A DNA stretch of 64,000 nt from Thermus arciformis (GTDB taxonomy: Bacteria; Deinococcota; Deinococci; Deinococcales; Thermaceae). Within the stretch, counting starts at the first letter, position 1. Every line of letters begins with the position of its first letter. The stretch is taken from assembly GCF_900102145.1 (NCBI RefSeq), contig NZ_FNBC01000002.1, forward strand, positions 62,001-126,000, read 5' to 3'. Shown here in pieces: positions 1 through 64,000 of this stretch. The position numbers were made by a program, and so were the translations under genes. The notes below the pieces were generated by a model, which was not told where the DNA came from, did not search any database, and was given only the letters and a program-made list of their open reading frames with translations.

Positions 1-48
1 CAGGCCTGCCGTCAGGAAGAGGGCCGCCGCGAGGAGCCTTCCCTTCAC
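1..48 (-). CDS. Secreted or membrane protein, N-terminus only (partial)
   Basis: Sixteen codons run off the left edge on the minus strand. They start at a GTG at 48 and read [16 protein letters not shown]: a basic start followed by an unbroken hydrophobic run, the layout of a signal peptide. A G-rich ribosome site (GGGGGTGAGG) lies just upstream at about 50-60. The gene diverges from the old yellow enzyme gene at 132. Function cannot be judged from this fragment. Confidence 0.6.
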
Positions 49-119
49 GGCCTCACCCCCCGCCCGTTCATGGAACCGCCCTTTGGCGCCATGCGCCCAT
101 TCTACGGCGGGGAGGCGGG

Positions 120-125
120 GATAAT
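120..125 (+). promoter_or_regulatory. -10 box of a leaderless promoter (old yellow enzyme)
   Basis: GATAAT ends six bases before the ATG at 132, so transcription would start at or next to the start codon. No Shine-Dalgarno sequence fits in the gap. I could not assign a good -35. Confidence 0.5.
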
Positions 126-131
126 GGTCCC

Positions 132-1181
132 ATGGCCCTCCTCTTCACCCCTCTTGTCCTTCGGGACCTCAGGCTCAAAAACCGCCTGGCCATGTCCCCC
201 ATGTGCCAGTACTCGGCCACGGAAGGGGGAGAGGTCACGGACTGGCACCTCCTCCACTACCCCACCCGGGCCCTGGGCGGGGTGGGGCTCGTCCTCGTGG
301 AGGCCACGGCGGTCCTCCCCGAAGGCCGGATCAGCCCCTTTGACCTCGGGATCTGGTCCGAGGACCACCTCCCGGGCCTCAAGGAACTCGCCCGGCGCAT
401 CTGGGAGGCGGGGGCGGTGCCGGGGATCCAGCTCGCCCACGCCGGGCGCAAGGCGGGGACGGCGAGGCCCTGGGAAGGGGGGAAGCCTTTGGGCTGGAAG
501 GGGGTGGGGCCAAGCCCCATCCCCTTCGCCGAGGGCTACCCCGTCCCCGAGCCTTTGGACGAGGCGGGGATGGCGCGGGTCCTCGAGGCCTTCGTGGAAG
601 GGGCCAAAAGGGCCCTCCGGGCGGGGTTTTTGGTGGTGGAGCTCCACATGGCCCACGGCTACCTCCTCTCCTCCTTCCTCTCGCCCCTTTCCAACCGGCG
701 GGAGGACGCCTACGGGGGAAGCCGGGAGAACCGCATGCGCTTTCCCCTGGAGGTGGCCCGAGCGGTGCGGGAAGCCCTGCCCCCCGGGCTTCCCCTCTTC
801 GTTCGGGTCTCGGCCACGGACTGGGCGGAAGGGGGGTGGGGCCTCGAGGACACCCTGGCCTTCGCCGAACGGCTCAAGGCCCTGGGGGTGGACCTTTTGG
901 ACCTCTCCTCGGGCGGGGTGGTGCCCGGGGTCAAGGTCCCCGCGGCCCCGGGCTTCCAGGTTCCCTTCGCCGACGCGGTGCGCAAGCGGGTGGGGATGCC
1001 GACGGGGGCGGTGGGCCTCCTCACCACCCCCGAGCAGGCGGAGACCATTCTCCAGGCGGGAAGCGCCGACCTGGTGCTTCTGGGCCGGGTCCTCCTCCGG
1101 GACCCCTACTTCCCCCTGAAGGCGGCCAAGGCCCTGGGGGCCGAGGCCCCCGTGCCCCCGCAGTACCAGAGGGCCTTTTAA
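132..1181 (+). CDS. Old yellow enzyme, NADH:flavin oxidoreductase (YqjM class)
   Basis: 349-residue FMN-dependent ene-reductase that reduces activated C=C bonds of enones and quinone-like compounds with NAD(P)H. The sequence closely resembles what I recall of the Thermus scotoductus enzyme first described as a chromate reductase. It has the marks of the thermophilic-like class: Cys25 in MSPMCQY, which tunes the flavin, and the substrate-binding pair His172/His175 followed by Tyr177 in HMAHGY. The C-terminal [11 protein letters not shown] segment belongs to the FMN phosphate end of the barrel. The ATG at 132 is chosen because it gives the family N-terminus and has a -10 box six bases upstream. 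The gene is monocistronic and is followed by a hairpin repeat. Confidence 0.95.
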
Positions 1182-1226
1182 GGACCCCACCGGGCCTCCC
1201 ACGTTGCGCCGCCGAGGGGCGGATGC

Positions 1227-1332
1227 CTAAGTACCCCGCTCTGGCTTGCGCCAGAGCGGGGGCCCCAAAAGAGCCTTCGCAAAGCCCTACCCCCGGCGTC
1301 CCATGTGGCGAAATCAAGGTGCGGGCACTTAG
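1227..1332. repeat. Intergenic hairpin repeat, copy A
   Basis: 106-bp element bounded by CTAAGTACCC on the left and GGGCACTTAG on the right, imperfect terminal inverted repeats. Next to the left end is a hairpin with a 12-bp stem (CCCCGCTCTGGC) and a TTGC loop, then GGGGCCCCAAAAG. The remaining 65 bases match copies at 7021 (inverted) and 13382 almost base for base. It lies between the convergent genes at 132 and 1342. The stem could help end transcription, but no U-tract follows it. Confidence 0.85.
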
Positions 1333-1341
1333 CCCGGCCCG

Positions 1342-1632
1342 CTACCGCCCTTGGAGGAGGTCCAGAAGGGTCTTCCGGTAGGCCTCGTAGGCCGCCCGGC
1401 CCTCCGGGGTGAGGGCCACCCAGGTCTTGGGCCTTTTGCCCCGGAAGCCCTTCTCCACCCGCACGTACCCCGCCTCTTCCAGCCTCTGCAGGTGGCTTGA
1501 GAGGTTGCCCTCGGTGAGCCCCAGGGCCTCCTTGAGCCAGGTGAACTCCGCCTTCGCCCCCTCCCCCAGGCCCGCAAGGAGGGCCACGATGCGCAGGCGG
1601 GTCTCCTGGTGGATCACCGGGTCCAGCGCCAA
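1342..1632 (-). CDS. Winged-helix transcriptional regulator
   Basis: About 96 residues, a single small DNA-binding domain. DPVIHQETRLRIVALL is the typical opening of this family (ArsR/MarR-like, HTH_34 type), followed by LTEGNLSSHLQRLEEAGYV as the recognition helix and a basic wing (GFRGKRPKTWVALTPEG). There is no metal-binding cysteine motif. It is the last gene of a three-gene operon and overlaps the membrane-protein gene. The TTG at 1632 is preferred because it keeps the family's ALDPVIH start and has a G-rich stretch upstream. The GTG at 1617, which overlaps the previous stop, is the alternative and gives 91 residues. It probably controls its own operon through the palindrome at 2590-2618 (inference). 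Confidence 0.82.
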   Translation of the reverse strand: MALDPVIHQETRLRIVALLAGLGEGAKAEFTWLKEALGLTEGNLSSHLQRLEEAGYVRVEKGFRGKRPKTWVALTPEGRAAYEAYRKTLLDLLQGR

Positions 1633-2165
1633 AGGAGCACCCCCCCGTAGACCAGGGCACAAAGCCCCACCGCGCCCATCCCCAGGTGGAAGAGGCCGGG
1701 GAAGGCCCGATAGAGAAGGAGGTCTGCGGCGAAGAGCCCTAGCCCCGCCCAGGCCATTCCCGGGATCCGCCACAGGGTGCCCAGGTAGGCGTAGGCGAAG
1801 GCCACCAGGCTGACCAGGAAGCTTTCCCCCCTCAAGTCCGTGGGCGGGAGGAGGAGGAGCCAGTGGAGGAGGGCAAAGAGGGTGAGCAGGGCCCAGAAGT
1901 AGAAGGTCTGGAGCCCCAGGAAGCTCCTCACGCTCACCCCCTGCCGGGCCCCTAGGTAGAAGGAGAGGAGCCCACCCAGGGGGCCCGCCACCGTCCAGAA
2001 CCGCCCTCCCACCTCCGGATTCCAGGCCAGGAGAAAGCTTCCCAAGGCCCAGAGGGCGCCCCAAAGTACAAGGGTCCATCCCCCCAGGAGGGCGAGCCTT
2101 AGCCGGGCTTCCCCTTCCGCCCGCTCGGCCGCCTCCAGCAGGGCCTTGGCCTCCTCCGGCTTCAC
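1614..2165 (-). CDS. Integral membrane protein, unknown function
   Basis: 183 residues. A short acidic amphipathic N-terminus (MKPEEAKALLEAAERAEGEA) is followed by about five hydrophobic segments starting near residue 27. No family could be assigned. It sits between a small exported protein (overlap of 4 bases) and the winged-helix regulator (overlap), so all three are translated together. Small membrane proteins paired with regulators of this type are common in bacteria and often relate to envelope stress or export, but nothing in the sequence fixes the role. Confidence 0.8.
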   Translation of the reverse strand: MKPEEAKALLEAAERAEGEARLRLALLGGWTLVLWGALWALGSFLLAWNPEVGGRFWTVAGPLGGLLSFYLGARQGVSVRSFLGLQTFYFWALLTLFALLHWLLLLPPTDLRGESFLVSLVAFAYAYLGTLWRIPGMAWAGLGLFAADLLLYRAFPGLFHLGMGAVGLCALVYGGVLLWRWTR

Positions 2166-2578
2166 GGTCTACCTCCCCCAAAGGCCAGGCGCACGTACCA
2201 CCCGCCCCCGGAAGCCCCCAGGGGCAGGGCGTACCCGGCGCCCACCCCCAAAAGCCAGCCCCCTTCCTCCCGGAAGAACCAGAAGCCCCGCACCCCAAGG
2301 TCCAGGAGGAAGCCTCCGCTTTCGCCCCCCAGGCCCAGGGCGGGGAGGAGGAAGACCCCGGGGCCCACGGGAAGCCAGGCCCCCGCGAGGAAGACCCCCC
2401 CGTACCCCCTCGGCCCGCCCCAGGACTCCCCGCCCAGGGCCAGCCCTTGGAAGGTCCCGAAGCCGCCCCCGCCCACCTGCCAGGCCCCCTGGAAGCCCAG
2501 GAAGCCGTACCCCAGGGAGCCCCCCAGGGCCGGGGCGAGGAGGAGCCAGGCCCAGACCAGCGCCCGCTTGGCGTTCAT
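2162..2578 (-). CDS. Small exported glycine-rich protein
   Basis: 138 residues with a signal peptide (MNAKRALVWAWLLLAPALGG) and a glycine- and aromatic-rich mature part with alternating hydrophobic residues (GVFLLPALGLGG, WLLGVGAGYALPLG). This suggests a small outer-membrane beta-barrel or surface protein. The ATG at 2578 is chosen because a strong GGAGGTGA ribosome site stands just before it. It is the first gene of the operon reading toward the regulator at 1342 and is driven by the promoter at 2598-2626. No family recognised. Confidence 0.75.
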   Translation of the reverse strand: MNAKRALVWAWLLLAPALGGSLGYGFLGFQGAWQVGGGGFGTFQGLALGGESWGGPRGYGGVFLAGAWLPVGPGVFLLPALGLGGESGGFLLDLGVRGFWFFREEGGWLLGVGAGYALPLGASGGGWYVRLAFGGGRP

Positions 2579-2589
2579 GCTCACCTCCG

Positions 2590-2618
2590 CCAATAACTTT
2601 GTAGTACAAACTTATTGG
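2590..2618. promoter_or_regulatory. Palindromic operator
   Basis: 29-bp inverted repeat, half-site CCAATAACTTTGTA, centred on base 2604, with 13 of 14 positions paired. It is A/T-rich in a G/C-rich genome and covers the -10 box and transcription start of the minus-strand operon promoter, the classic place for a repressor site. The operon's own winged-helix protein is the obvious candidate binder. Confidence 0.75.
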
Positions 2619-2626
2619 TATGTCAA
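2598..2626 (-). promoter_or_regulatory. Sigma-A promoter of the exported protein/membrane protein/regulator operon
   Basis: On the minus strand: a perfect -35 TTGACA (2621-2626), a 17-bp spacer, and -10 TACAAA (2598-2603). The -10 lies inside the palindrome. Confidence 0.75.
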
Positions 2627-2656
2627 GAGGTGGCCTCGAGGCCGCCCGTCTGGGTG

Positions 2657-2662
2657 TAGACT
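2657..2662 (+). promoter_or_regulatory. -10 box of a leaderless promoter (quinone reductase)
   Basis: TAGACT ends six bases before the ATG at 2669. No ribosome site is visible. Confidence 0.5.
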
Positions 2663-2668
2663 CTCCCC

Positions 2669-3628
2669 ATGCGGGCCATACGGGTGCACGAGGTGGGCGG
2701 ACCGGAGGTCTTGAGGCTTGAGGAGCTTCCCCTCCCGGAGCCTGGGCCCGGGGAGGTCCTGGTGCGGCTCCAGGCCATCGGGGTGAACTTCATTGACACC
2801 TACAAGCGGAAGGGCCTCTACCCCGTGCCCACCCCCTTCACCCTGGGGGAGGAGGGGGCCGGGGTGGTGGAGAAGGTGGGGGAAGGCGTGGTGGGGGTGA
2901 GGCCCGGGGACCGGGTGGCCTTCGCCAACGTGCAGGGCGCCTACGCCGAGTACCAGGTGGTCCCGGCGGAGAGGCTCGTCCCCCTCCCCGAGGGGCTGGA
3001 CCCGAGGCTCGCCGCCGCGGCCCTCCTCCAGGGGATGACGGTCCACTACCTCCTCAAGAGCACTTACCCCGTGGCCCCCGGGGACCAGGTCCTGGTGCAC
3101 GCCGGGGCCGGGGGGGTGGGGCAGCTCCTCATCCAGTGGGCCAAGCGCCTGGGGGCCACGGTCTACGCCACCGCCAGCACCGAGGAGAAGCGGGCCCTGG
3201 CCCGGGAGGCGGGGGCGGACTACGCCCTGCCTTACGAGGGCTTCGCCGAGGCGGTGAAGGCCCTTTCGGGGGGCGGGGTGGACGTGGTCTACGACGGGGT
3301 GGGGAAGGACACCTTCCTGGGAAGCCTTGCGGCCCTAAGGCCCCGGGGGATGCTCGTCCTCTTCGGCCAGTCCTCGGGGCCGGTGCCGCCCCAGGACCCC
3401 CAGATCCTCAACCGCATGGGAAGCCTCTTCCTCACCCGCCCCACCCTCCACCACTACACGGCGAGCCGCAAGGAACTCCTCTTTCGGGCGGGGGAGGTCT
3501 TCCGGGGGGTGCTGGAGGGCTGGCTTAGGGTGCGCATCGGGGCCGAGTTCCCCCTGGAAAAGGCCCGGGAGGCCCACGAGGCCTTGGAGGGCCGGAGGAC
3601 CACGGGCAAGGTCCTCCTAATCCCCTAG
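2669..3628 (+). CDS. qor: NADPH:quinone oxidoreductase, zinc-free MDR family
   Basis: 319-residue medium-chain dehydrogenase/reductase that moves electrons from NADPH to quinones or other enone acceptors in the cytoplasm. The N-terminal catalytic fold (NFIDTYKRKGLYP) lacks the zinc-ligand cysteines of alcohol dehydrogenases, as in quinone reductases. The Rossmann nucleotide-binding motif AGAGGVG is at residues 145-151. The C-terminal EAHEALEGRRTTGKVLLIP is the usual family end. The length is normal. It reads alone from a leaderless-type promoter, and its last 12 bases overlap the end of the convergent kinase gene. Confidence 0.93.
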   Translation: MRAIRVHEVGGPEVLRLEELPLPEPGPGEVLVRLQAIGVNFIDTYKRKGLYPVPTPFTLGEEGAGVVEKVGEGVVGVRPGDRVAFANVQGAYAEYQVVPAERLVPLPEGLDPRLAAAALLQGMTVHYLLKSTYPVAPGDQVLVHAGAGGVGQLLIQWAKRLGATVYATASTEEKRALAREAGADYALPYEGFAEAVKALSGGGVDVVYDGVGKDTFLGSLAALRPRGMLVLFGQSSGPVPPQDPQILNRMGSLFLTRPTLHHYTASRKELLFRAGEVFRGVLEGWLRVRIGAEFPLEKAREAHEALEGRRTTGKVLLIP

Positions 3629-4525
3629 GAAGCGCCCCTTCCAGGCCCTAAGCCCCTCCTCGGGGAGGTCGGCCCCCCGCACGGTGCAGGCCAGGGCGGA
3701 AAGGGCGATGGCCCCCCTCAGGGCCTCCCGGAGGTCCAAGGGGGCGAGGGCCTTTAGGTTCGCCTTGGTGTAGCCCTTGCGGAAGAGGAGGGCGAGGAGG
3801 GCGGCGGTGAAGGTGTCCCCCGCCCCCACGGTGTCCACCACAAGGACCCTCTCCCCGGGAAGGCGCACCTCCTCCTCCCCGAAGAAGGCCACCGCCCCCT
3901 CGGGGCCCAGGGTGAGGACCTTGAGGGGAACGGCCAGGCGCCTCACCCCCTCCACCGGGCCTTCGGGAAAGAGGAGGCGGGCGTCCTCCAGGGAAAGCTT
4001 CAGGAGGTCGGCGCGGGCGAGGTAGCCCGCGATGAGGCGCCTTTCCTCCTCCCCGGGAGGGTGGCGCAGGTTGGGGTCAAAGGAGACGAGGGCGCCCTCC
4101 CGAAGGGCCTCCTCCAGGAGGGCCCCCACCCCGCCTGCGGTGCGGGCCTCGAGGGCGAAGAGGGAGCCGAAGTGGAAGCCCAAGGCCCCCTTAAGCCCCC
4201 CCTCCTCCGGGACGTAGGGAGCCTGGAAGGGGCGGTGGAAGCTGTAGCGGGCGTTTCCCTCCGGGTCCAGGCGCACCAGGGCCAGGGGCATGGGCGCGGG
4301 GTGGCGCGCTAGCCAGGCCTCCAGGCCCCTCCTCGCCATCTCCCCTTCCGCCCAGAGGGAGAGCCAGTCCTCCCCCACCTCGGAAAAGAAGCGCACGGGA
4401 AAGCCGAGCCGCGCCAGGACGCTCGCGGTGTTCAGGACCGAACCCCCCAGGACCCCCGTGAAGCGCAAGGGGCCTTCCCCCTCCAAGACCAGGTCCACCA
4501 GGGCCTCCCCGGCCAGGGCCAGCAT
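3617..4525 (-). CDS. PfkB-family sugar kinase
   Basis: 302 residues, ribokinase fold, ATP-dependent phosphorylation of a sugar or nucleoside. The family signatures are present: the N-terminal glycine motif GGSVLNTASVLARLG and the C-terminal DTVGAGDTFTAALL, whose Asp (GAGDT) is the catalytic base. The substrate lid does not clearly match the T. thermophilus 2-keto-3-deoxygluconate kinase as I recall it. A fructokinase-like role is possible but unproven. The ATG at 4525 gives the normal family length; an upstream extension to 4621 would add a non-homologous leader. It diverges from the AOR gene. Confidence 0.9.
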   Translation of the reverse strand: MLALAGEALVDLVLEGEGPLRFTGVLGGSVLNTASVLARLGFPVRFFSEVGEDWLSLWAEGEMARRGLEAWLARHPAPMPLALVRLDPEGNARYSFHRPFQAPYVPEEGGLKGALGFHFGSLFALEARTAGGVGALLEEALREGALVSFDPNLRHPPGEEERRLIAGYLARADLLKLSLEDARLLFPEGPVEGVRRLAVPLKVLTLGPEGAVAFFGEEEVRLPGERVLVVDTVGAGDTFTAALLALLFRKGYTKANLKALAPLDLREALRGAIALSALACTVRGADLPEEGLRAWKGRFLGD

Positions 4526-4556
4526 GATACCCCACTTTACATTCTCCCCGGGGCCT

Positions 4557-4573
4557 GGTGGTATAATCCCACC
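4557..4573 (+). promoter_or_regulatory. -10 box within a small inverted repeat (AOR promoter)
   Basis: A perfect TATAAT at 4562-4567 is flanked by GGTGG and CCACC, forming a short palindrome around the -10. No convincing -35 is present at standard spacing; TTTACA (4536-4541) is 20 bases upstream. The gene has a good ribosome site, so this is a normal leadered promoter. Confidence 0.5.
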
Positions 4574-4632
4574 AAACCCAAGCGAAGCCTTCCCTTCGTC
4601 GCGCGAAGCGGTCCATCCCAAGGAGGTGGCGG

Positions 4633-6456
4633 ATGCTCGGCGGATACGCTCACAGGATCGCCCGGATTGACCTCAGCACCGGCCAGGTGGAGTACTTCGC
4701 TCCCGACCCCAAGGACCTGGAGATGTACGTGGGGGGGCGGGGCCTCGGGGTGAAGTACGTCTTTGAGAACGGCCCCCAGGTGGACCCCTTGGGCCCCGAA
4801 AACCTCCTCTGCATCATGAACGGCCCCCTCTCCGGCACCCGGGCCAAGATGTCGGGAAGGCTCGCCGTGGTCACCAAAAGCCCCCTCACGGGCACGGTGA
4901 CGGACAGCCACATGGGGGGCTGGACCGCGGCCAAGCTCAAGTGGGCGGGGTTTGACGGCCTCCTCATCAAGGGGGCCTCGGAGAGGCCCGTCTACCTCCT
5001 GGTGAAGGACGGGGAGGTGACGGTCCACGACGCCTCCGACCTCTGGGGCAAGACCACCCACGAGACCCACCGCATCCTCCGCGAGCGCCACGGGGAGGAC
5101 GCCGACGTGATGGCCATCGGCCCCGCGGGGGAGAACCTGGTGCGCTTCGCCAACTGGATCAACAACGACGAGCGGGCCGCAGGCCGGGGCGGCACCGGGG
5201 CGGTGGCGGGGAGCAAGAAGCTCAAGGCCATCGTGGTGGTGGGCACCCACGACAAGACGCCCCAGCCCAAGGACCCCGAGCTCTGGAAGGAGGCGGACCG
5301 CCTGGCCTCGGCCACCATCAACGACCCCAAGAACGTCACCGCCCCCAAGAAGGGCGGGCTTTCCCTCTACGGCACCAACGTCCTCATGAACATCACCAAC
5401 GTCATGGGGGCCCTGCCCACCTTTAACGCCCAGCACACCTGCATTGAGGGGGTGGAGAAGATCTCCGGGGAGTACATCCGCGAGCACCGCCTCATCAAGG
5501 ACAACACCTGCCACGCCTGCCCCGTGGCCTGCAAGAAGATGGTGGAGGTCCACATCAACGGCAAGGCCATCCGCTTTGAGTCCTACGAGTACGAGTCCGC
5601 CTGGGCCCTGGGGGCCCATGCGGGCCACACCGACACCGACTGGACGGGCTACGCCATCTACCTCTGCAACGCCTACGGCATGGACACCATTGAGGCGGGC
5701 AACGCCATCGCCGTCCTCATGGAGGCCACGGAGAAGGGCTACTACCGGGGCGAGGACGGGATCCGCTTCGGGGACAAGGAGGGGGAGGTGCGGGTCCTCG
5801 AGGCCATCGCCCACCGCAAGGGCGTGGGGGACATGCTGGCGGAGGGCCCCGCCCGCTTCGCCAAGGCCATCGGCCACCCCGAGATCTCCTTGGAGGTGAA
5901 GGGCCAGTCCATCCCCGCCTACGACCCCCGGGGCCTCAAGGGCATGGGCATCGCCTACGCCACCTCCAACCGGGGGGCCTGCCACCTTAGGGCCTACACC
6001 CCGGCCTCGGAGGTCCTGGGCGTGCCCTACAAGACCGACCCCCTGGCCTGGGAGGGGAAGGGCAAGCTCACCAAGCTCTTCCAGGACCTCTCCGCCTTCA
6101 CCGACTCCCTGGACCTCTGCAAGTTCAGCCAGTTCGCCGAGGGCCCCGAGGAGTACGCCAAGCAGCTTGCCGCCTACTGGGGCCGCCCCGTGACCCCGGA
6201 GGAGATCCTGAGGATCGGGGAGCGCATCTACAACCTGGAGCGCTACTACAACAACCTGGCGGGCTGGGGCGAGGGCTCGGACTACCTGCCCGAGCGCTTC
6301 CTCAAGGAGCCCTCGGACTGCGCGGGCTCCAAGGGCCAGCTCACCGAGCTGGACCGGATGCTGGAGGAGTACTACCGGGAGCGGGGCTGGGAGCGGGGCG
6401 TGGTGCCCCCGGCCAAGCTCCAGGAGCTCGGCATCCTCTCCCAGGCCGCGGACTAA
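4633..6456 (+). CDS. aor: Tungsten-containing aldehyde:ferredoxin oxidoreductase (AOR family)
   Basis: 607 residues, the family's usual length. AOR enzymes oxidise aldehydes to acids and pass electrons to ferredoxin, using a bis-pyranopterin tungsten (or molybdenum) centre and a [4Fe-4S] cluster. The cluster ligands are visible: C293-x2-C296-x3-C300 in CHACPVAC, and C496 in SLDLCKF. Pterin-binding segments such as the N-terminal GGRGLGVKY and the AAGRGGTGAV loop are intact. The start is fixed by AAGGAGGTGG immediately upstream. It is followed by a strong hairpin and then by a MoaD-related protein, the standard partner for pterin cofactor supply. The physiological aldehyde is unknown. Confidence 0.95.
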   Translation: MLGGYAHRIARIDLSTGQVEYFAPDPKDLEMYVGGRGLGVKYVFENGPQVDPLGPENLLCIMNGPLSGTRAKMSGRLAVVTKSPLTGTVTDSHMGGWTAAKLKWAGFDGLLIKGASERPVYLLVKDGEVTVHDASDLWGKTTHETHRILRERHGEDADVMAIGPAGENLVRFANWINNDERAAGRGGTGAVAGSKKLKAIVVVGTHDKTPQPKDPELWKEADRLASATINDPKNVTAPKKGGLSLYGTNVLMNITNVMGALPTFNAQHTCIEGVEKISGEYIREHRLIKDNTCHACPVACKKMVEVHINGKAIRFESYEYESAWALGAHAGHTDTDWTGYAIYLCNAYGMDTIEAGNAIAVLMEATEKGYYRGEDGIRFGDKEGEVRVLEAIAHRKGVGDMLAEGPARFAKAIGHPEISLEVKGQSIPAYDPRGLKGMGIAYATSNRGACHLRAYTPASEVLGVPYKTDPLAWEGKGKLTKLFQDLSAFTDSLDLCKFSQFAEGPEEYAKQLAAYWGRPVTPEEILRIGERIYNLERYYNNLAGWGEGSDYLPERFLKEPSDCAGSKGQLTELDRMLEEYYRERGWERGVVPPAKLQELGILSQAAD

Positions 6457-6471
6457 CCTCCCTCCCCAAGG

Positions 6472-6495
6472 GGCCCTGGCCCCTGGGCCAGGGCC
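6472..6495 (+). terminator. Hairpin terminator after aor
   Basis: 11-bp perfect stem (GGCCCTGGCCC with its complement) followed by TTCCTTT. It separates aor from the next gene, which has its own -10 box. Confidence 0.75.
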
Positions 6496-6501
6496 TTCCT
6501 T

Positions 6502-6507
6502 TAAACT
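6502..6507 (+). promoter_or_regulatory. -10 box of a leaderless promoter (MoaD-related gene)
   Basis: TAAACT ends seven bases before the ATG at 6515, directly after the aor terminator, so the MoaD-like gene can be transcribed independently. Confidence 0.5.
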
Positions 6508-6514
6508 CTTGGGT

Positions 6515-7024
6515 ATGCCCAAGGTGAACCTCTACGCCACCTTCCGGGACCTTGCGGGGAAAAGCCAGCTGGAGGTGCCCGGGGCCACCGTGGGGGAGGT
6601 TTTGGAAAACCTGGTCCGGGCCTACCCCGCCCTGAAGGAGGAGCTCTTTGAAGGGGAAGGGCTTGCCGAGCGGGTCTCCGTCTTCCTCGAGGGCCGGGAC
6701 GTGCGCTACCTCCAGGGCCTCTCCACCCCCCTTTCCCCCGGGGCCACCCTGGACCTCTTCCCCCCGGTGGCGGGGGGCGGGCTTGAACGGACCTTCGGAG
6801 CCTTTCCCCCTTGGCTCCTTGAGCGCTACCTGGAGGCGTGGGGCGGGGTCAAGGAGGGGGAAGGGGTTTACCGCCTTCCCGGGGCCTGGGTGCGCTTTCG
6901 CGAGGTGGAACCCCTGAAGGTGGGAAGCCTCTCCATCCCCCAGCTTCGGGTGGAGGTGGAAGGGGAAGAGGCCGAGCGGTGGTTTGAGCGCATCGCCTTC
7001 GCCGCAAGCCGGGGCGGGGGCTAA
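6515..7024 (+). CDS. MoaD-related protein with C-terminal DUF1952 domain
   Basis: 169 residues in two parts. Residues 1 to about 87 are a ubiquitin-like MoaD/ThiS fold ending in LFPPVAGGG. The rest (ERTFGAFPPWLLERYLEAWGG to the end) is the small domain known as DUF1952. A T. thermophilus HB8 structure of such a MoaD-related protein has been determined (established). In classical MoaD the Gly-Gly is the free C-terminus and carries the thiocarboxylate used to build molybdopterin. Here the GG is buried inside the chain, so the protein must be cleaved or have another role. Its place behind aor points to tungsten-pterin cofactor assembly. The ATG at 6515 is preferred over the TTG at 6509 because of the -10 spacing. 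Confidence 0.9.
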   Translation: MPKVNLYATFRDLAGKSQLEVPGATVGEVLENLVRAYPALKEELFEGEGLAERVSVFLEGRDVRYLQGLSTPLSPGATLDLFPPVAGGGLERTFGAFPPWLLERYLEAWGGVKEGEGVYRLPGAWVRFREVEPLKVGSLSIPQLRVEVEGEEAERWFERIAFAASRGGG

Positions 7025-7133
7025 GTGCCCGCACCTTGATTTCGCCACATGGGACGCCGGAGGTAGGGCTCTGCGAAGGCTCTTTTGGGGCCCCCGCTCT
7101 GGCTTGCGCCAGAGCGGGGTACTTAAGTACCCC
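7021..7133. repeat. Intergenic hairpin repeat, copy B
   Basis: Inverted copy of A with the same 12-bp CCCCGCTCTGGC stem and TTGC loop. It starts with CTAAGTGCCC, whose TAA is the stop codon of the MoaD-related gene. It ends in GTACTTAAGTAC. A weakly similar right half appears to continue to about 7170, toward the symporter's stop, but has lost its hairpin. Confidence 0.85.
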
Positions 7134-7173
7134 AAAAGGGCTTCCTCCAGCCTTGGTTCGGATGCTCCCCGTT

Positions 7174-8529
7174 CTAGCGGGGGGGCACCCAGGGCTCCCC
7201 GCGGAAGAAGCCGTACACCAGCCGCCCCACCACGCCCCCCAGAAGCACCAAGCCCAGGAGGTTGGGAAGGGCCATAAGGCCGTTTAGGGTGTCGGAGATG
7301 GCCAAAAAGGCCTCGAGGCCCCCCAAAGGCCCCACGAAGGCCAAAACGGCGAAGGTGAGGCGGTAGGGCCAGCGCACCCCCTCCCCGAAGAGGAAGGCCG
7401 CCGCCTCCTCCCCGTAAAACCCCCAGGACACCATGGTTCCCAGGGCGAAGACGGCCACGGTGAGGGCCAGGATCACCCCCCCCAAGGGGTGGGCCTGGAA
7501 GAGGGCCTGGGCCGCCTCCGCCGCGCTTCCCCCCTGGCGCCAAAGGCCGGAGGCGATGAAGGTGAGGGCGGTGAGGGAGGTCACCAGGAAGCTCACGAAC
7601 ATCTCCGTGACCCCCCAGAAACCCTGGCGCACGGGGTGGTCCACCTGGGCCTGGGCGTGGGCGATGGCCGCTGAACCCAGCCCGGCCTCGTTGGCGAAGA
7701 TGCCCCGGCCAAGCCCGGCGTTGAGGGCGGCAAAGAGGCTGTACCCCGCCGCCCCGCCCAAGGCGGCCTCCGGGGTGAAGGCAGCCCGGAAGACCAGGGC
7801 CAAGGCCTCGGGGAGGTTACCCCCGTAAAGGACTAGGAGGGGCAGCACCGCCACCAAAAAGAGGAGAAGCTTGAGGGGCACCACCACCTGGGCGAAACGG
7901 GCCACCCGAACGATCCCCCCACCCAGCACCACCCCCACCAAAAGGGCGAGGCCAAGCCCCACCAGGGCTGGGGGCGCCCCTAGGGGCGCCAAGGCTCCCC
8001 CCACCGCCCCCGCTTGGGAAAGGTTGCCGATGCCAAAAGCGGCCACGGCGGCGAAAAAGGCGAAAAGGTAGCCCAAGAAGCGAAGGCGGGGTAGCCCCCG
8101 GGAAAGGTAGTACATGGGGCCTCCGGACACGGAGCCATCGGCGTAGCGGCGGCGGTAGTGCACCGCCAGGGTGGCCTCGGCGAACTTGCTTCCTGTGCCG
8201 AAGAAGTAGCCCACCCACATCCAGAAGACCGCCCCCGGCCCCCCCAGCAAAACCGCCGCCAGCATCCCGAGAAGGTGCCCGGTCCCCACCGTGGCGGAGA
8301 GGGCCACCATGGTGGCCTGGAAGGGGGTGATCTGGCCGCCGAAGCCGTAGGTCCGCTCGCGGATGGCCCCGAAGGTCTCCGCGAAGGAGACCCGGAGCAT
8401 CCGGAAGGGGGCGCTGAACCAGCGGATCTGGAAGATCACCAGGTAGACTCCCACCAGGAGGAAGACCAGCTTCATGGGGAAGCCGTACACGATCCGGTTT
8501 AGATACTCGTTCAGGGCCAGGATATCCAT
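7174..8529 (-). CDS. Sodium:alanine (AGCS family) symporter
   Basis: 451 residues with about 11 membrane segments. AGCS proteins import alanine, glycine or similar amino acids with Na+ or H+. Recognisable family stretches are GGQITPFQATMVALSATVGTGH, GPMYYLSRG, and NEAGLGSAAIAHAQAQVDHPVRQGFWG. The gene starts two bases after the stop of the DUF4388 gene and is presumably co-transcribed with it. The first residues (MDILALNEYLNRIVYGFP) match the usual amphipathic N-terminus, supporting the ATG at 8529. Confidence 0.93.
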   Translation of the reverse strand: MDILALNEYLNRIVYGFPMKLVFLLVGVYLVIFQIRWFSAPFRMLRVSFAETFGAIRERTYGFGGQITPFQATMVALSATVGTGHLLGMLAAVLLGGPGAVFWMWVGYFFGTGSKFAEATLAVHYRRRYADGSVSGGPMYYLSRGLPRLRFLGYLFAFFAAVAAFGIGNLSQAGAVGGALAPLGAPPALVGLGLALLVGVVLGGGIVRVARFAQVVVPLKLLLFLVAVLPLLVLYGGNLPEALALVFRAAFTPEAALGGAAGYSLFAALNAGLGRGIFANEAGLGSAAIAHAQAQVDHPVRQGFWGVTEMFVSFLVTSLTALTFIASGLWRQGGSAAEAAQALFQAHPLGGVILALTVAVFALGTMVSWGFYGEEAAAFLFGEGVRWPYRLTFAVLAFVGPLGGLEAFLAISDTLNGLMALPNLLGLVLLGGVVGRLVYGFFRGEPWVPPR

Positions 8530-8531
8530 AC

Positions 8532-9314
8532 CTACACCTCCGGCACCACCTCCACCTTATCCCCCCGGCGGAGGCGGAGACGCTTCAGGTCCTCTTCCAG
8601 AAGCCCAAGCCGCTCGGGGATGTTGGGCCTGGGGCGGACCTCCATCACCGCTTCCCGCCCCAGAAGGCGCAGGCGGAACCCGTGGCGGATGGCCCGGGCC
8701 CACCCGGCGTAGAGGGCCTCGTCCACGTAGGCCACCCCGGAGCCCGAACCGTAGATGGGCAGCACCAGGAGGGCCACCGGGGGCACCTCCACCCGGGGGA
8801 CGGCCTCCAGGGCCTTCACCCCCAAAAGGGTGTGCAACACCCGGGCCAGGCGCAAAACCCCCGGGGCCGTGAGCACCTGGGCGATGGGCTTTCCCTCCAC
8901 CTGGGCCAACACCCGCAGGGCCTCGGGAGGAAGCTCCACCTCCCCGCCCTTGGGGTTCAGGCGGAGCACGTACCCCCAGTCGCTGGGGAGGCTAAGCCCC
9001 CGCCACACCTCCTGGGCCTCGGCCAGGCGGGCGGGCACGGCGAGCCCTCCTAGGAGGGTGGTGTGGGGCGGGAGGGCCTCGGGCTCAAAGGTGAAGGGGG
9101 CCCGCTTGAGGCCCACCAGGAGGTCCAGGGCCTCTTCTCCTTCCAAGGAGCGCTCCCCCGCCTGGACCCTGGCGTGCACCACCTGGCCCCCTCGGAAATA
9201 GATCTCCCCTTCCAGAAAAGGAGGCTTAAGGAGGAGGCGCCCGGTGCGTCCGGCGCTCATGAGGGCGCCCACCAAGGCGGGAAAGGGAAACTCGGCGAGG
9301 TTGCCCGTAAGCAT
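8532..9314 (-). CDS. DUF4388 domain protein
   Basis: 260 residues. The N-terminal 100 or so (GNLAEFPFPALVGALMSAGRTGRLLL to FTFEPEALPP) match DUF4388, a small domain found in PatA-like response regulators and gliding or twitching proteins. It often pairs with roadblock or MglA GTPase systems (established). The C-terminal part ends in a small basic module with RLRLRRGDKVEVVPEV. The start at 9314 has a run of G's as ribosome site. Upstream in-frame codons reach 9491 but cross the divergent promoter. Co-operonic with the AGCS symporter; the link between them is unclear. Confidence 0.82.
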   Translation of the reverse strand: MLTGNLAEFPFPALVGALMSAGRTGRLLLKPPFLEGEIYFRGGQVVHARVQAGERSLEGEEALDLLVGLKRAPFTFEPEALPPHTTLLGGLAVPARLAEAQEVWRGLSLPSDWGYVLRLNPKGGEVELPPEALRVLAQVEGKPIAQVLTAPGVLRLARVLHTLLGVKALEAVPRVEVPPVALLVLPIYGSGSGVAYVDEALYAGWARAIRHGFRLRLLGREAVMEVRPRPNIPERLGLLEEDLKRLRLRRGDKVEVVPEV

Positions 9315-9358
9315 TCCCCCCCGTTTTACCACGCCCCTCGGCCCACGTCCAGGCGGGG

Positions 9359-9364
9359 TATGCT
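9359..9364 (+). promoter_or_regulatory. -10 box of a leaderless promoter (esterase)
   Basis: TATGCT ends five bases before the ATG at 9370. Confidence 0.45.
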
Positions 9365-9369
9365 GGAGC

Positions 9370-10062
9370 ATGCACCTTCTTCTGCTCCACGGGTTCACCT
9401 CCCACCCCGTCCTCACCTTGGGGCCTCTGCCGGAGAGGCTCAAGGAGGCGGGCTTCGCCGTGAGCCAGCCCGCCCTCCCCGGCCACGGCACCAGGCCCGA
9501 GGACCTCCTAAAGGTGCGCTTTCAGGACTGGCTCCTGGCGGCCGAGAGGGCCTACCTGGAGCTTCCCGAGCCCCGGGGGGTGGTGGGGCTTTCCATGGGG
9601 GGGCTTCTCGCCGCCCACCTGGCGGCCCGCCACCCCACAAAGGCCCTCGTGGCCCTGGCCCCCGCCTTCGCCCTGAAAAACCCCCTCGCCCCCTTGGCCC
9701 CCTACCTCCACCGGCTCATCCCCCGCTTCCCCGGCCCGCCCTCCATAGAAGACCCCGAGCTAAGGAGGCAAAACCCCAACTACCCCTACTTCCCCACCCG
9801 GGCCGTCCTGGAGCTCCTCGCCCTCATGCGCATGACCCCGGAAGTCCTTCCCCAGGTGAAGGCCCCGGCCCTGGTGGTGGCGGCGGGGAAGGAGCGGGTG
9901 GTGAAGGGGGTGGACCGGTACTTCGCCCTCCTGGGAAGCCCCAAGAAGGACTACCTGGTCTTCCCGGAAAGCGGCCACGACCTCCTCTTGGACCGGGACC
10001 GGGAGGCGGTGGCCCGGGCGGTGCGCGACTGGCTTATTGCAAGTGATAACTACTTGCAATAA
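9370..10062 (+). CDS. Alpha/beta hydrolase, carboxylesterase/monoacylglycerol lipase type
   Basis: 230 residues, close to the small Est30-type carboxylesterases of Geobacillus. The oxyanion-hole motif LLLHGFTSHP stands near the N-terminus, the nucleophile elbow is GLSMGG, and the catalytic His is in ESGHDLLLDRD near the C-terminus. There is no signal peptide, so it is cytoplasmic and probably cleaves short-chain esters or monoglycerides. The start at 9370 gives the family N-terminus and has a -10 box five bases ahead. Its last codons lie inside the palindrome that serves the next gene. Confidence 0.92.
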   Translation: MHLLLLHGFTSHPVLTLGPLPERLKEAGFAVSQPALPGHGTRPEDLLKVRFQDWLLAAERAYLELPEPRGVVGLSMGGLLAAHLAARHPTKALVALAPAFALKNPLAPLAPYLHRLIPRFPGPPSIEDPELRRQNPNYPYFPTRAVLELLALMRMTPEVLPQVKAPALVVAAGKERVVKGVDRYFALLGSPKKDYLVFPESGHDLLLDRDREAVARAVRDWLIASDNYLQ

Positions 10063-10065
10063 AAT
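10034..10065 (+). promoter_or_regulatory. ZIP-transporter promoter covered by a perfect palindrome (Fur/Zur-type operator candidate)
   Basis: Inverted repeat with 11-bp arms, TTATTGCAAGT and ACTTGCAATAA, and a 7-base centre (10034-10062). The left arm holds -35 TTGCAA (10037-10042). After exactly 17 bases the right arm runs into -10 TAAAAT (10060-10065). A bound dimer would block RNA polymerase. The site overlaps the end and stop codon of the esterase gene. It precedes a metal uptake gene, so a metal-responsive repressor is likely. Confidence 0.8.
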
Positions 10066-10074
10066 AGGCCCGGT

Positions 10075-10821
10075 ATGGAAGGCTTGCCCATCTCTCCTTG
10101 GACGGTGTTCCTCTACGCCCTCCTCACCGCCGTCGCCACAGGCCTCGGCGCCCTCCCCTTCCTCTTCACCCGCGGGATCACGCGGCGGCACCTCGGCCTG
10201 GCCAACGCCGCCGCCGCCGGACTCATGGTGGCGGCGAGTTTCGGCCTCATCTACGAGGGGGTGAACTACAGCCTGGGGCGGACCCTGGTGGGCGTGGGCC
10301 TCGGCCTCCTCTTCATCCTCCTCGCCCACCGCTACCTCGAGGGCCGGGAGGTGAACCTCGGCGACCTCAAAGGCCTGGATGCCCGCAAGGCCCTGATGAT
10401 CGTGGGCATCATGACCCTCCACTCCTTCGCCGAAGGGGTAGGGGTGGGGGTGGCCTTCGGGGGGGGAGAGGCCCTGGGGGTCTTCATCACCCTGGCCATC
10501 GCCGTGCACAACATCCCCGAGGGACTCGCCATCAGCCTCGTCCTCGTCCCCCGGGGGGTGAGCGTGCTCGGGGCCGCCTTGTGGAGCGTCTTCTCCAGCC
10601 TCCCCCAGCCCCTCATGGCCGTGCCCGCCTACCTCTTCGTGGAGGCCTTCCAACCCTTCCTGCCGGTGGGGCTTGGCCTCGCCGCCGGGGCCATGATCTG
10701 GATGGCCGTGGCCGAGCTCCTCCCCGACGCCCTGAAGGAGGCCGAGGCCGAAGGGGTAGCCACGGTCCTCACCCTCTCCGTGGCCCTCATGGTGGCCTTC
10801 CAGATCCTGATCGGGGGCTAA
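10075..10821 (+). CDS. ZIP family metal transporter (GufA type)
   Basis: 248 residues, about eight membrane helices. The metal path motifs on helices IV and V are present as HSFAEGVGVGVAF and HNIPEGLAIS, characteristic of the GufA branch, which imports zinc and sometimes iron or manganese. A variable loop (HRYLEGREVNLGDLKGLDARK) separates helices III and IV and lacks the His-rich tract of eukaryotic ZIPs. A palindromic operator overlies the promoter. The TAA stop is supplied by the start of repeat copy D. Confidence 0.95.
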   Translation: MEGLPISPWTVFLYALLTAVATGLGALPFLFTRGITRRHLGLANAAAAGLMVAASFGLIYEGVNYSLGRTLVGVGLGLLFILLAHRYLEGREVNLGDLKGLDARKALMIVGIMTLHSFAEGVGVGVAFGGGEALGVFITLAIAVHNIPEGLAISLVLVPRGVSVLGAALWSVFSSLPQPLMAVPAYLFVEAFQPFLPVGLGLAAGAMIWMAVAELLPDALKEAEAEGVATVLTLSVALMVAFQILIGG

Positions 10822-10886
10822 GCGCCCGCGCTGGGAAGCTCCTTTTGGGGCCCCCACCGCGGCGAAAGCCGCGGTGGGGTCCTTAG
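10818..10886. repeat. Intergenic hairpin repeat, copy D (fills the gap between two stop codons)
   Basis: 69-bp short form, CTAAGCGCCCGCG at the left and CCTTAG at the right. It contains CTTTTGGGGCCCC and a hairpin whose stem is CCCCACCGCGGC with a GAAA loop. The left TAA ends the ZIP gene; the right TTA (TAA on the minus strand) ends the convergent sfsA. The stem sequence differs from copies A and B, but all 12 pairs are kept. Confidence 0.85.
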
Positions 10887-11548
10887 CGCCAGACCCAGGG
10901 GAGGGGGGCCTCGAGGCGGAGGGCCTTCAGGCTCGGCCGGACCCTATAGGCCTCCAGGACCACCCCGGCCTCCCGGGCCTCCTGGGCGGCCTCGAGGAGG
11001 GCCCGGTCCGCGGGGTCCAGGGCGAAGGCCTCGGCCAGGGGGTGCTGGACGAGCCAGACGGCGAAGGCCCCGTACCCCTCCCGGGCCAAGGCGGCGAGGA
11101 GGCGGAGGTGGCGGGCCCCCCTCGAGGTGGGGGCATCGGGGAAGAGGGCGAGGGCCCCCTCCAGGCGGTTCGCGTTCTTGGCCTCAAAGAAGGCCTCCCT
11201 CCCCCCCACCCGGGCCCAGAAGTCCAGCCTTTCCCCCCGTAGCCCCACCTCCCGCCGCAAGGCCTCCAGGGGTCCGTAGCGCCCGGCGCGAAGGAGCCTT
11301 TCCAGAAGGGGCCCCGCCAGGGTGGCGTCCACCCCCACGAGGACGCCTTCCCGCTCCACCAGGTAAAGCCGCCCCCGGGTCTTGGCCGTGGGCCTCGGGT
11401 GGTAGTGGCCCCGGGTCCCGGGAAGGAGAAGCTCCGTGAGGCGGCCCGTGTTGGCGAGGTGAAGGGGCCCCACGTCCGCCTCCACCAGGAAGCGGTTCAC
11501 CCGCCGGAGCACCCGGCAGGGAAGGAGGGGAGGAAGGGGAAGCTCCAT
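10883..11548 (-). CDS. sfsA: SfsA family protein
   Basis: 221 residues. SfsA is a conserved protein with an OB-like N-terminal region and a nuclease-like C-terminal domain; the E. coli protein was found as a stimulator of maltose gene expression and binds DNA. Here FLVEADVGPLHLANTGRLTELLLPG is the N-terminal signature. The nuclease-like motif is altered: where other SfsA proteins read D-FxxxxG-xxxxxEVK, this one reads DFWARVGGREAFFEAKNANRLEGALALFPDAPTSRG, still with the acidic and Lys residues. The start at 11548 follows GGGGGG and gives the usual N-terminus. Confidence 0.9.
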   Translation of the reverse strand: MELPLPPLLPCRVLRRVNRFLVEADVGPLHLANTGRLTELLLPGTRGHYHPRPTAKTRGRLYLVEREGVLVGVDATLAGPLLERLLRAGRYGPLEALRREVGLRGERLDFWARVGGREAFFEAKNANRLEGALALFPDAPTSRGARHLRLLAALAREGYGAFAVWLVQHPLAEAFALDPADRALLEAAQEAREAGVVLEAYRVRPSLKALRLEAPLPWVWR

Positions 11549-11595
11549 CCCCCCAAGGGTACAAAAGGAAAGGCCCGGGGCGTTCCCCGGGCCCT

Positions 11596-11689
<94 letters not shown>

Positions 11690-11696
11690 AAGCCTT

Positions 11697-11787
11697 TGGC
11701 GGAGGGTGAGGGATTCGAACCCCCGGTGGGCCCAAGGCCCACAGCGGTTTTCAAGACCGCCGCCTTCAACCGCTCGGCCAACCCTCC
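11697..11787 (-). tRNA. tRNA-Ser(TGA)
   Basis: 91-nt class II tRNA with encoded CCA, acceptor GGAGGGT, anticodon TGA in GTCTTGAAAACC, and a long variable arm. First gene of the two-tRNA transcript, seven bases before tRNA-Ser(GCT). Confidence 0.97.
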
Positions 11788-11807
11788 AAGGTATGGCCGC
11801 GAACCTT

Positions 11808-11836
11808 ACTATGGGGCAAGGTCTCCTCCCTGTCAA
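11808..11836 (-). promoter_or_regulatory. Promoter of the tRNA-Ser pair
   Basis: On the minus strand: -35 TTGACA (11831-11836), 17-bp spacer, -10 CATAGT (11808-11813). Confidence 0.65.
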
Positions 11837-11909
11837 GGGCCTAGCCAGCGGAAAAGAACGCGTTCTCAAAGGGCCTTTAGACCATGGCCCCTGGTCCCGA
11901 AGCGGGTTT

Positions 11910-13334
11910 TCAGGGATGGGGTTGGCGAGGACCTTCCAAGAAGGGGGAAAGCTCCTCCAGAAGAGCCTTCCGCCTGGGGTAGGCCCGCGCCAGGGCCCGG
12001 GCCACCTCCTCTGCCCTCCTGGGGTCCAGGCGGGCAAGCCGCCCAAGAAGCCCCGCCGCCTCCCGGTAGGCCGCCCGCCCCCCCGACTCCACCCGGGCCC
12101 TGGCCGCCTCCAGGTAAAGCCGGGCCGCCTCCTCGGGAAGCCTTTCCTCCAGGACCGCGGCGAGGGCGGGGTAGGCCTCCGGGGAAGCCCGCTTGAGGAG
12201 GCGGTCCAAGGCCTTCCAGTCCTCCTCCAGGAGGTGGATTTTGGCGAGGAGGGCGGGGTCTTGCACCTGCCGGAGGAGGCGGGGCCTCTCCTCGGCGAAG
12301 GCCCGGCCCAGCTTGGCCTTGAGGGCCAGGTAGTCCTCGAGGCTAGGCCTCAAGCGGAAGCGGGCCAGGTGGTCCTCGGGAAGCCCCCGGTGGGCCGCGA
12401 GGAGGTCCAGGAGGGGAAGGAGCCTTGGGTCCTTGCCGAACCAGGCCACGGCCTCCTCGGCGTACCGCAGGGCCTCCTCCCGCCTGCCCAGGCGCAAAAG
12501 GCGCTCCACAAAGGCCAGGTAGTCCTCCACCCCCTCAAGCCCCTCCCGCAAGACCCCCAAAGCCTCCTCCTCCCGCCCGAGGCGGAAGAGGAGCTCCGCC
12601 TTAAGGGCGCGCTTTAGAGGCTCCCTCCCCGCAAGGAGGGCCAGGGCCTTTTCCGGCGCCTTCAGGGCGAGCTCCAAGAAGGCCTCCCCCAGGGCCTCAA
12701 AGGGGTGGCGGAGGTAAAGCCCGAGGAGGAAGGGAAGGTCCCCCCCAAGCTCCAGGTGGCGGCGGAGGACGGGCCCGAGGTAAGGCCCGGGGTCAAAGGG
12801 GGCCTCGAGGAGGGCCCGCAAAAGGGCCGCCACCTCCTCCTTTCCCGCCTGGGGGAGCCTAAGGAGAAGCGCCTTGGCCTCCTCCTCTCCCCCGCCCAGG
12901 CGGAAGGCCTGCCTGAGGCGCCGCACCCCCTCGGCAAAGGCCTCCTCGGGGAAAAGGAGCTCTTTAAGGAGAAAGGCCACCTCGGGGAGGGCAGAAAGCC
13001 GCAGGAGAAGCCCCTTGGCCTCCTCGGGGGGGAGGGCCTTCAGGCGGGGCCAAAGGTCCTCGGGCCGCCTCTCCAGGTAGGCGTAGAGGAGGGCGGCCGC
13101 GTGCTTGCAGGGAAAGAAGGGGTAGGGGCAGGTGCAACGCCCCACAAGCCCTGGCCCCACCTCCACCCGGTAGGGCGTGGGCTCCGAGCCCTGGACCTCC
13201 CCCAAAAGCCTCTCCCCCACCCGGAAGACCCGCCTCACCCGGCCCTCCCTGGCGTAGGCCAGGCCGCGGCGCGCCACCTCCTCGGGCAAAAGGGGGGCGA
13301 AGTCCTCCTCGCGTTCGGGGGGAAAAGGGGCCAC
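11910..13334 (-). CDS. SWIM zinc-finger protein with helical repeats
   Basis: 474 residues. Near residue 67 is a SWIM zinc site of the form CxC-x6-C-x-H (CTCPYPFFPCKH), a module that binds DNA or protein partners. The remaining 370 residues are almost entirely Leu/Ala/Glu-rich helices in TPR-like pairs (for example FRLGREEEALGVLREGLEGVEDYLAFVERLLRLG), a likely protein-interaction scaffold. Start is GTG with -10 TAGACT (13341-13346 on the minus strand) six bases before it, so it is probably leaderless. The neighbours do not reveal a partner. Confidence 0.85.
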   Translation of the reverse strand: MAPFPPEREEDFAPLLPEEVARRGLAYAREGRVRRVFRVGERLLGEVQGSEPTPYRVEVGPGLVGRCTCPYPFFPCKHAAALLYAYLERRPEDLWPRLKALPPEEAKGLLLRLSALPEVAFLLKELLFPEEAFAEGVRRLRQAFRLGGGEEEAKALLLRLPQAGKEEVAALLRALLEAPFDPGPYLGPVLRRHLELGGDLPFLLGLYLRHPFEALGEAFLELALKAPEKALALLAGREPLKRALKAELLFRLGREEEALGVLREGLEGVEDYLAFVERLLRLGRREEALRYAEEAVAWFGKDPRLLPLLDLLAAHRGLPEDHLARFRLRPSLEDYLALKAKLGRAFAEERPRLLRQVQDPALLAKIHLLEEDWKALDRLLKRASPEAYPALAAVLEERLPEEAARLYLEAARARVESGGRAAYREAAGLLGRLARLDPRRAEEVARALARAYPRRKALLEELSPFLEGPRQPHP

Positions 13335-13381
13335 GCTTCCAGTCTACGCGCCCCTCCGGCCACCCCCCACGAGGGCCCCGT

Positions 13382-13589
13382 CTAAGTGCCCGCACCTTGA
13401 TTTCGCCACATGGGACGCCGGGGGTAGGGCTTTGCGAAGGCTCTTTTGGGGCCCCCGCTCTGGCGCAAGCCAGAGCGGGGTACTTAAGTACCCCACCGCG
13501 GCGAAAGCCGCGGTGGGGGCCCCAAAAGGACCTTTCCAAGACTTATTTCGGGCAACCCGTATTGCGAAATCAACGTGCAGCCACTTAAG
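13382..13589. repeat. Intergenic hairpin repeat, copy C: full-length palindromic form
   Basis: About 208 bp. The left half (CTAAGTGCCCGCACCTTGAT onward to CTTTTGGGGCCCC) and the right half are imperfect reverse complements. Between them stand two hairpins joined by TACTTAAGTA. The first has the CCCCGCTCTGGC stem with its loop inverted relative to copies A and B. The second has the CCCCACCGCGGC stem with GAAA loop, as in copy D. The whole can fold into a branched cruciform. It sits between divergent genes, so it is not simply a terminator. Confidence 0.85.
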
Positions 13590-13591
13590 AT
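13562..13591 (+). promoter_or_regulatory. Possible promoter at the right end of repeat C
   Basis: TTGCGA (13562-13567), 18-bp spacer, TAAGAT (13586-13591), reading toward the radical SAM gene at 13610. Both boxes overlap the end of the repeat, so the element may provide the promoter. Tentative. Confidence 0.35.
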
Positions 13592-13609
13592 GAAAACGGG
13601 CCCTATGAA

Positions 13610-14662
13610 ATGACGCTTACCGTTACCCTAAGGGAGGCCGACCTGGTCCGGCCCCTGCCCAAAGGGTATGTGCAGTGCCGGGCCTGCGCCCACTACTGCG
13701 CCATCCCCGAAGGGGGCTCGGGCAAGTGCGGGGTGCGCCGGAACCTGGGGGGGAGGCTCTACCTGGTCACCTACGGCAAGGCGGCCGCCCTCCACCTGGA
13801 CCCGGTGGAGAAGAAGCCCCTCTACCACTTCCACCCCGGGGAGGGCATCCTCTCCGTGGGGACCGTGGGGTGCAACCTCTTCTGCGCCTTCTGCCAGAAC
13901 TGGCCGATCTCCCAGTTCCGGGAGTTCCGGGTCTCTCCGGAAGGGCACCTGGACCGCCCCATCGGCGAGGACTGGCCCCCAAAGCGCCTCGTGGCGGAGG
14001 CCGAGGCCTTGGGCGTGAGGCTTCTCGCCTACACCTACAACGAGCCCGCCGTCTGGATAGAGTACGCCCACGACACCGCCCGCCTGGCCAAGGCGCGGGG
14101 GATGAAGAACGTCTTCGTGACGAGCGGCTTTGAAACCAAAGAGGCCTGGGACTACATAAGGCCCCACCTGGACGCGGCCAACGTGGACCTGAAGGGCTTC
14201 ACCGAGAAGTTCTACCGGGAGGTCTGCGGGGCCCGGCTCAAGCCCGTGCTGGAGAGCCTGGAGCACCTCTTGGCGAGCGGGGTCTGGGTGGAGGTCACCA
14301 CGCTTCTCCTGGAGGGCTACAACGACTCGGACGAGGAGGTCCGGGCCATGGCCCGCTTCCTCAAGGGCCTCTCCCCGGACATCCCCTGGCACCTCACCGC
14401 CGCCCACCCCGACTACCGGATGCTCCACCTGAGGCCCACCCGGCACGCCACCCTGGTCCGGGCCCACGCCATCGCCAAGGAGGAGGGCCTGAGGTTCGTG
14501 TACGTGGGCAACGTCCTGGACGAGGAAAGGAGCTCCACCTACTGCCCGGACTGCGGCAGGCTCCTCTTGCGCCGGCGGGGCTTTCGGGTGGAGGCCCTGT
14601 GGAAGACCCCCGGGGTCTGCCCCGGGTGCGGGAGGAGGGTTCCTGGGGTATGGACCTGGTGA
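13610..14662 (+). CDS. amrS: AmmeMemoRadiSam system radical SAM enzyme (AmrS)
   Basis: 350 residues. The radical SAM cluster motif CxxxCxxC is present as CNLFCAFCQNW near residue 87. It is preceded by an N-terminal CRACAHYC-x-CGVR metal-binding segment and followed by a C-terminal zinc-ribbon-like CPDCGRL-xn-CPGCGRRVPG. This architecture is specific to AmrS, which resembles pyruvate-formate-lyase activating enzymes. In most genomes it travels with MEMO and AMMECR1 homologues; here the MEMO gene overlaps its end by 13 bases. The modification it performs is not established. The start at 13610 is the only one giving the family N-terminus. Confidence 0.93.
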   Translation: MTLTVTLREADLVRPLPKGYVQCRACAHYCAIPEGGSGKCGVRRNLGGRLYLVTYGKAAALHLDPVEKKPLYHFHPGEGILSVGTVGCNLFCAFCQNWPISQFREFRVSPEGHLDRPIGEDWPPKRLVAEAEALGVRLLAYTYNEPAVWIEYAHDTARLAKARGMKNVFVTSGFETKEAWDYIRPHLDAANVDLKGFTEKFYREVCGARLKPVLESLEHLLASGVWVEVTTLLLEGYNDSDEEVRAMARFLKGLSPDIPWHLTAAHPDYRMLHLRPTRHATLVRAHAIAKEEGLRFVYVGNVLDEERSSTYCPDCGRLLLRRRGFRVEALWKTPGVCPGCGRRVPGVWTW

Positions 14663-15441
14663 GACCCCCCGCCGTGGCCGGGCTCTTTTACCCGGAAAGG
14701 GGGGAAGCCCTCCTCAGCTTGGTGGAAGGCCTCCTACGGGGGGCCCAGACGCCCCCCAAGCCCCAGGCCCGAGGGGTTCTCTCCCCTCACGCGGGCTACC
14801 GCTACGCGGGCAAGGTGATGGCCGAGGCCTTCCGGGCCCTCTCCGCCTGGCGGGGAAGGGCAAGGCGGGTTTTCCTCCTGGGGCCGAGCCACTTCGTGCC
14901 CTTCTCCGGGGTGGCCTTCTTCCCCTACCGGGCCTGGCGCACCCCCTTGGGGGAGGTGGCGGTGGACCTGGAGGGGGGAAGGAGGCTTCTCGGCCGGGGA
15001 GCGCCCTTTCGCGCCTACCGGGAGCCCTTCCTGGAGGAGCATAGCCTCGAGGTCCTCCTCCCCTTCCTCCAGGTGGCCCTTCCCCAGACCCCCATCCTCC
15101 CCCTCCTCTTCGGGGAGGTGGACCCCGGGGAGGTGGCGGAAGCCCTCCTAGGGGAACTGGGCCAAAAGGACCTGGTGGTGGCCTCCAGCGACCTCTCCCA
15201 CTACCACCCCGACCCCGTGGCCCGGAAGCTGGACGCCAAGACCCTAAAGCGTGCCCTGGCCTTGGATGTCCGGGGGGTGGCGGAGGCGGAGGCCTGCGGC
15301 CGGCTCCCCTGGGCCACCCTCACCGCCTTGGCCCGGGCCCTTGGGTGGGAACCCCGGCTCCTCGCCTACGCCACCAGCGCCGAGGCCGGGGGAGGCGAGG
15401 AGCGGGTGGTGGGGTATGGGGCCTTGGCCTATGTAGGATGA
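14650..15441 (+). CDS. MEMO1 family protein (AmmeMemoRadiSam system protein B)
   Basis: 263 residues. MEMO proteins share the fold of extradiol dioxygenases. Here the conserved metal-site histidines are visible in LSPHAGYRYAG, LLGPSHFVPFSG and SSDLSHYHPD, with EEHSLEVLLPFL between them. The opening VRPPAVAGLFYP is the family signature and fixes the ATG at 14650, which overlaps amrS. Co-translation with the radical SAM enzyme is evident. No AMMECR1 homologue lies within this window. Confidence 0.93.
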   Translation: MDLVRPPAVAGLFYPERGEALLSLVEGLLRGAQTPPKPQARGVLSPHAGYRYAGKVMAEAFRALSAWRGRARRVFLLGPSHFVPFSGVAFFPYRAWRTPLGEVAVDLEGGRRLLGRGAPFRAYREPFLEEHSLEVLLPFLQVALPQTPILPLLFGEVDPGEVAEALLGELGQKDLVVASSDLSHYHPDPVARKLDAKTLKRALALDVRGVAEAEACGRLPWATLTALARALGWEPRLLAYATSAEAGGGEERVVGYGALAYVG

Positions 15442-16001
15442 AGGGGATGACCCCGGTGCGTCGGCGCTTCAGCGTGGAAGAGTTCCACCGCATGGCCCAG
15501 GCGGGCCTCCTCGGGGAAGACGACCGGGTGGAGCTCCTGGAAGGGGAGATCTGGCAGATGAGCCCCATCGGTAGCCGCCACGCCGCCTGCCTCCGCCGCC
15601 TCCGCCGCCTCTTCACCCCTTTGGAAACCCAAGGCCTATGCCTCCTCGCCGTGCAGGACCCCCTGCGCCTAAGCCCCCACAGCGAACCCCAGCCCGACCT
15701 CCTCCTCCTCAAGCCCCGGGAGGACCTCTACGCCGAGGCCCACCCGGGCCCCGAGGACGTCCTCCTCTTGGTGGAGGTGGCCGACGCCTCGGGGGCCTAC
15801 GACCGGGAGGTGAAGGCCCCCCTCTACGCCCGGCACGGGGTCCAGGAGGTCTGGGTGGTGGACCTCGCCGAGGGGAGGGTCCACCGCTTCCTGGACCCTT
15901 CCCCCGAGGGTTACCGGGAACACCACGTCCTGGGCCCCGGGGACGCCCTCTCCCCCAGGGCCTTTCCCGGGCTCCCCGTGCCGGTGGCCTCCCTCCTCTA
16001 A
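15438..16001 (+). CDS. Uma2 family (DUF820) restriction-endonuclease-like protein
   Basis: 187 residues, PD-(D/E)xK fold. FSVEEFHRMAQAGLLGEDDRVELLEGEIWQM and the later QPDLLLLKPRED plus LLVEVADASGAYDREVKAPLYARHGVQEVWVVD are typical of Uma2 proteins. The Asp of QPD, Glu of VEV and Lys of EVK would form the catalytic set. The family is strongly expanded in cyanobacteria and Deinococcus-Thermus, and its target is unknown. The ATG at 15438 overlaps the MEMO stop (ATGA); 15447 is a possible alternative start. Confidence 0.88.
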   Translation: MKGMTPVRRRFSVEEFHRMAQAGLLGEDDRVELLEGEIWQMSPIGSRHAACLRRLRRLFTPLETQGLCLLAVQDPLRLSPHSEPQPDLLLLKPREDLYAEAHPGPEDVLLLVEVADASGAYDREVKAPLYARHGVQEVWVVDLAEGRVHRFLDPSPEGYREHHVLGPGDALSPRAFPGLPVPVASLL

Positions 16002-16387
16002 AGCCGCACCAGGGGCCGGAACCAGGGGACGGAAAGGAGAAGCACCCCTAGGGCTAGGGCGAAGAGGAGCCTGGCCCCGGGCCTCCCCTTCCGCGCCCGG
16101 GCAAGCCCCGCGTGGGCCAGGCCCAGGGCCACGAGCCCCCCCACCCAGTGCTCCGCCGCGAAGAAGCGGGCCTCCCCCCCGGCCCGCATGGCCTCCCCGA
16201 AGGCGGCGAGGAGCCCCTGAAAATAGGGGCTCACAAAGGCCAGGACCACCCCCAGGACCACCTGGAGGGTGAGGCCGTGGGCGAAGAAGGCCCCCGGGCG
16301 GGTCTCGGGCCGGAGGAGGGCCCAGAGGCCAAAGAGCAAGACCGCCCAGCGAACCCAGTTGTGGAGGAAAAGGAGCGCCTCGTGCAT
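15998..16387 (-). CDS. Small integral membrane protein
   Basis: 129 residues with four likely membrane helices and little loop. The opening HEALLFLHNWVRWAVLLFGLWALL resembles cytochrome b561-like four-helix proteins, with histidines at both ends of helices (HNW, HGLTL, EHWVGG, LAHAG) that could hold haem, but I cannot assign it firmly. The stop overlaps that of the convergent Uma2 gene by 4 bases. Likely last gene of the operon beginning at the USP gene. Confidence 0.75.
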   Translation of the reverse strand: MHEALLFLHNWVRWAVLLFGLWALLRPETRPGAFFAHGLTLQVVLGVVLAFVSPYFQGLLAAFGEAMRAGGEARFFAAEHWVGGLVALGLAHAGLARARKGRPGARLLFALALGVLLLSVPWFRPLVRL

Positions 16388-16431
16388 GGGGAAGAGTCTA
16401 CCGGCAAAGCCCGGCCCCGTCCCTGACCAAG

Positions 16432-17184
16432 TCACGAAAGGAGGGCCAAGGCCTCCCGCAGGTCCCTCACCTCCAGGTGGGCGGGGTAGCGGGGGTCGGG
16501 CCTGCGGAAGCCCCGGTCCACGAAGACCGCCCTAAGCCCCGCCGCCAGGGCCCCTTGGACGTCCCGCTCGGGGTTGTCCCCCACCATCACCGCCTCCTCC
16601 GGCCCCACCCCGAAGGCGCAGAGGGCCATGCGGAAGGGCCTCGGGTCGGGCTTGCCCAGGCCCACCTCCCCGGAGACCAAAGTGAGGTCAAAGGCCCCAA
16701 GAAGCCCGGCCCCCGCGAGCTTCTCCCTCTGGAGGTCGGGAACCCCGTTGGTGAGGAGGACGAGGGCTGCCCCCCTTTCCCGAAGCGCCCCCAGGAAGTC
16801 CGGCACCTCGGGGAAGAGGGGGTAGCGCCGCCTCCCTTGGAAGAAGGCCTCGGCCAGCTCCCGGGCCCTCCCTTCCGGCCCCCCGAGGCGGGCCAGGGCC
16901 TCCCGGAAGACCCGCTCCCGGAAGGGCCAGGCCCACGCCGCCAGGGCCTCGAGGCCCGGGGTGGCGTACCGGGCCCAGAGGGCCTCCAGGGCCGAGTGGC
17001 CGATCCTCTCCGCCCAGGGGTAGAAGGGGGCCTCCCGGAAGAGGGCCTCGGCCCGCTCCCGCACCGCGGGGTAAAGCCCCTCCACCCCCACCTCCCGCCC
17101 CAGAGCCTCCAGGACCTCCCGGGTCACGGCGTGGTCCTGGAGGAGGGTGTCGTCCAGGTCCAAAAGCCAAAGCCTTGGGCCCAC
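16432..17184 (-). CDS. HAD-superfamily hydrolase
   Basis: 250 residues. All four HAD motifs are visible: DLDDTLLQD (nucleophile and acid Asp), LLTNGVPDLQ, GKPDPRPF (Lys), and VMVGDNPERDVQGA. The helical cap between motifs I and II (C1 type) is of the phosphoglycolate-phosphatase/YjjG kind, so a small phosphorylated metabolite or nucleotide is the likely substrate. The GTG start is one base after the stop of the VOC gene. Confidence 0.92.
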   Translation of the reverse strand: MGPRLWLLDLDDTLLQDHAVTREVLEALGREVGVEGLYPAVRERAEALFREAPFYPWAERIGHSALEALWARYATPGLEALAAWAWPFRERVFREALARLGGPEGRARELAEAFFQGRRRYPLFPEVPDFLGALRERGAALVLLTNGVPDLQREKLAGAGLLGAFDLTLVSGEVGLGKPDPRPFRMALCAFGVGPEEAVMVGDNPERDVQGALAAGLRAVFVDRGFRRPDPRYPAHLEVRDLREALALLS

Positions 17185-17185
17185 C

Positions 17186-17551
17186 CTAGCCCTCCCTCAC
17201 CAAAAGGGGGTTCTCCCCGGGGTCAAAGAGGAGGAGGTGGTCCCCCGCCTCCAGGAACGCCAGGCCGTACTTGGCGAGGCGGAGGCGCTCGTGGGCCAGG
17301 TCCTCCACCAAGAAGACGAGCCTCCCCTCCTCCAGGCGGAGCCGGGCGAAGCCCTTCCCCTCCGGCCTCGGCCGCTGGGGCCCCCGCTCCAGCCCGCCCG
17401 CCCCCGGGCGCAGGAGGAGGAGGGGGCCTTCCCCGGGGGCCAAAAGGGCCTCCCGCTCGGGAAGGAGCTCCTCCAGGGCCAGGCCCAGGGCCTGGTAGAA
17501 GCTCACCCCCTGGCCCAGGTCGGGGACGTAGACCACCACGCTCTCGCTCAT
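17186..17551 (-). CDS. VOC (glyoxalase/bleomycin-resistance fold) protein
   Basis: 121 residues, one vicinal-oxygen-chelate domain. [24 protein letters not shown] is the first beta-alpha-beta-beta-beta unit, and [15 protein letters not shown][15 protein letters not shown] the second, ending with the family's DPxGN-like motif. The first-strand metal His is not obvious (the position is Val/Tyr), so metal-dependent catalysis is uncertain. Overlaps the stop of the LOG gene upstream by 4 bases. Confidence 0.85.
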
Positions 17552-18063
17552 AGGCTCCGCAGGAAGCTCCGGAGGTCCTCCTCGTCCCCCACCGCCTGGA
17601 GGAGGGCGAGGTCCTCGGGGGCGATCTCCCCGTGGGCCTTAAGAAAGGCAAGCCAGTGGGGGTCCACGGCCAAAGGCCGCCCCAGGCCCCGCCTCAGGTA
17701 GAGGAGGTTCCAGGCGAGGACGAGCTCCGCCAGGGTTCCCACCCCCCCGGGCAGGGCCAGGTACCCCGCCCCCAGGTCCAGAAGGCGGCCGATGCGCTCA
17801 GGGAGCGTGGCGGCGGGAAGCTCCAGGTCCACGAAGGGGCTTGGCCCCTTCCGCTCGGGGAAGAGGGCGGGGGCCGTGACCCCCACCACGAAGCCCCCCC
17901 TGGCCTTCACCCCCCGGGCCAGGGCCTCCATCCCCCCCTGGTAGCCGCCGCAGGCGAGGCCGAAGCCCTCCTCGGCCAGGACCTCCCCGTAGCGCAGGAG
18001 CTTGGCGTAAAGGGGGTCTTCCCGGGAGAGGCGGGAGGAGACGAAGACGGAAAGGAGGCGCAT
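17548..18063 (-). CDS. LOG family protein (nucleotide 5'-monophosphate phosphoribohydrolase-like)
   Basis: 171 residues, Rossmann-like. The two conserved motifs are [13 protein letters not shown] (variant of GGGxxGxM) and [11 protein letters not shown] (canonical PGGxGTxxE). Older databases call such proteins lysine decarboxylases; enzymes of this family release the base from AMP or cytokinin nucleotides. Structures of T. thermophilus members of the family exist. It is the second gene in the USP operon, starting one base after the USP stop. Confidence 0.92.
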
Positions 18064-18498
18064 CTAGCGGCAGCGCACCACGAGGACGGGAACGGAGACC
18101 CGGTGGAGCACCCCCTCCGTCACCGAGCCCAAAAGGAGCTTGTCCAGGCCCGTGCGCCCGTGGGTGCCCATCACCAGGAGGTCAAACCCCTTGGCCGCCT
18201 CCACGATGGTGGGGATGGGGGTTCCCTCCTTCACCTCCCCCGTGGCCTCCACCCCCTTCTCCCGGGCCAGGTCCAAGGCCTTCCGGATGGCCTCTTCCCC
18301 GGCCTTCTTCAGGTCCTCCAGGAGCTCCAGGCCGTAGGGCACGCTCTCCGGGGCGATCCAGATGGCCTGGGCGGGGTTTTCCAGGACGTAGAGGAAGTGG
18401 ACCTTGGCCCCTAGGGCCTTGGCGAGGCCGAGGCCGTGCTCCAGGGCCTGGAAGCTGCAGGGGCTTCCGTCCGTGGGCATGAGGATGGTCTTGTACAT
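18064..18498 (-). CDS. Universal stress protein (UspA family)
   Basis: 144 residues. MYKTILMPTDGSPCS is the N-terminal strand and Asp of the nucleotide site, and GTHGRTGLDKLLLGSVTEGVL is the ATP-binding GxxGx(9)G(S/T) motif, so this is an ATP-binding type. The ATG at 18498 is set by AAGGAGGT upstream; a longer reading to 18522 has no ribosome site. First gene of the operon USP-LOG-VOC-HAD (and perhaps the membrane protein), with -10 TATGAT (18520-18525) on the minus strand. Confidence 0.93.
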   Translation of the reverse strand: MYKTILMPTDGSPCSFQALEHGLGLAKALGAKVHFLYVLENPAQAIWIAPESVPYGLELLEDLKKAGEEAIRKALDLAREKGVEATGEVKEGTPIPTIVEAAKGFDLLVMGTHGRTGLDKLLLGSVTEGVLHRVSVPVLVVRCR

Positions 18499-18536
18499 GG
18501 GCACCTCCTTGGCTCCCATCATACGGCAAGCGGGTT

Positions 18537-18542
18537 TAGACT
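18537..18542 (+). promoter_or_regulatory. -10 box of a leaderless promoter (rlmB operon)
   Basis: TAGACT ends six bases before the ATG at 18549. Confidence 0.5.
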
Positions 18543-18548
18543 CGGGCC

Positions 18549-19265
18549 ATGTGGGTCTACGGCAGGAACCCGGTCCTCGAGGCCCTGAAGGCGGGCCGGG
18601 CGCGGCGGGTTCTGGTGGCGAAGGGGGTGGAGGGCTGGCTCCTTCGCGAGCTTGAGCGGCTGGGGGCGGACTACACCCTGGTGCCCCGCATTGAGCTGGA
18701 CACCCTGCTTCGCACCACCCGCCACCAGGGCCTGGCGGCGGAGGTGGAGGAGCCCGCCTACGCCACCTTGGAAGACGCCCTCCGCCTGGCGGAAGCCCGC
18801 AAGGAGATGCCCCTCCTCGTGGCCCTGGACGGGATCACCGACCCCCGGAACTACGGGGCCATGATCCGAAGCGCCCTCGCCCTCGGGGCCCACGGGGTGG
18901 TCTCGGAGGAGCGCCGGGCCGCCCCCCTCTCCCCCCTGGCCCTGAAGGCAAGCGCGGGGGCCGCCCTGAAGATCCCGGTGGTGAAGGTGAAGAACCTGCC
19001 CCGGGCCCTAAAGGACCTCAAGGAGGGGGGGCTTTGGGTCTATGGCCTGGACGTGCGGGGGGAGAAGCCCCCTTGGACCCTGGACTTCCGGAGGCCCCTC
19101 GTCCTGGTGGTGGGCTCGGAGGGGGAGGGGATGCGGCGGCTCGTGCGGGAGGCCTGCGACGAGCTCTTCCGCATCCCCATCCGGGAGGAGGCGGAGTCCC
19201 TGAACGCCTCCGTGGCCCTGGGCATCGCCCTCTACCAGGCGGGGCTTTCCCGGGGTGTAGGATAG
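18549..19265 (+). CDS. rlmB: SpoU-type RNA 2'-O-ribose methyltransferase (RlmB/TrmH family)
   Basis: 238 residues. The N-terminal substrate-binding domain begins MWVYGRNPVLEALKAG. The SPOUT knot motifs follow: LDGITDPRNYGAMIRSALALG, VLVVGSEGEGMRRLVREACD, and IPIREEAESLNASVALGIALYQ, which bind AdoMet. This layout fits RlmB, which methylates the ribose of a guanosine in 23S rRNA domain V, though some paralogues act on tRNA. First of five head-to-tail genes reaching 21665. Confidence 0.92.
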   Translation: MWVYGRNPVLEALKAGRARRVLVAKGVEGWLLRELERLGADYTLVPRIELDTLLRTTRHQGLAAEVEEPAYATLEDALRLAEARKEMPLLVALDGITDPRNYGAMIRSALALGAHGVVSEERRAAPLSPLALKASAGAALKIPVVKVKNLPRALKDLKEGGLWVYGLDVRGEKPPWTLDFRRPLVLVVGSEGEGMRRLVREACDELFRIPIREEAESLNASVALGIALYQAGLSRGVG

Positions 19266-19269
19266 GGGC

Positions 19270-20343
19270 GTGGACTGGGTCAGGCTCCTCTCCCGCCTCC
19301 TCCAGGCGGAAAGCCTCCCCGGGCAGGAGGGGGAGGCGGCGGCCCTCCTCCTGGAGGCCCTAAAGGGGCTGGGCCTCGAGGCCACCCTGGACGAGGCGGG
19401 AAACGTGGAGGCCCTTTTGGGGGAGGAGGAGCCCGAGGTGGTCCTCACCGGGCACCTGGACGTGGTGCCCGTGGGGGACCCGACCCGCTGGCCCCACCCC
19501 CAGGGGGCCGTGGCCGAGGGGGCGGTCTGGGGCCGGGGGGCGGTGGACATGAAAGGCCCCCTGGTGGCCATGCTCCTCGCCCTGGAAGCCCTTTCCCAAG
19601 GGCCCTTGAAGGGGCGGGTCCGCTTCTTGGCCGTGGTGCAGGAGGAGGTGGGGGGCCTGGGAAGCCGCTACGCCGCAGGGCGGCTTTCCCCTTTGGCCTT
19701 CGTCCTTGGGGAGCCCTCGGGGAGGCGGCTCATGCGGGGGCACCGGGGCCGGGGGGAGGTGTGGGCGGACTTTGAGGGGGAAGAAGCCCACGCCGCCCTC
19801 TCGGGGCCGGAAAACCCCCTCTTTGACCTGGCGGAGTACCTCCTGGCCCTAAAGGAGCTTCCCCCCTTCCCGGGGGTCAAGCTCACCCCCACCCGGGTGG
19901 ACACCTACCCCGGGGCCAGGAACCAGACCCCGGGGGTGGTGCGGCTTTACCTGGACGCCCGCTACGAGCCCGAGGCGGACCTGGACGCCCTCCTGGACAG
20001 GCTCAGGACCCTGGGCCCCGCCTCGGTCTACGTCCCCGAGGAGGAAAGGGTCTCCGGGGAGGTGCGCCTGGTGGTTCCCGCCCTCTGGCCCCCCTACCGC
20101 CTCCCGGAGGACCATCCCCTCCTCCGGGCCGCCCTCCGGGCCTTGGGGCAGGAGGAGGCGGGCCTTTGGCCCTTCACCACCGACGCCCCCTACCTGGGGG
20201 CCAAGGCCCCGGTGCTGGGCTTCGGCCCCGGGGACCCCGCCCTGGCCCACACCCCCAAGGAGCACATCCCCCTGGCCGAGGTGGAGGCCGCAGCCCAGGA
20301 CTACGTCCGCCTGGTGGAGGCCCTATGGAGCGCCGCGTCCTAG
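19270..20343 (+). CDS. M20 family metallopeptidase/deacylase (ArgE/DapE/LysK type)
   Basis: 357 residues. Zinc ligands and catalytic residues follow the M20 pattern: His and Asp in LTGHLDVVPVG, Asp in WGRGAVDMKG, the Glu pair in AVVQEEVGG, and the last His in LAHTPKEHIPL. A dimerisation lid lies between. Such enzymes remove acyl or peptide groups from amino acids. In Thermus, LysK of the LysW lysine pathway belongs here, but no lys genes surround it, so the substrate is open. Starts at GTG four bases after rlmB's stop and overlaps the next gene by 19 bases. Confidence 0.9.
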   Translation: MDWVRLLSRLLQAESLPGQEGEAAALLLEALKGLGLEATLDEAGNVEALLGEEEPEVVLTGHLDVVPVGDPTRWPHPQGAVAEGAVWGRGAVDMKGPLVAMLLALEALSQGPLKGRVRFLAVVQEEVGGLGSRYAAGRLSPLAFVLGEPSGRRLMRGHRGRGEVWADFEGEEAHAALSGPENPLFDLAEYLLALKELPPFPGVKLTPTRVDTYPGARNQTPGVVRLYLDARYEPEADLDALLDRLRTLGPASVYVPEEERVSGEVRLVVPALWPPYRLPEDHPLLRAALRALGQEEAGLWPFTTDAPYLGAKAPVLGFGPGDPALAHTPKEHIPLAEVEAAAQDYVRLVEALWSAAS

Positions 20344-20561
20344 CCGGAACCCCCTACGCCAAGCTTCTCACCGCCCCGAGGCCCGTGGCCGAAGGGATGA
20401 AGGCCCGCCTGGAGGCGAAGGGCATCCCCGTGTTCCTGGAAACCCCCTTCCAGGACCTTCCCGAGGCCGCCTTGGGCACCTACATGGGGGACGTGAACCT
20501 TTGGGTGCCGGAGGCCCTCTTGGGCGAGGCGGAGGCCCTTTTGGAGGAGGAAGCGCCGTGA
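20325..20561 (+). CDS. DUF2007-like small protein
   Basis: 78 residues. It follows the DUF2007 pattern: a strand (LLTAPRPVAEGMKARLEAKGIPVFLE) then a turn and VNLWVPEALLGEAEALLEEE, a ferredoxin-like fold of unknown role sometimes labelled signal-transducing. The ATG at 20325 lies inside the end of the M20 gene and the stop overlaps the glucokinase GTG (GTGA), so it is translationally coupled on both sides. Confidence 0.82.
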   Translation: MERRVLAGTPYAKLLTAPRPVAEGMKARLEAKGIPVFLETPFQDLPEAALGTYMGDVNLWVPEALLGEAEALLEEEAP

Positions 20562-21466
20562 TCGTGGTGGGCCTGGACCTGGGCGGCACCAAGATCGCCG
20601 CCGGGGCCTTTGACGGGGAAAGGCTCCTTTCGGAGGTGGTCCTCCCCACCCCCAAGGAGGGGGGGGAGGCGGTGGTGCGGGCCCTGGCGGAGGCCGCGGC
20701 CCAGGCGGAGGCGAAGGCGGGGGTGAGGGCGGAGGCCATCGGCCTCGGCACCCCGGGGCCTTTAGACTTCAAGGAAGGGGTCATCCGCTTCACCCCCAAC
20801 ATCCCAGGCCTCGAGGACTTCCCCATCCGCCGGCTCCTGGAGGAGGCCACGGGGAGGCCCGTCCACCTGGAAAACGACGCCAACGCCGCCGCCTTGGCCG
20901 AGCACCACCTGGGGGCGGCCCGGGGGGAGGAAAGCTCCCTCTTCCTCACGGTGTCCACGGGGATCGGCGGGGGCGTGGTCCTGGGGGGGCGGGCCCTCCG
21001 GGGGAAGCGGGGGCAAGGGGGGGAGCTCGGCCACACCACCCTCCTCCCCGGGGGGCCGGTGTGCGGCTGCGGGCTGGAGGGGTGCCTCGAGGCCTTGGCG
21101 GCGGGCCGCGCCCTGGAGCGGGACGCCGCCTACGCCTTCCAGCGCCCCGTGGACACCCGGGAGCTCTTCCGCCTCTTCCAGGCGGGGGAGCCCAAGGCCA
21201 GGCGTCTCCTCCTCCAGGCGGCCCGCTACGTGGGGATCGGCCTCGCCAGCCTGGTCAAGGCCTTTGACCCCGGGGTGGTGGTGGTGGGCGGGGGGCTCGC
21301 CCTGAACGCTCCCCAGGCCTACTGGGAGGCCCTGGAGGAGGCCTACCGCCGCTACCTCCAGGGCTGGGAGGCCCCGCCCCTGCGGAAGGCCCTCCTGGGG
21401 TCTAAGGCCGGGCTTCTGGGGGCGGCCCTCACCGCCTTCTTGGAGGTGCGGGATGGAAGCGGGTAG
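20558..21466 (+). CDS. glk: ROK-family glucokinase
   Basis: 302 residues, normal for the family. GLDLGGTKIAAG is the ATP phosphate motif, ENDANAAALAEH holds the catalytic Asp, and the ROK zinc site is GGELGHTTLLPGG followed by CGCGLEGCLE. Closely resembles the characterised Thermus glucokinase as I remember it. It phosphorylates glucose for glycolysis, probably together with the unlinked sugar importers. The GTG at 20558 overlaps the previous stop. Confidence 0.94.
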   Translation: MIVVGLDLGGTKIAAGAFDGERLLSEVVLPTPKEGGEAVVRALAEAAAQAEAKAGVRAEAIGLGTPGPLDFKEGVIRFTPNIPGLEDFPIRRLLEEATGRPVHLENDANAAALAEHHLGAARGEESSLFLTVSTGIGGGVVLGGRALRGKRGQGGELGHTTLLPGGPVCGCGLEGCLEALAAGRALERDAAYAFQRPVDTRELFRLFQAGEPKARRLLLQAARYVGIGLASLVKAFDPGVVVVGGGLALNAPQAYWEALEEAYRRYLQGWEAPPLRKALLGSKAGLLGAALTAFLEVRDGSG

Positions 21467-21665
21467 GGTTCTCCTTTACCTGGGGCTTTTCCTGGTGGTC
21501 CTGGGGGCCCTTCTCCTCTACTTCCCCAAGGCCTTCTCCTGGTTCGGCCACCTGCCGGGGGACATCCGCATAGAGCGGGAGGGCCTAAAGGTGTACATTC
21601 CCCTGGCCTCCTCCCTCCTCCTTTCCCTCATCCTCTCCCTCCTTCTTTACCTCCTCCGGCGTTAG
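21453..21665 (+). CDS. DUF2905 membrane protein
   Basis: 70 residues, two membrane helices joined by the family signature FGHLPGDIRIEREGLKVYIPLASSLLLSL. Function unknown. Last gene of the rlmB operon, overlapping the glucokinase end by 14 bases. Its 3' 81 bases lie opposite the end of the SARP-like regulator gene. Confidence 0.92.
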   Translation: MEAGRVLLYLGLFLVVLGALLLYFPKAFSWFGHLPGDIRIEREGLKVYIPLASSLLLSLILSLLLYLLRR

Positions 21666-23252
21666 CTCCCAAACCTCCGCTTCCCCGGGCCGGGGGAGGA
21701 AGGCCCTCAAGGCGAACTCCGCCACCCCGAGGCCCAGGAAGCGGAGGCCCCAAGGACCCGGAGCCAGGAGGAAGCGGCGGCGAAAGACTCCCTCTAGGCG
21801 CACGAACCCCTTCGCCTTGGGGCCGCGCACCTCCAGGAAAAGCCCCGGGGGGCCTTCGGGGCTGTAGGCTTCCCCCGCCACCTCCAGGACCAGGGCCTCC
21901 TCCAGGGGTTCCAGGTCCAGCCAGGCCTCCTGGTCCCACTCCAAAAGGCCTAGAGCGAAGCCCTCCTCCCCCAGGGAAAGCCCCCCATGGCCTCGAGGAA
22001 GGAGCACCCGCTCCCGGCCCCGGCCCAGGGGCCGCCCCTTCCAGCCCGTGGTCCGGAAGAAAAACCCCTCCCCCACCCGCTCCCCCAGGGCCAGGCGGTG
22101 AAGGGCTTCCTCCTTCAGGCGGCCCGAAAAGGCGAGGGCGGTGGCCGCCCGCTCGTGGAGCTCGTGCCGCCGCCCCTGGTCCAAGGAGGCGTAAAGCAGC
22201 CTTCGCTCCGCCTCGGCGGCGAAGCGGTACCCCTCCTGGTAGACGAGAAAACCCTTGCGCTCAAGCTCCTCCAGGTAGGGGAGAGCCTCCAGGGCGTCCA
22301 AGACCTCCTCGGGGATCCTCCCCGGGGCCACGGAAAGCCTTTCCAAGGCGAGCCGGGCGGGCTCGCTTAAAAGGCGGGTCTGGAGGCGAAGCTGGGCCAG
22401 GGGGCGCTTAGGCCCTTGGGGGCAGGCCAGCCAGTCGGGGATCCACTCCGGCTGGCCCCCGGCGTGGAAGTAGGCCCGGGCCCCTTCGGGGAAGGGCACC
22501 CCCGCCAAGACCCCGCCCTTGGCCTCGAGCCAGTCCAGGAGCGGCAGGGCCAAGACCCGGAGGCGGTCCGCCGGGTAGTGGGCCCGGAGCTCCAGAAAAA
22601 ACCGGGGCTCCTCCCCGGGGTCCAGGCGCAAAACCAGCAGGGCCCGGGAGCGCAAGAGGTCCTTTAGGGGCACCTCGGGGTAGGGGGGAACCAGGTAGAC
22701 CAGCCCTTCGGGCCGCAAGGTCTCGTGGAAGGGAAGGCCCAGGACCCCGGCCAGGGCCTGGGCGAAAGCCCTCTGGCCCGCCCCAAGCCGCCCCTTCAGC
22801 ACCAGGAGAAAGGGGGGGCGCAGGGAGGAAAGCTCCCCGAGAAGCCGCCCCCTGCCCGCGGCCTCCCGGGGGACGTGGTAGCGCTCCCGCACCCCCAAAA
22901 CCCAGTCGGCAAGCCCGCCCACCCCCTCCAGACCCGCCAAAACCTCCCCTTCCCCCATGACCTCCAGCCGGATCCAATCGGGCAGGACCAGGGGGTCTTG
23001 CCCCTTGGGAAAAACCTCCCGCCCCAAGGCCTTGGCCAGGCGGTGGATCTCCACCCGAAGGTTCTGCAGGGCCGCCCCGTGCCCGTAGAGGAGCTCGGCC
23101 AGGCGGGCCCGGGAGGTGGGCCCCTCGAGGGCCAGGAAGTAGAGGAGGGCCAGTCCCTTCTGGGAAAGACGCCGCTCCTTCCCCTGAAAGAGCAACCGGG
23201 GCCTCCCCAAAAGGGGCAAGGCGTGAAGGGAAGCGTGAATAGGGTGTGACAA
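21585..23252 (-). CDS. SARP-like transcriptional regulator with winged helix, BTAD and degenerate P-loop
   Basis: 555 residues. Residues 1 to about 95 (LPLLGRPRLLFQGKERRLSQKGLALLYFLALEG, then ALQNLRVEIHRLAKALG) form the OmpR-type winged helix seen in SARP/BTAD regulators. Around residue 150 is a P-loop-like stretch, GRLGAGQRAFAQALA, in which the Walker Lys is Gln, so ATP use is doubtful. A helical middle region and a beta-rich C-terminal 200 residues follow. TTG at 23252 with GGAAGGT upstream is preferred to GTG at 23285. It diverges from the secretion operon at 23407 and is its likely activator. The charged tail overlaps the DUF2905 gene in antisense. Confidence 0.8.
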   Translation of the reverse strand: MSHPIHASLHALPLLGRPRLLFQGKERRLSQKGLALLYFLALEGPTSRARLAELLYGHGAALQNLRVEIHRLAKALGREVFPKGQDPLVLPDWIRLEVMGEGEVLAGLEGVGGLADWVLGVRERYHVPREAAGRGRLLGELSSLRPPFLLVLKGRLGAGQRAFAQALAGVLGLPFHETLRPEGLVYLVPPYPEVPLKDLLRSRALLVLRLDPGEEPRFFLELRAHYPADRLRVLALPLLDWLEAKGGVLAGVPFPEGARAYFHAGGQPEWIPDWLACPQGPKRPLAQLRLQTRLLSEPARLALERLSVAPGRIPEEVLDALEALPYLEELERKGFLVYQEGYRFAAEAERRLLYASLDQGRRHELHERAATALAFSGRLKEEALHRLALGERVGEGFFFRTTGWKGRPLGRGRERVLLPRGHGGLSLGEEGFALGLLEWDQEAWLDLEPLEEALVLEVAGEAYSPEGPPGLFLEVRGPKAKGFVRLEGVFRRRFLLAPGPWGLRFLGLGVAEFALRAFLPRPGEAEVWELTPEEVKKEGEDEGKEEGGGQGNVHL

Positions 23253-23321
23253 AGCGTTACCTTCCTTACCCCCAGAGTACCACACCCTCGCCTTTCCCCG
23301 CGGGCCAAGGCCCGATCCGCG

Positions 23322-23354
23322 GTAACGCCTCCGTAACGGCCCTGAGGGTACGGT
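23322..23354 (+). promoter_or_regulatory. Direct repeats and -10 of the secretion operon (SARP site candidate)
   Basis: GTAACG at 23322-23327 and again at 23333-23338, exactly 11 bp apart, followed after 10 bases by a possible -10 TACGGT (23349-23354). Direct repeats at 11-bp spacing just before the -10 are how SARP activators bind. A further GTAACG is present on the minus strand near the regulator's own start (revcomp at about 23255-23260). Confidence 0.55.
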
Positions 23355-23406
23355 GAGGACGTCCTAAGGAAGCCACCACTTCCCCGGGACGGATTAGGAG
23401 GCGTTT

Positions 23407-24240
23407 ATGCGCAAAGGCATTTTGGCAGCAGCACTTCTTTTGGTCCCCCTGGCGCTGGCCCAGGCGCCCACGGTTTCCCCCACCCGGGGGAACGGGCCCG
23501 ACGCCTACGCCAAGGGTCAGGATTCGGCGGCGGTGAACCAGACCATTGAGCTCATCCTCCCCAAGGCCACGGCCCTGCACCTGGACGTGACCACCCTCAC
23601 CTTTGACCTCACGGGGCTGGACGGGGCCAGCTGGCCCAACTCCACGCCGGACTTCGGCGGGCAGATGGTGTGCGTTTACGGCCTCCAGGACCAGGACGTG
23701 AAGACCCAGCTGGGGAACAACTTCTACAACCAGGTGCAGACCCTGCCCCTGGGCACCAGCTACAGCACGGCCACCTGGCCCAACGTCACCATCAACGGCG
23801 GCGGGGCGGTGACCGCCTACCCGCCCATCAAGCTGGACAAGAACGGGGAACTGGTGCCGGGGAGCAAGAACTACTTCGTCTGCTACCGCACCTTCATCCT
23901 GCAGAAGTTCTCCAACGGCAAGCAGTGGCACCTGACCGTGAACCGCAACGACCCCGAAGGGGCCCAGGGCATCCAGCACCTCTACATCCAGGACAACCCC
24001 TGCGACACCTTCGGCGCGGCCACGGGCCTCTACGAGCTTCCCAACGGGGCCACCCTGGAGCTCGTGCCCAGGAACCTCCAGGCCGGGCCCACGGGCACCC
24101 GCTCCGGCAACAACCCCCAGCAGTGCGGCTACAAGAGCTGGCTGGATGACCTTGTGGTGGTGGCCGTCAAGGTCAACAGCGACCTCTGGGGCAAGAGCAC
24201 CGCGAACCTGACCTACACCCTCGCCACCACCGCCTGGTAG
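23407..24240 (+). CDS. Exported protein, probable major surface subunit
   Basis: 277 residues with a clear signal peptide cleaved after LALA-QA. The mature part is rich in Thr, Asn and Gly, with alternating hydrophobic strands (TIELILPKATALHLDVTTLTFDL) and four cysteines (MVCVYG, YFVCYR, NPCDTF, QQCGYK) that can form two disulphides. This composition is typical of a structural surface protein. It has a good AGGAGG ribosome site and is the first gene of a six-gene operon. A strong terminator right after it should make it the most abundant product. No known family recognised. Confidence 0.8.
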   Translation: MRKGILAAALLLVPLALAQAPTVSPTRGNGPDAYAKGQDSAAVNQTIELILPKATALHLDVTTLTFDLTGLDGASWPNSTPDFGGQMVCVYGLQDQDVKTQLGNNFYNQVQTLPLGTSYSTATWPNVTINGGGAVTAYPPIKLDKNGELVPGSKNYFVCYRTFILQKFSNGKQWHLTVNRNDPEGAQGIQHLYIQDNPCDTFGAATGLYELPNGATLELVPRNLQAGPTGTRSGNNPQQCGYKSWLDDLVVVAVKVNSDLWGKSTANLTYTLATTAW

Positions 24241-24248
24241 CGGACAAG

Positions 24249-24275
24249 AAGCCTGGCCCCTAAGGGGCCAGGCTT
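24249..24275 (+). terminator. Intra-operon terminator between subunit and chaperone genes
   Basis: Perfect 12-bp stem (AAGCCTGGCCCC and its complement), three-base loop, then CTTTCC. It lies 15 bases before the next start codon, so readthrough must supply the downstream genes unless a further promoter exists. Confidence 0.8.
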
Positions 24276-24290
24276 CTTTCCAGGAGAACC

Positions 24291-25133
24291 ATGAAGCGAG
24301 CCCTTCCCCTTCTCTTTCTGGCCCTCAGCGCCCTAGCCCAGAGCACCCTGGGCGTGGAGCCCCCGGTCCTCCTCAAGGAGGCCAGGCCGGGGGAAAGCCT
24401 CACCCAGACCCTGATGGTCTACAACGTGGGCACCCGGCAGGTGCGGGTCCGGGTGAGCCTGGGGGACTGGACCTACGACCCCATGGGGAAGATCCAGTTT
24501 CTGCCGGTGGGAACCCTTAAGGAAAGCGCAAGCCCCTGGGCCACCTTTTCCCCGGCGGAGTTCCTCCTGGAGGCCAAGGCCTCCCGCCCCCTCACCTACA
24601 CCCTCACCGTGCCCCAAAACGCCGCCCCAGGCACCCACTGGGGGGTGCTCTTCCTGGAGTCGGAAGACCCCAACCCGCCCCCGGGAGTGCCCCTGGCCAC
24701 CTTCCGGGTGCGCATGGCCCACGTCTTCTACGTGAACGTACCCCCCTTAAAGACCGAGGGCCGCATCACCGGCATCGTGCCCAGCGCCCCCAAGGAGGCC
24801 AAGGACCCCTACCGTTTCGCTCTGCAGTACCAGAACACGGGCAACACCGCCCAAAAGCTCTCCGGGCGCTTTGAGGTGCGGGACGCCTCGGGGCGCAAGG
24901 TGGCCCAGGTGGAGGTGGAGGAGGTGGTGGTCCTGCCGGGGCAGGTCCGGGTTCTCCCCGTGGCCCTGGTGGGCCCCTTGCCCGCGGGGAGCTACACCGC
25001 CTTGGCCATCCTCAACTACGGGGACCCCAACAAGGACGTGGCCGCAGACCTGCCCTTCACCCTGCGCACGCCCTTGGCCGCCCCCCCGGCCCCAGCCCCT
25101 TCCCAGGAAGGGGAGAAAGGAGGTTCGCCGTGA
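24291..25133 (+). CDS. PapD-like periplasmic chaperone
   Basis: 280 residues. Signal peptide, then VEPPVLLKEARPGESLTQTLMVYNVGTRQVRVRVSLGDWTYDPMGKIQFLPVGTLKESASPWATFSPAEFLLEA. This matches the N-terminal Ig-fold pattern of pilus-assembly chaperones: strand, N-G turn, W, Ser-xxx-W, and sp-xxFxLxP-like. YTLTVPQNAAPGTHWGVLFLES follows as the G1-strand region. A second Ig-like domain (RFALQYQNTGNTAQKLSGRFEVRD) and a Pro/Ala-rich tail complete it. It probably folds and escorts the exported subunits. Overlaps the next gene by 4 bases. Confidence 0.75.
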   Translation: MKRALPLLFLALSALAQSTLGVEPPVLLKEARPGESLTQTLMVYNVGTRQVRVRVSLGDWTYDPMGKIQFLPVGTLKESASPWATFSPAEFLLEAKASRPLTYTLTVPQNAAPGTHWGVLFLESEDPNPPPGVPLATFRVRMAHVFYVNVPPLKTEGRITGIVPSAPKEAKDPYRFALQYQNTGNTAQKLSGRFEVRDASGRKVAQVEVEEVVVLPGQVRVLPVALVGPLPAGSYTALAILNYGDPNKDVAADLPFTLRTPLAAPPAPAPSQEGEKGGSP

Positions 25134-25618
25134 GAACCCTGCTTTTGGGCCTTCTCCTCTGGCTGGCCCCCGCTTTGGCCCAGGCCACCTGGATCGTGCA
25201 GACCCTCATCCCGGAGACGGTGGCCCTGCGTACCCCCACGACCCAGATCGCCTTTGAGCTTAAGGACTACCCCCCCAAGACCTTTCCCGCCACCTACCCC
25301 GCCAGCAACCTCGAGGGCGGGGTGCTCCCCGTGCAGGTCTTCTCCAACGCCCCCGGGGTGTGGAGCCTCCTCCTGCAAGTCCCCGACCTCAAGGACCCCC
25401 AGGGAGCCGTCCTCCTGCCCGCGCGGCAGGTGCTCTACCGGGTGAACGGGGGGCTTTGGCTCAGGGCCGACGGCACCCCCCAGATCGTCTACACCCAGAC
25501 CGGCCCCACGGAGGGCTGGCTGGAGATCCGCCTGGAGTTCGCCCTGGAGCTCCTCGGGCAGGAGCGGCCGGGAAGCTACGTGGTGCAGGCCCTGGTCACG
25601 GCCCTGAGGCAGCCTTAG
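25130..25618 (+). CDS. Second small exported protein (candidate minor subunit)
   Basis: 162 residues with signal peptide (RTLLLGLLLWLAPALAQA). The mature part is a single beta-rich domain (TTQIAFELKDYPPKTFPATYP, VWSLLLQVPDLKDP, GWLEIRLEFALELLG) without cysteines. Position between the chaperone (4-base overlap) and the usher-like gene (2-base gap) is where minor or tip subunits are encoded in chaperone-usher operons. No homologue recognised, so the role is inferred from context only. Confidence 0.75.
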   Translation: MRTLLLGLLLWLAPALAQATWIVQTLIPETVALRTPTTQIAFELKDYPPKTFPATYPASNLEGGVLPVQVFSNAPGVWSLLLQVPDLKDPQGAVLLPARQVLYRVNGGLWLRADGTPQIVYTQTGPTEGWLEIRLEFALELLGQERPGSYVVQALVTALRQP

Positions 25619-25619
25619 G

Positions 25620-28600
25620 ATGCGAAGGCTTCTCCCCCTCCTCCTCCTCCTGGGCGCGGCCTGGGCCCAGGTGCGCTTCCTGCCCTCCCCTGGGCTTACA
25701 GGCGCCCCGGGGGAGTACCTCACCTTAAGCCTCCAGGTGGAGGGCAGGGGGACCGCGCGCTTCCGCTTAAAGCCCCCCGAGGGCTGGCAGGCCCTCTCCC
25801 TGGAGCGGACGGCGGTCCTGGAAGGAGGGGTGAAAACCCTGAGCTTCACCCTCCGGGTGCCCCCCCTGCCCGCGGGGACCCGGGGCCTCGCCAAGGTGGT
25901 GGCCTACCAGGAGGAAAAGGAGGTGGCCCATAGCGAGGTGGAGCTCCTGGTGCTTCCCCGCACCGAGATCGCCCTCTCCGCCCCCGCCACCCTCGAGGCC
26001 GAGCTGGGAGGCCCCTTTGAGTTCCCCGTCTACGTGACCAACCGCTCCAACCGGAAGGAGGAGATCTTCCTAGAGGCGGAGGCCGCCATGGCCCAGGTCT
26101 TCCTCAACCCCAAAGGGCTCAACCTGGCCCCCGGGGAGACCGGGGTAGTCCGGGTCCAGGCCAGCCCGGAAGGCCAAATCTCCGCAGGCTACCGCTTTTA
26201 CCTGAAGCTCCGCGCCACCCCCAAGGGGGTGGCGGAGGCCCGCAGGGAGGCGGGGGTGATCGTCCTCTTCAAGGACCCCCTGGGAGGGCGGGGCCAGGGC
26301 AAAGACCCAGAGCTCACCCTGGGCCTAGGCCTGGCCCTAAGCCTCGGGGCCCTCTGGGAGCGGGGGCAGGTCCAGGGCCAGGTGGGCTACCAGGTGAGCG
26401 CTAGCCTCACGGGGGCCCTCTCCGACTACGTGAGCGCAAGCCTCGCCCCAAGCCCCTTGAGCGGGGACCTTCAAGACCCCCTGCGCCTTCCCCAAAGCTT
26501 CACCTTAAGCCTGAAGGGAGAGGGGTTTGAGGCCCGGGCCCAGGCGGGCGGGGGAGGCTTCGGCCTGGCCGGTAGCCTCCGGCTACCCAGCGCGCGCCTT
26601 AGCCTGGAGGGGAACTACCGGCCCCAGGCCCTGGCCCTGCGCACGAGTGGGGTGAGCCTGGACAAGACCCTGGACCTCCAAGGGAGCCTCAGCACCCAGA
26701 CCACCCCCACTGGCAGGCAGGACGCCCTAAGCCTCCGCTACCGCCTCCCCCTGGAAAGCGGCCTTAGCCTCGGCCTGGGCACCGACCTCTCTGGCCAGGC
26801 CGGGGAGGCGTACCGCCTGAGCTTCGGCCTGAGCCAGACCCTCACCTGGCAGACCCAAGACCTGGAGCTGGTGCAAAGCTATAGCGGCGTGCCCCTCTCC
26901 GGCCTCCACGCCCTGGGCCTCGCCGGGGGCACGCGAAGCCTTTACCCCCTGGGCCTGAGGGGAAGCACCAGCTGGCAGGTGGGAGGGGCTTCGGGGCTTT
27001 GGCAAAGCCAGCTCACCCTCTACTACCAGCCTCTTACGGGGGCCTTCCTGAGCCTCACGGGAAGCTACCGCCAGCAAGGGGAAAGCCGCGGCTATGGCTT
27101 GGCCCCAAGCCTCAGCGTGAGCTTCGGCGAGCCCGGGGTGTACGCGGGTAGCCTGGGCCTGGGCTATGGCCTCAACCGGGCCCTCTCTGGGGATGCCCCG
27201 GAGGGCCAAAGCTACCAGGGAAGCCTCAGCCTGGGCACACCCGACCTGAGCCTTTCCGCCTTTTTGCGCTATCTGGACCAGGCCCTTCCCCTCCTCGAGG
27301 GCACCCTCCTCCTCCGCTTGGCCCTGCCGGGGGGGAGCCTGGAGGGCCAGTATCTGGTCAAGCGGGGCACCGACAAGGACCTCACCCTCTACGGCGCCGC
27401 CTGGAACCAGCTCTGGCCTGGGGTCTGGCAAAGCCGCCTCTTCTACGAGTACCGGCAGGAAGCCGAGGCCAGCCAGCGCTTTGGCCTGGCCCTTTACGGG
27501 CGGAACTTTTTGGAGCCGGGCCTGGCCCTAGGGGCCACGTACACCCTCATCCTCCAGGGCGGGGAGGTCCGCCACAGCGTGGGGGCCACCCTGGCCTACG
27601 CCCAGGCCCTCACCCTGGCCACCCCCAAGGAGGTGGTGGACCTCTTCGGCGGGCGCAAGGGAGGAGAGGTGGCGGGCACCGCCTTCCGCGACGAGAACCT
27701 CAACGGGCGCCTGGACCCCGGGGAAGCCCCCTTGGCAGGCCTCAAGGTGTGCCTGGGGAACGCCTGCGAGACCACGGACGCCGAGGGCCGCTACCGCCTT
27801 CTGGCCCCCATAGGCCAAGGCCGCCTCCTCTTCCCCAACCTCCCCGCCAACCTGGCCCTGGTGGGGGAGGAGGCCCTCGAGGTGCGCTTGAACAGCCGTT
27901 TGGACAAGCCTCTTCCCTTCGCCCCCGCCACCCAGCTTCGGGTGGAGGTTTTGGATGAGGAAGGCGGAACGGGGCTGGCCTACGCGGGGGTCTGCGCTAG
28001 AGGGCCCGTCACCCGGTGCACCCGGGCCGACGTGAACGGCCAGGCGGTGCTCGGCGGCCTTTTCGCTGGCCTCTACCGGGTCTACCCCGACGCCCGCTAC
28101 CTGCCCGAGGGCTACCGGGAGGTGGAGGCCAAGGAGGTGCGGGTGGGCGAGGGCCCGCCACCCCCCGTCCAGGTCCGGGTGGCCCCACCCAAGCGGGAGG
28201 TGGAGGTGACCTACACCGCTGAACGCCTGAGCCTGGTGGCCACCGCCGACCCCTCCGTTCCCCTGGCCGGGTCCGAGGTGGAGGTGAAGGCCCTGGTCCA
28301 GGGAGAAGCCCGGAAGGTCTGGGTGGAGCTCCCCACCGGGCCCGTACCCCTCCTCCCCCAGGAGGGCAACTCCTACAGCGCCCGCCTCCGCCTCCCCCTC
28401 CCCCCGGGCCTCCACACCCTCAAGGTGCGGGCGAGCGGCCAGGAAGAGGTGGAAACCCCCCTCGTGCTCCAGGTGGTGGCGGGCCCCCTTTACAGCCCCC
28501 AGGCCCTGGAAGGCCCCAAGGTCCGCCTCACCTTGCGGTTCCAGGCCAGGGAGGTGGCCTTGGGAGGGGAGGGTCGGTCCTTCCCCCTCCAAAGCGAAGA

Positions 28601-28724
28601 CGGCTACAGCTGGACCGGGGAGGTGGCCTTGGGCCCCGGCGAGCACCTCTTTTCGGTGCTGGCCGACGGGGAAGCCCTGGGGCCAATCCGCCTCAGCATC
28701 CCCTCGGAAAGCGCGAGTCAGTGA
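25620..28724 (+). CDS. Usher-like outer-membrane beta-barrel protein
   Basis: 1034 residues. Signal peptide; two Ig-like domains (residues about 20-215, e.g. EIALSAPATLEAELGGPFEFPVYVTNRSNRKEE); then about 430 residues (about 235-665) of alternating hydrophobic/polar strands with Gly-Ser-Leu turns and aromatic ends (LSLRYRLPLESGLSLGLG), as in a large outer-membrane barrel. After that comes an SdrD-B/CarboxypepD-like domain with an EF-hand-like calcium loop (DENLNGRLDPGE), another Ig-like region, and a C-terminal domain. The length and layout resemble fimbrial ushers although the classical FimD signatures are missing. It stands behind a PapD-like chaperone and exported subunits, so secretion and assembly of these is the likely task. 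Confidence 0.72.
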   Translation: MRRLLPLLLLLGAAWAQVRFLPSPGLTGAPGEYLTLSLQVEGRGTARFRLKPPEGWQALSLERTAVLEGGVKTLSFTLRVPPLPAGTRGLAKVVAYQEEKEVAHSEVELLVLPRTEIALSAPATLEAELGGPFEFPVYVTNRSNRKEEIFLEAEAAMAQVFLNPKGLNLAPGETGVVRVQASPEGQISAGYRFYLKLRATPKGVAEARREAGVIVLFKDPLGGRGQGKDPELTLGLGLALSLGALWERGQVQGQVGYQVSASLTGALSDYVSASLAPSPLSGDLQDPLRLPQSFTLSLKGEGFEARAQAGGGGFGLAGSLRLPSARLSLEGNYRPQALALRTSGVSLDKTLDLQGSLSTQTTPTGRQDALSLRYRLPLESGLSLGLGTDLSGQAGEAYRLSFGLSQTLTWQTQDLELVQSYSGVPLSGLHALGLAGGTRSLYPLGLRGSTSWQVGGASGLWQSQLTLYYQPLTGAFLSLTGSYRQQGESRGYGLAPSLSVSFGEPGVYAGSLGLGYGLNRALSGDAPEGQSYQGSLSLGTPDLSLSAFLRYLDQALPLLEGTLLLRLALPGGSLEGQYLVKRGTDKDLTLYGAAWNQLWPGVWQSRLFYEYRQEAEASQRFGLALYGRNFLEPGLALGATYTLILQGGEVRHSVGATLAYAQALTLATPKEVVDLFGGRKGGEVAGTAFRDENLNGRLDPGEAPLAGLKVCLGNACETTDAEGRYRLLAPIGQGRLLFPNLPANLALVGEEALEVRLNSRLDKPLPFAPATQLRVEVLDEEGGTGLAYAGVCARGPVTRCTRADVNGQAVLGGLFAGLYRVYPDARYLPEGYREVEAKEVRVGEGPPPPVQVRVAPPKREVEVTYTAERLSLVATADPSVPLAGSEVEVKALVQGEARKVWVELPTGPVPLLPQEGNSYSARLRLPLPPGLHTLKVRASGQEEVETPLVLQVVAGPLYSPQALEGPKVRLTLRFQAREVALGGEGRSFPLQSEDGYSWTGEVALGPGEHLFSVLADGEALGPIRLSIPSESASQ

Positions 28725-28741
28725 GAAAGGAAGGAATTCGT

Positions 28742-29911
28742 ATGCGGCATTGGTACGGCGTTCTTTTGGCGGTGGGGCTCCTGGCGGCCTGTTCCCAGAG
28801 CCCCCAAGGGGGGGTAACCCCTCAGGTGGCGGTGGGTCCCTCGGTGGAGGTGACCAAGACCGCGGTTCCCAAGTTCAAGCGCACCTACACCTGGACCATG
28901 GCCAAGCGGGTCACGGACCCTTCCAGCGGCACGCTCACCCTGGCCCCTGGGCAAAGCTACCCGGTGAAGTACGCGGTGGACCTGGTGGGCACCCCTAAGG
29001 ACTCGGACTTCCGGGTGGAGGGCACGGTGACCCTCAAGAACACGGGCAGCGTGGACGTGGTCCTGCAAGCGCCCACGGACACCCTCACCCCGGACGGGAC
29101 CAGCGTGCCCCTGGCCTGCGGCGTGACCTTCCCCTACACCCTGCCCGCGGGGCAAAGCCTCGTCTGCGCCTACAGCCAGGCCCTGCCCGATGGCCGAAGC
29201 CGCACCAACACCGCCTCCGTGAGCTGGACGGACGGAAGCCAAAGCGGCACCGCCTCGAGCCAGGCCAGCTTCGCCTTTACCAACCCCACCGAGGTGGTGG
29301 ACGGAAGCGTCACCGTGGAAGACCCCTCGGCCACCTTGGCGAGCGCCATCAGCGGCATCACTCCCGAGGGCGTCATCTCCCAGACCTACTTCTTTGAGCG
29401 CTGGGTGCGCTTTGATGCCTGCGGGGAGTACGAGGTGCAAAACACCGCCACCTTCACCACGAGCACCACCCAGACCCAAGGAAGCGCCTCGGCCACGTTG
29501 AAGGCAAGCGTGCCCTGCCAGGGGGGCTGCACCCTCACGCAGGGCTACTGGAAGACCCACTCCCGCTACGGCCCCGCCCCTTACGACGCCACCTGGGCCA
29601 AGGTGGGCGAGGACACCCCCTTCTACCTCTCCGGCCAGAGCTACCACCAGGTCCTCTGGACCTCCCCTTCCGGGGGTAAGGCCTACTACATCCTGGCCCA
29701 CCAGTTCATCGCCGCCAGGCTGAACGTCCTGAACGGGGCCTCCACCACCCCCACCGTGGACGCGGCCTTGGCCTGGGCGGACCAGTTCTTCCAGACCTAC
29801 AGGCCTAGCGACACCTTGAGCAAGGCCGTGGCCAACCAGGCCAAGGGCTACGCCGGCACCCTGGACGCCTACAACAACGGCCTCACAGGCCCTGGCCACT
29901 GCAGCGAGTAG
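28742..29911 (+). CDS. Lipoprotein with TQGYWKTH domain
   Basis: 389 residues. Lipobox LLAACSQ near residue 16. The middle is beta-rich (GTLTLAPGQSYPVKYAVDLVG, VTLKNTGSVDVVLQAP), resembling DUF11/Ig-like surface repeats. The last 130 residues start CQGGCTLTQGYWKTHSRYGPAPYD and continue in a helical domain. CxxTQGYWKxH is a recurrent motif of secreted proteins in several phyla with no known function. ATG at 28742 follows AAGGAAGGA; an upstream GTG (28721) overlaps the usher-like gene. Likely surface-anchored adhesin or cap of the assembled structure (inference). Confidence 0.78.
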   Translation: MRHWYGVLLAVGLLAACSQSPQGGVTPQVAVGPSVEVTKTAVPKFKRTYTWTMAKRVTDPSSGTLTLAPGQSYPVKYAVDLVGTPKDSDFRVEGTVTLKNTGSVDVVLQAPTDTLTPDGTSVPLACGVTFPYTLPAGQSLVCAYSQALPDGRSRTNTASVSWTDGSQSGTASSQASFAFTNPTEVVDGSVTVEDPSATLASAISGITPEGVISQTYFFERWVRFDACGEYEVQNTATFTTSTTQTQGSASATLKASVPCQGGCTLTQGYWKTHSRYGPAPYDATWAKVGEDTPFYLSGQSYHQVLWTSPSGGKAYYILAHQFIAARLNVLNGASTTPTVDAALAWADQFFQTYRPSDTLSKAVANQAKGYAGTLDAYNNGLTGPGHCSE

Positions 29912-29930
29912 CCGCTTTGGGAGGCAAGGC

Positions 29931-30362
29931 ATGAAAAAACACCTTTGGTTCCTTTTCCTGGCCCTCGCCGCCTGTTCCGCTCCCCAGGGCCTCCGCACCA
30001 CGGGGAGCCTCCGCATCCAGTCGGTCCAGCCGGACGTGGTGGCGGGGTGCCAGGTGCGGGCGGGGGACTGGATGCTCCTCACGGGCAACGCCTTCGGCAC
30101 CCAGGAGGAGTGGGATAGCGGCACCAACTACGCCCTCTTCCCCCCTGACCCCGGCCTGCCCGCGGAGTCCCCGGAGATCACCCAACGGGAAAACCCCGCC
30201 ACCCTCATGTTCCGCGTGCCCGAAGGAGCGCAAAGCGGCCTCCTCCGCCTCCACGTGGCGGGGGTGGGGGATGCGGAGATCCCCGTGAACGTGCAGGCCG
30301 TGGCCCCTCAGATGGCCGTCCCCGGGTGCGAGGCGCCCACCCCACCTCAAGCCCCCAGGTAG
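29931..30362 (+). CDS. Small lipoprotein with IPT/TIG-like fold
   Basis: 143 residues. Lipobox ALAACSAP at about residue 15. The mature protein has IQSVQPDVVAGCQVRAGDWMLLTGNAFGTQEEWDS and later LMFRVPEGAQSGLLRLHVAGVGDAEIPV, the strand pattern of IPT/TIG immunoglobulin-like domains, plus two further cysteines that may pair. Last gene of the secretion operon, 19 bases after the TQGYWKTH lipoprotein and followed by a bidirectional terminator. Confidence 0.75.
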   Translation: MKKHLWFLFLALAACSAPQGLRTTGSLRIQSVQPDVVAGCQVRAGDWMLLTGNAFGTQEEWDSGTNYALFPPDPGLPAESPEITQRENPATLMFRVPEGAQSGLLRLHVAGVGDAEIPVNVQAVAPQMAVPGCEAPTPPQAPR

Positions 30363-30381
30363 CGGCAAACATGGGGGTTTA

Positions 30382-30409
30382 CCCCACGCTGGCCTAAAGC
30401 AGCGTGGGG
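30382..30409. terminator. Bidirectional terminator between the secretion operon and folE
   Basis: Perfect 10-bp stem, CCCCACGCTG with CAGCGTGGGG, and an 8-base loop between two convergent stop codons. Short A/T stretches flank both sides (GTTTA, GATTA). Confidence 0.75.
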
Positions 30410-30411
30410 GA

Positions 30412-31020
30412 TTACTTGAGGTGGCTTAGGAACTCCTCCCGGGTCTTCTGGCTCTCCCGGAAAACCCCGAGCATGGCGCTCGTCACGGTGCGGGAGTGCT
30501 GCTTCTCCACCCCCCGCATCATCATGCAGAGGTGGACCCCCTCCACCACCACCCCCACCCCCTGGGGCTCCAGGACCTCCTGGATGGCCTCGGCGATCTG
30601 CACCGCCAGGCGCTCTTGCACCTGGAGCCTGCGGGCGAACATGTCCACGATGCGGGCGAACTTGGAAAGGCCGAGGATCTTCCCGTCGGGGATGTAGCCG
30701 ATGTGCACCTGGCCGAAGAAGGGGAGCATGTGGTGCTCGCACATGGAGTAGAACTCAATCCCCTTCACCACCACCATCTCGCTCCCCTCCGCCTGGAACA
30801 CAGCCCCGTTGACGAGCTCCTTCAGGTCCTGGCGGTAGCCCCGGGTGAGGAAGGCCCAGGCCTTGGCCACCCGCTCGGGGGTCTTCAGGAGCCCCTCCCG
30901 GTTCGGGTCCTCCCCGATGGCCTGGAGCCACTCGGCGGCGAGGGACTGAAGGCGGTCCAGGTCCACCTCGGTGGCAAAGGTCAAACCGGTTTCCTCTATC
31001 TCCACCATCTTGCGCTCCAT
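30412..31020 (-). CDS. folE: GTP cyclohydrolase I
   Basis: 202 residues. First step of folate (and queuosine-type) pterin synthesis: GTP to 7,8-dihydroneopterin triphosphate. Zinc ligands are C94 and H97 in MCEHHMLPF and C165 in [10 protein letters not shown]. The [22 protein letters not shown] core is strongly conserved. ATG at 31020 follows GAAGGGGG; a longer reading starting at 31062 would add 14 residues. Last gene of a minus-strand run starting at the DUF1028 gene. Confidence 0.96.
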
Positions 31021-31058
31021 GGTGCCCCCTTCTCGCCCTTTTCTGTGTGGCCCCGGGC

Positions 31059-32966
<1,908 letters not shown>

Positions 32967-33017
32967 GCCCTTATCCTACGCGCCTTCCCGTGGTAGAGTG
33001 GGGGGATTGGTGCGTTC

Positions 33018-34781
33018 ATGGAGATTCGGAACATCGCCATCATTGCCCACGTGGACCACGGCAAGACCACCCTGGTGGACGCCATGCTCCGCCAGGCCAA
33101 GGCCCTCGCCAAGGAAGAGGGGGAGCGCATCCTGGACTCCTTTGACCTAGAGAAGGAGCGGGGCATCACCATCCTGGCCAAGAACACCGCGGTGGTCTGG
33201 GGCGGGGTGAAGGTGAACATCGTGGACACCCCCGGCCACGCGGACTTCGGGGGCGAGGTGGAGCGGGCCCTCTCCCTGGTGGACGGGGTCCTCCTCCTGG
33301 TGGACGCCGCCGAGGGCCCCATGCCCCAGACCCGCTTCGTCCTGCGCAAGGCCCTGGAGGCGGGGCTCAAGCCCATCGTGGTCCTGAACAAGGTGGACAA
33401 GAAGGAGGCCCGTCCCGACGCGGTCCTGGACCAGGTCTTTGACCTCATGGTGGAGCTTGGGGCCACGGAGGAGCAGCTGGACTTTCCCTACCTCTACGCC
33501 GTGGGGCGCGAGGGATGGGCCTGGCGGGAGGCGCCCCGGGAGGACCTCTCGGAGCTTTTCCAAACCATCCTGGAACACGTCCCCCCACCCCGGTGGACGG
33601 AAGGCCCCTTCCAGCTCCTGGTGGCCAACCTGGACCACTCCCCCTACCTGGGCCGGGTGGCCATCGGCAAGGCGGTCCGGGGCCGGGTGCGGCCCGGGGA
33701 GACCGTGGCGGTTGTGAAGGAGGGCGAGGTCCTGACCGCCCGGGTGGTCAAGGTCTACACCCACCAGGGCCTGGAGCGGGTGGAGGTGGAGGAAAGCCTA
33801 CCCGGGGACATCCTCGCCCTGGCGGGGGTGGAGGGGGCGGAGATCGGGGACACCCTGGCCGCGAAGGAGGCCCCGGAGGCCCTTCCCCGGCTTCGGGTGG
33901 ACGAGCCCACCGTGGCCCTCACCCTCACCCCCAACACCTCCCCCTTCTCCGGCCGGGAGGGGCGGTACGTCACGGGGCAGAAGCTTAAGGAGCGGCTCCT
34001 CAAGGAACTCCGCACCAACGTGGCCCTGCAGGTGGAGGAGGTGGGGCCGGAGGTCTTTGAGCTGAGGGGCCGGGGGGAGCTTCACCTGGCCGTCCTCCTG
34101 GAGACCATGCGCCGGGAGGGGTACGAGTTCAGCGTGGGCCAGCCCCGGGTGCTCACCAAAGACGGCCTCGAGCCCTACGAGCTTTTGGCGGTGGAGGTGC
34201 CCCAGGACCGCTTCGGGGCGGTGATGGAGGCCCTGGGATCCCGGCGGGCGGAGATGGCCCACATGGAGGTGGGGGAAAGGGTGCGGGCGGAGTTCGTGAT
34301 CCCCGCCCGGGCCCTCTTCGGCTTCCGGAGCCTCTTCCTCTCCCTCACCGGAGGGGAAGGCCTCCTGAGCCACACCTTCCACGGCTACGGCCCCGAGGCT
34401 GGACCCATCCCCACCCGCACCACGGGGAGCGCCGTGGCCATGGAGGCCGGGGTGGCCACCGCCTACAGCCTGAACCGCTTGCAGGAGCGGGTGGCCTTCT
34501 TCATTGAGCCGGGGACCGAGGTCTACGTGGGCATGATCGTGGGGGAGCACGTGCGGGAAAACGACCTGGACGTGAACGTGACCCTCGCCAAGAAGCTCAC
34601 CAACGTCCGCGCCGCGGGCTCCGACGAGAACATCCGCCTCATCCCCCCAAGGCGGCTCTCCCTCGAGGAGGCCCTGGAGTTCCTCGCCGAGGACGAGCTC
34701 CTGGAGGTGACCCCTAAGAGCCTGCGCCTGCGCAAGAAGGTCCTGGACCCCTCCCAGAGGAAGCGCCTGGTGGGAAGGTAA
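33018..34781 (+). CDS. typA: Ribosome-associated GTPase BipA/TypA
   Basis: 587 residues. Translational GTPase related to EF-G that helps 50S assembly and stress growth. G1 is AHVDHGKT at residues 10-17, the switch I segment is [14 protein letters not shown]3 is [14 protein letters not shown], and G4 is NKVDK. BipA-specific C-terminal blocks are [34 protein letters not shown] and [38 protein letters not shown]. No clear Shine-Dalgarno; a possible -10 TAGAGT is about 18 bases upstream. Confidence 0.97.
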
Positions 34782-34788
34782 AGGAAAA

Positions 34789-34812
34789 CCGGGGGCGGCC
34801 TCCCGCCCCCGG
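34789..34812. terminator. Bidirectional terminator between typA and the 24-residue ORF
   Basis: 10-bp stem CCGGGGGCGG with CCGCCCCCGG and a 4-base loop. Reading on the minus strand it is followed by TTTTCC. Confidence 0.75.
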
Positions 34813-34823
34813 GCCCCCTTTAG

Positions 34824-34898
34824 CTACTCCTCTTCCCGCTCCCCGTAGGTCTCCAGGGCTTCCTGCCACGCCTGGCTGATCTCCTTGGCCTGCTCCAT
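34824..34898 (-). CDS. Very small acidic protein (24 residues)
   Basis: ATG at 34898 is preceded by a perfect AGGAGGT with ideal spacing. The frame runs 24 codons (MEQAKEISQAWQEALETYGE and four more acidic-rich residues) to a TAG and is followed at once by a terminator whose T-run fits the minus strand. The peptide would be one amphipathic helix. Strong ribosome site plus own terminator make a real micro-gene likely. Function unknown. Confidence 0.65.
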   Translation of the reverse strand: MEQAKEISQAWQEALETYGEREEE

Positions 34899-34977
34899 GC
34901 TGGACCTCCTAAGGCTAAGGGTAGGGCCCGAAGGGGAAAAGGCGGCCAAGGTAAGGCGGCTTCCCGTACACCCGGAG

Positions 34978-35006
34978 GCGGTGTAGCCTCGGAGGGCCTA
35001 CACCGC
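34978..35006 (-). terminator. Hairpin downstream of the GGDEF-like gene
   Basis: Perfect 9-bp stem GCGGTGTAG/CTACACCGC with an 11-base loop, directly beside repeat copy E and downstream of the minus-strand gene ending at 35052. No long T-run. Confidence 0.5.
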
Positions 35007-35008
35007 TC

Positions 35009-35047
35009 CTAAGTACCCCGCTCTGGCTTGCGCCAGAGCGGGGGCCC
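35009..35047. repeat. Intergenic hairpin repeat, copy E (short)
   Basis: CTAAGTA, then the CCCCGCTCTGGC stem with TTGC loop, ending in GGGGCCCC; the long arm of copies A-C is absent. Confidence 0.8.
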
Positions 35048-35051
35048 CTCC

Positions 35052-35735
35052 TCAGGACTGCAACAGGGCCTCGGCCTCGAGGCGGGCGAGCACCTTCTCC
35101 AGACTCCCCCCCTTCCAGCGCTCCACCGCGTAGGCCGAGAGGGGAAACCGGCTCCGAAGCCGCTTAAGGAGGCCCAGGGCGTCCTCGGGGCGGCCTCCTT
35201 GGAGGACGAGGAGGTACCCCCCCGAAAGGCGAAAGGCCAGGTCCCCCCGCCTAAGCTCCGCCTCTAGCCTCTCGGGCGGGGCGTCCGTGGCCAGGTAAAC
35301 CAAGACCAAAGGCCGCCTCAGGGCGAGGCCCTCCAAGGCCCCCGCCAGGCGCAGGAGGTCCTCCCGCGTCCCCACCCCCGGCAGGGGGGGCAGGAGGGGG
35401 GCCTCCCGCCCCGTGCCCAAGAAAAAGGCCACCCCCAGGGCCAAGGCCCCGAGCACCCCCCCAAGGGCGGTGTAGCCGGGAGGGTCAAGCCCCACCAGGC
35501 GCAGGGCGCTTTCTAGGGCAAGCTCAAAGGCCAGAAGGCCAAGCCCCAGCACCAGGGCGAGCTGCACGGGGAAGGCCACGGGAAAGCGGGAGTAAAGGCT
35601 CGCCACGGCGGAAAGGAGCAGGCTGGCCACGAGAAGGCCTAAGCCCCTCCCCCCCGCCTCCCCGGGGCTTGCCAGGAGGAGGGGAAGGAGCCCCAGAAGG
35701 AAGAGCCCCCACGGCAAGAGGAAGAGGGCCCGCAT
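35052..35735 (-). CDS. Membrane protein with degenerate GGDEF-like domain
   Basis: 227 residues. About four N-terminal membrane helices (to residue about 110) are followed by a soluble domain: TREDLLRLAGALEGLALRRPLVLVYLATD, then ELRRGDLAFRLSGGYLLVLQGGRPEDALGLLKRLR. The strand-helix order follows GGDEF domains, but the catalytic GG(D/E)EF is replaced by SGGYLL and the metal Asp is not evident, so it could not make c-di-GMP. ATG at 35735 has a GGGGGGA ribosome site. Assignment to GGDEF is by pattern only. Confidence 0.7.
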   Translation of the reverse strand: MRALFLLPWGLFLLGLLPLLLASPGEAGGRGLGLLVASLLLSAVASLYSRFPVAFPVQLALVLGLGLLAFELALESALRLVGLDPPGYTALGGVLGALALGVAFFLGTGREAPLLPPLPGVGTREDLLRLAGALEGLALRRPLVLVYLATDAPPERLEAELRRGDLAFRLSGGYLLVLQGGRPEDALGLLKRLRSRFPLSAYAVERWKGGSLEKVLARLEAEALLQS

Positions 35736-35773
35736 TCCCCCCAAGCCTACCACAGGCCCCCTTACCCCCGGCT

Positions 35774-35779
35774 TAGCAT
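35774..35779 (+). promoter_or_regulatory. -10 box of a leaderless promoter (rarA)
   Basis: TAGCAT ends six bases before the GTG at 35786. Confidence 0.5.
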
Positions 35780-35785
35780 GGAAGG

Positions 35786-37042
35786 GTGGAGCCCCTAGCC
35801 GAGCGCCTCAGGCCCAAAGCCCTGGACGAGGTCCTGGGCCAGCCCCACCTCACCGGCCCCAAGGGGCTTCTAAGGCGGATGCTGGAGGCAAGGCGGCTTT
35901 CCTCCATGGTCCTCTTCGGCCCCCCGGGCACGGGCAAGACCACCCTGGCGAGGCTCCTCGCCGAGGGGGTGGGAAGGCCCTTCCTAAGGCTTTCCGCGGT
36001 GGAGGCGGGGCTTAAGGAGGTGCGCCAGGCGGTGGAGGAGGCCAGGGCAAAGGGGGGGCTCGTCCTCTTCCTGGACGAGATCCACCGCTTCAACAAGGCC
36101 CAGCAGGACGCCCTTCTGCCCCACCTGGAGTCGGGCCTCCTCACCCTCATCGGGGCCACGGCGGAAAACCCCGCCTTCGCCCTCGTCCCCGCCCTCCGCT
36201 CCCGCCTCCGCCTCTTCCCCTTAAGGCCCCTGGGGGAGGCCGACCTCCTCGCCCTCCTCAAGCGGGCCCTGGAAGACCCAAGGGGCCTTCCCGGCACCCC
36301 CTACGAGGAGGAAGCCCTACGGGTTCTCGCCCAGGCGGCCGGGGGCGACGCCCGCTTCGCCCTGAACACCCTGGAGCTCGCCGCAAGCTTCGGCCGGGTG
36401 GACCTAAAAAGCGTGCGGGAGGCCCTGGGGGCGGAGCGCTTCGCCATGGACCGGGAGGGGGACCGGTTTTACGACCTGGTCTCCGCCCTCCACAAGTCCT
36501 TGCGGGGAAGCCACGTGGACGCCGCCCTCTACTACCTGGCGAGGCTCCTCCGGGGCGGGGCCGACCCCCGCTACCTCGCCCGCAGGCTCATCCGGGTGGC
36601 GGTGGAGGACGTGGGCCTCGCCGACCCCCTGGCCCTCCGCCTCGCCGTGGCCGCCAAGGAGGCCTACGAGGCCCTGGGAAGCCCGGAAGGGGAGCTCGCC
36701 TTGGTGGAGGCCGCCGTCTACCTGGCCCTGGCCCCCAAGGGCCACAGCCTCTACGCCGCCTGGCAAAAGGCCCAGGAGGCGGCGGAGGCCCACCCCGAGG
36801 CCGAGGTCCCCCTAAACCTGAGAAACGCCCCCACCGGCCTCGCCCGCGCCCTGGGGCACGGGGAGGGGTACGCCTACTACCACGAGGACAAGGAGGGAAG
36901 CTTCGCCCAGCCGTACCTCCCCGAGGGCCTGGAAGGCCTCACCCTCTTTGAGGCCCTGGGGGAGGGCTGGGAGGAGCGGGTGCGGGAAAGGCTTAAGGCG
37001 CTGAGGGAGAAGTTCCAAAGCGCCAGGCGGCGGAGAGGCTGA
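35786..37042 (+). CDS. rarA: Replication-associated recombination protein A (RarA/MgsA), AAA+ ATPase
   Basis: 418 residues. Clamp-loader-like AAA+ protein acting at stalled replication forks. Walker A GPPGTGKT is at residues 45-52, Walker B is [12 protein letters not shown], sensor 1 is [10 protein letters not shown], followed by the arginine finger and lid ([10 protein letters not shown]), and the tetramerisation domain with [23 protein letters not shown] and [25 protein letters not shown], all diagnostic of RarA. Its last 50 bases overlap the convergent lipoprotein gene. Confidence 0.96.
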
Positions 37043-37562
37043 AGAGGACCCCCGTCAACCCCGGCCCGCCCAAGGCCCCCACCTCCGCGACCCAGTCCCC
37101 GCCGTAGACCCCCGCGGAAAGCTGGTAGGCCAACCCCCACTCCTCTCCCGGCACCCCGAGGAGGTGGAGCCTGGGCGAGAGGTAGTACCCTCCCCCGCCC
37201 AGGATGACCCCCCCGTCCAGGACCACGGGCACCCCCTGGCTCCAGTCCGCCCCCTCGCCCGAGACGGGCGGGAGGGTGAGGCCCGCGTCCAGGGCCACCC
37301 CGGGGGCCAGGCCCACCTTCACCCCGCCCCGGAGGCCCCACTGGAGGGAGAGGTTGTACTCAAAGGTCCCGTTCCCCTCGGCGTAGGCCAGGTAGGGCAG
37401 GAGGAGGACGGGCGACTGGCCGCCAAAGGGGTTCGGCATCAAGGTCGCCCCCAGGGAAAACTCCGCCCCCCGGGCGGGCTCCGGAGGGCGCAGCATGGCC
37501 ACGGGGAGGCAGCCGGAAAGGACCAGGGCAAGCGCCAGCACCAGGGCGCGCACGGTCTTCAC
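36993..37562 (-). CDS. Outer-membrane lipoprotein, small barrel-like
   Basis: 189 residues with lipobox LVLSGC at about residue 18 and a Gly-rich, strand-alternating mature part ([40 protein letters not shown]) ending in AWRFG, reminiscent of outer-membrane barrels with a terminal aromatic strand. GTG at 37562 follows AAAAGGGG. No family identified. The last 50 bases overlap rarA in antisense. Confidence 0.75.
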
Positions 37563-37588
37563 CCCCTTTTCCTACACCTTCAGTATAG

Positions 37589-38374
37589 CTACCCCTTCAG
37601 CCCCTCCTCAAAGGTGGCCACCACCCGCCTCTCAAAGAGGAGATAGAGGAGGGCGATGGGGAGGACGCTGAGGAGGGCCGCCGCCGAGAGGAGGCCCCAG
37701 TCCGTGGGGTACTTGCGCTGCAGGTCCGTGAGCCAGGTCTGCACCGTCCAGAAGCGGGGGTCGGAGACCACCACCCGGGGGTAGAGGACCAGGTTCCAGT
37801 GGGCGGCGAAGGCCAGCACCCCGGCCGCCACCAGGGTGGGCCGGACCAGGGGGAAGAGGATGCGGAAGAGGAGCACCCGGTGCCCGGCCCCGTCCAGCCG
37901 GGCCGCCTCCAGAAGCTCCTCAGGCACGGCCCGCATGGCCTGGTAGACCAGGTAGATCACGAAGGGGCTTGCGGCGAAGGGCAGGACCAGGGCCCAAGGC
38001 GTCTCCAAAAGGGCGAGGCCTTTCAAAATCCCGTAAAGGGGGACCAAAAGGAGCTCCGCGGGCACGGCCATGAGCACCAGGTAGAAGGGCAAAAGCCCAA
38101 ACCCCGCCCGGAGGGCGTAGGCGGCGAGGAGGGCGGTGAGGAGCTGAAGGAAGGCCACCCCGAAGGAGAGCCCCATGGAGAAGAAAAGCCGTCCCCAAAA
38201 CCCCTCCTTGGCCAGGGCCCGCACGTTCTCCAGGCTGAAGCCCACCCGGGAGAAGAGCTCCCCCGAGTACACCGCCTCCTTGGGCATGAAGGCGGCGTAG
38301 GCCATCCAGAGGAAGGGAAGAAGGACGAAAAGAAGCACCGAAAGGGCGAAGGCGTGCCGGAGGAAGCGGCCCAC
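37589..38374 (-). CDS. ABC sugar transporter permease (MalG type), orphan
   Basis: 261 residues, six membrane helices. The cytoplasmic EAA loop is EAARLDGAGHRVLLFRILFPLVRP, typical of MalG-type carbohydrate importers. No solute-binding protein, second permease or ATPase lies next to it, which is unusual because these operate as heteromers. Start is GTG at 38374 after a run of G's; -10 TATAGT (38381-38386, minus strand) is seven bases away. Confidence 0.88.
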   Translation of the reverse strand: MGRFLRHAFALSVLLFVLLPFLWMAYAAFMPKEAVYSGELFSRVGFSLENVRALAKEGFWGRLFFSMGLSFGVAFLQLLTALLAAYALRAGFGLLPFYLVLMAVPAELLLVPLYGILKGLALLETPWALVLPFAASPFVIYLVYQAMRAVPEELLEAARLDGAGHRVLLFRILFPLVRPTLVAAGVLAFAAHWNLVLYPRVVVSDPRFWTVQTWLTDLQRKYPTDWGLLSAAALLSVLPIALLYLLFERRVVATFEEGLKG

Positions 38375-38380
38375 CCCCCC

Positions 38381-38398
38381 ACTATACCGGCGTAAGAT
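38381..38398. promoter_or_regulatory. Back-to-back -10 boxes between the permease and CoA-transferase genes
   Basis: Minus strand TATAGT (38381-38386) and plus strand TAAGAT (38393-38398) serve start codons only 30 bases apart (38374 and 38405), both in leaderless spacing. Confidence 0.5.
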
Positions 38399-38404
38399 GC
38401 CCCC

Positions 38405-39613
38405 ATGAAGCCCCTCTCCGGCATAAAGGTTCTGGACCTCTCCCGCGTTCTCGCCGGCCCCCTTTGCACCATGATCCTGGCGGACCTCGGGGCGGAGGTG
38501 GTCAAGGTGGAGCCCCCCTGGGGGGACGAGACCCGGGGCTGGGGCCCGCCCTTCGTGGAAGGAGAGAGCGCCTACTTCCTCGCGGTGAACCGGGGGAAGC
38601 GGAGCGTGGCCTTGGACCTCAAGCGCCCAGAGGGCCAGGAGGCGGTGCGCCGCCTCGCCCAGAAGGCGGACGTCCTGGTGGAGAACTTCAAGACGGGGGA
38701 CCTCAGGCGCTTCGGCCTAGACTACGAGAGCCTGAAGCCTCTGAACCCCCGTCTCGTCTACCTCTCCATCACCGGCTTCGGCCACACCGGGCCCAGGGCC
38801 AAGGAGCCCGGCTACGACGCCGCCCTCCAGGGCTACACCGGGATCATGTCCGTCACGGGCGAGCCCGAAGGCCCCCCCATGAAGGTGGGCGTGGCCTGGA
38901 TTGACGTGATGACGGGGATGATGGCGGCCTTGGCCGTGCTCGCCGCCCTCCTGGAGCGGGAGCGAAGCGGGGAGGGCCAGCACATTGACCTCTCCCTCTT
39001 TGACGTGGGGCTTTTCGCCCTGGCGAACCTGGGGGAAAGCTTCCTCCTCACGGGAAATCCCCCAAAAAGGCTCGGCAACGCCCACGCCCAGATCGTCCCC
39101 TACGGGGCCTTCCCCGCGGAGGACGGCTGGCTCATTCTGGCCGTGGGCAACGACGAGCAGTTCGCGAGGCTTTGCCAGGTGGTGGGGCTTCCCGACCTCG
39201 CCCGGCGCTTTCCCACCAATGCCCTCCGGGTGGAGCACCGAGAGGAGGTGGTGGAGGCCCTCTCCGGGGTCCTCAAGACCCGCCCGCGGGCCCACTGGCT
39301 GGAAAGGTTCAAGGAGGCGGGCGTCCCCGCCGCCCCCGTGAACGACCTAAAAGAAGCCTTCCAAGACCCCCAGGCGAGGGCTCGAGGGGCCGTCTGGACC
39401 CTTTCCCACCCCCTCTTGGGCGCCCTCCCCACCCTGGCCAACCCCTTGCGCTTCCTCTCCCGCACCCCCGCGGAGCCAGGCCTTCCCCCACCCCTTTTGG
39501 GCGAGCACACGGAGGAGGCCCTCTTGCAGGCGGGCTACGCCCCGGAGGAGGTGCGGGGCCTTGTGGAAAAGGGGGTGGCCCAGGTGGCCGAGGCCAAAGG
39601 GGCCAAGCGGTGA
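38405..39613 (+). CDS. CaiB/BaiF family III CoA transferase
   Basis: 402 residues. Transfers CoA between carboxylic acids. LSGIKVLDLSRVLAGPLCTMILADLGAEVVKVEPP is the N-terminal hallmark. The catalytic Asp lies in GYDAALQGYTGIMSVTGEP, and PNPLRF-like LANPLRFLSRTPAEPGLPPPLLGEHT closes the chain. The acid used cannot be predicted; the neighbours are not pathway partners. Confidence 0.93.
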   Translation: MKPLSGIKVLDLSRVLAGPLCTMILADLGAEVVKVEPPWGDETRGWGPPFVEGESAYFLAVNRGKRSVALDLKRPEGQEAVRRLAQKADVLVENFKTGDLRRFGLDYESLKPLNPRLVYLSITGFGHTGPRAKEPGYDAALQGYTGIMSVTGEPEGPPMKVGVAWIDVMTGMMAALAVLAALLERERSGEGQHIDLSLFDVGLFALANLGESFLLTGNPPKRLGNAHAQIVPYGAFPAEDGWLILAVGNDEQFARLCQVVGLPDLARRFPTNALRVEHREEVVEALSGVLKTRPRAHWLERFKEAGVPAAPVNDLKEAFQDPQARARGAVWTLSHPLLGALPTLANPLRFLSRTPAEPGLPPPLLGEHTEEALLQAGYAPEEVRGLVEKGVAQVAEAKGAKR

Positions 39614-39661
39614 ACGCTGTGTGGAAGGGGCTTTTTCAAACAGAGGGGGCCCGGAGGCCCT

Positions 39662-39682
39662 TGTGGATAACCCTGTGGATAA
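39662..39682. other. Two DnaA boxes
   Basis: TGTGGATAA at 39662-39670 and again at 39674-39682, each the exact complement of the DnaA consensus TTATCCACA, in the same orientation 12 bp apart (about one helical turn). They overlap the sequence just beyond the 3' end of the SRP RNA gene. Confidence 0.7.
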
Positions 39683-39685
39683 AAG

Positions 39686-39785
39686 GCCCCCGGCTTCCCA
39701 GCGGCGCCCGACCCGTGGCGCTTAGGGCTGCTTCCTTCCGGACCTGACCCGGTTCACGCCCGGACCGCCGCGCTGGACCGGGGGC
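39686..39785 (-). ncRNA. ffs: Signal recognition particle RNA (4.5S, small bacterial type)
   Basis: About 100 nt on the minus strand. It contains the invariant Ffh-binding core GGTCAGGTCCGGAAGGAAGC followed by AGCC. The 5' GCCCCCGG pairs with CCGGGGGC at the 3' end, giving the long hairpin. A T-containing tail CTTTTATCC follows and would end transcription. With Ffh it targets inner-membrane proteins. Confidence 0.95.
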
Positions 39786-39790
39786 TTGGG

Positions 39791-39797
39791 TAGTATA
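39791..39797. promoter_or_regulatory. Overlapping divergent -10 boxes for ffs and the ABC genes
   Basis: The seven bases TAGTATA hold TAGTAT on the plus strand (39791-39796, seven bases before the ATG at 39804) and TATACT on the minus strand (39792-39797, just before the ffs start). Both polymerases cannot occupy it together. Confidence 0.6.
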
Positions 39798-39803
39798 GCA
39801 CCC

Positions 39804-40682
39804 ATGGAAGCCCTGAGGCTAGAGGGCGTGAGCAAGCGCTACGGCCGGAAGCCTGTCCTGGAAGGGGTAAACCTTGCGGTGCGCCCCGGGGAGGTGTACG
39901 CCCTGGCCGGGCCCAACGGAAGCGGCAAGACCACCCTGATCCGCCTGGTCACGGGCCTGGCCTTTCCCACCCAGGGCCGGGCCCTCCTCCTGGGGGAGGA
40001 CGTGCACAAAAGCCCCACCGCCCGGCGCCACCTGGGGGCGGTGGTGGAGGCCCCGGCCGCCTTCTACCCCTACCTCACGGGGCGGGAGAACCTCCGCCTC
40101 CACGCCTACCTGGCCGGGGTCAAGGAGGAGGCCCGCATCCCCGAGGTCCTGGCCCGGCTCAGGCTCCTGGCCGTGGCCGACCAGAAGGTGGGGAGCTACT
40201 CCCTGGGGCAGAGGCAGCGCCTGGGCCTGGCGGCGGCCATCCTCCCCCGGCCCAAGGTGCTGGTCCTGGACGAGCCCACCTCGGGCCTGGACCCCGAGGG
40301 GGTGGAGCTGGTGCACGGCCTCCTCCGGGAGCTCGCCTGGGAGGGGGTGGCGGTGCTCCTCTCCACCCACCACCTGCAGGAGGTGAGCGCCTACGCCCAC
40401 AAGGTGGGCATCCTGGGCGGGGGCAGGCTCCTGGAGGAGGTGGCCCTTTCGGGAAAGGAGGCATACCGCCTCGAGGCCCACCCCCTGGAAGGGGCCCTGG
40501 CCCTCCTCAAGGCCCTGCCCCAGGTGGCCTCGGCCAGGCTCCAGGGCGGGGCCATCGTCTTTGAGGGGGATAAGGACGCGGCCCTCAGGGCCCTCCTCCG
40601 GGAGGGCTTCCGGGTGGAGGCCCTGGGGCCCCACCGCTTTGACCTCCTGAGCTACTACCAGGAGAGGGTGAAGCATGCTTAG
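39804..40682 (+). CDS. ABC transporter ATP-binding protein
   Basis: 292 residues. Walker A is GPNGSGKTT; the signature is present as SYSLGQRQRLGLA (a common variant of LSGGQ); Walker B is VLVLDEPTSGLDPEG; the switch His is LLSTHHLQEV. The C-terminal DUF4162-like extension (GGRLLEEVALSGKEAYRLEAHPLEGALALL) is typical of the NatA/CcmA drug- or Na+-exporter class. Start ATG at 39804 gives the family N-terminus. Overlaps the permease gene by 8 bases. Confidence 0.93.
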   Translation: MEALRLEGVSKRYGRKPVLEGVNLAVRPGEVYALAGPNGSGKTTLIRLVTGLAFPTQGRALLLGEDVHKSPTARRHLGAVVEAPAAFYPYLTGRENLRLHAYLAGVKEEARIPEVLARLRLLAVADQKVGSYSLGQRQRLGLAAAILPRPKVLVLDEPTSGLDPEGVELVHGLLRELAWEGVAVLLSTHHLQEVSAYAHKVGILGGGRLLEEVALSGKEAYRLEAHPLEGALALLKALPQVASARLQGGAIVFEGDKDAALRALLREGFRVEALGPHRFDLLSYYQERVKHA

Positions 40683-41445
40683 GCTCTTCGTCTTTGAGCT
40701 CTACAAGCTCTTCCGCCTCCGCTCGGTGGGCCTCGGCCTCCTTTTCGCCTTCCTCCTCCCCTTCCTCTGGGCTTTGGCCCCGGGGCTTAAGGAGGTCTAC
40801 GGCCTGGTCCTGGCCTCGGGATGGCAGGTGGTGTCCTTGAGCCTCCTCGCCGGGATGGAGTTCCTCTTCCCCTTTCTGGTGGTGATGGCGGCGAGCGAGT
40901 CCCTGGGGAGCGAGGTGGCCCAGGGGACGCTGAAAAGCCTCCTCCTAAGGCCCCTCTCCCGAACCCACCTCCTCCTCGCCAAGCTCCTCGCCGTCCTCCT
41001 CTACCCCTTCGTCCTCCTGGGGGTGAGCTTCCTGGGGGGGCTTTTGGCGGGCCTCCCCCACGGCCTCGGGGCCTTCTACGGGGGCACGGGGCTTGGGGAA
41101 GGGGGGTTCGCCGGGGTCGGGCTTTTGAGCCCAGAGATGGCCCTCGCCGAGCTCCTTAAGGCCCACCTCCTCGCCGGGGCCGTGCTCCTTCCCCTCGCCT
41201 CCTTAGCCCTCCTCTACGGAAGCGTCTTCCTCTCCACCACGGCAAGCGCCCTGGCCGCCGTGGCTACCCTCCTCCTCATGCGCCTCCTGGTGGCCTTCCC
41301 CGCCCTCACCCCCTTCCTCCTCACCACCTACCTGGACCTCCACCTGAGGCCCCAGGCGGCGGGGCTCGGCCTCGCCCTCCTCCTCATCTACACCCTGGGC
41401 TTCGCCCTCCTGGCGGTTTTGGTCTTTGAACGGAAGGACCTCTAG
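40675..41445 (+). CDS. ABC-2 type permease
   Basis: 256 residues, six membrane helices. FVFELYKLFRLRSVGLGLLFAFLLP opens, and SLGSEVAQGTLKSLLLRPLSRTHLLLAKLLAVLL is the hallmark ABC-2 loop. It forms an exporter with the ATPase before it. Substrate unknown. Its stop overlaps that of the convergent aminopeptidase by 4 bases. Confidence 0.92.
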   Translation: MLRLFVFELYKLFRLRSVGLGLLFAFLLPFLWALAPGLKEVYGLVLASGWQVVSLSLLAGMEFLFPFLVVMAASESLGSEVAQGTLKSLLLRPLSRTHLLLAKLLAVLLYPFVLLGVSFLGGLLAGLPHGLGAFYGGTGLGEGGFAGVGLLSPEMALAELLKAHLLAGAVLLPLASLALLYGSVFLSTTASALAAVATLLLMRLLVAFPALTPFLLTTYLDLHLRPQAAGLGLALLLIYTLGFALLAVLVFERKDL

Positions 41446-42506
41446 AGGAAGCGGCCCTCCTTCAGGAGGGGCCTCCCGTCCAGAAGGAGCTCCCCCTCCT
41501 TAAGGGAAAGGACCAGGTCCCAGTGCAGGGCGCTCTCGTTCTTCCCCCCGGTTTCGGGGTAGCTTCGACCCAGGGCCAGGTGGACCGTGCCCCCCATCTT
41601 CTCGTCCAGGAGGACGAGGCCCGTGGGCCGGTCCAGGGCGAAGTTGGTGCCGATTCCCACCTCGCCGAGCCGCCTGGCCCCGGGGTCGGTGGCCAGGGCC
41701 GCCTGGAGGTAGGCCTCCCCCACCTCCGCCCGGGCCTCCACCACCTCCCCCCGGGAAAAGCGCAGGTACACCCCCTCCACCCGCCTTCCCCCCACGAAGG
41801 CGGGGAGGTTGAAGCGCACCTCCCCCTCGGCGGAGTCCTCCACCGGTCCCGTGAAGACCTCTCCCGAGGGCATGTTGCGCCGGCCGTCGGAGTTGATCCA
41901 GATGCGTCCCGCCACGGAAAGCCGGAGGTCGGTCCCCGGGGCCAGGATGCGGAGCTCCTGCCCGGCGGAAAGCCTCCCGATGAGCGCCTCCTGGAAGCGG
42001 GAAAGCTCCCGCCAGGCGGCCACGGGGTCTTCCCGGTCCAGGAAGAGCGCCCTTTCCAGGTAGGCCCGGAACTCGTCCGTCCCCATCCCCGCGCCCACGG
42101 CGTAGCCCACCGTGGGGTAGAGGGTGAGGGCCCAGCGCTTCCTAAGCCTCAGCTCCTGCAAGGGCCGCCAGGCCCGCTGGTGCCTGAGGGCCAAGGCGGG
42201 CTCCAAGGCGGCCCCCTCCAGGGGGTTCTCCGCGGAGAGCACCCGCAGGAACTTGTCCGCCTTCTGGTAGAGGGCCGCTTCCACCTCGGGGATCTCCTCC
42301 AGCCAGCGCCCGGCATGGCGCAGGAAGTCCCCCGCCTCCCCGGGGTAGCCCAGGCGGAAGAAGGGGTAGGCGCCCCTTCGGAGGAGGGCCCGCTTCAGGT
42401 GGGGAAGGAGGGGGAGGGCCGGGGTTTCCGCCTCCACCAGGACGGTCTCCCCGGGGCCCGCCTCGAGGCAGTACTCGGCCAAAAGCTCGGCGAAGCGCGC
42501 TTCCAC
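41442..42506 (-). CDS. M29 family aminopeptidase
   Basis: 354 residues, somewhat shorter than the 400-odd of Thermus aminopeptidase T. Metal-ligand motifs of M29 are present: Glu in NMPSGEVFTGPVEDSAEG, Glu in RLGEVGIGTNFAL, and His/Asp in HLALGRSYPETGGKNESALHWDLVLSL. Probably a paralogue of AmpT trimming peptides in the cytoplasm. Start is GTG with -10 TATGAT six bases upstream. Confidence 0.92.
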   Translation of the reverse strand: MEARFAELLAEYCLEAGPGETVLVEAETPALPLLPHLKRALLRRGAYPFFRLGYPGEAGDFLRHAGRWLEEIPEVEAALYQKADKFLRVLSAENPLEGAALEPALALRHQRAWRPLQELRLRKRWALTLYPTVGYAVGAGMGTDEFRAYLERALFLDREDPVAAWRELSRFQEALIGRLSAGQELRILAPGTDLRLSVAGRIWINSDGRRNMPSGEVFTGPVEDSAEGEVRFNLPAFVGGRRVEGVYLRFSRGEVVEARAEVGEAYLQAALATDPGARRLGEVGIGTNFALDRPTGLVLLDEKMGGTVHLALGRSYPETGGKNESALHWDLVLSLKEGELLLDGRPLLKEGRFL

Positions 42507-42511
42507 CCTGC

Positions 42512-42518
42512 TATCATA
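42512..42518. promoter_or_regulatory. Overlapping divergent -10 boxes (aminopeptidase / E3-binding protein)
   Basis: TATCATA reads TATCAT on the plus strand (42512-42517, nine bases before the ATG at 42527, with AGGGG between) and TATGAT on the minus strand (42513-42518, six bases before the GTG at 42506). Same design as at 39791. Confidence 0.55.
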
Positions 42519-42526
42519 GGGGCAAG

Positions 42527-43519
42527 ATGACCGAACCCAACATCACGCCCCTGGCCCGGCGCCTGGCGGAGGAAAACGGCATAGACTGGCGGAAGCTTCA
42601 GGGTACGGGCCCCGACGGGACCATCGTGGAGCGGGACATTCTGGCCTACCTGGCCAAGGTCATGGCCGGGGAGGTGGACCTGCCCCCCCTGCCCGAGGCG
42701 CCCCCGCCCCTCCCCCCCGAGGAGGAGCTGAAGCGGGCCCAGGAAGCCTTGGAGAAGGAAGGGGTGGACCTGGCCGACCTCCTCCCCAAGGCCCCCACCC
42801 TCCAGGTGGAGGAGGTCCCGGAGGAGGAGCTTCCCTTGGACTTCCCCGAGGTGGACCTGGACCTCGAGGACGACCTCCTCCTCGCGGAAGAGCCCGAAGA
42901 GGCTCCGCCCCCCCAGGAGGCGTGGGAGGAAGACCTCCTCCTAACCTCCACCCCACCCCCCCAGGAGGCCTGGGAGGAAGCCCCTCCCGAGGAGGACTTC
43001 TCCGAGGACCTCCTCCAGGCCGAACCCCCGGCCCCGGCGCCTCCGCCTTCTGCCTTAGGGGTGGCCCCGGTGCCCGCCCCGGCCCCCGCCCCCCTCACGC
43101 CCCTCCGGGTCCACCGCAGGCGGGTGGGCCTAAAGGCCCTGGAGGAGGCCATGGACCTCTTCCAGCGGGTCCACGGGGTGCCCAAGACCCCTCTCCCCTT
43201 CCTCCTCCGGGCCGCGGAGCGGGCCCTTGCCGAGCTGGAAATCCCCATGCGGGCCCTCGTGGGCCGGGTGGAGGGCGAGGAGGTGCGGGGGCTTAAGCCT
43301 TCCCCCTCCTTCCTCGCCCTCTTCCGGGAAGGGGGCGGGGAGGAAGGGGAAGGCCTCCTCTGCTTCCACGGGGAGGAGGAGGTGCACACCGGTAGGCCAA
43401 GCCTCTTCCTCTCCCAAGAAGGCCTCCTCGCCGCCTCGGGGCTGGAAGCCCCTCTGGCGAGGAAGCTCCTGGAGCGGGTGGCCCTCTACCTGGAAAACCC
43501 CCTCCTCCTCCTGGCCTAG
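42527..43519 (+). CDS. E3-binding-domain protein without lipoyl domain
   Basis: 330 residues. Residues 5-43 (ITPLARRLAEENGIDWRKLQGTGPDGTIVERDILAYL) are a canonical peripheral-subunit-binding domain, as used by E2 acyltransferases to hold E3 or E1. Next comes a 150-residue Pro/Glu-rich acidic linker containing a duplicated PPPQEAWEE. Residues from about 190 to the end form a folded domain weakly like part of an E2 catalytic domain, but the HxxxD active-site motif is missing. No lipoyl domain precedes it and no dehydrogenase genes are near. Could be a dehydrogenase-complex accessory or regulator. Confidence 0.8.
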   Translation: MTEPNITPLARRLAEENGIDWRKLQGTGPDGTIVERDILAYLAKVMAGEVDLPPLPEAPPPLPPEEELKRAQEALEKEGVDLADLLPKAPTLQVEEVPEEELPLDFPEVDLDLEDDLLLAEEPEEAPPPQEAWEEDLLLTSTPPPQEAWEEAPPEEDFSEDLLQAEPPAPAPPPSALGVAPVPAPAPAPLTPLRVHRRRVGLKALEEAMDLFQRVHGVPKTPLPFLLRAAERALAELEIPMRALVGRVEGEEVRGLKPSPSFLALFREGGGEEGEGLLCFHGEEEVHTGRPSLFLSQEGLLAASGLEAPLARKLLERVALYLENPLLLLA

Positions 43520-43526
43520 GGACGCT

Positions 43527-45527
43527 TCACCGCTTCTTCCGCTTCCGCCGCCCCCCGGGGACGGGCTCGGGGGCCCTTACGCCCTGGAGGCGGGCCTCGA
43601 GGGCCCTTAGCTCGTCCCTAAGCCTCGCCGCCCGCTCAAAGTCCAAGGCCTCCGCCGCCTGCCACATGAGAAGCTCAAGCTCGGCGATCCGCTCCTTCAG
43701 GTCTTCCCCGGAGAGGTCGGCCTCGAGGGAGACCTCCTCGTAGCCCTCGGGGCGGATGACGGCCCTAACCTCCTTCCGCACCGTCTCCGGGGTGATGCCG
43801 TGCTCCCGGTTGTAGGCCTCCTGGAGGGCCCTTCTCCGGTTCGTCTCCTCTATGGCCCTCCGCATGGCCTCGGAGACCCGGTCGGCGTAGAGCCAGACCT
43901 CGCCCTTGGCGTTCCGCGCCGCCCGGCCGATGGTCTGGATGAGGCTCCGTTCGCTCCTAAGGAAGCCCTCCTTGTCCGCGTCCAGGATGGCCACCAGGGA
44001 GACCTCGGGGAGGTCCAGGCCCTCCCTGAGGAGGTTGATCCCCACGAGGCAGTCGTAGTGGCCAAGGCGGAGGTCCCGGATCAGGGCCTGGCGCTCAAAG
44101 GCGTCCAGCTCGTGGTGGAGGTAGCGCGCCCTTATCCCGTGCTCCACCAGGAAGCTCGTGAGCTCCTCGGCCATGCGCACCGTGAGCACCGTGACCAGGG
44201 TGCGCTCTCCCCTCGCCGCCCTCTCCCGTATCCCCTCCATGAGGTCCAGGATCTGGTTCTCCGTGGGCTTGACCCGCACCAGGGGGTCAAGGAGCCCCGT
44301 GGGCCGGATGATCTGCTCCACCACGCGCCCCGAATGCTCAAGCTCAAAGGGCCCCGGGGTGGCGGAGACGAAGACCACCTGGGAAACCCGCTCCAAGAAC
44401 TCCTCAAAGCGCAAGGGGCGGTTGTCCAGGGCCGAAGGCAGGCGGAAGCCGTAGTCCACCAGGGTCTTCTTCCTCACGTAGTCCCCCCGGTACATCCCCA
44501 TGAGCTGGGGCACGGTCACGTGGGACTCGTCCAGGAAGACGAGGAAGTCCTCGGGGAAGTAGTCCAGGAGGGTGTAGGGGGGCTCTCCCGGGGCCTTCCC
44601 CGTGAAGTAGCGGGCGTAGTTCTCCACCCCCGGGCAGGTGCCCATGACCCGAAGCATCTCCAGGTCGTAGAGGGTGCGCTCCTTGAGGCGCTGGGCGTAA
44701 AGGACTTCTCCCCTTTCCTCAAAGTGGCGGACCCTCTCCCAGAGCTCCTTCTCAATCTCCTTCAGGATCTCCTCTAGCCCCTCCGGGGAGAGGTAGTGGG
44801 TGGCGGGGAAGAGGACGAAGCCGGGAAGCTCCCGCAGGCGTTCCCCGGTGATGGGGTGGACCTGGAGGATGCGCTCCACCTCGTCCCCCCATAGCTCCAC
44901 CCGGATGGGCTCGGTCTCGTAGGCGGGGAAGATCTCCAGAACCTCCCCCTTGGCCCGGAAGCGCCCGGGGGCGAGGTCAATGTCGTTCCGCTCGTAGCCA
45001 AGCTCAAGGAGCCGTTCCAGAAGGGCCTCCCGGGGGTAGGCCATGCCCCTTTCCACCACCAGGTTCCTGGCCCTATACTCCCTCGGGTCCCCGAGGCCGT
45101 AGATGGCCGAGACCGAGGCCACCACGATCACGTCCCGCCGCGTGAGGAGGCTTCGGGTGGTGGAGTGCCTTAAGCGCTCAATCTCGGGGTTGATGGAGGC
45201 GTCCTTCTCTATGTAGAGGTCCTTCCCCGGGACGTAGGCCTCGGGCTGGTAGTAGTCGTAGTAGCTGATGAAGTACTCCACGGCGTTTTCCGGGAAAAGC
45301 TCCCGGAACTCCGCCGCAAGCTGGGCCGCCAGGATCTTGTTGGGGGCGAGGACCAAAGCGGGCCTTCCCAGGGCCTCAATGACCTTGGCCATGGTCACCG
45401 TCTTCCCCGTGCCCGTGGCCCCGAGGAGGGTGACGAAGCGCTCCCCATCCCTTAGAGCCTCCACGAGCCCGGCGATGGCCTGGGGCTGGTCCCCCTTGGG
45501 CGCAGGCCCCCGGTAGCGGAAGCTCAT
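43527..45527 (-). CDS. uvrB: UvrABC excinuclease subunit B
   Basis: 666 residues. DNA damage verification and strand opening in nucleotide-excision repair. Walker A GATGTGKT is at residues 36-43; the beta-hairpin [21 protein letters not shown] inserts between strands. Helicase motifs DESHVTVPQ and QTIGRAARN are intact, and the C-terminal UVR domain ([34 protein letters not shown]) binds UvrA/UvrC. -10 TATACT lies nine bases upstream of the ATG. Confidence 0.98.
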
Positions 45528-45582
45528 CCTTACCCAAGTATAGGGGCCCCTCTCCTCCCCAAAGGAAGGGGGAGAACAAAAA

Positions 45583-45609
45583 CCCCCGCCCCCCCAAAGG
45601 GGGCGGGGG
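45583..45609 (-). terminator. Terminator of slpA
   Basis: 11-bp G/C stem (CCCCCGCCCCC with its complement), then TTTTTG on the minus strand, 15 bases past the slpA stop codon. Confidence 0.85.
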
Positions 45610-45623
45610 CGGGACCGCCAGGG

Positions 45624-48464
45624 TTAGAACTTCACGGTGTAGCTGATCTTGAAGGCCTGACCGTGGGTCTGGTTGCCGTTGTTGTTCACGTCGGCTTCCA
45701 CGTAGGCGAAGGTGAGGTCCCAGTACGTCCAGGTGAAGTACCACCCGGTCACGCTGCCCTGGTTGCTCCCCACCGAGCTCACCGCATTGTTGTAGAGGTA
45801 GTCGGAGGTGGTGGAGCTGGCGGCGTCAGCGACACCCAGGAGAATGGGGGCGTTGAGGCCGCTGCCCGTGTAGGAGGCGTACTTGGCTTCCACCGAGGAG
45901 TTCTTGAAGAGGAACTCGCCCAGCTTCAGCCCCACAGCGTACTTGCTTTCGGAGATGGTGCCCGTGGCGGAAGAACCGCTGTTGGCCGAGGTTACCTGGG
46001 TGGAGCGGGCGTAGTACTCCCCGGAAAGGCTGGGCTTGAAGGGAAGGTCCAGGGCAATAGAAGCCGCCACCCCGTACTTCACCGTGGTGTAGTCGGAAGA
46101 AGTGCTCGCTGCCGCGGCGTCCTGGGTGTGGTACCGGCCCATGGGCTTGAGGGTTAGAGGCCCGAGGGCCAGCTCGTAGGAACCGTAGACGGCGATGTCC
46201 TGGGTGGTGAAGCCGCTGGTGGCGTTGTCGTACTTCTGGGTGTAGGCGGCCGTGAGGTTGAGCTTGGGCACCAGAGCGTCCTTAGAGGCCCCATCGTGGG
46301 CCAGCTTGGCCCCGTACTCGCTGGCGTACACCGCGTCCACGGGCTTCTCGGTGAGGATGTAACGGGTGGTGGCGCCGTTGAGCTGGGCGATGCGGTAGAA
46401 ACCGCTCAGCGCGAAGCCGCTGAAGGCGAGATCCGCCTGACCGCCGTAGGCCACGAGCTGGTCGTTCGCGCTGTAGCTGAAGGCGCCGTAGGAGTTGCTA
46501 ATGGTCTCGTTGGCAAGGATCGTGGAGCTGTCATAGTAGCCCTTGACCGTGATGGGTCCAAGCCCCGCGGAAGCGCTCACCCCAAAGCCCTGGCGGTTAG
46601 AGCGGAAGGGCGCCCCGTTGATGACGTTACCGCTGGAATCAACGCCGCCCCAGCCGCCCTGGTCCAGGGTGCTGGTGGCGTCCCCGGAGAGCATGTTCGC
46701 CCCGGTAACCCCGGCGCCGATGTTCCGGTAGTTCCCCGCCACGGAGATAGACCCCAAGGCCACGTCGGCCTTCACGTAGTACCCGTTCGCGTTGGGAGCG
46801 GCATCGGAATTGAAGTACTCCCCAGCGAGGCCCACAGGACCAAGCTTCACGCTGGCATCCACCCCGTACACGGTGGTGGGGGTGGGGAAGGTGGGGGTAA
46901 TGGTCCCCTGGTTGGCGTCCAGGCCCTCCTGGACAAAGGAGCCACCCAAGGTGAAACCTTCAGCGGGGCTCAAGGCCAAGCGGGCGCCGCGGAAGTACGT
47001 GAAGTCCCCATTGTTAGCCCCCTTGGACCCGTAAACCCCAGTCAGCGTAGCCCCCAGAAGGCCCGGCTTGAAGGTGGCCACGAAGCCATGCCCGCGGCTG
47101 TTGTAGTCGTTGTCAAAGACGTACTCGGTGAACTTGGACCTTACCGACCGACCGAAGCTGAAGGAGAGGGTCTGGTCCTTGGCCACCGCCAGCGTGGAGG
47201 AAAACTCATCCAGGGTGAGGTTGATGGGGTAGGTGGGCGCACCCGTGCTGGGGTCGTATTTGCCGGGGTTGGTCAGCGTCGCGCGCAGGCTGAACTGGAC
47301 CAGGCCGGGGTAGCTGTTCAGCTTGCCCGGATCGGAAGCCGCATCCAACTTCCCCGTGGAGAAGTTGACGCTTAGGGTGGCGTTGGTGACGCCCTCCGTG
47401 TTCTTGCCCAGGTCGGCCTCGTCGCCCACAGAGCCATCCCCGTCCCCGTCCTCAGTGCTGAACTTGCTGGAGAAGAGGCGGTCAATGTCAAAAGTGTTGG
47501 CCGTGCCCGGCCCTGCAGCCGAGGCGTCGGGGCCCCAGGCCCGATACACGCTGTAGCCGAGGCTCAGGCTCCCGCTGATGGTGAAGGCGTTGCGCTGCAG
47601 GGTGGCCACGGTCCTTTCCAAGTTGGAAACCTTATCGGAGAGGCCCACCAGGTCGGAGCGCAAGGCGGCGGCGAAATCCTGCACCGCGGCCACGTCCTCC
47701 TTGGAGGCGAACTGCTCAAAGTCCACCCCCTGCAGGTCAGCCAGGCCCTTCTCCAGGGCGGTCACCCGGTCCTGGAGGGCCAGCACGTCCTGGTTCAGGA
47801 GGACGGCGAGCTCGTTCAGAGCCTGGATGGCCTGGGCGTTGGCCTCCACCTGGGTGGAAAGGGCGGCCACGTCGCCCTTTACCCCCTCCACGTCCTGGGC
47901 CAAGGCGTCCAGCTGCTCGGCCAGCTGCTGGGCCTGGGCCAGGGCGGTGTCCGCGGCGATGGAGGCGGCCTCCACCCGGTCCATGAGGTCCTGGAGGGCG
48001 GCCTGGTCCATGCCGGGCTCGGGGGCGGGCTGGGCCTTGAGCTCGGCGATCATGGCCTCGAGGCGGGCGATGTCGTCCTTGGTGGCGGCGCTGTCCTCCA
48101 GGGCGGAGACCCGCACGCCCAAGGCAGCGAGCTCAGCGGCGAGCTCCTGCACGGCGTTCTTCAGGGCCTCGAGGTCCTCGGAGGACATGGCCTCCATGGT
48201 GGGGGAGGTGCCCTTGGCCTTCAGCTCCTCCTCAATCTGCTGCAGGAGGCGGTAGATGATGAGGGCCGCCTGGTAGCGGGTGAGGTTCTCGTTCCCCCGG
48301 TAGGTGCCGTCGGGGAAGCCCACGATGATCCCCTTGGCCGCCAGGGCCTCCACCGCCTCCTTGGCCCAGTGCCCGGCGGGCACGTCGGAGAACTGGGCTA
48401 GACCGAAGCCCATGGAGAGCACGGTCAAGAGCCCTGCCAGTAGCGTCACGAGCCTTTTCTTCAT
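45624..48464 (-). CDS. slpA: S-layer/outer-envelope protein SlpA
   Basis: 946 residues, the major envelope protein of Thermus. Signal peptide (KKRLVTLLAGLLTVLSMGFGLAQ); one SLH domain at about 25-68 (FSDVPAGHWAKEAVEALAAKGII) that binds pyruvylated cell-wall polysaccharide; a long coiled coil at about 75-270 spanning the periplasm; then a large beta-rich, porin-like domain ending in SYTVKF with a terminal Phe. The sequence agrees with T. thermophilus SlpA as I know it with scattered differences and indels. ATG at 48464 gives MKKRLV; GTG at 48476 is unlikely. Strong promoter, long leader and terminator of its own. Confidence 0.97.
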   Translation of the reverse strand: MKKRLVTLLAGLLTVLSMGFGLAQFSDVPAGHWAKEAVEALAAKGIIVGFPDGTYRGNENLTRYQAALIIYRLLQQIEEELKAKGTSPTMEAMSSEDLEALKNAVQELAAELAALGVRVSALEDSAATKDDIARLEAMIAELKAQPAPEPGMDQAALQDLMDRVEAASIAADTALAQAQQLAEQLDALAQDVEGVKGDVAALSTQVEANAQAIQALNELAVLLNQDVLALQDRVTALEKGLADLQGVDFEQFASKEDVAAVQDFAAALRSDLVGLSDKVSNLERTVATLQRNAFTISGSLSLGYSVYRAWGPDASAAGPGTANTFDIDRLFSSKFSTEDGDGDGSVGDEADLGKNTEGVTNATLSVNFSTGKLDAASDPGKLNSYPGLVQFSLRATLTNPGKYDPSTGAPTYPINLTLDEFSSTLAVAKDQTLSFSFGRSVRSKFTEYVFDNDYNSRGHGFVATFKPGLLGATLTGVYGSKGANNGDFTYFRGARLALSPAEGFTLGGSFVQEGLDANQGTITPTFPTPTTVYGVDASVKLGPVGLAGEYFNSDAAPNANGYYVKADVALGSISVAGNYRNIGAGVTGANMLSGDATSTLDQGGWGGVDSSGNVINGAPFRSNRQGFGVSASAGLGPITVKGYYDSSTILANETISNSYGAFSYSANDQLVAYGGQADLAFSGFALSGFYRIAQLNGATTRYILTEKPVDAVYASEYGAKLAHDGASKDALVPKLNLTAAYTQKYDNATSGFTTQDIAVYGSYELALGPLTLKPMGRYHTQDAAAASTSSDYTTVKYGVAASIALDLPFKPSLSGEYYARSTQVTSANSGSSATGTISESKYAVGLKLGEFLFKNSSVEAKYASYTGSGLNAPILLGVADAASSTTSDYLYNNAVSSVGSNQGSVTGWYFTWTYWDLTFAYVEADVNNNGNQTHGQAFKISYTVKF

Positions 48465-48545
48465 ATCCCTAAACACCCCCTTCAGGGTCTTTCGGGAAGA
48501 GGGTGCGGGCGAGTTTCCGCGTTTCCTCTCCCACCCAGCTTCCCG

Positions 48546-48595
48546 GGATGCAAGGAAAGCGCCAGGGCCTTAAAGGCCAGTTTTCCCTTGCATCC
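48546..48595 (-). promoter_or_regulatory. 5'-terminal hairpin of the slpA leader
   Basis: Perfect 10-bp outer stem GGATGCAAGG/CCTTGCATCC enclosing an inner GGCC-TTTAA-GGCC stem. It begins at the expected first nucleotide of the slpA mRNA (about 48595). A leader of roughly 130 nt follows before the ATG. slpA is known to have a long leader involved in control of its own translation and stability. Confidence 0.75.
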
Positions 48596-48601
48596 GGGGC
48601 T

Positions 48602-48631
48602 ATCATAAAAGCCTCATGCCCTAAGTGTCAA
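48602..48631 (-). promoter_or_regulatory. slpA promoter
   Basis: Minus strand: -35 TTGACA (48626-48631), 18-bp spacer, -10 TATGAT (48602-48607). Near-consensus, in keeping with a very abundant protein. Confidence 0.9.
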
Positions 48632-48649
48632 GCCCCTGGCCTTTAGGTT

Positions 48650-48658
48650 TGCTATACT
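48650..48658 (+). promoter_or_regulatory. glmS promoter, extended -10
   Basis: TGCTATACT: TATACT at 48653-48658 with the extended TGn in front. No good -35. Divergent from the slpA promoter 22 bases away. Confidence 0.55.
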
Positions 48659-48705
48659 CCGGCGGGGGGTGAGAGGGTAGGGATGAAAAATCGGTCCAGG
48701 AAGGC

Positions 48706-48876
48706 GGGAAGCGCAGGGGGCCTTTTGGCCTGACGAGGTGGCGGACCCCAATTGGGGATAACCGGGAAACCGGGAAAGGTCGAGGAATCCGCGGATGCCG
48801 CCCGGGGTGTGCCCGCCCCGCCCGCCTGAGCAAAGCCCCAAGGGAAAGCCCTAAGGGGACAACCGAGGGGCAGGGC
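48706..48876 (+). ncRNA. glmS ribozyme (glucosamine-6-phosphate-activated)
   Basis: Self-cleaving riboswitch in the leader of glmS. Core elements in order: the cleavage site AGCGC (cut expected between 48710 and 48711), TGACGAGGTGG, TCGAGGAATCCGCGGATGCC followed by GCCCGG (the pseudoknot core), and further down AAGGGGACAACCGAGG, which matches the AxxGACAAAGG element of other members. Glucosamine-6-phosphate acts as coenzyme; cleavage leaves a 5'-OH mRNA that is degraded, lowering GlmS. The long peripheral G/C stems suit a hot-growing host. Confidence 0.93.
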
Positions 48877-48942
48877 GTCAAAAGCGTTGGCCCGATAGGG
48901 CAGCGGCGGGCCCAGAACGGGGCCCGCTTAAGGGAGAAGGTC

Positions 48943-50743
<1,801 letters not shown>

Positions 50744-50757
<14 letters not shown>

Positions 50758-52333
50758 GGCCTAGCCTGAGGAAGGCCTCCACCACCTTCGGGTCCAGGGT
50801 CTTTCCCGCCTGGGCCCGAAGCTCTTCCCGGGCCCTTTCCCGGGGCCAGGCGGGCTTGTAGGGGCGCTCGGAGACGAGGGCGTCCCAGACGTCCACCACC
50901 GCGAAGATGCGGGCCTCTAAGGGGATCTCCTCCCCCTTGAGCCCCCGGGGGTAGCCCGAGCCGTCCCAGCGCTCGTGGTGGTAGAGGACCACGTTGAGGG
51001 CCGTCTGGGGCAAAAAGGGGAGGCTCTTTAGGATCTCCAGGCCCACCTCGGGGTGGGTCTTGACCAGCCGCCACTCCCCGGTGGAAAGGGCGGCGGGCTT
51101 TTTGAGCACCTCGTCGGGAAGGGCCAGCTTCCCCAGGTCGTGGAAGTAGGCCCCAAGGCGCAGGCCCTCCAGGTCCTCAAAGCCAAGCTCCCGGGCCAGG
51201 CGCACGGCGAGCTCCGCCACCCGTTCCGTGTGCCCCTGGGTCTCCAGGTCGCGGTACTCCAGCACCCGGGAAAGGGCCTTAAAGGCCGCCTCCCGGGTGC
51301 GGCGGAGGGTGTTGAGGGCGAAGAGGCGCTCCAAGGCCTCCTCCAGCCTCTTGGCCACCACTTGGAGGATGCCCTCGTCCTCCTTGCGGTAGGCCACCTT
51401 CTCCCCAAAGCTCCCCAGGGCCAGGACGCCGTACTTGCGCCCCTCGGGTTTGAGGGGAACCAGGAGGGCGGAGCGGAGGCCGCTTTCCCTGAAAGGCCTT
51501 AGGGCCCCGGGGAAGAGGGCGTAGTCCTCCACGTACACCGGACCCTCCCAAAGCCCCGGGTGGCCGAGGAGGCCCATGCCGAAGCGGATGGGGTGCTCCT
51601 CGTAAAGGCGGGGGAAGCCCTTTGGGTAGCGGCCCGCCATCACCGCCGGGCGCACCATCCCTTCCCGAAAGAGGTAAAGGGCCCCCCCGTGGTAGGGGGT
51701 GAGGCGGAGGAGGGTTTCCAGGGCCTCCTTGGCCATGGCCAGGGGGTCCCGGGAAGCCTCGAGGGCCAGGGAAAGCTCCAGAAGGGCCTGGGCCCTGGCG
51801 GACTCCTCCTTGGCCCGTTCCAAGGCCTCCACCCGGGCGAGGACCATCCCCGCGGCCTCGGCCAGGGCCTGGACCCAGAAGCGCTCCTCAGGGAGGATCT
51901 CCCCCACCCCCCCAGCGGTGTCCATGGAGAGCACGCCCACCGCCCTTCCCCCTGGCTCCCGTACGGGCACCCCCAGGTAGACCCCGGGCTGCCTCTTCCC
52001 GGAGAGGAAGACCACCCGGGGGTCCTGGGAAACGTCGGCCACATAGAGGGGCTCCCCGGACTCCAGGACCGTCCAGGAGATGCCCTGGCCCCGGGGGAGG
52101 CGAAACCCCACCTTGTCCTGGGAAAGCCCGGCGGCGGCCACCAGCTCCAAATAGTCCCCCTCCGGCCGGTGGAGGAAAAAGAGGGTGGAGACGGCCCGGG
52201 TGTTTTCCTTAAGCACCTCCACCGCCTTGCGGCACACCGCCTCCAGGCTTTCCAGGGGAGCCAAAAGACGCCAGGCCTGGACCAGGGCCTGAAGGCGCCT
52301 GAGCTCCAGGTCTACGGGGATCACGCCCTTCAC
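50744..52333 (-). CDS. GAF-GAF-HD-GYP protein (probable c-di-GMP phosphodiesterase)
   Basis: 529 residues. Two GAF sensor domains (about 20-180 and 200-340) precede an HD-GYP domain. The HD-GYP metal and signature residues are complete: HTERVAELAVRLA, YFHDLGKLALPD, THPEVGLEIL, and HHERWDGSGYPRGLKGEEIPLEARI with the GYP. Degradation of c-di-GMP (or related cyclic dinucleotides) is expected. GTG at 52333 overlaps the stop of the DUF4127 gene (GTGA). A second GTG at 52324 stands seven bases after a TAGAGT, so a leaderless internal start is possible. The 3' end overlaps glmS by 14 bases. Confidence 0.92.
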
Positions 52334-53547
52334 TCTACCAGATGGGGCGAGAGGTCCAAAGGAGACAGGCGGAGAACGCCCTCGGCCTCAAAGGCGCGGC
52401 GCCAGGGGAAGCGGACCCCAAGGAGGTCCAGCCGCCGGGCCTCCAGGAGCACGTGGGGCCAAAGGGCGGCCACCCTTTGGGCCTCCTCGGGCAGGGGTTC
52501 GGGGAAGCGGGCCCTCACCCAGGGCCTTCCCACCTCCCCCCACCAGTAGTGGAAGTAGGCCTCGGCGAGCCGCAGAAGCCGCCCCTCCCGGTCCCCCAGG
52601 AAAAGCCCCCCCTGGGCCAGGGCGCTTCCCAGGTTGTTGGCCGGGGTGCCCCAGGCGGCGTAGGCCGCAAGCCGCCCGTAAAGCCCCAAGGCCTGAAGGT
52701 AGCCCATGAGGGCCTGGTCCCCCCGGTTCACCCGGGAGAGGTCCGCCAAGGCCACGGGGTGCCGGGCCATGAGGCCCATGAGCCGGAGGGCGGCCCGCCG
52801 GGGATCCCCGCCCCCGTGGAGGTAAAGCACCAGGTCGGGCCCTTCTTCCAGGGCCACCCCCCGCGCCCCCGCGCTTCCCAAGACCCCGGCCACGGTCTCC
52901 TTTAGAGGCACCCCCTCGTAGGGGGTGATCCGGTCCGGGGAAAGCCCCTCCCCGTACACCACCGCCACCCGGAGCCCGGGCCTAAGGGCGCGGAGGAGGA
53001 GGACCTGCCCCGCCTCGTCCGCCCCGGGGCGGGTGGGGTAAGGGAGCCCCCGGGCCTCCTTAGGGGCAGGTGAGCCCCTTAGGGCATCGTCCCAGACGGC
53101 TTCCAGGTACACCCCGGGAAGCCCCGCCCAAAGGGCAAGGGCCTGGAGGGCCTTCAGGTTACGCTCCCTCTGGGTGGCGTCCCAGCGGGGCAGCACCCCG
53201 AAGAGGTAGAGCCTCCCCCCGTACCGGACCTTCCAAGAAAGAAGGGGCCCAAGCCGGGCCAGGGCGTCCTCCGGGGGAAGGGGAAGGTGGCGGCTCGGAA
53301 GGAGCCCCCCGTAGGCCAGGGCGTCCAGACTGGCCACGAGGCCCTCCCCCGGGGTGGAAAGGAGCCAGGCGCGAAAGGAGGCCAGGTCCGCCCCCTCCGG
53401 GCCCCGGTAGGCCTCCCGGGGCGGGCAGAGGACGAGCCCCCAGGCGCAAGGGGCGAGGTTCGGGGGCCGGTCGTCCAGGGGGAGGTAGAGGAGGGGCCGG
53501 GCGAAGGCCGTGGCCAGCCAAAGGGCCAGGAGGAAAAAGCCCCTCAT
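52330..53547 (-). CDS. DUF4127 exported protein
   Basis: 405 residues with signal peptide (RGFFLLALWLATAFA). DUF4127 marks are PLLYLPLDDRPPNLAPCAWG, ASLDALAYGGLLPSRHL, and later DLSRVNRGDQALMGYLQA and WGTPANNLGSALAQG. The family is widespread in Firmicutes and Deinococcus-Thermus with no known function; its conserved Asp/Arg/Asn pattern suggests an enzyme acting on envelope material. Co-translated with the HD-GYP protein. Confidence 0.88.
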   Translation of the reverse strand: MRGFFLLALWLATAFARPLLYLPLDDRPPNLAPCAWGLVLCPPREAYRGPEGADLASFRAWLLSTPGEGLVASLDALAYGGLLPSRHLPLPPEDALARLGPLLSWKVRYGGRLYLFGVLPRWDATQRERNLKALQALALWAGLPGVYLEAVWDDALRGSPAPKEARGLPYPTRPGADEAGQVLLLRALRPGLRVAVVYGEGLSPDRITPYEGVPLKETVAGVLGSAGARGVALEEGPDLVLYLHGGGDPRRAALRLMGLMARHPVALADLSRVNRGDQALMGYLQALGLYGRLAAYAAWGTPANNLGSALAQGGLFLGDREGRLLRLAEAYFHYWWGEVGRPWVRARFPEPLPEEAQRVAALWPHVLLEARRLDLLGVRFPWRRAFEAEGVLRLSPLDLSPHLVE

Positions 53548-53580
53548 GCCACCCTAAGCGGGCGAAGGGAACCGGAGGCA

Positions 53581-54570
53581 TCAAGTGCCTTGAGGGGCTT
53601 CCTCCTTGGCCTCCCTCTCCGCCAGGTACTTCTCGGCCATCATGGCCGCCCGGGTCCCCGCCCCCACGCTGGTGGTGAGCTGGCGGTAGATGGGGTCGGC
53701 CACGTCCCCCGCGGCGAAGATGCCGGGGACGGAGGTGAAGACCTCGTCCCGCACGGCGATGTAGCCGTCGGGCCTGAGCTCCACCACCCCTTGGAGGAAG
53801 GCGGTGTTGGGCTCGTGCCCGATGAAGACGAAGACCCCGTCCGTGGGGTAGACGTACTCCTCCCCCGTCTTCAGGTTCTTGAGGCGCACCCCCGTCACCT
53901 GCTCCTCCCCCAGGATCTCCGTGACCACGTGGGAGAAGAGGAAGTGCATCTTGGGGTTCTGGAAGGCGCGGTTCTGGGCCACCTTGTTGGCCCTAAGCTC
54001 GTCCCGGCGGTGGACCAGGGTCACCCTGCGGGCGAACTTGGTGAGGTAGAGCCCCTCCTCCACGGCGGCGTCCCCCCCGCCCACCACCACCACCTCCTTG
54101 TCCCGGTAGAAGAAGGCGTCGCAGGTGGCGCAGGTGGAGACCCCCCGCCCGTAGAACTTCTCCTCCCCGGGCACCCCGAGCTTCCTGGGGTTGGCCCCCG
54201 TGGCGATGATGACCACCCGGGCGGGGTAGCTCCGCTCAAACCCCCGCACCAGGAAGCCTTCCTTCGTCTTTTCAATCCCCTGGACCTCGTCCATGACGAT
54301 GCGGGCACCGAACTTCTCCGCCTGCTGCACCATGCGGCCCGCAAGCTCGGGCCCGGAGATGCCCTCGGGGAAACCGGGGTAGTTCTCCACCTCCTCCGTC
54401 TGGGCGATCTGCCCCCCGGGGAGCCCCTTTTCCACGATCACCGTCTTGAGCCCGCCCCGGCCCGCGTAGATCCCCGCGGTGAGCCCGGCAGGGCCCCCGC
54501 CGATGATGACCACGTCGTAAAGCTCCTCCTGAGCGCCGCTTCCCGCAAGCCCCGTGAGGGTGAACTCCAT
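53581..54570 (-). CDS. trxB: Thioredoxin reductase
   Basis: 329 residues. FAD motif [20 protein letters not shown] is near residue 21, redox pair C147/C150 is in [11 protein letters not shown], the NAD(P)H motif is [17 protein letters not shown], and the FAD C-terminal motif is [14 protein letters not shown] at 54570 is fixed by GGAGGAGGT upstream. The nucleotide-binding loop reads HRRDELRA; whether it prefers NADPH cannot be read with certainty. A -10-like TAGGGT and several TATACC stretches lie upstream, next to the tRNA cluster end. Confidence 0.96.
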
Positions 54571-54685
54571 GGACACCTCCTCCCTTACCCTACACCCCCA
54601 TATACCAGGTGGGGGTATACAGCGCCTCCCAGTTTGCGGAAAGGGTGGGGTTCTGTCAAGAAAAGAAAGGCCCTCCGAGGCGCTT

Positions 54686-54761
54686 TGGTGACCCCAGGGG
54701 GATTCGAACCCCCGTCTCGGCCTTGAGAGGGCCGTGTCCTAGGCCTCTAGACGATGGGGCC
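54686..54761 (-). tRNA. tRNA-Glu(CTC)
   Basis: 76 nt with encoded CCA, acceptor GGCCCCA, anticodon CTC in GCCCTCTCAAGGC. Last of three tRNAs; flanking CCTCCGAGG and CTCGGAGGG segments can pair around it. Confidence 0.97.
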
Positions 54762-54781
54762 GCGCGCGTCTCGGAGGGCTT

Positions 54782-54856
54782 TGGTGACCCCAGGGGGATT
54801 CGAACCCCCGCCGCCGCCTTGAAAGGGCGGTGACCTAACCGCTAGTCGATGGGGCC
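54782..54856 (-). tRNA. tRNA-Glu(TTC)
   Basis: 75 nt with encoded CCA, same acceptor and T-arm as the CTC isoacceptor, anticodon TTC in GCCCTTTCAAGGC. The two Glu genes are clearly duplicates that diverged in the anticodon arm. Confidence 0.97.
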
Positions 54857-54862
54857 AAAGTT

Positions 54863-54938
54863 TGGCTGGGGTGCGTGGACTCGAACCACGACCGGCGGAT
54901 CCAGAGTCCGCTGTCCTGCCGTTAGACGACACCCCAGC
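54863..54938 (-). tRNA. tRNA-Gln(CTG)
   Basis: 76 nt with encoded CCA, acceptor GCTGGGG, anticodon CTG in GGACTCTGGATCC. First gene of the tRNA transcript, six bases before tRNA-Glu(TTC). Confidence 0.97.
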
Positions 54939-54967
54939 GCAGGCGCCCGAACCTTCGGGCAGAGGTT

Positions 54968-54996
54968 ATGGTACACTCTGAGGGGCGGATTGGCAA
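54968..54996 (-). promoter_or_regulatory. Promoter of the Gln-Glu-Glu tRNA cluster
   Basis: Minus strand: -35 TTGCCA (54991-54996), 17-bp spacer, -10 TACCAT (54968-54973). A leader hairpin GCCCGAA/TTCGGGC precedes tRNA-Gln. On the plus strand the same region holds TACACT toward the gene at 55008. Confidence 0.6.
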
Positions 54997-55007
54997 GCCC
55001 CTGGGCT

Positions 55008-55595
55008 ATGGAGGAAAGCCTTTTAGAACTCTTAAGCCGGTACGTTTCTCCCCGGGCCGCGGAAAGCCTCGTGCGCAAGGCCTTGGCCCAGGGGACGCCC
55101 ACCCACCCCGGGGAGTGGGCCAGGCTCGCCGAGGAAGTGGTCTGGCCGGAGCTCAAGCGGCTTTTGCCTTTCCAGGAGATGCCCCCAGAGCTCAAGGCCT
55201 GGGTGCGGGAGCGCAAGGCCCTGGCCTCCCAGGAGCTCGAGGCCGAGGAAGAAGAAGCCCTTCTCCCGGAGGCCGTGGACCTGGAGGACCCGGCCTCCCG
55301 GGTCCACCTGGCCCAGCGCCTGGCCCGGCTGGAGGGGGTGGTGGGGGTGGTGGTGGCGGGCCTAAAGGGCAGGGAAACCCTCTTCGCCGGGGAGCCCGTG
55401 GAGCTGGACCCCATCCACCTCTTTTTGCGAAGGCAAGGGTACCGGACCTTTTACGCGGCGGTGGGGGACGCCCTGGTGGCCCTCCGCCCCCTGGGAGGGG
55501 GGTTCGTGGGGGTGCTGGCGCGCAAGGAGACCAACGTGGGCCGTCTTTTGCACAGCCTCAGGCGGCTTGTGGACAGCGCGGAGGTGGAGGGATGA
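55008..55595 (+). CDS. Unknown protein with roadblock/LC7-like C-terminal domain
   Basis: 195 residues, soluble. The N-terminal half is helical and acidic (LLELLSRYVSPRAAESLVRKAL, KALASQELEAEEEEALLPEAVDLED). The C-terminal half (VHLAQRLARLEGVVGVVVAGLKGRETLFAGEPVEL, then FYAAVGDALVALRPLGGGFVGVLARKETNVGRLLHSLRRLV) has the strand-helix pattern of roadblock/LC7 proteins, which regulate small GTPases. That assignment is by eye. It overlaps the next gene (ATGA), so the two work together. Confidence 0.75.
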   Translation: MEESLLELLSRYVSPRAAESLVRKALAQGTPTHPGEWARLAEEVVWPELKRLLPFQEMPPELKAWVRERKALASQELEAEEEEALLPEAVDLEDPASRVHLAQRLARLEGVVGVVVAGLKGRETLFAGEPVELDPIHLFLRRQGYRTFYAAVGDALVALRPLGGGFVGVLARKETNVGRLLHSLRRLVDSAEVEG

Positions 55596-57265
55596 GAGGA
55601 AGGCTCTTCTGGCTGGCGTTTCTGGGATTGGCCCTGGCCGCACCCCTTCCGCAGCTCTACGACCGGCTGGAAGGGGTGCTCGCCCGCGTGGGCACGGCCA
55701 ACCCCAGCCAGGCCTTGGCGGCCTTGGACCAGGCGCAAAGCCTCCTGCGCCAGGAGGGGGAAAGCCTGCCCCCGGTGTTGCGGGACGCCGCCCTCGGCAA
55801 CCTCCAGGAGGCCCGGCAGGCCTTGGCGCGGAAGAGCCAGGCGGACCTCGAGGCCCGCCTCCTCCTGGTGCGCCACCTCCTGGCCAAGGCCCTCTACGAC
55901 GGCTACTTCCAGGCCCCTCCCGCGGAGAAGCCCGGCTACCTGAGCCGCCTGGCCCGGGCCGCGGGGCTTGGCCAAGGGGCACTGGAGGTGGCAGGTCTTC
56001 CCCCCGAGGAGGCGAGGAGGCGCCTGGAGGGGCGCTTCCTGCAGCTCATGGCCCAGGACCTGGGGCAGGCCCTCGCCGCCTCCTCCCGCCCCCAGGCCTA
56101 CCTGGCCCTGGCCCGGGCCTACGCCCGGTTCCTGGTGGTTCAGGATAGCCCCCAAAGCACCCTAAGGGCCCAGGACTTCGTCCAGGCCCTGGCCAAGGTT
56201 TCGGGGGGGGAGAACTTCCGGCCAGGGGTTCAGGAGCTGCAGAAGAAGGTGGCTGCTTGGCGCCAGAGCCTGCAAGCCCGAACGGCGGCCCCTCTAAGCC
56301 CCGCCCCCACTCCTCCCACCCAAGCCTCTACACCCCCTGCCTCCACACCGTCCCCCGCTCCGCTCCCTTCCCCAAGCCAAGTCCGCCTGGCGGAAACCTT
56401 CCTGCCTCAGGAGATCCGTGAGGAAACCAACCTGCTGCGGCTGGACCCCGAGGTGGCCCTTCGCGTGGGCGAGGCCCTGCAACGGCTGGCCATCCCCAGC
56501 CTGATCAACTGGCTGGACCTTCTGGATGAGGTGCGTAGCAGCCTGGCTCAGGCCCAGCTCTACACCGCAAGCGGCCAGTACGAACGCTCCCGGGCCCAGC
56601 TGGCCTACGCTTACAACCGCTTCCGCCTCAAGGTCTATCCCGTGGTGGGAGCCTACGCCCCGGAACTGGCCGAGCGTGCCGACCGGCTTTTCCTTCAGAT
56701 GCAAAACGCCGTGGGGCTCCGGACCGCCGACTTCACCGTACTCCTAGGGGAAATCCAGGAGATGGAAGAGCGCCTCCTTGGAGGCACCCTAGGCCCCTGG
56801 CATTCCCTTCAAGTTCAGGTGGAGCTCTTTTCCCTCGGAATCCCCCGGGCGGTCTTCTTCCTTTTGGCGGCGGCCCTCGCCCTCTTTCCCCTCTACCTCA
56901 TTCGCCTTACCTTCGGGGGGCGCAACCTCTACTGGAACCTCCTGAGCCTGGCCTTTCTTTTCCTTGTGCTCCCTATCCTTACGGAGGGGTTCTCCTACAT
57001 GGGCTCCATCCTGGCAGAATACGGAGGGCTACCCGTTTTGGGCGTCCTAGCCAACCTCTCCATCGCCCAGGCCCTGGTGCCTTATCTGGCCTGGGGGCTT
57101 TCCGCCTTCCTGGTGGTGGCCCTGGCGGGAGCGGGCCTTAGGGGCATCGCCGCCCAGTTCGGCCTCCTGAAGGAGCGGGGCGCCGAGGTGGCGGCCACCA
57201 CCGAGGCCAGGCCCGCCCCCACCCTCACCAGCGAGACCATCGTGGAGTGGGACGAGGAGTTTTAA
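55592..57265 (+). CDS. Exported/membrane protein, unknown function
   Basis: 557 residues. Signal peptide (RGRLFWLAFLGLALAAP), a long helical, Ala/Leu/Gln-rich region to about 230, a Pro/Thr/Ser-rich linker (PAPTPPTQASTPPASTPSPA), another helical domain (about 260-400), then three membrane helices (about 410-520) and a short cytoplasmic tail ending in TIVEWDEEF. The layout suggests a periplasmic helical domain tethered to the inner membrane with a small acidic cytoplasmic end. No family recognised. Translationally coupled to the roadblock-like gene. The stop codon is part of repeat copy F. Confidence 0.78.
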   Translation: MRGRLFWLAFLGLALAAPLPQLYDRLEGVLARVGTANPSQALAALDQAQSLLRQEGESLPPVLRDAALGNLQEARQALARKSQADLEARLLLVRHLLAKALYDGYFQAPPAEKPGYLSRLARAAGLGQGALEVAGLPPEEARRRLEGRFLQLMAQDLGQALAASSRPQAYLALARAYARFLVVQDSPQSTLRAQDFVQALAKVSGGENFRPGVQELQKKVAAWRQSLQARTAAPLSPAPTPPTQASTPPASTPSPAPLPSPSQVRLAETFLPQEIREETNLLRLDPEVALRVGEALQRLAIPSLINWLDLLDEVRSSLAQAQLYTASGQYERSRAQLAYAYNRFRLKVYPVVGAYAPELAERADRLFLQMQNAVGLRTADFTVLLGEIQEMEERLLGGTLGPWHSLQVQVELFSLGIPRAVFFLLAAALALFPLYLIRLTFGGRNLYWNLLSLAFLFLVLPILTEGFSYMGSILAEYGGLPVLGVLANLSIAQALVPYLAWGLSAFLVVALAGAGLRGIAAQFGLLKERGAEVAATTEARPAPTLTSETIVEWDEEF

Positions 57266-57305
57266 GTACCCCGCCGAGGCTTCCGCCTCGGCGGGGGCCC
57301 CAAAA
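57261..57305. repeat. Intergenic hairpin repeat, copy F (short)
   Basis: TTTAAGTA, then stem CCCCGCCGAGGC with TTCC loop and GGGGCCCCAAAAAG. A third stem sequence with all 12 pairs kept. The TAA at 57263-57265 is the stop codon of the upstream gene. Confidence 0.82.
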
Positions 57306-57323
57306 AGACACGCTCAGGGGGGT

Positions 57324-58238
57324 TCAGTCCAGCTTGGTTCCCGGGCGCACCCCGTACCCCCGGGCCCAGTCGGCGGCGGGCATGGGGCGCTTACCCTCGG
57401 GTTGCACCTCTAAGAGGCGGATGAGCCCCTCCCCCGTGCCCACCACGACCCCCTCCCGGTCCACCGCCTGCACCATCCCGGGAAGCCCCTCCCCGGGCTC
57501 GGGGCGCATCCTGAGGACCTTCACCCTCCTATCCCCGTGAAGGAAGTGGCTTCCGGGCCAGGGCTGGACGCCCCGGTGGCGGTTGAAGATGGCCTGGGCG
57601 CTCTCCCCAAAGCGCACCCTTCCCTCCTCCTTGGTGAGGAGGGGGGCGTAGGAGGCCTCCCCCTCCTGAGGGGTGGGGGTGAGGTGGGGGAGGTCTTCCA
57701 GGACCTCGAGGAGAAGCTCCACCCCCTTGTCGCGAAGCCTCTCGGAGAGGGCCACGGCGTCTTCCTCGGGGGCGATCTTCGTGCGCCACTGGGCGTAGAT
57801 GGGCCCGGTGTCCAGGCCCTCCTCCGTCTTCATGATGGAGACCCCGGTCTCCTCCTCCCCGCGGATGAGGGCCCACTGCACGGGGGCGGGCCCCCGGTAC
57901 TTGGGGAGGAGGGAAGGGTGGAGGTTGAGGAAGCCGTGGGGGGGGACCTCCAGAACCTCCCTGGGCAGGACCTTGCCGTAGGCGGCGGTGACGGCCACCT
58001 CCGGGGCGGCCTCCTTGAAGGCCTCCAGAAACTCCCGGTTCCCCTTGAGCCTACTGGGCTTGAGCACGGGAAGGCCGTGGGTCTCGGCGTAACGGGCCAC
58101 GGGGCTTGGGGCGGGCTTTAGGCCCCTTCCCTGGGGCTTGTCGGGCTGGGTCACCACCAGCACCACCTGGTGGTGGCGGGCGAGGGCCTCCAGAACGGGC
58201 ACCGCCCAAAGGGGCGTGCCGAAGAAGGCCACCCTCAT
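57324..58238 (-). CDS. fmt: Methionyl-tRNA formyltransferase
   Basis: 304 residues. Formylates initiator Met-tRNA using 10-formyl-THF. MRVAFFGTPLWAVPVLEALARH opens; the catalytic core is LNLHPSLLPKYRGPAPVQWALIRGEEETGVSIMKTEEGLDTGPIYAQ, with Asn, His and Asp in place. The C-terminal OB domain (RHRGVQPWPGSHFLHGDRRVKVLRMRP) binds tRNA. ATG overlaps the def stop by 4 bases. Confidence 0.97.
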   Translation of the reverse strand: MRVAFFGTPLWAVPVLEALARHHQVVLVVTQPDKPQGRGLKPAPSPVARYAETHGLPVLKPSRLKGNREFLEAFKEAAPEVAVTAAYGKVLPREVLEVPPHGFLNLHPSLLPKYRGPAPVQWALIRGEEETGVSIMKTEEGLDTGPIYAQWRTKIAPEEDAVALSERLRDKGVELLLEVLEDLPHLTPTPQEGEASYAPLLTKEEGRVRFGESAQAIFNRHRGVQPWPGSHFLHGDRRVKVLRMRPEPGEGLPGMVQAVDREGVVVGTGEGLIRLLEVQPEGKRPMPAADWARGYGVRPGTKLD

Positions 58239-58810
58239 CCCTGGGCGAGCTCCTTGAGGAGGGCCCGGGCCTCCTTCTGGAAGCGGGCGAGGTCAGAGCG
58301 GTGCTCTTCCAGGAAGGCCTCCCGCTTGGGCTTCGGCAGGCGCTCAAAGAAGAGGATCCCGTCCAGGTGGTCCATCTCGTGCTGGAAGACCCGGGCCAGG
58401 TAGCCTTCCAGCTCCAGGGTGCGGGGAGTCCCCTCCTCGTCCTGGTAGGCCACCCGGATCCGCTCCGCCCGGGGCACCTCCTCGGAGTAGAGGCCGGGCA
58501 GGGAAAGGCACCCCTCCGTGCCCTCCACGAGGCCCTCCCGGTGGGTGATCACGGGGTTCGCCACCACGTAGACCCGGCGCACTAGGTCCCGGAGGGGCCT
58601 TTCCTCCCCCTCGGGCTCGTCGGCGTACTCCACCGCCACGAAGAGCCTTTGGGAAAGGCCGATCTGGGGGGCGGCGAGGCCCACCCCCCGGGCCTCAAAC
58701 ATGGTCTCCAGCATGTCCTCGGCGAGCCGCTTCAGCCCGGAAAAGTCCTCCACCGGGCGGGCCCTTTTGCGGAGCACCGGGTCGCCGTAAAGGCGGATGG
58801 GGTAGATCAT
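58235..58810 (-). CDS. def: Peptide deformylase
   Basis: 191 residues. Removes the formyl group from nascent proteins. Motif 1 GVGLAAPQIG is at 42-51, motif 2 EGCLS at 99-103, motif 3 HEMDH at 144-148; metal ligands are C101, H144 and H148. -10 TAAAAT lies in the stop codon region of cdaR, seven bases before the ATG, so def-fmt may also be transcribed separately from the upstream operon. Confidence 0.97.
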   Translation of the reverse strand: MIYPIRLYGDPVLRKRARPVEDFSGLKRLAEDMLETMFEARGVGLAAPQIGLSQRLFVAVEYADEPEGEERPLRDLVRRVYVVANPVITHREGLVEGTEGCLSLPGLYSEEVPRAERIRVAYQDEEGTPRTLELEGYLARVFQHEMDHLDGILFFERLPKPKREAFLEEHRSDLARFQKEARALLKELAQG

Positions 58811-58815
58811 CCGGT

Positions 58816-59631
58816 CTATTTTAGCGCAAACCGCGCCCTTCCCAAAACCTGGCCGATGGGGCGCACCCCCTGGGGGAGGTCCAGAACCCAGGGGCCCGCC
58901 ACCTCCCCGGGGCGGAAGCCCCCTTGGGGCCTGGCCTCCACCGCCTCCAGGCCCTCCAGGGCCTCCCTCGGGCCCACCACCTCCAGGGTCTTGGGGGTGT
59001 ACTCCAGCACCTCGAGGCCGGGAGGGGGCTTCACCACCAAGGCCACCTCCTTCCGGAAAAGGACGGCCTCCCGGGCCACCACCCGCACCCTCGAGGGGGA
59101 AAGGGCCACCCCGGGAAGGGGGCCTTGCGGCCCGAAGGCGGTGAGGGCCACCTCCCCGGCCCCCAGGTCCAGCCCTAAGGCGGCCACCGCCACCTCCACC
59201 TGGCTCCTGGGGCCCCTGGCCTCCACCCGGTCGGGCTCGGTGCGCACCCAGGCCCCCTGGGCGTGGACCTCCACGGGCAGGGTGCGGGTGAGGAGGGCCT
59301 CCACCCTCCCCTCCACCCGGGCCGGGCGCACCTCCAGCACCGTCACCCCCTGGGGCACGGAGACCTGCACCTCCCGGGAGAAGGGCCCCTCCACCCCGGA
59401 AAGGTCCAGGTAGGCGGAGGCCAAGAGGTTCCGCCCCTCCACCAAGGGCGCGGGCCCCCGGACCCGGAGGAAGACCTCCTTGGGCACCCCCTCCGCCACC
59501 CCCTCACCCAGGCCCACCACCTGCAGGGGGACGCTCAGGGCCCGCTCCACCACGGGGGCCCTTTCCCGCAGGGAGTACCACACGGCCAAGGCCGCAAGCA
59601 GGGAGAGGAGCCAGGCCGGCCAGTCACGCAT
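58816..59631 (-). CDS. cdaR: CdaR/YbbR domain protein, regulator of diadenylate cyclase
   Basis: 271 residues. One N-terminal membrane anchor (WPAWLLSLLAALAVWYSL) and an extracytoplasmic part with YbbR repeats (SVPLQVVGLGEGVAEGVPKEVFLRVRGP; TLPVEVHAQGAWVRTEPDRVEARGPRSQV). In Firmicutes CdaR binds and tunes CdaA. Overlaps cdaA by 8 bases. Confidence 0.9.
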   Translation of the reverse strand: MRDWPAWLLSLLAALAVWYSLRERAPVVERALSVPLQVVGLGEGVAEGVPKEVFLRVRGPAPLVEGRNLLASAYLDLSGVEGPFSREVQVSVPQGVTVLEVRPARVEGRVEALLTRTLPVEVHAQGAWVRTEPDRVEARGPRSQVEVAVAALGLDLGAGEVALTAFGPQGPLPGVALSPSRVRVVAREAVLFRKEVALVVKPPPGLEVLEYTPKTLEVVGPREALEGLEAVEARPQGGFRPGEVAGPWVLDLPQGVRPIGQVLGRARFALK

Positions 59632-60337
59632 GGACCACCCCCTTGAGCCGCTCCCGCAGGGCCTCGAGGGAAAGGGGCGGGGAGAGCCTCCCCCCCTCCG
59701 CCAGCCGGATGGCCCCCGTCTCCTCGCTCACCACGATCACCAGGGCATCGGAGACCTCGGAAAGCCCCAGCGCCGCCCGGTGCCGGGTGCCCAGGCCCAT
59801 CTGGGCCTCGGAGAGGGGGAAGACACACCCCGCGGCGAAGAGCCTGTCCCCCCGGAGGATGGCCCCCCCGTCGTGCAGGGGGGTGCCGGGGTAGAAGAGG
59901 GTCACCAGGAGGCGGGCGGAAAGCCGGGCATCCAGCACCTCCCCCGTGGCGGCGTACTCCCCCAAGGGGGTGCGCCTCTCCAGGGCCAAAAGGGCCCCGT
60001 AGCGCCGCTCGGCGAGGCGGGCGAGGCCCAGAAGGAGCTCCTCCAGGACCAAGGAGGGGGCCTTCGGCCCCTGGGCGCGGCCCAGGCGCTCCAAAAGCCC
60101 CCTGAGCTCGGGCTGGAAGACCACGATGAGGGCGAAGGCCCCCAAGGTGGCGGCGTTCCCGAGGAGCCAGGAAAGGGTGGAGAGGCCCAGGAGGCTCGAG
60201 GCGAGCCAGACCAGGAGGTAGACCACCACCCCCCGCACCAGGTTCAAGGCCCGGGTGCCGGCGATGAGGCGGTAGAGGTAGTAGAAGAGCACCGCCACCA
60301 GGAGGATGTCCAGAAGGTCGCGCCAGGTGAAGGGCAT
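59624..60337 (-). CDS. cdaA: Diadenylate cyclase CdaA (DacA)
   Basis: 237 residues. Three N-terminal membrane helices (about 9-75), then the DAC domain with DGGA at 156-159 and GTRHR at 183-187, the residues that bind metal and ATP. It makes c-di-AMP from two ATP. Membrane-bound, paired with cdaR downstream as in Bacillus; the usual third gene glmM is not here. Confidence 0.95.
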   Translation of the reverse strand: MPFTWRDLLDILLVAVLFYYLYRLIAGTRALNLVRGVVVYLLVWLASSLLGLSTLSWLLGNAATLGAFALIVVFQPELRGLLERLGRAQGPKAPSLVLEELLLGLARLAERRYGALLALERRTPLGEYAATGEVLDARLSARLLVTLFYPGTPLHDGGAILRGDRLFAAGCVFPLSEAQMGLGTRHRAALGLSEVSDALVIVVSEETGAIRLAEGGRLSPPLSLEALRERLKGVVHA

Positions 60338-60340
60338 GGC

Positions 60341-61483
60341 CTAGAGGAGGCTGGTCCCGGGGCCCTCCCAAGGGAGGCCGAAGAGCCTCGCCCAGGTGGC
60401 CCCGAGGTCGGCGAAGGTCTCGCGGGTGCCCAGATCCCCTTCCACCCCAGGCCCCACCCAAAGGAGCATCCCGTACTCCCGGGTGTGGTCGGTGCCGAAG
60501 AAAGTGGGGTCGTTGCCGTGGTCGGAGACCAGGAAGAGGTGGTCCTCAGGGGCGAGGGCCCTGAGAAGCCTCGGCAAGAAGGCGTCCACCGCCAAAAGGG
60601 CCCGCCCGTACCCTTCGGGGTCGCGGCGGTGGCCGTACTTGCTGTCAAAGTCCACGAGGTTGACGAAGACGAGGCCCCGGAAGCCCTCCCCCAAAAGGGC
60701 CAGGGTTTTCTCCAGACCGTCTTGGTTGTCCTTCGTCTTCACGGTGCGGGTGAAGCCCCGCCCCGCGTAGATGTCGGGGATCTTCCCCACCCCCACCACC
60801 TCGAGGCCCCCCTCTTTTAGGACGTCCAAGACGTTCCTCGGGGGCTCCAGGGCGAAGTCCTTCCGGAGGTGCTCAAGCCGGTAAAACCCCCCGGGCTCCC
60901 CGGCGAAAGGCCGGGCGATGACCCGGGCCACCTGGTGCTCCCCAAGGAGCATCTCCCGGGCCACCTGGCACCACCGGTAAAGCTCCTCCAGGGGCACCAC
61001 GTCCACGTGGGCCGCCACCTGGAAGACGCTGTCGGCGGAGGTGTAGACGATGGGGTAGCCCGTCTTGAGGTGGGCCTCCCCGTAGTCCCGGATGGCCTCG
61101 GTGCCGGAGTAGGGCTTGTTCAGAAGCCACCCCTTGACCCCGATCCTCTCCGCCCAGGCCCTGAGGAGCTCCTCGGGGAAGCCCTCGGGGTAGGTGCGGA
61201 AGGGCTTTTCCAGGTGGATGCCCACGAACTCCCAGTGCCCGGTGGTGGTGTCCTTCCCGGGGTTCACCTCCTTCATCCGGCCGAAGGCCCCCCGGGGCTC
61301 CACCCGGGGCAGGGTGTGGACCCCCTGGACCCACCCGAGGCCCAAGGCCGCGAAGCCCGGCAGGGCCACCCCGGTCTTCAAGACGGTGTGGTCCAGGGTG
61401 TCCGCCCCCTCGTCGCCGAAAAGGGGGGCGTCCGGCAGGTAGCCCAGGCCCACGGAGTCCAAGACGATGGCCACCACCTTCAA
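60341..61483 (-). CDS. deoB: Phosphopentomutase
   Basis: 380 residues. Interconverts (deoxy)ribose 1- and 5-phosphates in nucleoside salvage. Alkaline-phosphatase superfamily metal site: [17 protein letters not shown] with Asp8, [11 protein letters not shown], and later [25 protein letters not shown] with the conserved DHG and TDHTRE. Start is TTG at 61483, overlapping the upstream stop (TTGA). Confidence 0.95.
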
Positions 61484-61737
61484 GACCGAAGGCCCTCCTC
61501 GTCCTCTTCCTCCTCCTCGGCCAGGGCCATGAGCTCCTCCGGGGACATCTCGGAGAGGGCCCGCACCGCCTGGAACTCCTCCACGAGCCCCTGGATCTCC
61601 TCCATGGCCTCCTTGAGGGTGAGCTCCCCGTCCTTGTACTCGTCCAGAACCTCTTCTATGGCCTCCAGGATCCCCACGGCGGCGCTCGCCTGGGAGAGGG
61701 CCTGGGCCAGTTCGGAAAGCCTTTCCGCTAGGTCCAT
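61480..61737 (-). CDS. Small acidic coiled-coil protein
   Basis: 85 residues, nearly all helix ([32 protein letters not shown]) with an acidic C-terminus ([14 protein letters not shown]). No family recognised. First gene of the operon leading into deoB-cdaA-cdaR-def-fmt; -10 TAGCAT (minus strand, 61744-61749) is six bases before its ATG. Confidence 0.78.
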
Positions 61738-61746
61738 GCCCCCATG

Positions 61747-62718
61747 CTACCCCAAAAGCTCGGCGAGGCGGGAAAGGGCCCGGCCGTACTTCTTGGCGAA
61801 GGCCCCGTGGCGGTAGCCCTCGAGGAAGAGGCGCTCCAGGGGCTCCCCCGAGGCCACCAGGCCGAGGCCGAGGTTGTAGAGCTGGTCCACGAAGTGGACG
61901 AAGCGCAGGGCGTCGTTCTGGTCGGGGATGGCCTCGAGGCCCCTTATATAGACCACATCCAGGTCCTGGAAGAGGTAGCGGTAGCGGATGGGGTGGAGGG
62001 TGCGGAGGTGGGCGAGGAGCTCGGGGAAGGCGTCCAGGCTCTTCCGCCTGGGGTCCTTTTGGTAGGCTTCCAGGAGGGCCCCGTCCGCGAGGGGCCTGGG
62101 GAAGCGGTCCGGGTCCCGGTGGCGGAAGTCCTCCCCCTCAATCCGCTCCACGGCGAAGCGGCGGGCGAGGCCTTGGATCTGGTGGCGGAACTGCTCGGCG
62201 TTGAACCGCCCCTCCCCCAAAGCCCCGGGCGGGGTGTTGGAGGTGGTGGCCACCCTCAGACCCCGGTCCATGGTGAGGGCGAGGAAGTGGGTGGCCATCT
62301 GGGCGTTCCCGGGGTCGTCCAACTCAAACTCGTCCAGGAAGAGGTAGCGGAGCCCGGAAAACCGCCTCGCCCCCTCCCTAAGGCCCAAAAGCCCCAGGGT
62401 GTAGGTGAGCTCCTCAAAGGTGAGGAAGACCTTTGGGGAAGGGGCCTCGAGGTAGGCCGCCACCAGGAGGTGGGTCTTCCCCACCCCGAAGCCCCCGTCC
62501 AGGTAAATCCCCTGGGGCCCGGGCATCCGGGGACGTAAAAGCCCTCGGGGGCGGTCGTGGACCCATCTTCGCAGGCGCTCCTTGACCAGGGCCTGGGAGG
62601 GGTAGCGGGGGTCGGGGCGGTAGGTCTGGAAGGTGGCCCCAAGGAAGCGGGGCGGGGGAGCGAAGCTCGCCAACAGGTGCTCCAGGTCCACCTCGGGGTG
62701 GCGGTCGGCCAGGCGCAT
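61747..62718 (-). CDS. zapE: AFG1/ZapE-like ATPase
   Basis: 323 residues. Walker A GGFGVGKT is at 75-82, Walker B is [13 protein letters not shown], sensor is [22 protein letters not shown]. This is the AFG1/ZapE pattern (E. coli ZapE acts at the division ring under stress). Shares little beyond the ATPase core with the E. coli protein. -10 TACAAT (minus strand, 62726-62731) lies seven bases ahead of the ATG. Confidence 0.9.
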
Positions 62719-62768
62719 ATCCGGGATTGTACGGGCTTCGCGCCCGGGTTTTGCTACCCTAGAGGGGT

Positions 62769-63026
62769 ATGGTGCGGCTCTACGGCATCCCCGGCTGCGG
62801 TCCCTGCGAGATCGTGAAGATGTTCCTGGCCCAGAAGGGCATCCCCTTCCAGTTCGTGAACGCCCGGGAGGACCCGGAAGCCGCCCGAAAGATCGCCGAG
62901 CTCGTGGGAAGCCCCACCGCCGGGGTGGTCCTGGAGTGGAACGGAAAGGTGGAGGCCATCCGGGGGGTATCCCCGGCGCGCCTCCACGCCTGGCTCGCCC
63001 GCTACCTGGAGGACCAGGCCTCCTGA
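62769..63026 (+). CDS. Glutaredoxin-like protein
   Basis: 85 residues. VRLYGIPGCGPCEIVKMFLAQKGIPFQFVNARED gives the thioredoxin fold with redox pair C10/C13, and GSPTAGVVLEWNG supplies the cis-Pro region with TAG in place of the usual TVP. NrdH- or YruB-like; glutathione is not expected in Thermus, so trxB at 53.6 kb may reduce it. The 3' end overlaps the convergent DinB-like gene by 25 bases. Confidence 0.88.
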   Translation: MVRLYGIPGCGPCEIVKMFLAQKGIPFQFVNAREDPEAARKIAELVGSPTAGVVLEWNGKVEAIRGVSPARLHAWLARYLEDQAS

Positions 63027-63514
63027 AGGGCCCTCAGGTGGTGGGCCTCGTGGTAGGCGGCGGCCCTAAGCCAGCCCAAGGGGTTCAGCTCCCCGAAGAA
63101 GGGGTGGGGAAAGGTGGCGGGGTTTTGGGGGTCGGACTTTCCCGCCTCTTCCAGGAGGAAGGCCCGGGTCCTGTCCAGAAGGGCCAGGACCTCCTCCAGG
63201 GAAAGGCCCCCCTTGGGCCGCACCCCCTCGGGGGCCTGGGGCTTGCCGTCCTTGAACTCCCCGGGCTTCACGGGAACGGGGGGCAGGTTCTCCCCGGCCG
63301 CAAGGCGCCTCAAGCGCCTCAGGACCCGGGCGGTGGAGTCCTCCACCAAGGCCACGTGCTCCGCCACCATGAGGGGGGTCCAGGCCCCTTCCCGCAAGGG
63401 GGCGGAAAGCCAAGCGGGGTCCGCCCCCCGAAGCAGGGCGAGGAGGGCCTCGCGGCTTTCCCCAAGCCGCCAAAGGGCCTCGTCCCAAGTGCCGTAGTCC
63501 TCTAACCGGACCAT
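63002..63514 (-). CDS. DinB/YfiT-like four-helix metalloprotein
   Basis: 170 residues. Helical bundle with the metal histidines of DinB_2 proteins: AEHVALVED in the second helix and YHEAHHLRAL in the last. The enzymes known in this superfamily are thiol-dependent transferases (bacillithiol or mycothiol), and Thermus makes bacillithiol-type thiols, but the substrate here is unknown. -10 TACACT (minus strand, 63520-63525) lies five bases before the ATG. Confidence 0.88.
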   Translation of the reverse strand: MVRLEDYGTWDEALWRLGESREALLALLRGADPAWLSAPLREGAWTPLMVAEHVALVEDSTARVLRRLRRLAAGENLPPVPVKPGEFKDGKPQAPEGVRPKGGLSLEEVLALLDRTRAFLLEEAGKSDPQNPATFPHPFFGELNPLGWLRAAAYHEAHHLRALQEAWSSR

Positions 63515-63555
63515 GCCTCAGTGTAGCCCAGCCTAACAGGCCCTTTTCTCCTGGC

Positions 63556-63561
63556 TATAAT
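63556..63561 (+). promoter_or_regulatory. Consensus -10 box of a leaderless promoter (antitoxin)
   Basis: TATAAT ends six bases before the ATG at 63568. Confidence 0.6.
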
Positions 63562-63567
63562 GGACAC

Positions 63568-63834
63568 ATGCGGACCGTCTCGGTGAGCGAGGCCAAAAAC
63601 CGCCTCTCCGAGCTTCTCCGTCAGGTGCAGGCGGGGGAGGAGGTCCTCATCCTGGACCGGGGGGTGCCCGTGGCCCGCCTCAGCCCGGCCCTGGGCCCTT
63701 CAGGGCTTCTTCGGCTTGAGCGCCAGGGCCTCCTCCGGCGGGGAAAGGGAAGGCCCAACCTGGAAAGCCTTCCCCTTCCTACCCCCAAGGAGAGCGTCCT
63801 CCGTGCCCTCCTGGAGGAGCGTGAAGAGGGATGA
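63568..63834 (+). CDS. Phd/YefM-type antitoxin
   Basis: 88 residues. VSVSEAKNRLSELLRQVQAGEEVLILDRGVPVARLSP is the DNA-binding Phd/YefM domain. The Pro/Leu-rich tail (NLESLPLPTPKESVLRALLEEREEG) is the part that wraps the toxin. Antitoxins of this group in Thermus normally precede a PIN-domain RNase gene overlapping by a few bases. Here the following frame holds only the end of one. Confidence 0.92.
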   Translation: MRTVSVSEAKNRLSELLRQVQAGEEVLILDRGVPVARLSPALGPSGLLRLERQGLLRRGKGRPNLESLPLPTPKESVLRALLEEREEG

Positions 63835-64000
63835 GGCCCTCCGCCTCCTCCAGGCCCATCCCTTGAGAACCCTGAACGCTCTTCAGCTGGCCTCCCTCTT
63901 GGTGGCGGCCGAGGGGGACCCAGAAGCCTTGCCCCTGGTGACCCTGGACGAACGGCTTGCCCTGGCGGCCTCCTTGGAAGGCGTTTTCGTGTTGGGCCCC
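63821..64000 (+). pseudogene. PIN-domain toxin remnant, C-terminal part (runs off the window)
   Basis: From GTG at 63821 (overlapping the antitoxin end) the frame reads KRDEALRLLQAHPLRTLNA, then LQLASLLVAAEGDPEALPL, VTLDERLALAASLEGVFVLG. This matches the last half of VapC-like PIN domains: the helix with HPLRTLDALQLA and the final VTLDERLAxAA strand-helix. The N-terminal half with the first catalytic Asp (xYLDTSxLVK) and the middle Glu is absent. No other frame upstream can supply it because the antitoxin lies there. Most likely a 5'-deleted toxin. Confidence 0.7.

Follow-up and report, generated by a model that had tools for sequence, protein, structure and literature searches.

Within a 64,000-nucleotide stretch of the Thermus arciformis genome (hereafter the window), open reading frame calls delineated an operon of six exported products encoded in one direction, with a regulator gene running divergently from its head. 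All reading frames were found where the initial annotation had placed them, confirming both the six co-oriented exported products and the divergent regulator. The locus brings together co-directional exported subunits, a chaperone and a large predicted outer-membrane barrel, and comprises the following features:

21585-23285, minus strand: divergent regulator, 566 aa, with an N-terminal SARP-like winged helix and a central AAA+-like region
23286-23406: intergenic control region separating the operon from the divergent regulator gene, delimited from the sequence
23407-24240, plus strand: SUB1, exported subunit, 277 aa, with the N-terminal strand motif IELILP
24246-24278, plus strand: hairpin separating SUB1 from the remaining operon (15-bp perfect stem, TAA loop, then T)
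24291-25133, plus strand: CHAP, exported tandem-Ig, PapD/WxLIP-like chaperone, 280 aa
25130-25618, plus strand: SUB2, exported small subunit, 162 aa, with a 4-base overlap with the chaperone gene
25620-28724, plus strand: BARREL, predicted outer-membrane protein of 1034 aa with a signal peptide
28721-29911 (open reading frame), plus strand: LIPO1, lipoprotein with a TQGYWKTH motif, likely start ATG at 28742
29931-30362, plus strand: LIPO2, small lipoprotein without a Pfam family

Signal peptides (ALAQ, ALSALAQ, PALAQ and AAWAQ) were read directly in the sequence, as was the lipobox LAAC, which is present twice. Homologous proteins in identical gene order were recovered from Thermus species, other Deinococcota and one Deinococcus plasmid, and two further, diverged copies of the cassette lie elsewhere in the T. 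arciformis genome. Because gene order and homologous proteins recur across the Deinococcota, in addition to the two copies in the same genome, the cassette is far beyond chance. Chaperone loci numbered 83 across 56 genomes, and in 68 of them the barrel gene stood within 4 kb. Outside the Deinococcota, the search covered plasmids and one scan of genome contigs. A literature search found no paper naming such a system, and single-protein searches of PHROGs, NCBIfam and PDB sequences returned nothing useful. Present annotations of these genes read 'hypothetical', 'FimB/Mfa2' or 'carboxypeptidase regulatory-like'. The two additional cassettes in the genome, the link to WxL-interacting proteins and the conservation of the hairpin all go beyond the initial annotation.

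The chaperone has two Ig domains in tandem and resembles PapD. Its profile matched archaic chaperone-usher chaperones over both Ig domains (96.3%, E 1.6e-9; hhalign), a match that was stable on leave-one-out (95.0-96.7%), with shuffled or reversed control profiles reaching 1.4% at most. Third-type chaperones aligned to the archaic chaperones at 97.9% (hhalign). The chaperone signal is nonetheless partly generic to Ig domains, since the profile also resembles the Ig pair of the cassette's own barrel protein at 93%. The invariant chaperone-usher proline is present at the aligned position in 21 of 24 chaperones, a likeness shared with the archaic (sigma) pili such as Csu (CsuA/B-CsuC-CsuD), which also have the same gene logic of subunits, tandem-Ig chaperone and large barrel. 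The hallmark of archaic chaperones is a conserved arginine, Arg89 in CsuC, to which the carboxylate of the subunit is anchored (PMC4654587); at the aligned position here, W117, 23 of 24 sequences have Trp and one has Arg. Classical type 1 and P pili (FimC-FimD-FimA and PapD-PapC-PapA) share the chaperone fold, but the chaperone profile scored only 19% against classical chaperones, and the classical A1-strand anchor arginine has no clear counterpart. PF00345 was without a match in the chaperones by Pfam search. A long G1 strand was predicted at about residues 138-150, and a fused-pair model of the chaperone with SUB2 (pLDDT 85.8, pTM 0.77) gave fold matches to WxLIP, FimC, CfaA, Caf1M, CsuC and EcpB.

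Judged by their sequences, SUB1, SUB2 and their relatives make up one predicted subunit family. An N-terminal VxVxIP strand motif is common to 27/34 members, compared with 3.8 expected, and a glycine lies at -13 to -16 from the C terminus, again in 27/34. This C-terminal glycine-led strand is shared with archaic pilus subunits, and in the classical pili E. coli FimA, FimF, FimG and FimH likewise carry a glycine at -14. Unlike archaic subunits, those of Thermus have no SCPU domain (PF05229, 6%, no match), and no relevant Pfam family was matched by the subunits. Homology to the WxL domain was considered for the subunits and rejected (hhalign 0.4% and 2.9%). Among the lipoproteins, LIPO1 had no matches beyond Thermus and the genus's nearest relative, whilst LIPO2 was more widely kept and occurred in many non-Thermus cassettes. 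The lipoproteins had been proposed as tips, a role for which we found no support; their lipid anchors suggest tethering to the membrane.

The AlphaFold2 model of the 1034-aa protein contains a large barrel at residues 231-667 (mean pLDDT 84), built of 29 strand segments, a count of segments and not of closed-barrel strands. Two Ig-like domains (18-218) precede the barrel, occupying the place of the usher N-terminal domain of archaic pili, and SdrD-B/CarboxypepD_reg-like domains (682-860) and further Ig-like domains (870-1028) follow it, an SdrD-B-type arrangement in which the protein also departs from archaic ushers. The Pfam SdrD_B profile matched 25 of 26 barrel homologs and CarboxypepD_reg 24 of 26, which supports the SdrD-B-like module anticipated in the initial annotation; the large barrel, likewise anticipated there, is supported by the AlphaFold2 model. 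FimD and PapC were the top bacterial fold matches of the barrel model (E 1e-13, against approximately 5e-7 for other barrels), with low Foldseek TM-scores to ushers (0.2-0.38). No inserted plug was seen in the AlphaFold2 model (longest internal gap, 9 residues), a difference from archaic ushers, in which a plug domain sits within a 24-strand barrel. Profile comparison with ushers went against the protein: it scored 2% against classical ushers, and its 90% match to archaic ushers fell to 19% on removal of one sequence, with the barrel part alone at 2%. Given this leave-one-out drop, we rejected the 90% match as proof of homology. The usher family PF00577, found in archaic pili, had no match among the 26 barrel homologs by Pfam search. 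Across the phylum the same model matched 0/111 genomes, which is weak evidence because a genuine Deinococcus archaic usher also escapes it. The 1034-aa protein is thus not a demonstrated member of the usher family.

Taken together, the gene order, the chaperone homology and fold, the barrel fold matches and the subunit signatures support a chaperone-usher-like cassette of the Deinococcota that lacks FimD signatures, and the operon is probably a divergent surface assembly pathway of this type. Under this reading, all products would be exported by Sec, in keeping with their signal sequences, and in the periplasm the chaperone would lend its long G1 strand to the incomplete beta-sandwich of SUB1 or SUB2. 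The periplasmic Ig-like domains of the barrel protein may then take up chaperone-subunit complexes, with subunits exiting via the barrel pore. Outside the cell, the VxVxIP strand of one subunit would displace the chaperone strand in the next, giving a fibre or surface coat that the lipoproteins could tether or cap at the membrane.

An unlikely alternative, albeit the strongest, is that a diderm here builds a surface complex of the WxL/WxLIP kind, in which the tandem-Ig protein remains attached to its subunits at the envelope as a structural partner and the barrel acts as an outer-membrane scaffold rather than an export pore. WxLIP is the solved structure nearest to the chaperone by both sequence (E 3e-4) and fold (5e-10), and the chaperone profile matched it at 93% (hhalign), with third-type chaperones at 96%. 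WxLIP_PGBD was also the Pfam family matching most chaperone members (11/24), at low significance (best 9e-4). In the Gram-positive WxL/WxLIP (DUF916-DUF3324) clusters a chaperone-like tandem-Ig protein likewise stands beside a small beta-rich partner, and an AlphaFold2 prediction has a WxLIP strand inserted into WxL (PMC10599100). However, the Thermus subunits have neither WxL motif nor WxL domain (0.4%), and the C terminus of the window chaperone is a soluble, proline-rich tail, without the transmembrane helix that anchors full-length WxLIPs at this end (its paralog ends in a beta strand). Moreover, WxL clusters lack an outer-membrane barrel, and the fold matches of this one are ushers.

A true archaic chaperone-usher system, evolving so fast that its usher drifted past sequence recognition, is improbable. 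Chaperone-usher systems had initially been regarded as proteobacterial, a restriction that does not stand: the archaic family has been reported from Deinococcus-Thermus and Cyanobacteria (PMC4654587), and we found a genuine archaic operon on a Deinococcus actinosclerus plasmid. The usher of that operon misses PF00577 just as the Thermus barrel does, which together with the homology of the chaperone to the archaic family speaks for such drift; yet profile comparison still relates this usher to its archaic counterparts (98%, E 2e-14), against 4.8% for the match of the Thermus barrel to it, and the Thermus system has no plug, usher N-terminal domain or SCPU subunits. Equally doubtful is an inverse autotransporter- or adhesin-like protein displaying its own C-terminal SdrD-B/Ig domains outside, with the small proteins as accessories: the SdrD-B and CarboxypepD_reg-like domains lie after the barrel and belong to types characteristic of surface proteins, but this barrel is far bigger than the 12-strand barrel of inverse autotransporters, the chaperone is co-encoded at most loci, and an even strand number would leave the C terminus periplasmic.

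Returning to the chaperone-usher-like pathway, the cassette may, more tentatively, represent a branch of its own within donor-strand surface assembly, so far specific to the Deinococcota, whose chaperone is an evolutionary link from the archaic chaperone-usher chaperones found in diderms to the WxL-interacting proteins found in Gram-positives, and in which a plugless non-usher barrel of approximately 26-28 strands took the usher role independently. Ranked by chaperone profile scores, the families run from classical through archaic and Deinococcota to WxLIP, which suggests, at the level of sequence profiles, that Gram-positive WxL systems and pili could share an ancestor. The chaperone-usher-like reading, if right, would provide a surface-organelle pathway for a whole diderm phylum and make the origin of chaperone-usher pili testable, with the stability of Thermus proteins helping structural study of barrel translocation.

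The hairpin between the SUB1 and chaperone genes, identified by eye and by stem search and absent from the list of a simple terminator scan, is conserved in place and by covariation (0/500 shuffles), and may keep the major subunit in excess over the machinery. The divergent regulator would switch the operon. A promoter scan of the control region found no sigma-70-like promoter. Described initially as a winged-helix/BTAD protein, it retains the SARP-like half of that assignment, its winged helix matching an annotated BTAD regulator at 80.6% by profile comparison; Pfam found no BTAD domain in it and, unlike in SARP/BTAD regulators, the winged helix is followed, in the BTAD place, by an AAA+-like region whose Walker A motif is degenerate. 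A paralog of this regulator, 40% identical, adjoins the second cassette in the genome.

The six co-oriented reading frames and divergent regulator lie where the initial annotation placed them, all operon products carry a Sec signal sequence or lipobox and, from the chaperone gene on, neighbouring genes overlap or almost abut:

21585-23285, minus strand, regulator
23407-24240, plus strand, 277-residue exported subunit (SUB1)
24246-24278, hairpin with a 15-bp perfect stem, between SUB1 and the chaperone gene
24291-25133, plus strand, 280-residue tandem-Ig chaperone
25130-25618, plus strand, 162-residue small subunit (SUB2)
25620-28724, plus strand, 1034-residue barrel protein
28721-29911, plus strand, lipoprotein with TQGYWKTH motif (likely start ATG 28742)
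29931-30362, plus strand, small lipoprotein

The cassette is a recurring unit rather than a chance grouping of genes. BLAST and profile scans recovered the order divergent regulator, subunit(s), chaperone, small subunit, barrel and, frequently, lipoprotein from Thermus species, further Deinococcota families and one Deinococcus plasmid, on which every cassette protein is annotated 'hypothetical'. Chaperone profile matches occurred in 61 of 111 Deinococcota genomes; a barrel match lay within 4 kb of the chaperone in 68 of the 83 clear chaperone loci (56 genomes), and inspection revealed a barrel gene in at least two of the other 15. Two further cassettes lie in the source genome itself. The second, at G000:C79 (locus L037), has a regulator to itself and codes for three large subunits; its proteins share 40% (regulator), 39% (chaperone), 37% (small subunit) and 29% (barrel) identity with their counterparts in the window cassette. 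The third, at G000:C28 (locus L109), is smaller. The cassette on plasmid 2 of Deinococcus deserti (L108:5342-9190) is minimal: beside the small exported protein it has only a chaperone (annotated 'FimB/Mfa2') and a barrel ('carboxypeptidase regulatory-like').

No Pfam family matched the window chaperone above its cut-off; WxLIP_PGBD was the commonest Pfam match among 24 homologs (11 members, best E 9e-4), and the top PDB sequence match was a WxL-interacting protein (WxLIP) from Enterococcus faecium (E 3e-4). Against reference alignments built in this analysis, hhalign scored the chaperone at 96.3% (E 1.6e-9) with archaic chaperone-usher chaperones, 93.1% with WxLIPs and 19% with classical chaperones, the known archaic-classical pair giving 96.3% at the same setting and reversed or shuffled templates at most 1.4%. 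The N-terminal Ig pair of the barrel protein also reached 93.4% against the chaperone, so this signal is partly generic to Ig domains; third-type chaperones separated better (archaic 97.9%, WxLIP 96.4%, Ig-pair control 73%), and leave-one-out tests were stable. The invariant chaperone proline is retained in 21 of the 24 homologs, and tryptophan occupies the position of the archaic hallmark arginine (PMC4654587) in 23. Two chaperones (L047:10847-11698, L115:8146-9000) have an archaic-like GSYR motif, with the barrel gene of the cassette on the opposite strand.

SUB1, SUB2 and paralogous subunits were joined by BLAST into a single family, in which an N-terminal strand (hydrophobic-x-hydrophobic-x-hydrophobic-proline) occurs in 27 of 34 members (3.8 expected from shuffling); a C-terminal strand bearing a glycine between -13 and -16 is likewise seen in 27 of 34. 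In each of E. coli FimA, FimF, FimG and FimH a glycine lies at -14, but three of four WxL domains show a comparable pattern, making the C-terminal signature suggestive rather than specific. Profile homology of the subunits to the archaic pilin family SCPU (PF05229) or to WxL was not found. As the chaperone and small-subunit genes of the second cassette share one frame, reading through the stop codon in L037:4905-6170 gave a single chain for folding (mean pLDDT 85.8, pTM 0.77). The predicted structure has a long strand (137-153) at the G1 location of PapD-like chaperones, and its pTM, despite a 25-residue disordered linker, suggests that the chaperone and subunit parts are fixed relative to each other. 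Foldseek matched the chaperone part to WxLIP (5e-10), FimC, CfaA, YadV, CupB2, Caf1M, CsuC and EcpB.

An usher barrel is built of 24 strands and contains an inserted plug. The AlphaFold2 model (pLDDT 84; pTM 0.50, so that domain arrangement is uncertain) bears out a large barrel, with 29 strand segments over residues 231-667 (largest gap 9 residues), but lacks any such insert; two Ig-like domains precede the barrel, and SdrD-B/CarboxypepD_reg-like then Ig-like domains follow. Among the top Foldseek matches, FimD and PapC (E 1e-13) stood together with Ig-repeat ciliary proteins, ahead of other barrels (~5e-7), at low TM-scores (0.2-0.38). Profile comparison with archaic ushers gave 90%, dropping to 19% once one sequence was left out, and 2% for the barrel part by itself against ushers, whereas a genuine Deinococcus archaic usher reached 98% against other archaic ushers; homology to ushers is thus not established at the sequence level. 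In one genome (G010, L012:4030-4140) the barrel gene falls into two frames where a C run near residue 857 is shortened; phase variation, decay or a sequencing error could account for this. Paralogous barrel genes in two Thermus genomes (G019:C5:66989-68169, G025:C32:7214-8149) lie in several short frames, suggesting that the second cassette is decaying there.

We consider it somewhat probable that the cassette operates like a chaperone-usher system, and on balance favour beta-sandwich subunits being assembled onto the surface via the large barrel with help from the chaperone. We do not class it as a chaperone-usher member, because usher-family and SCPU matches, plug and hallmark arginine are lacking, in agreement with the proposed chaperone-usher-like version without FimD signatures. 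The accompanying premise that such systems are proteobacterial was incorrect: archaic systems were on record for the Deinococcus-Thermus phylum (PMC4654587; a Deinococcus operon), which makes the finding less surprising and leaves the WxLIP link and plugless barrel as its new parts. No paper describing the cassette was found in a literature search whose coverage excluded most subscription journals. The archaic chaperone-usher operon on Deinococcus actinosclerus plasmid CP029776.1 (L067:762-7833) is a genuine one, yet its usher carries the annotation 'hypothetical' and is missed by the Pfam usher family PF00577; Pfam-based surveys therefore undercount these systems in Deinococcota.

Most orthologous and paralogous cassettes have a stem equivalent to the hairpin 5' of the chaperone gene, mostly in the top 1% of locus windows. 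Across eight orthologs both sides changed at 8 of 14 pairs, and the covariation score was reached by none of 500 shuffles, a control that kinship among the sequences can inflate. Because paralogous copies carry T runs, the hairpin is likely a partial terminator favouring the first subunit(s), with an RNA-processing or stabilising element as a less favoured, admissible alternative. The winged-helix/BTAD assignment of the regulator stood in part: its N-terminal region aligned by profile with an annotated BTAD-type regulator (80.6%), but a Pfam search found no BTAD domain in it. Its middle resembles an AAA+ ATPase (best E 3e-6), with the Walker A lysine substituted. The window also encodes SlpA, an S-layer/outer-membrane tether protein (PF21620, SLH domain; 45624-48476, minus strand).
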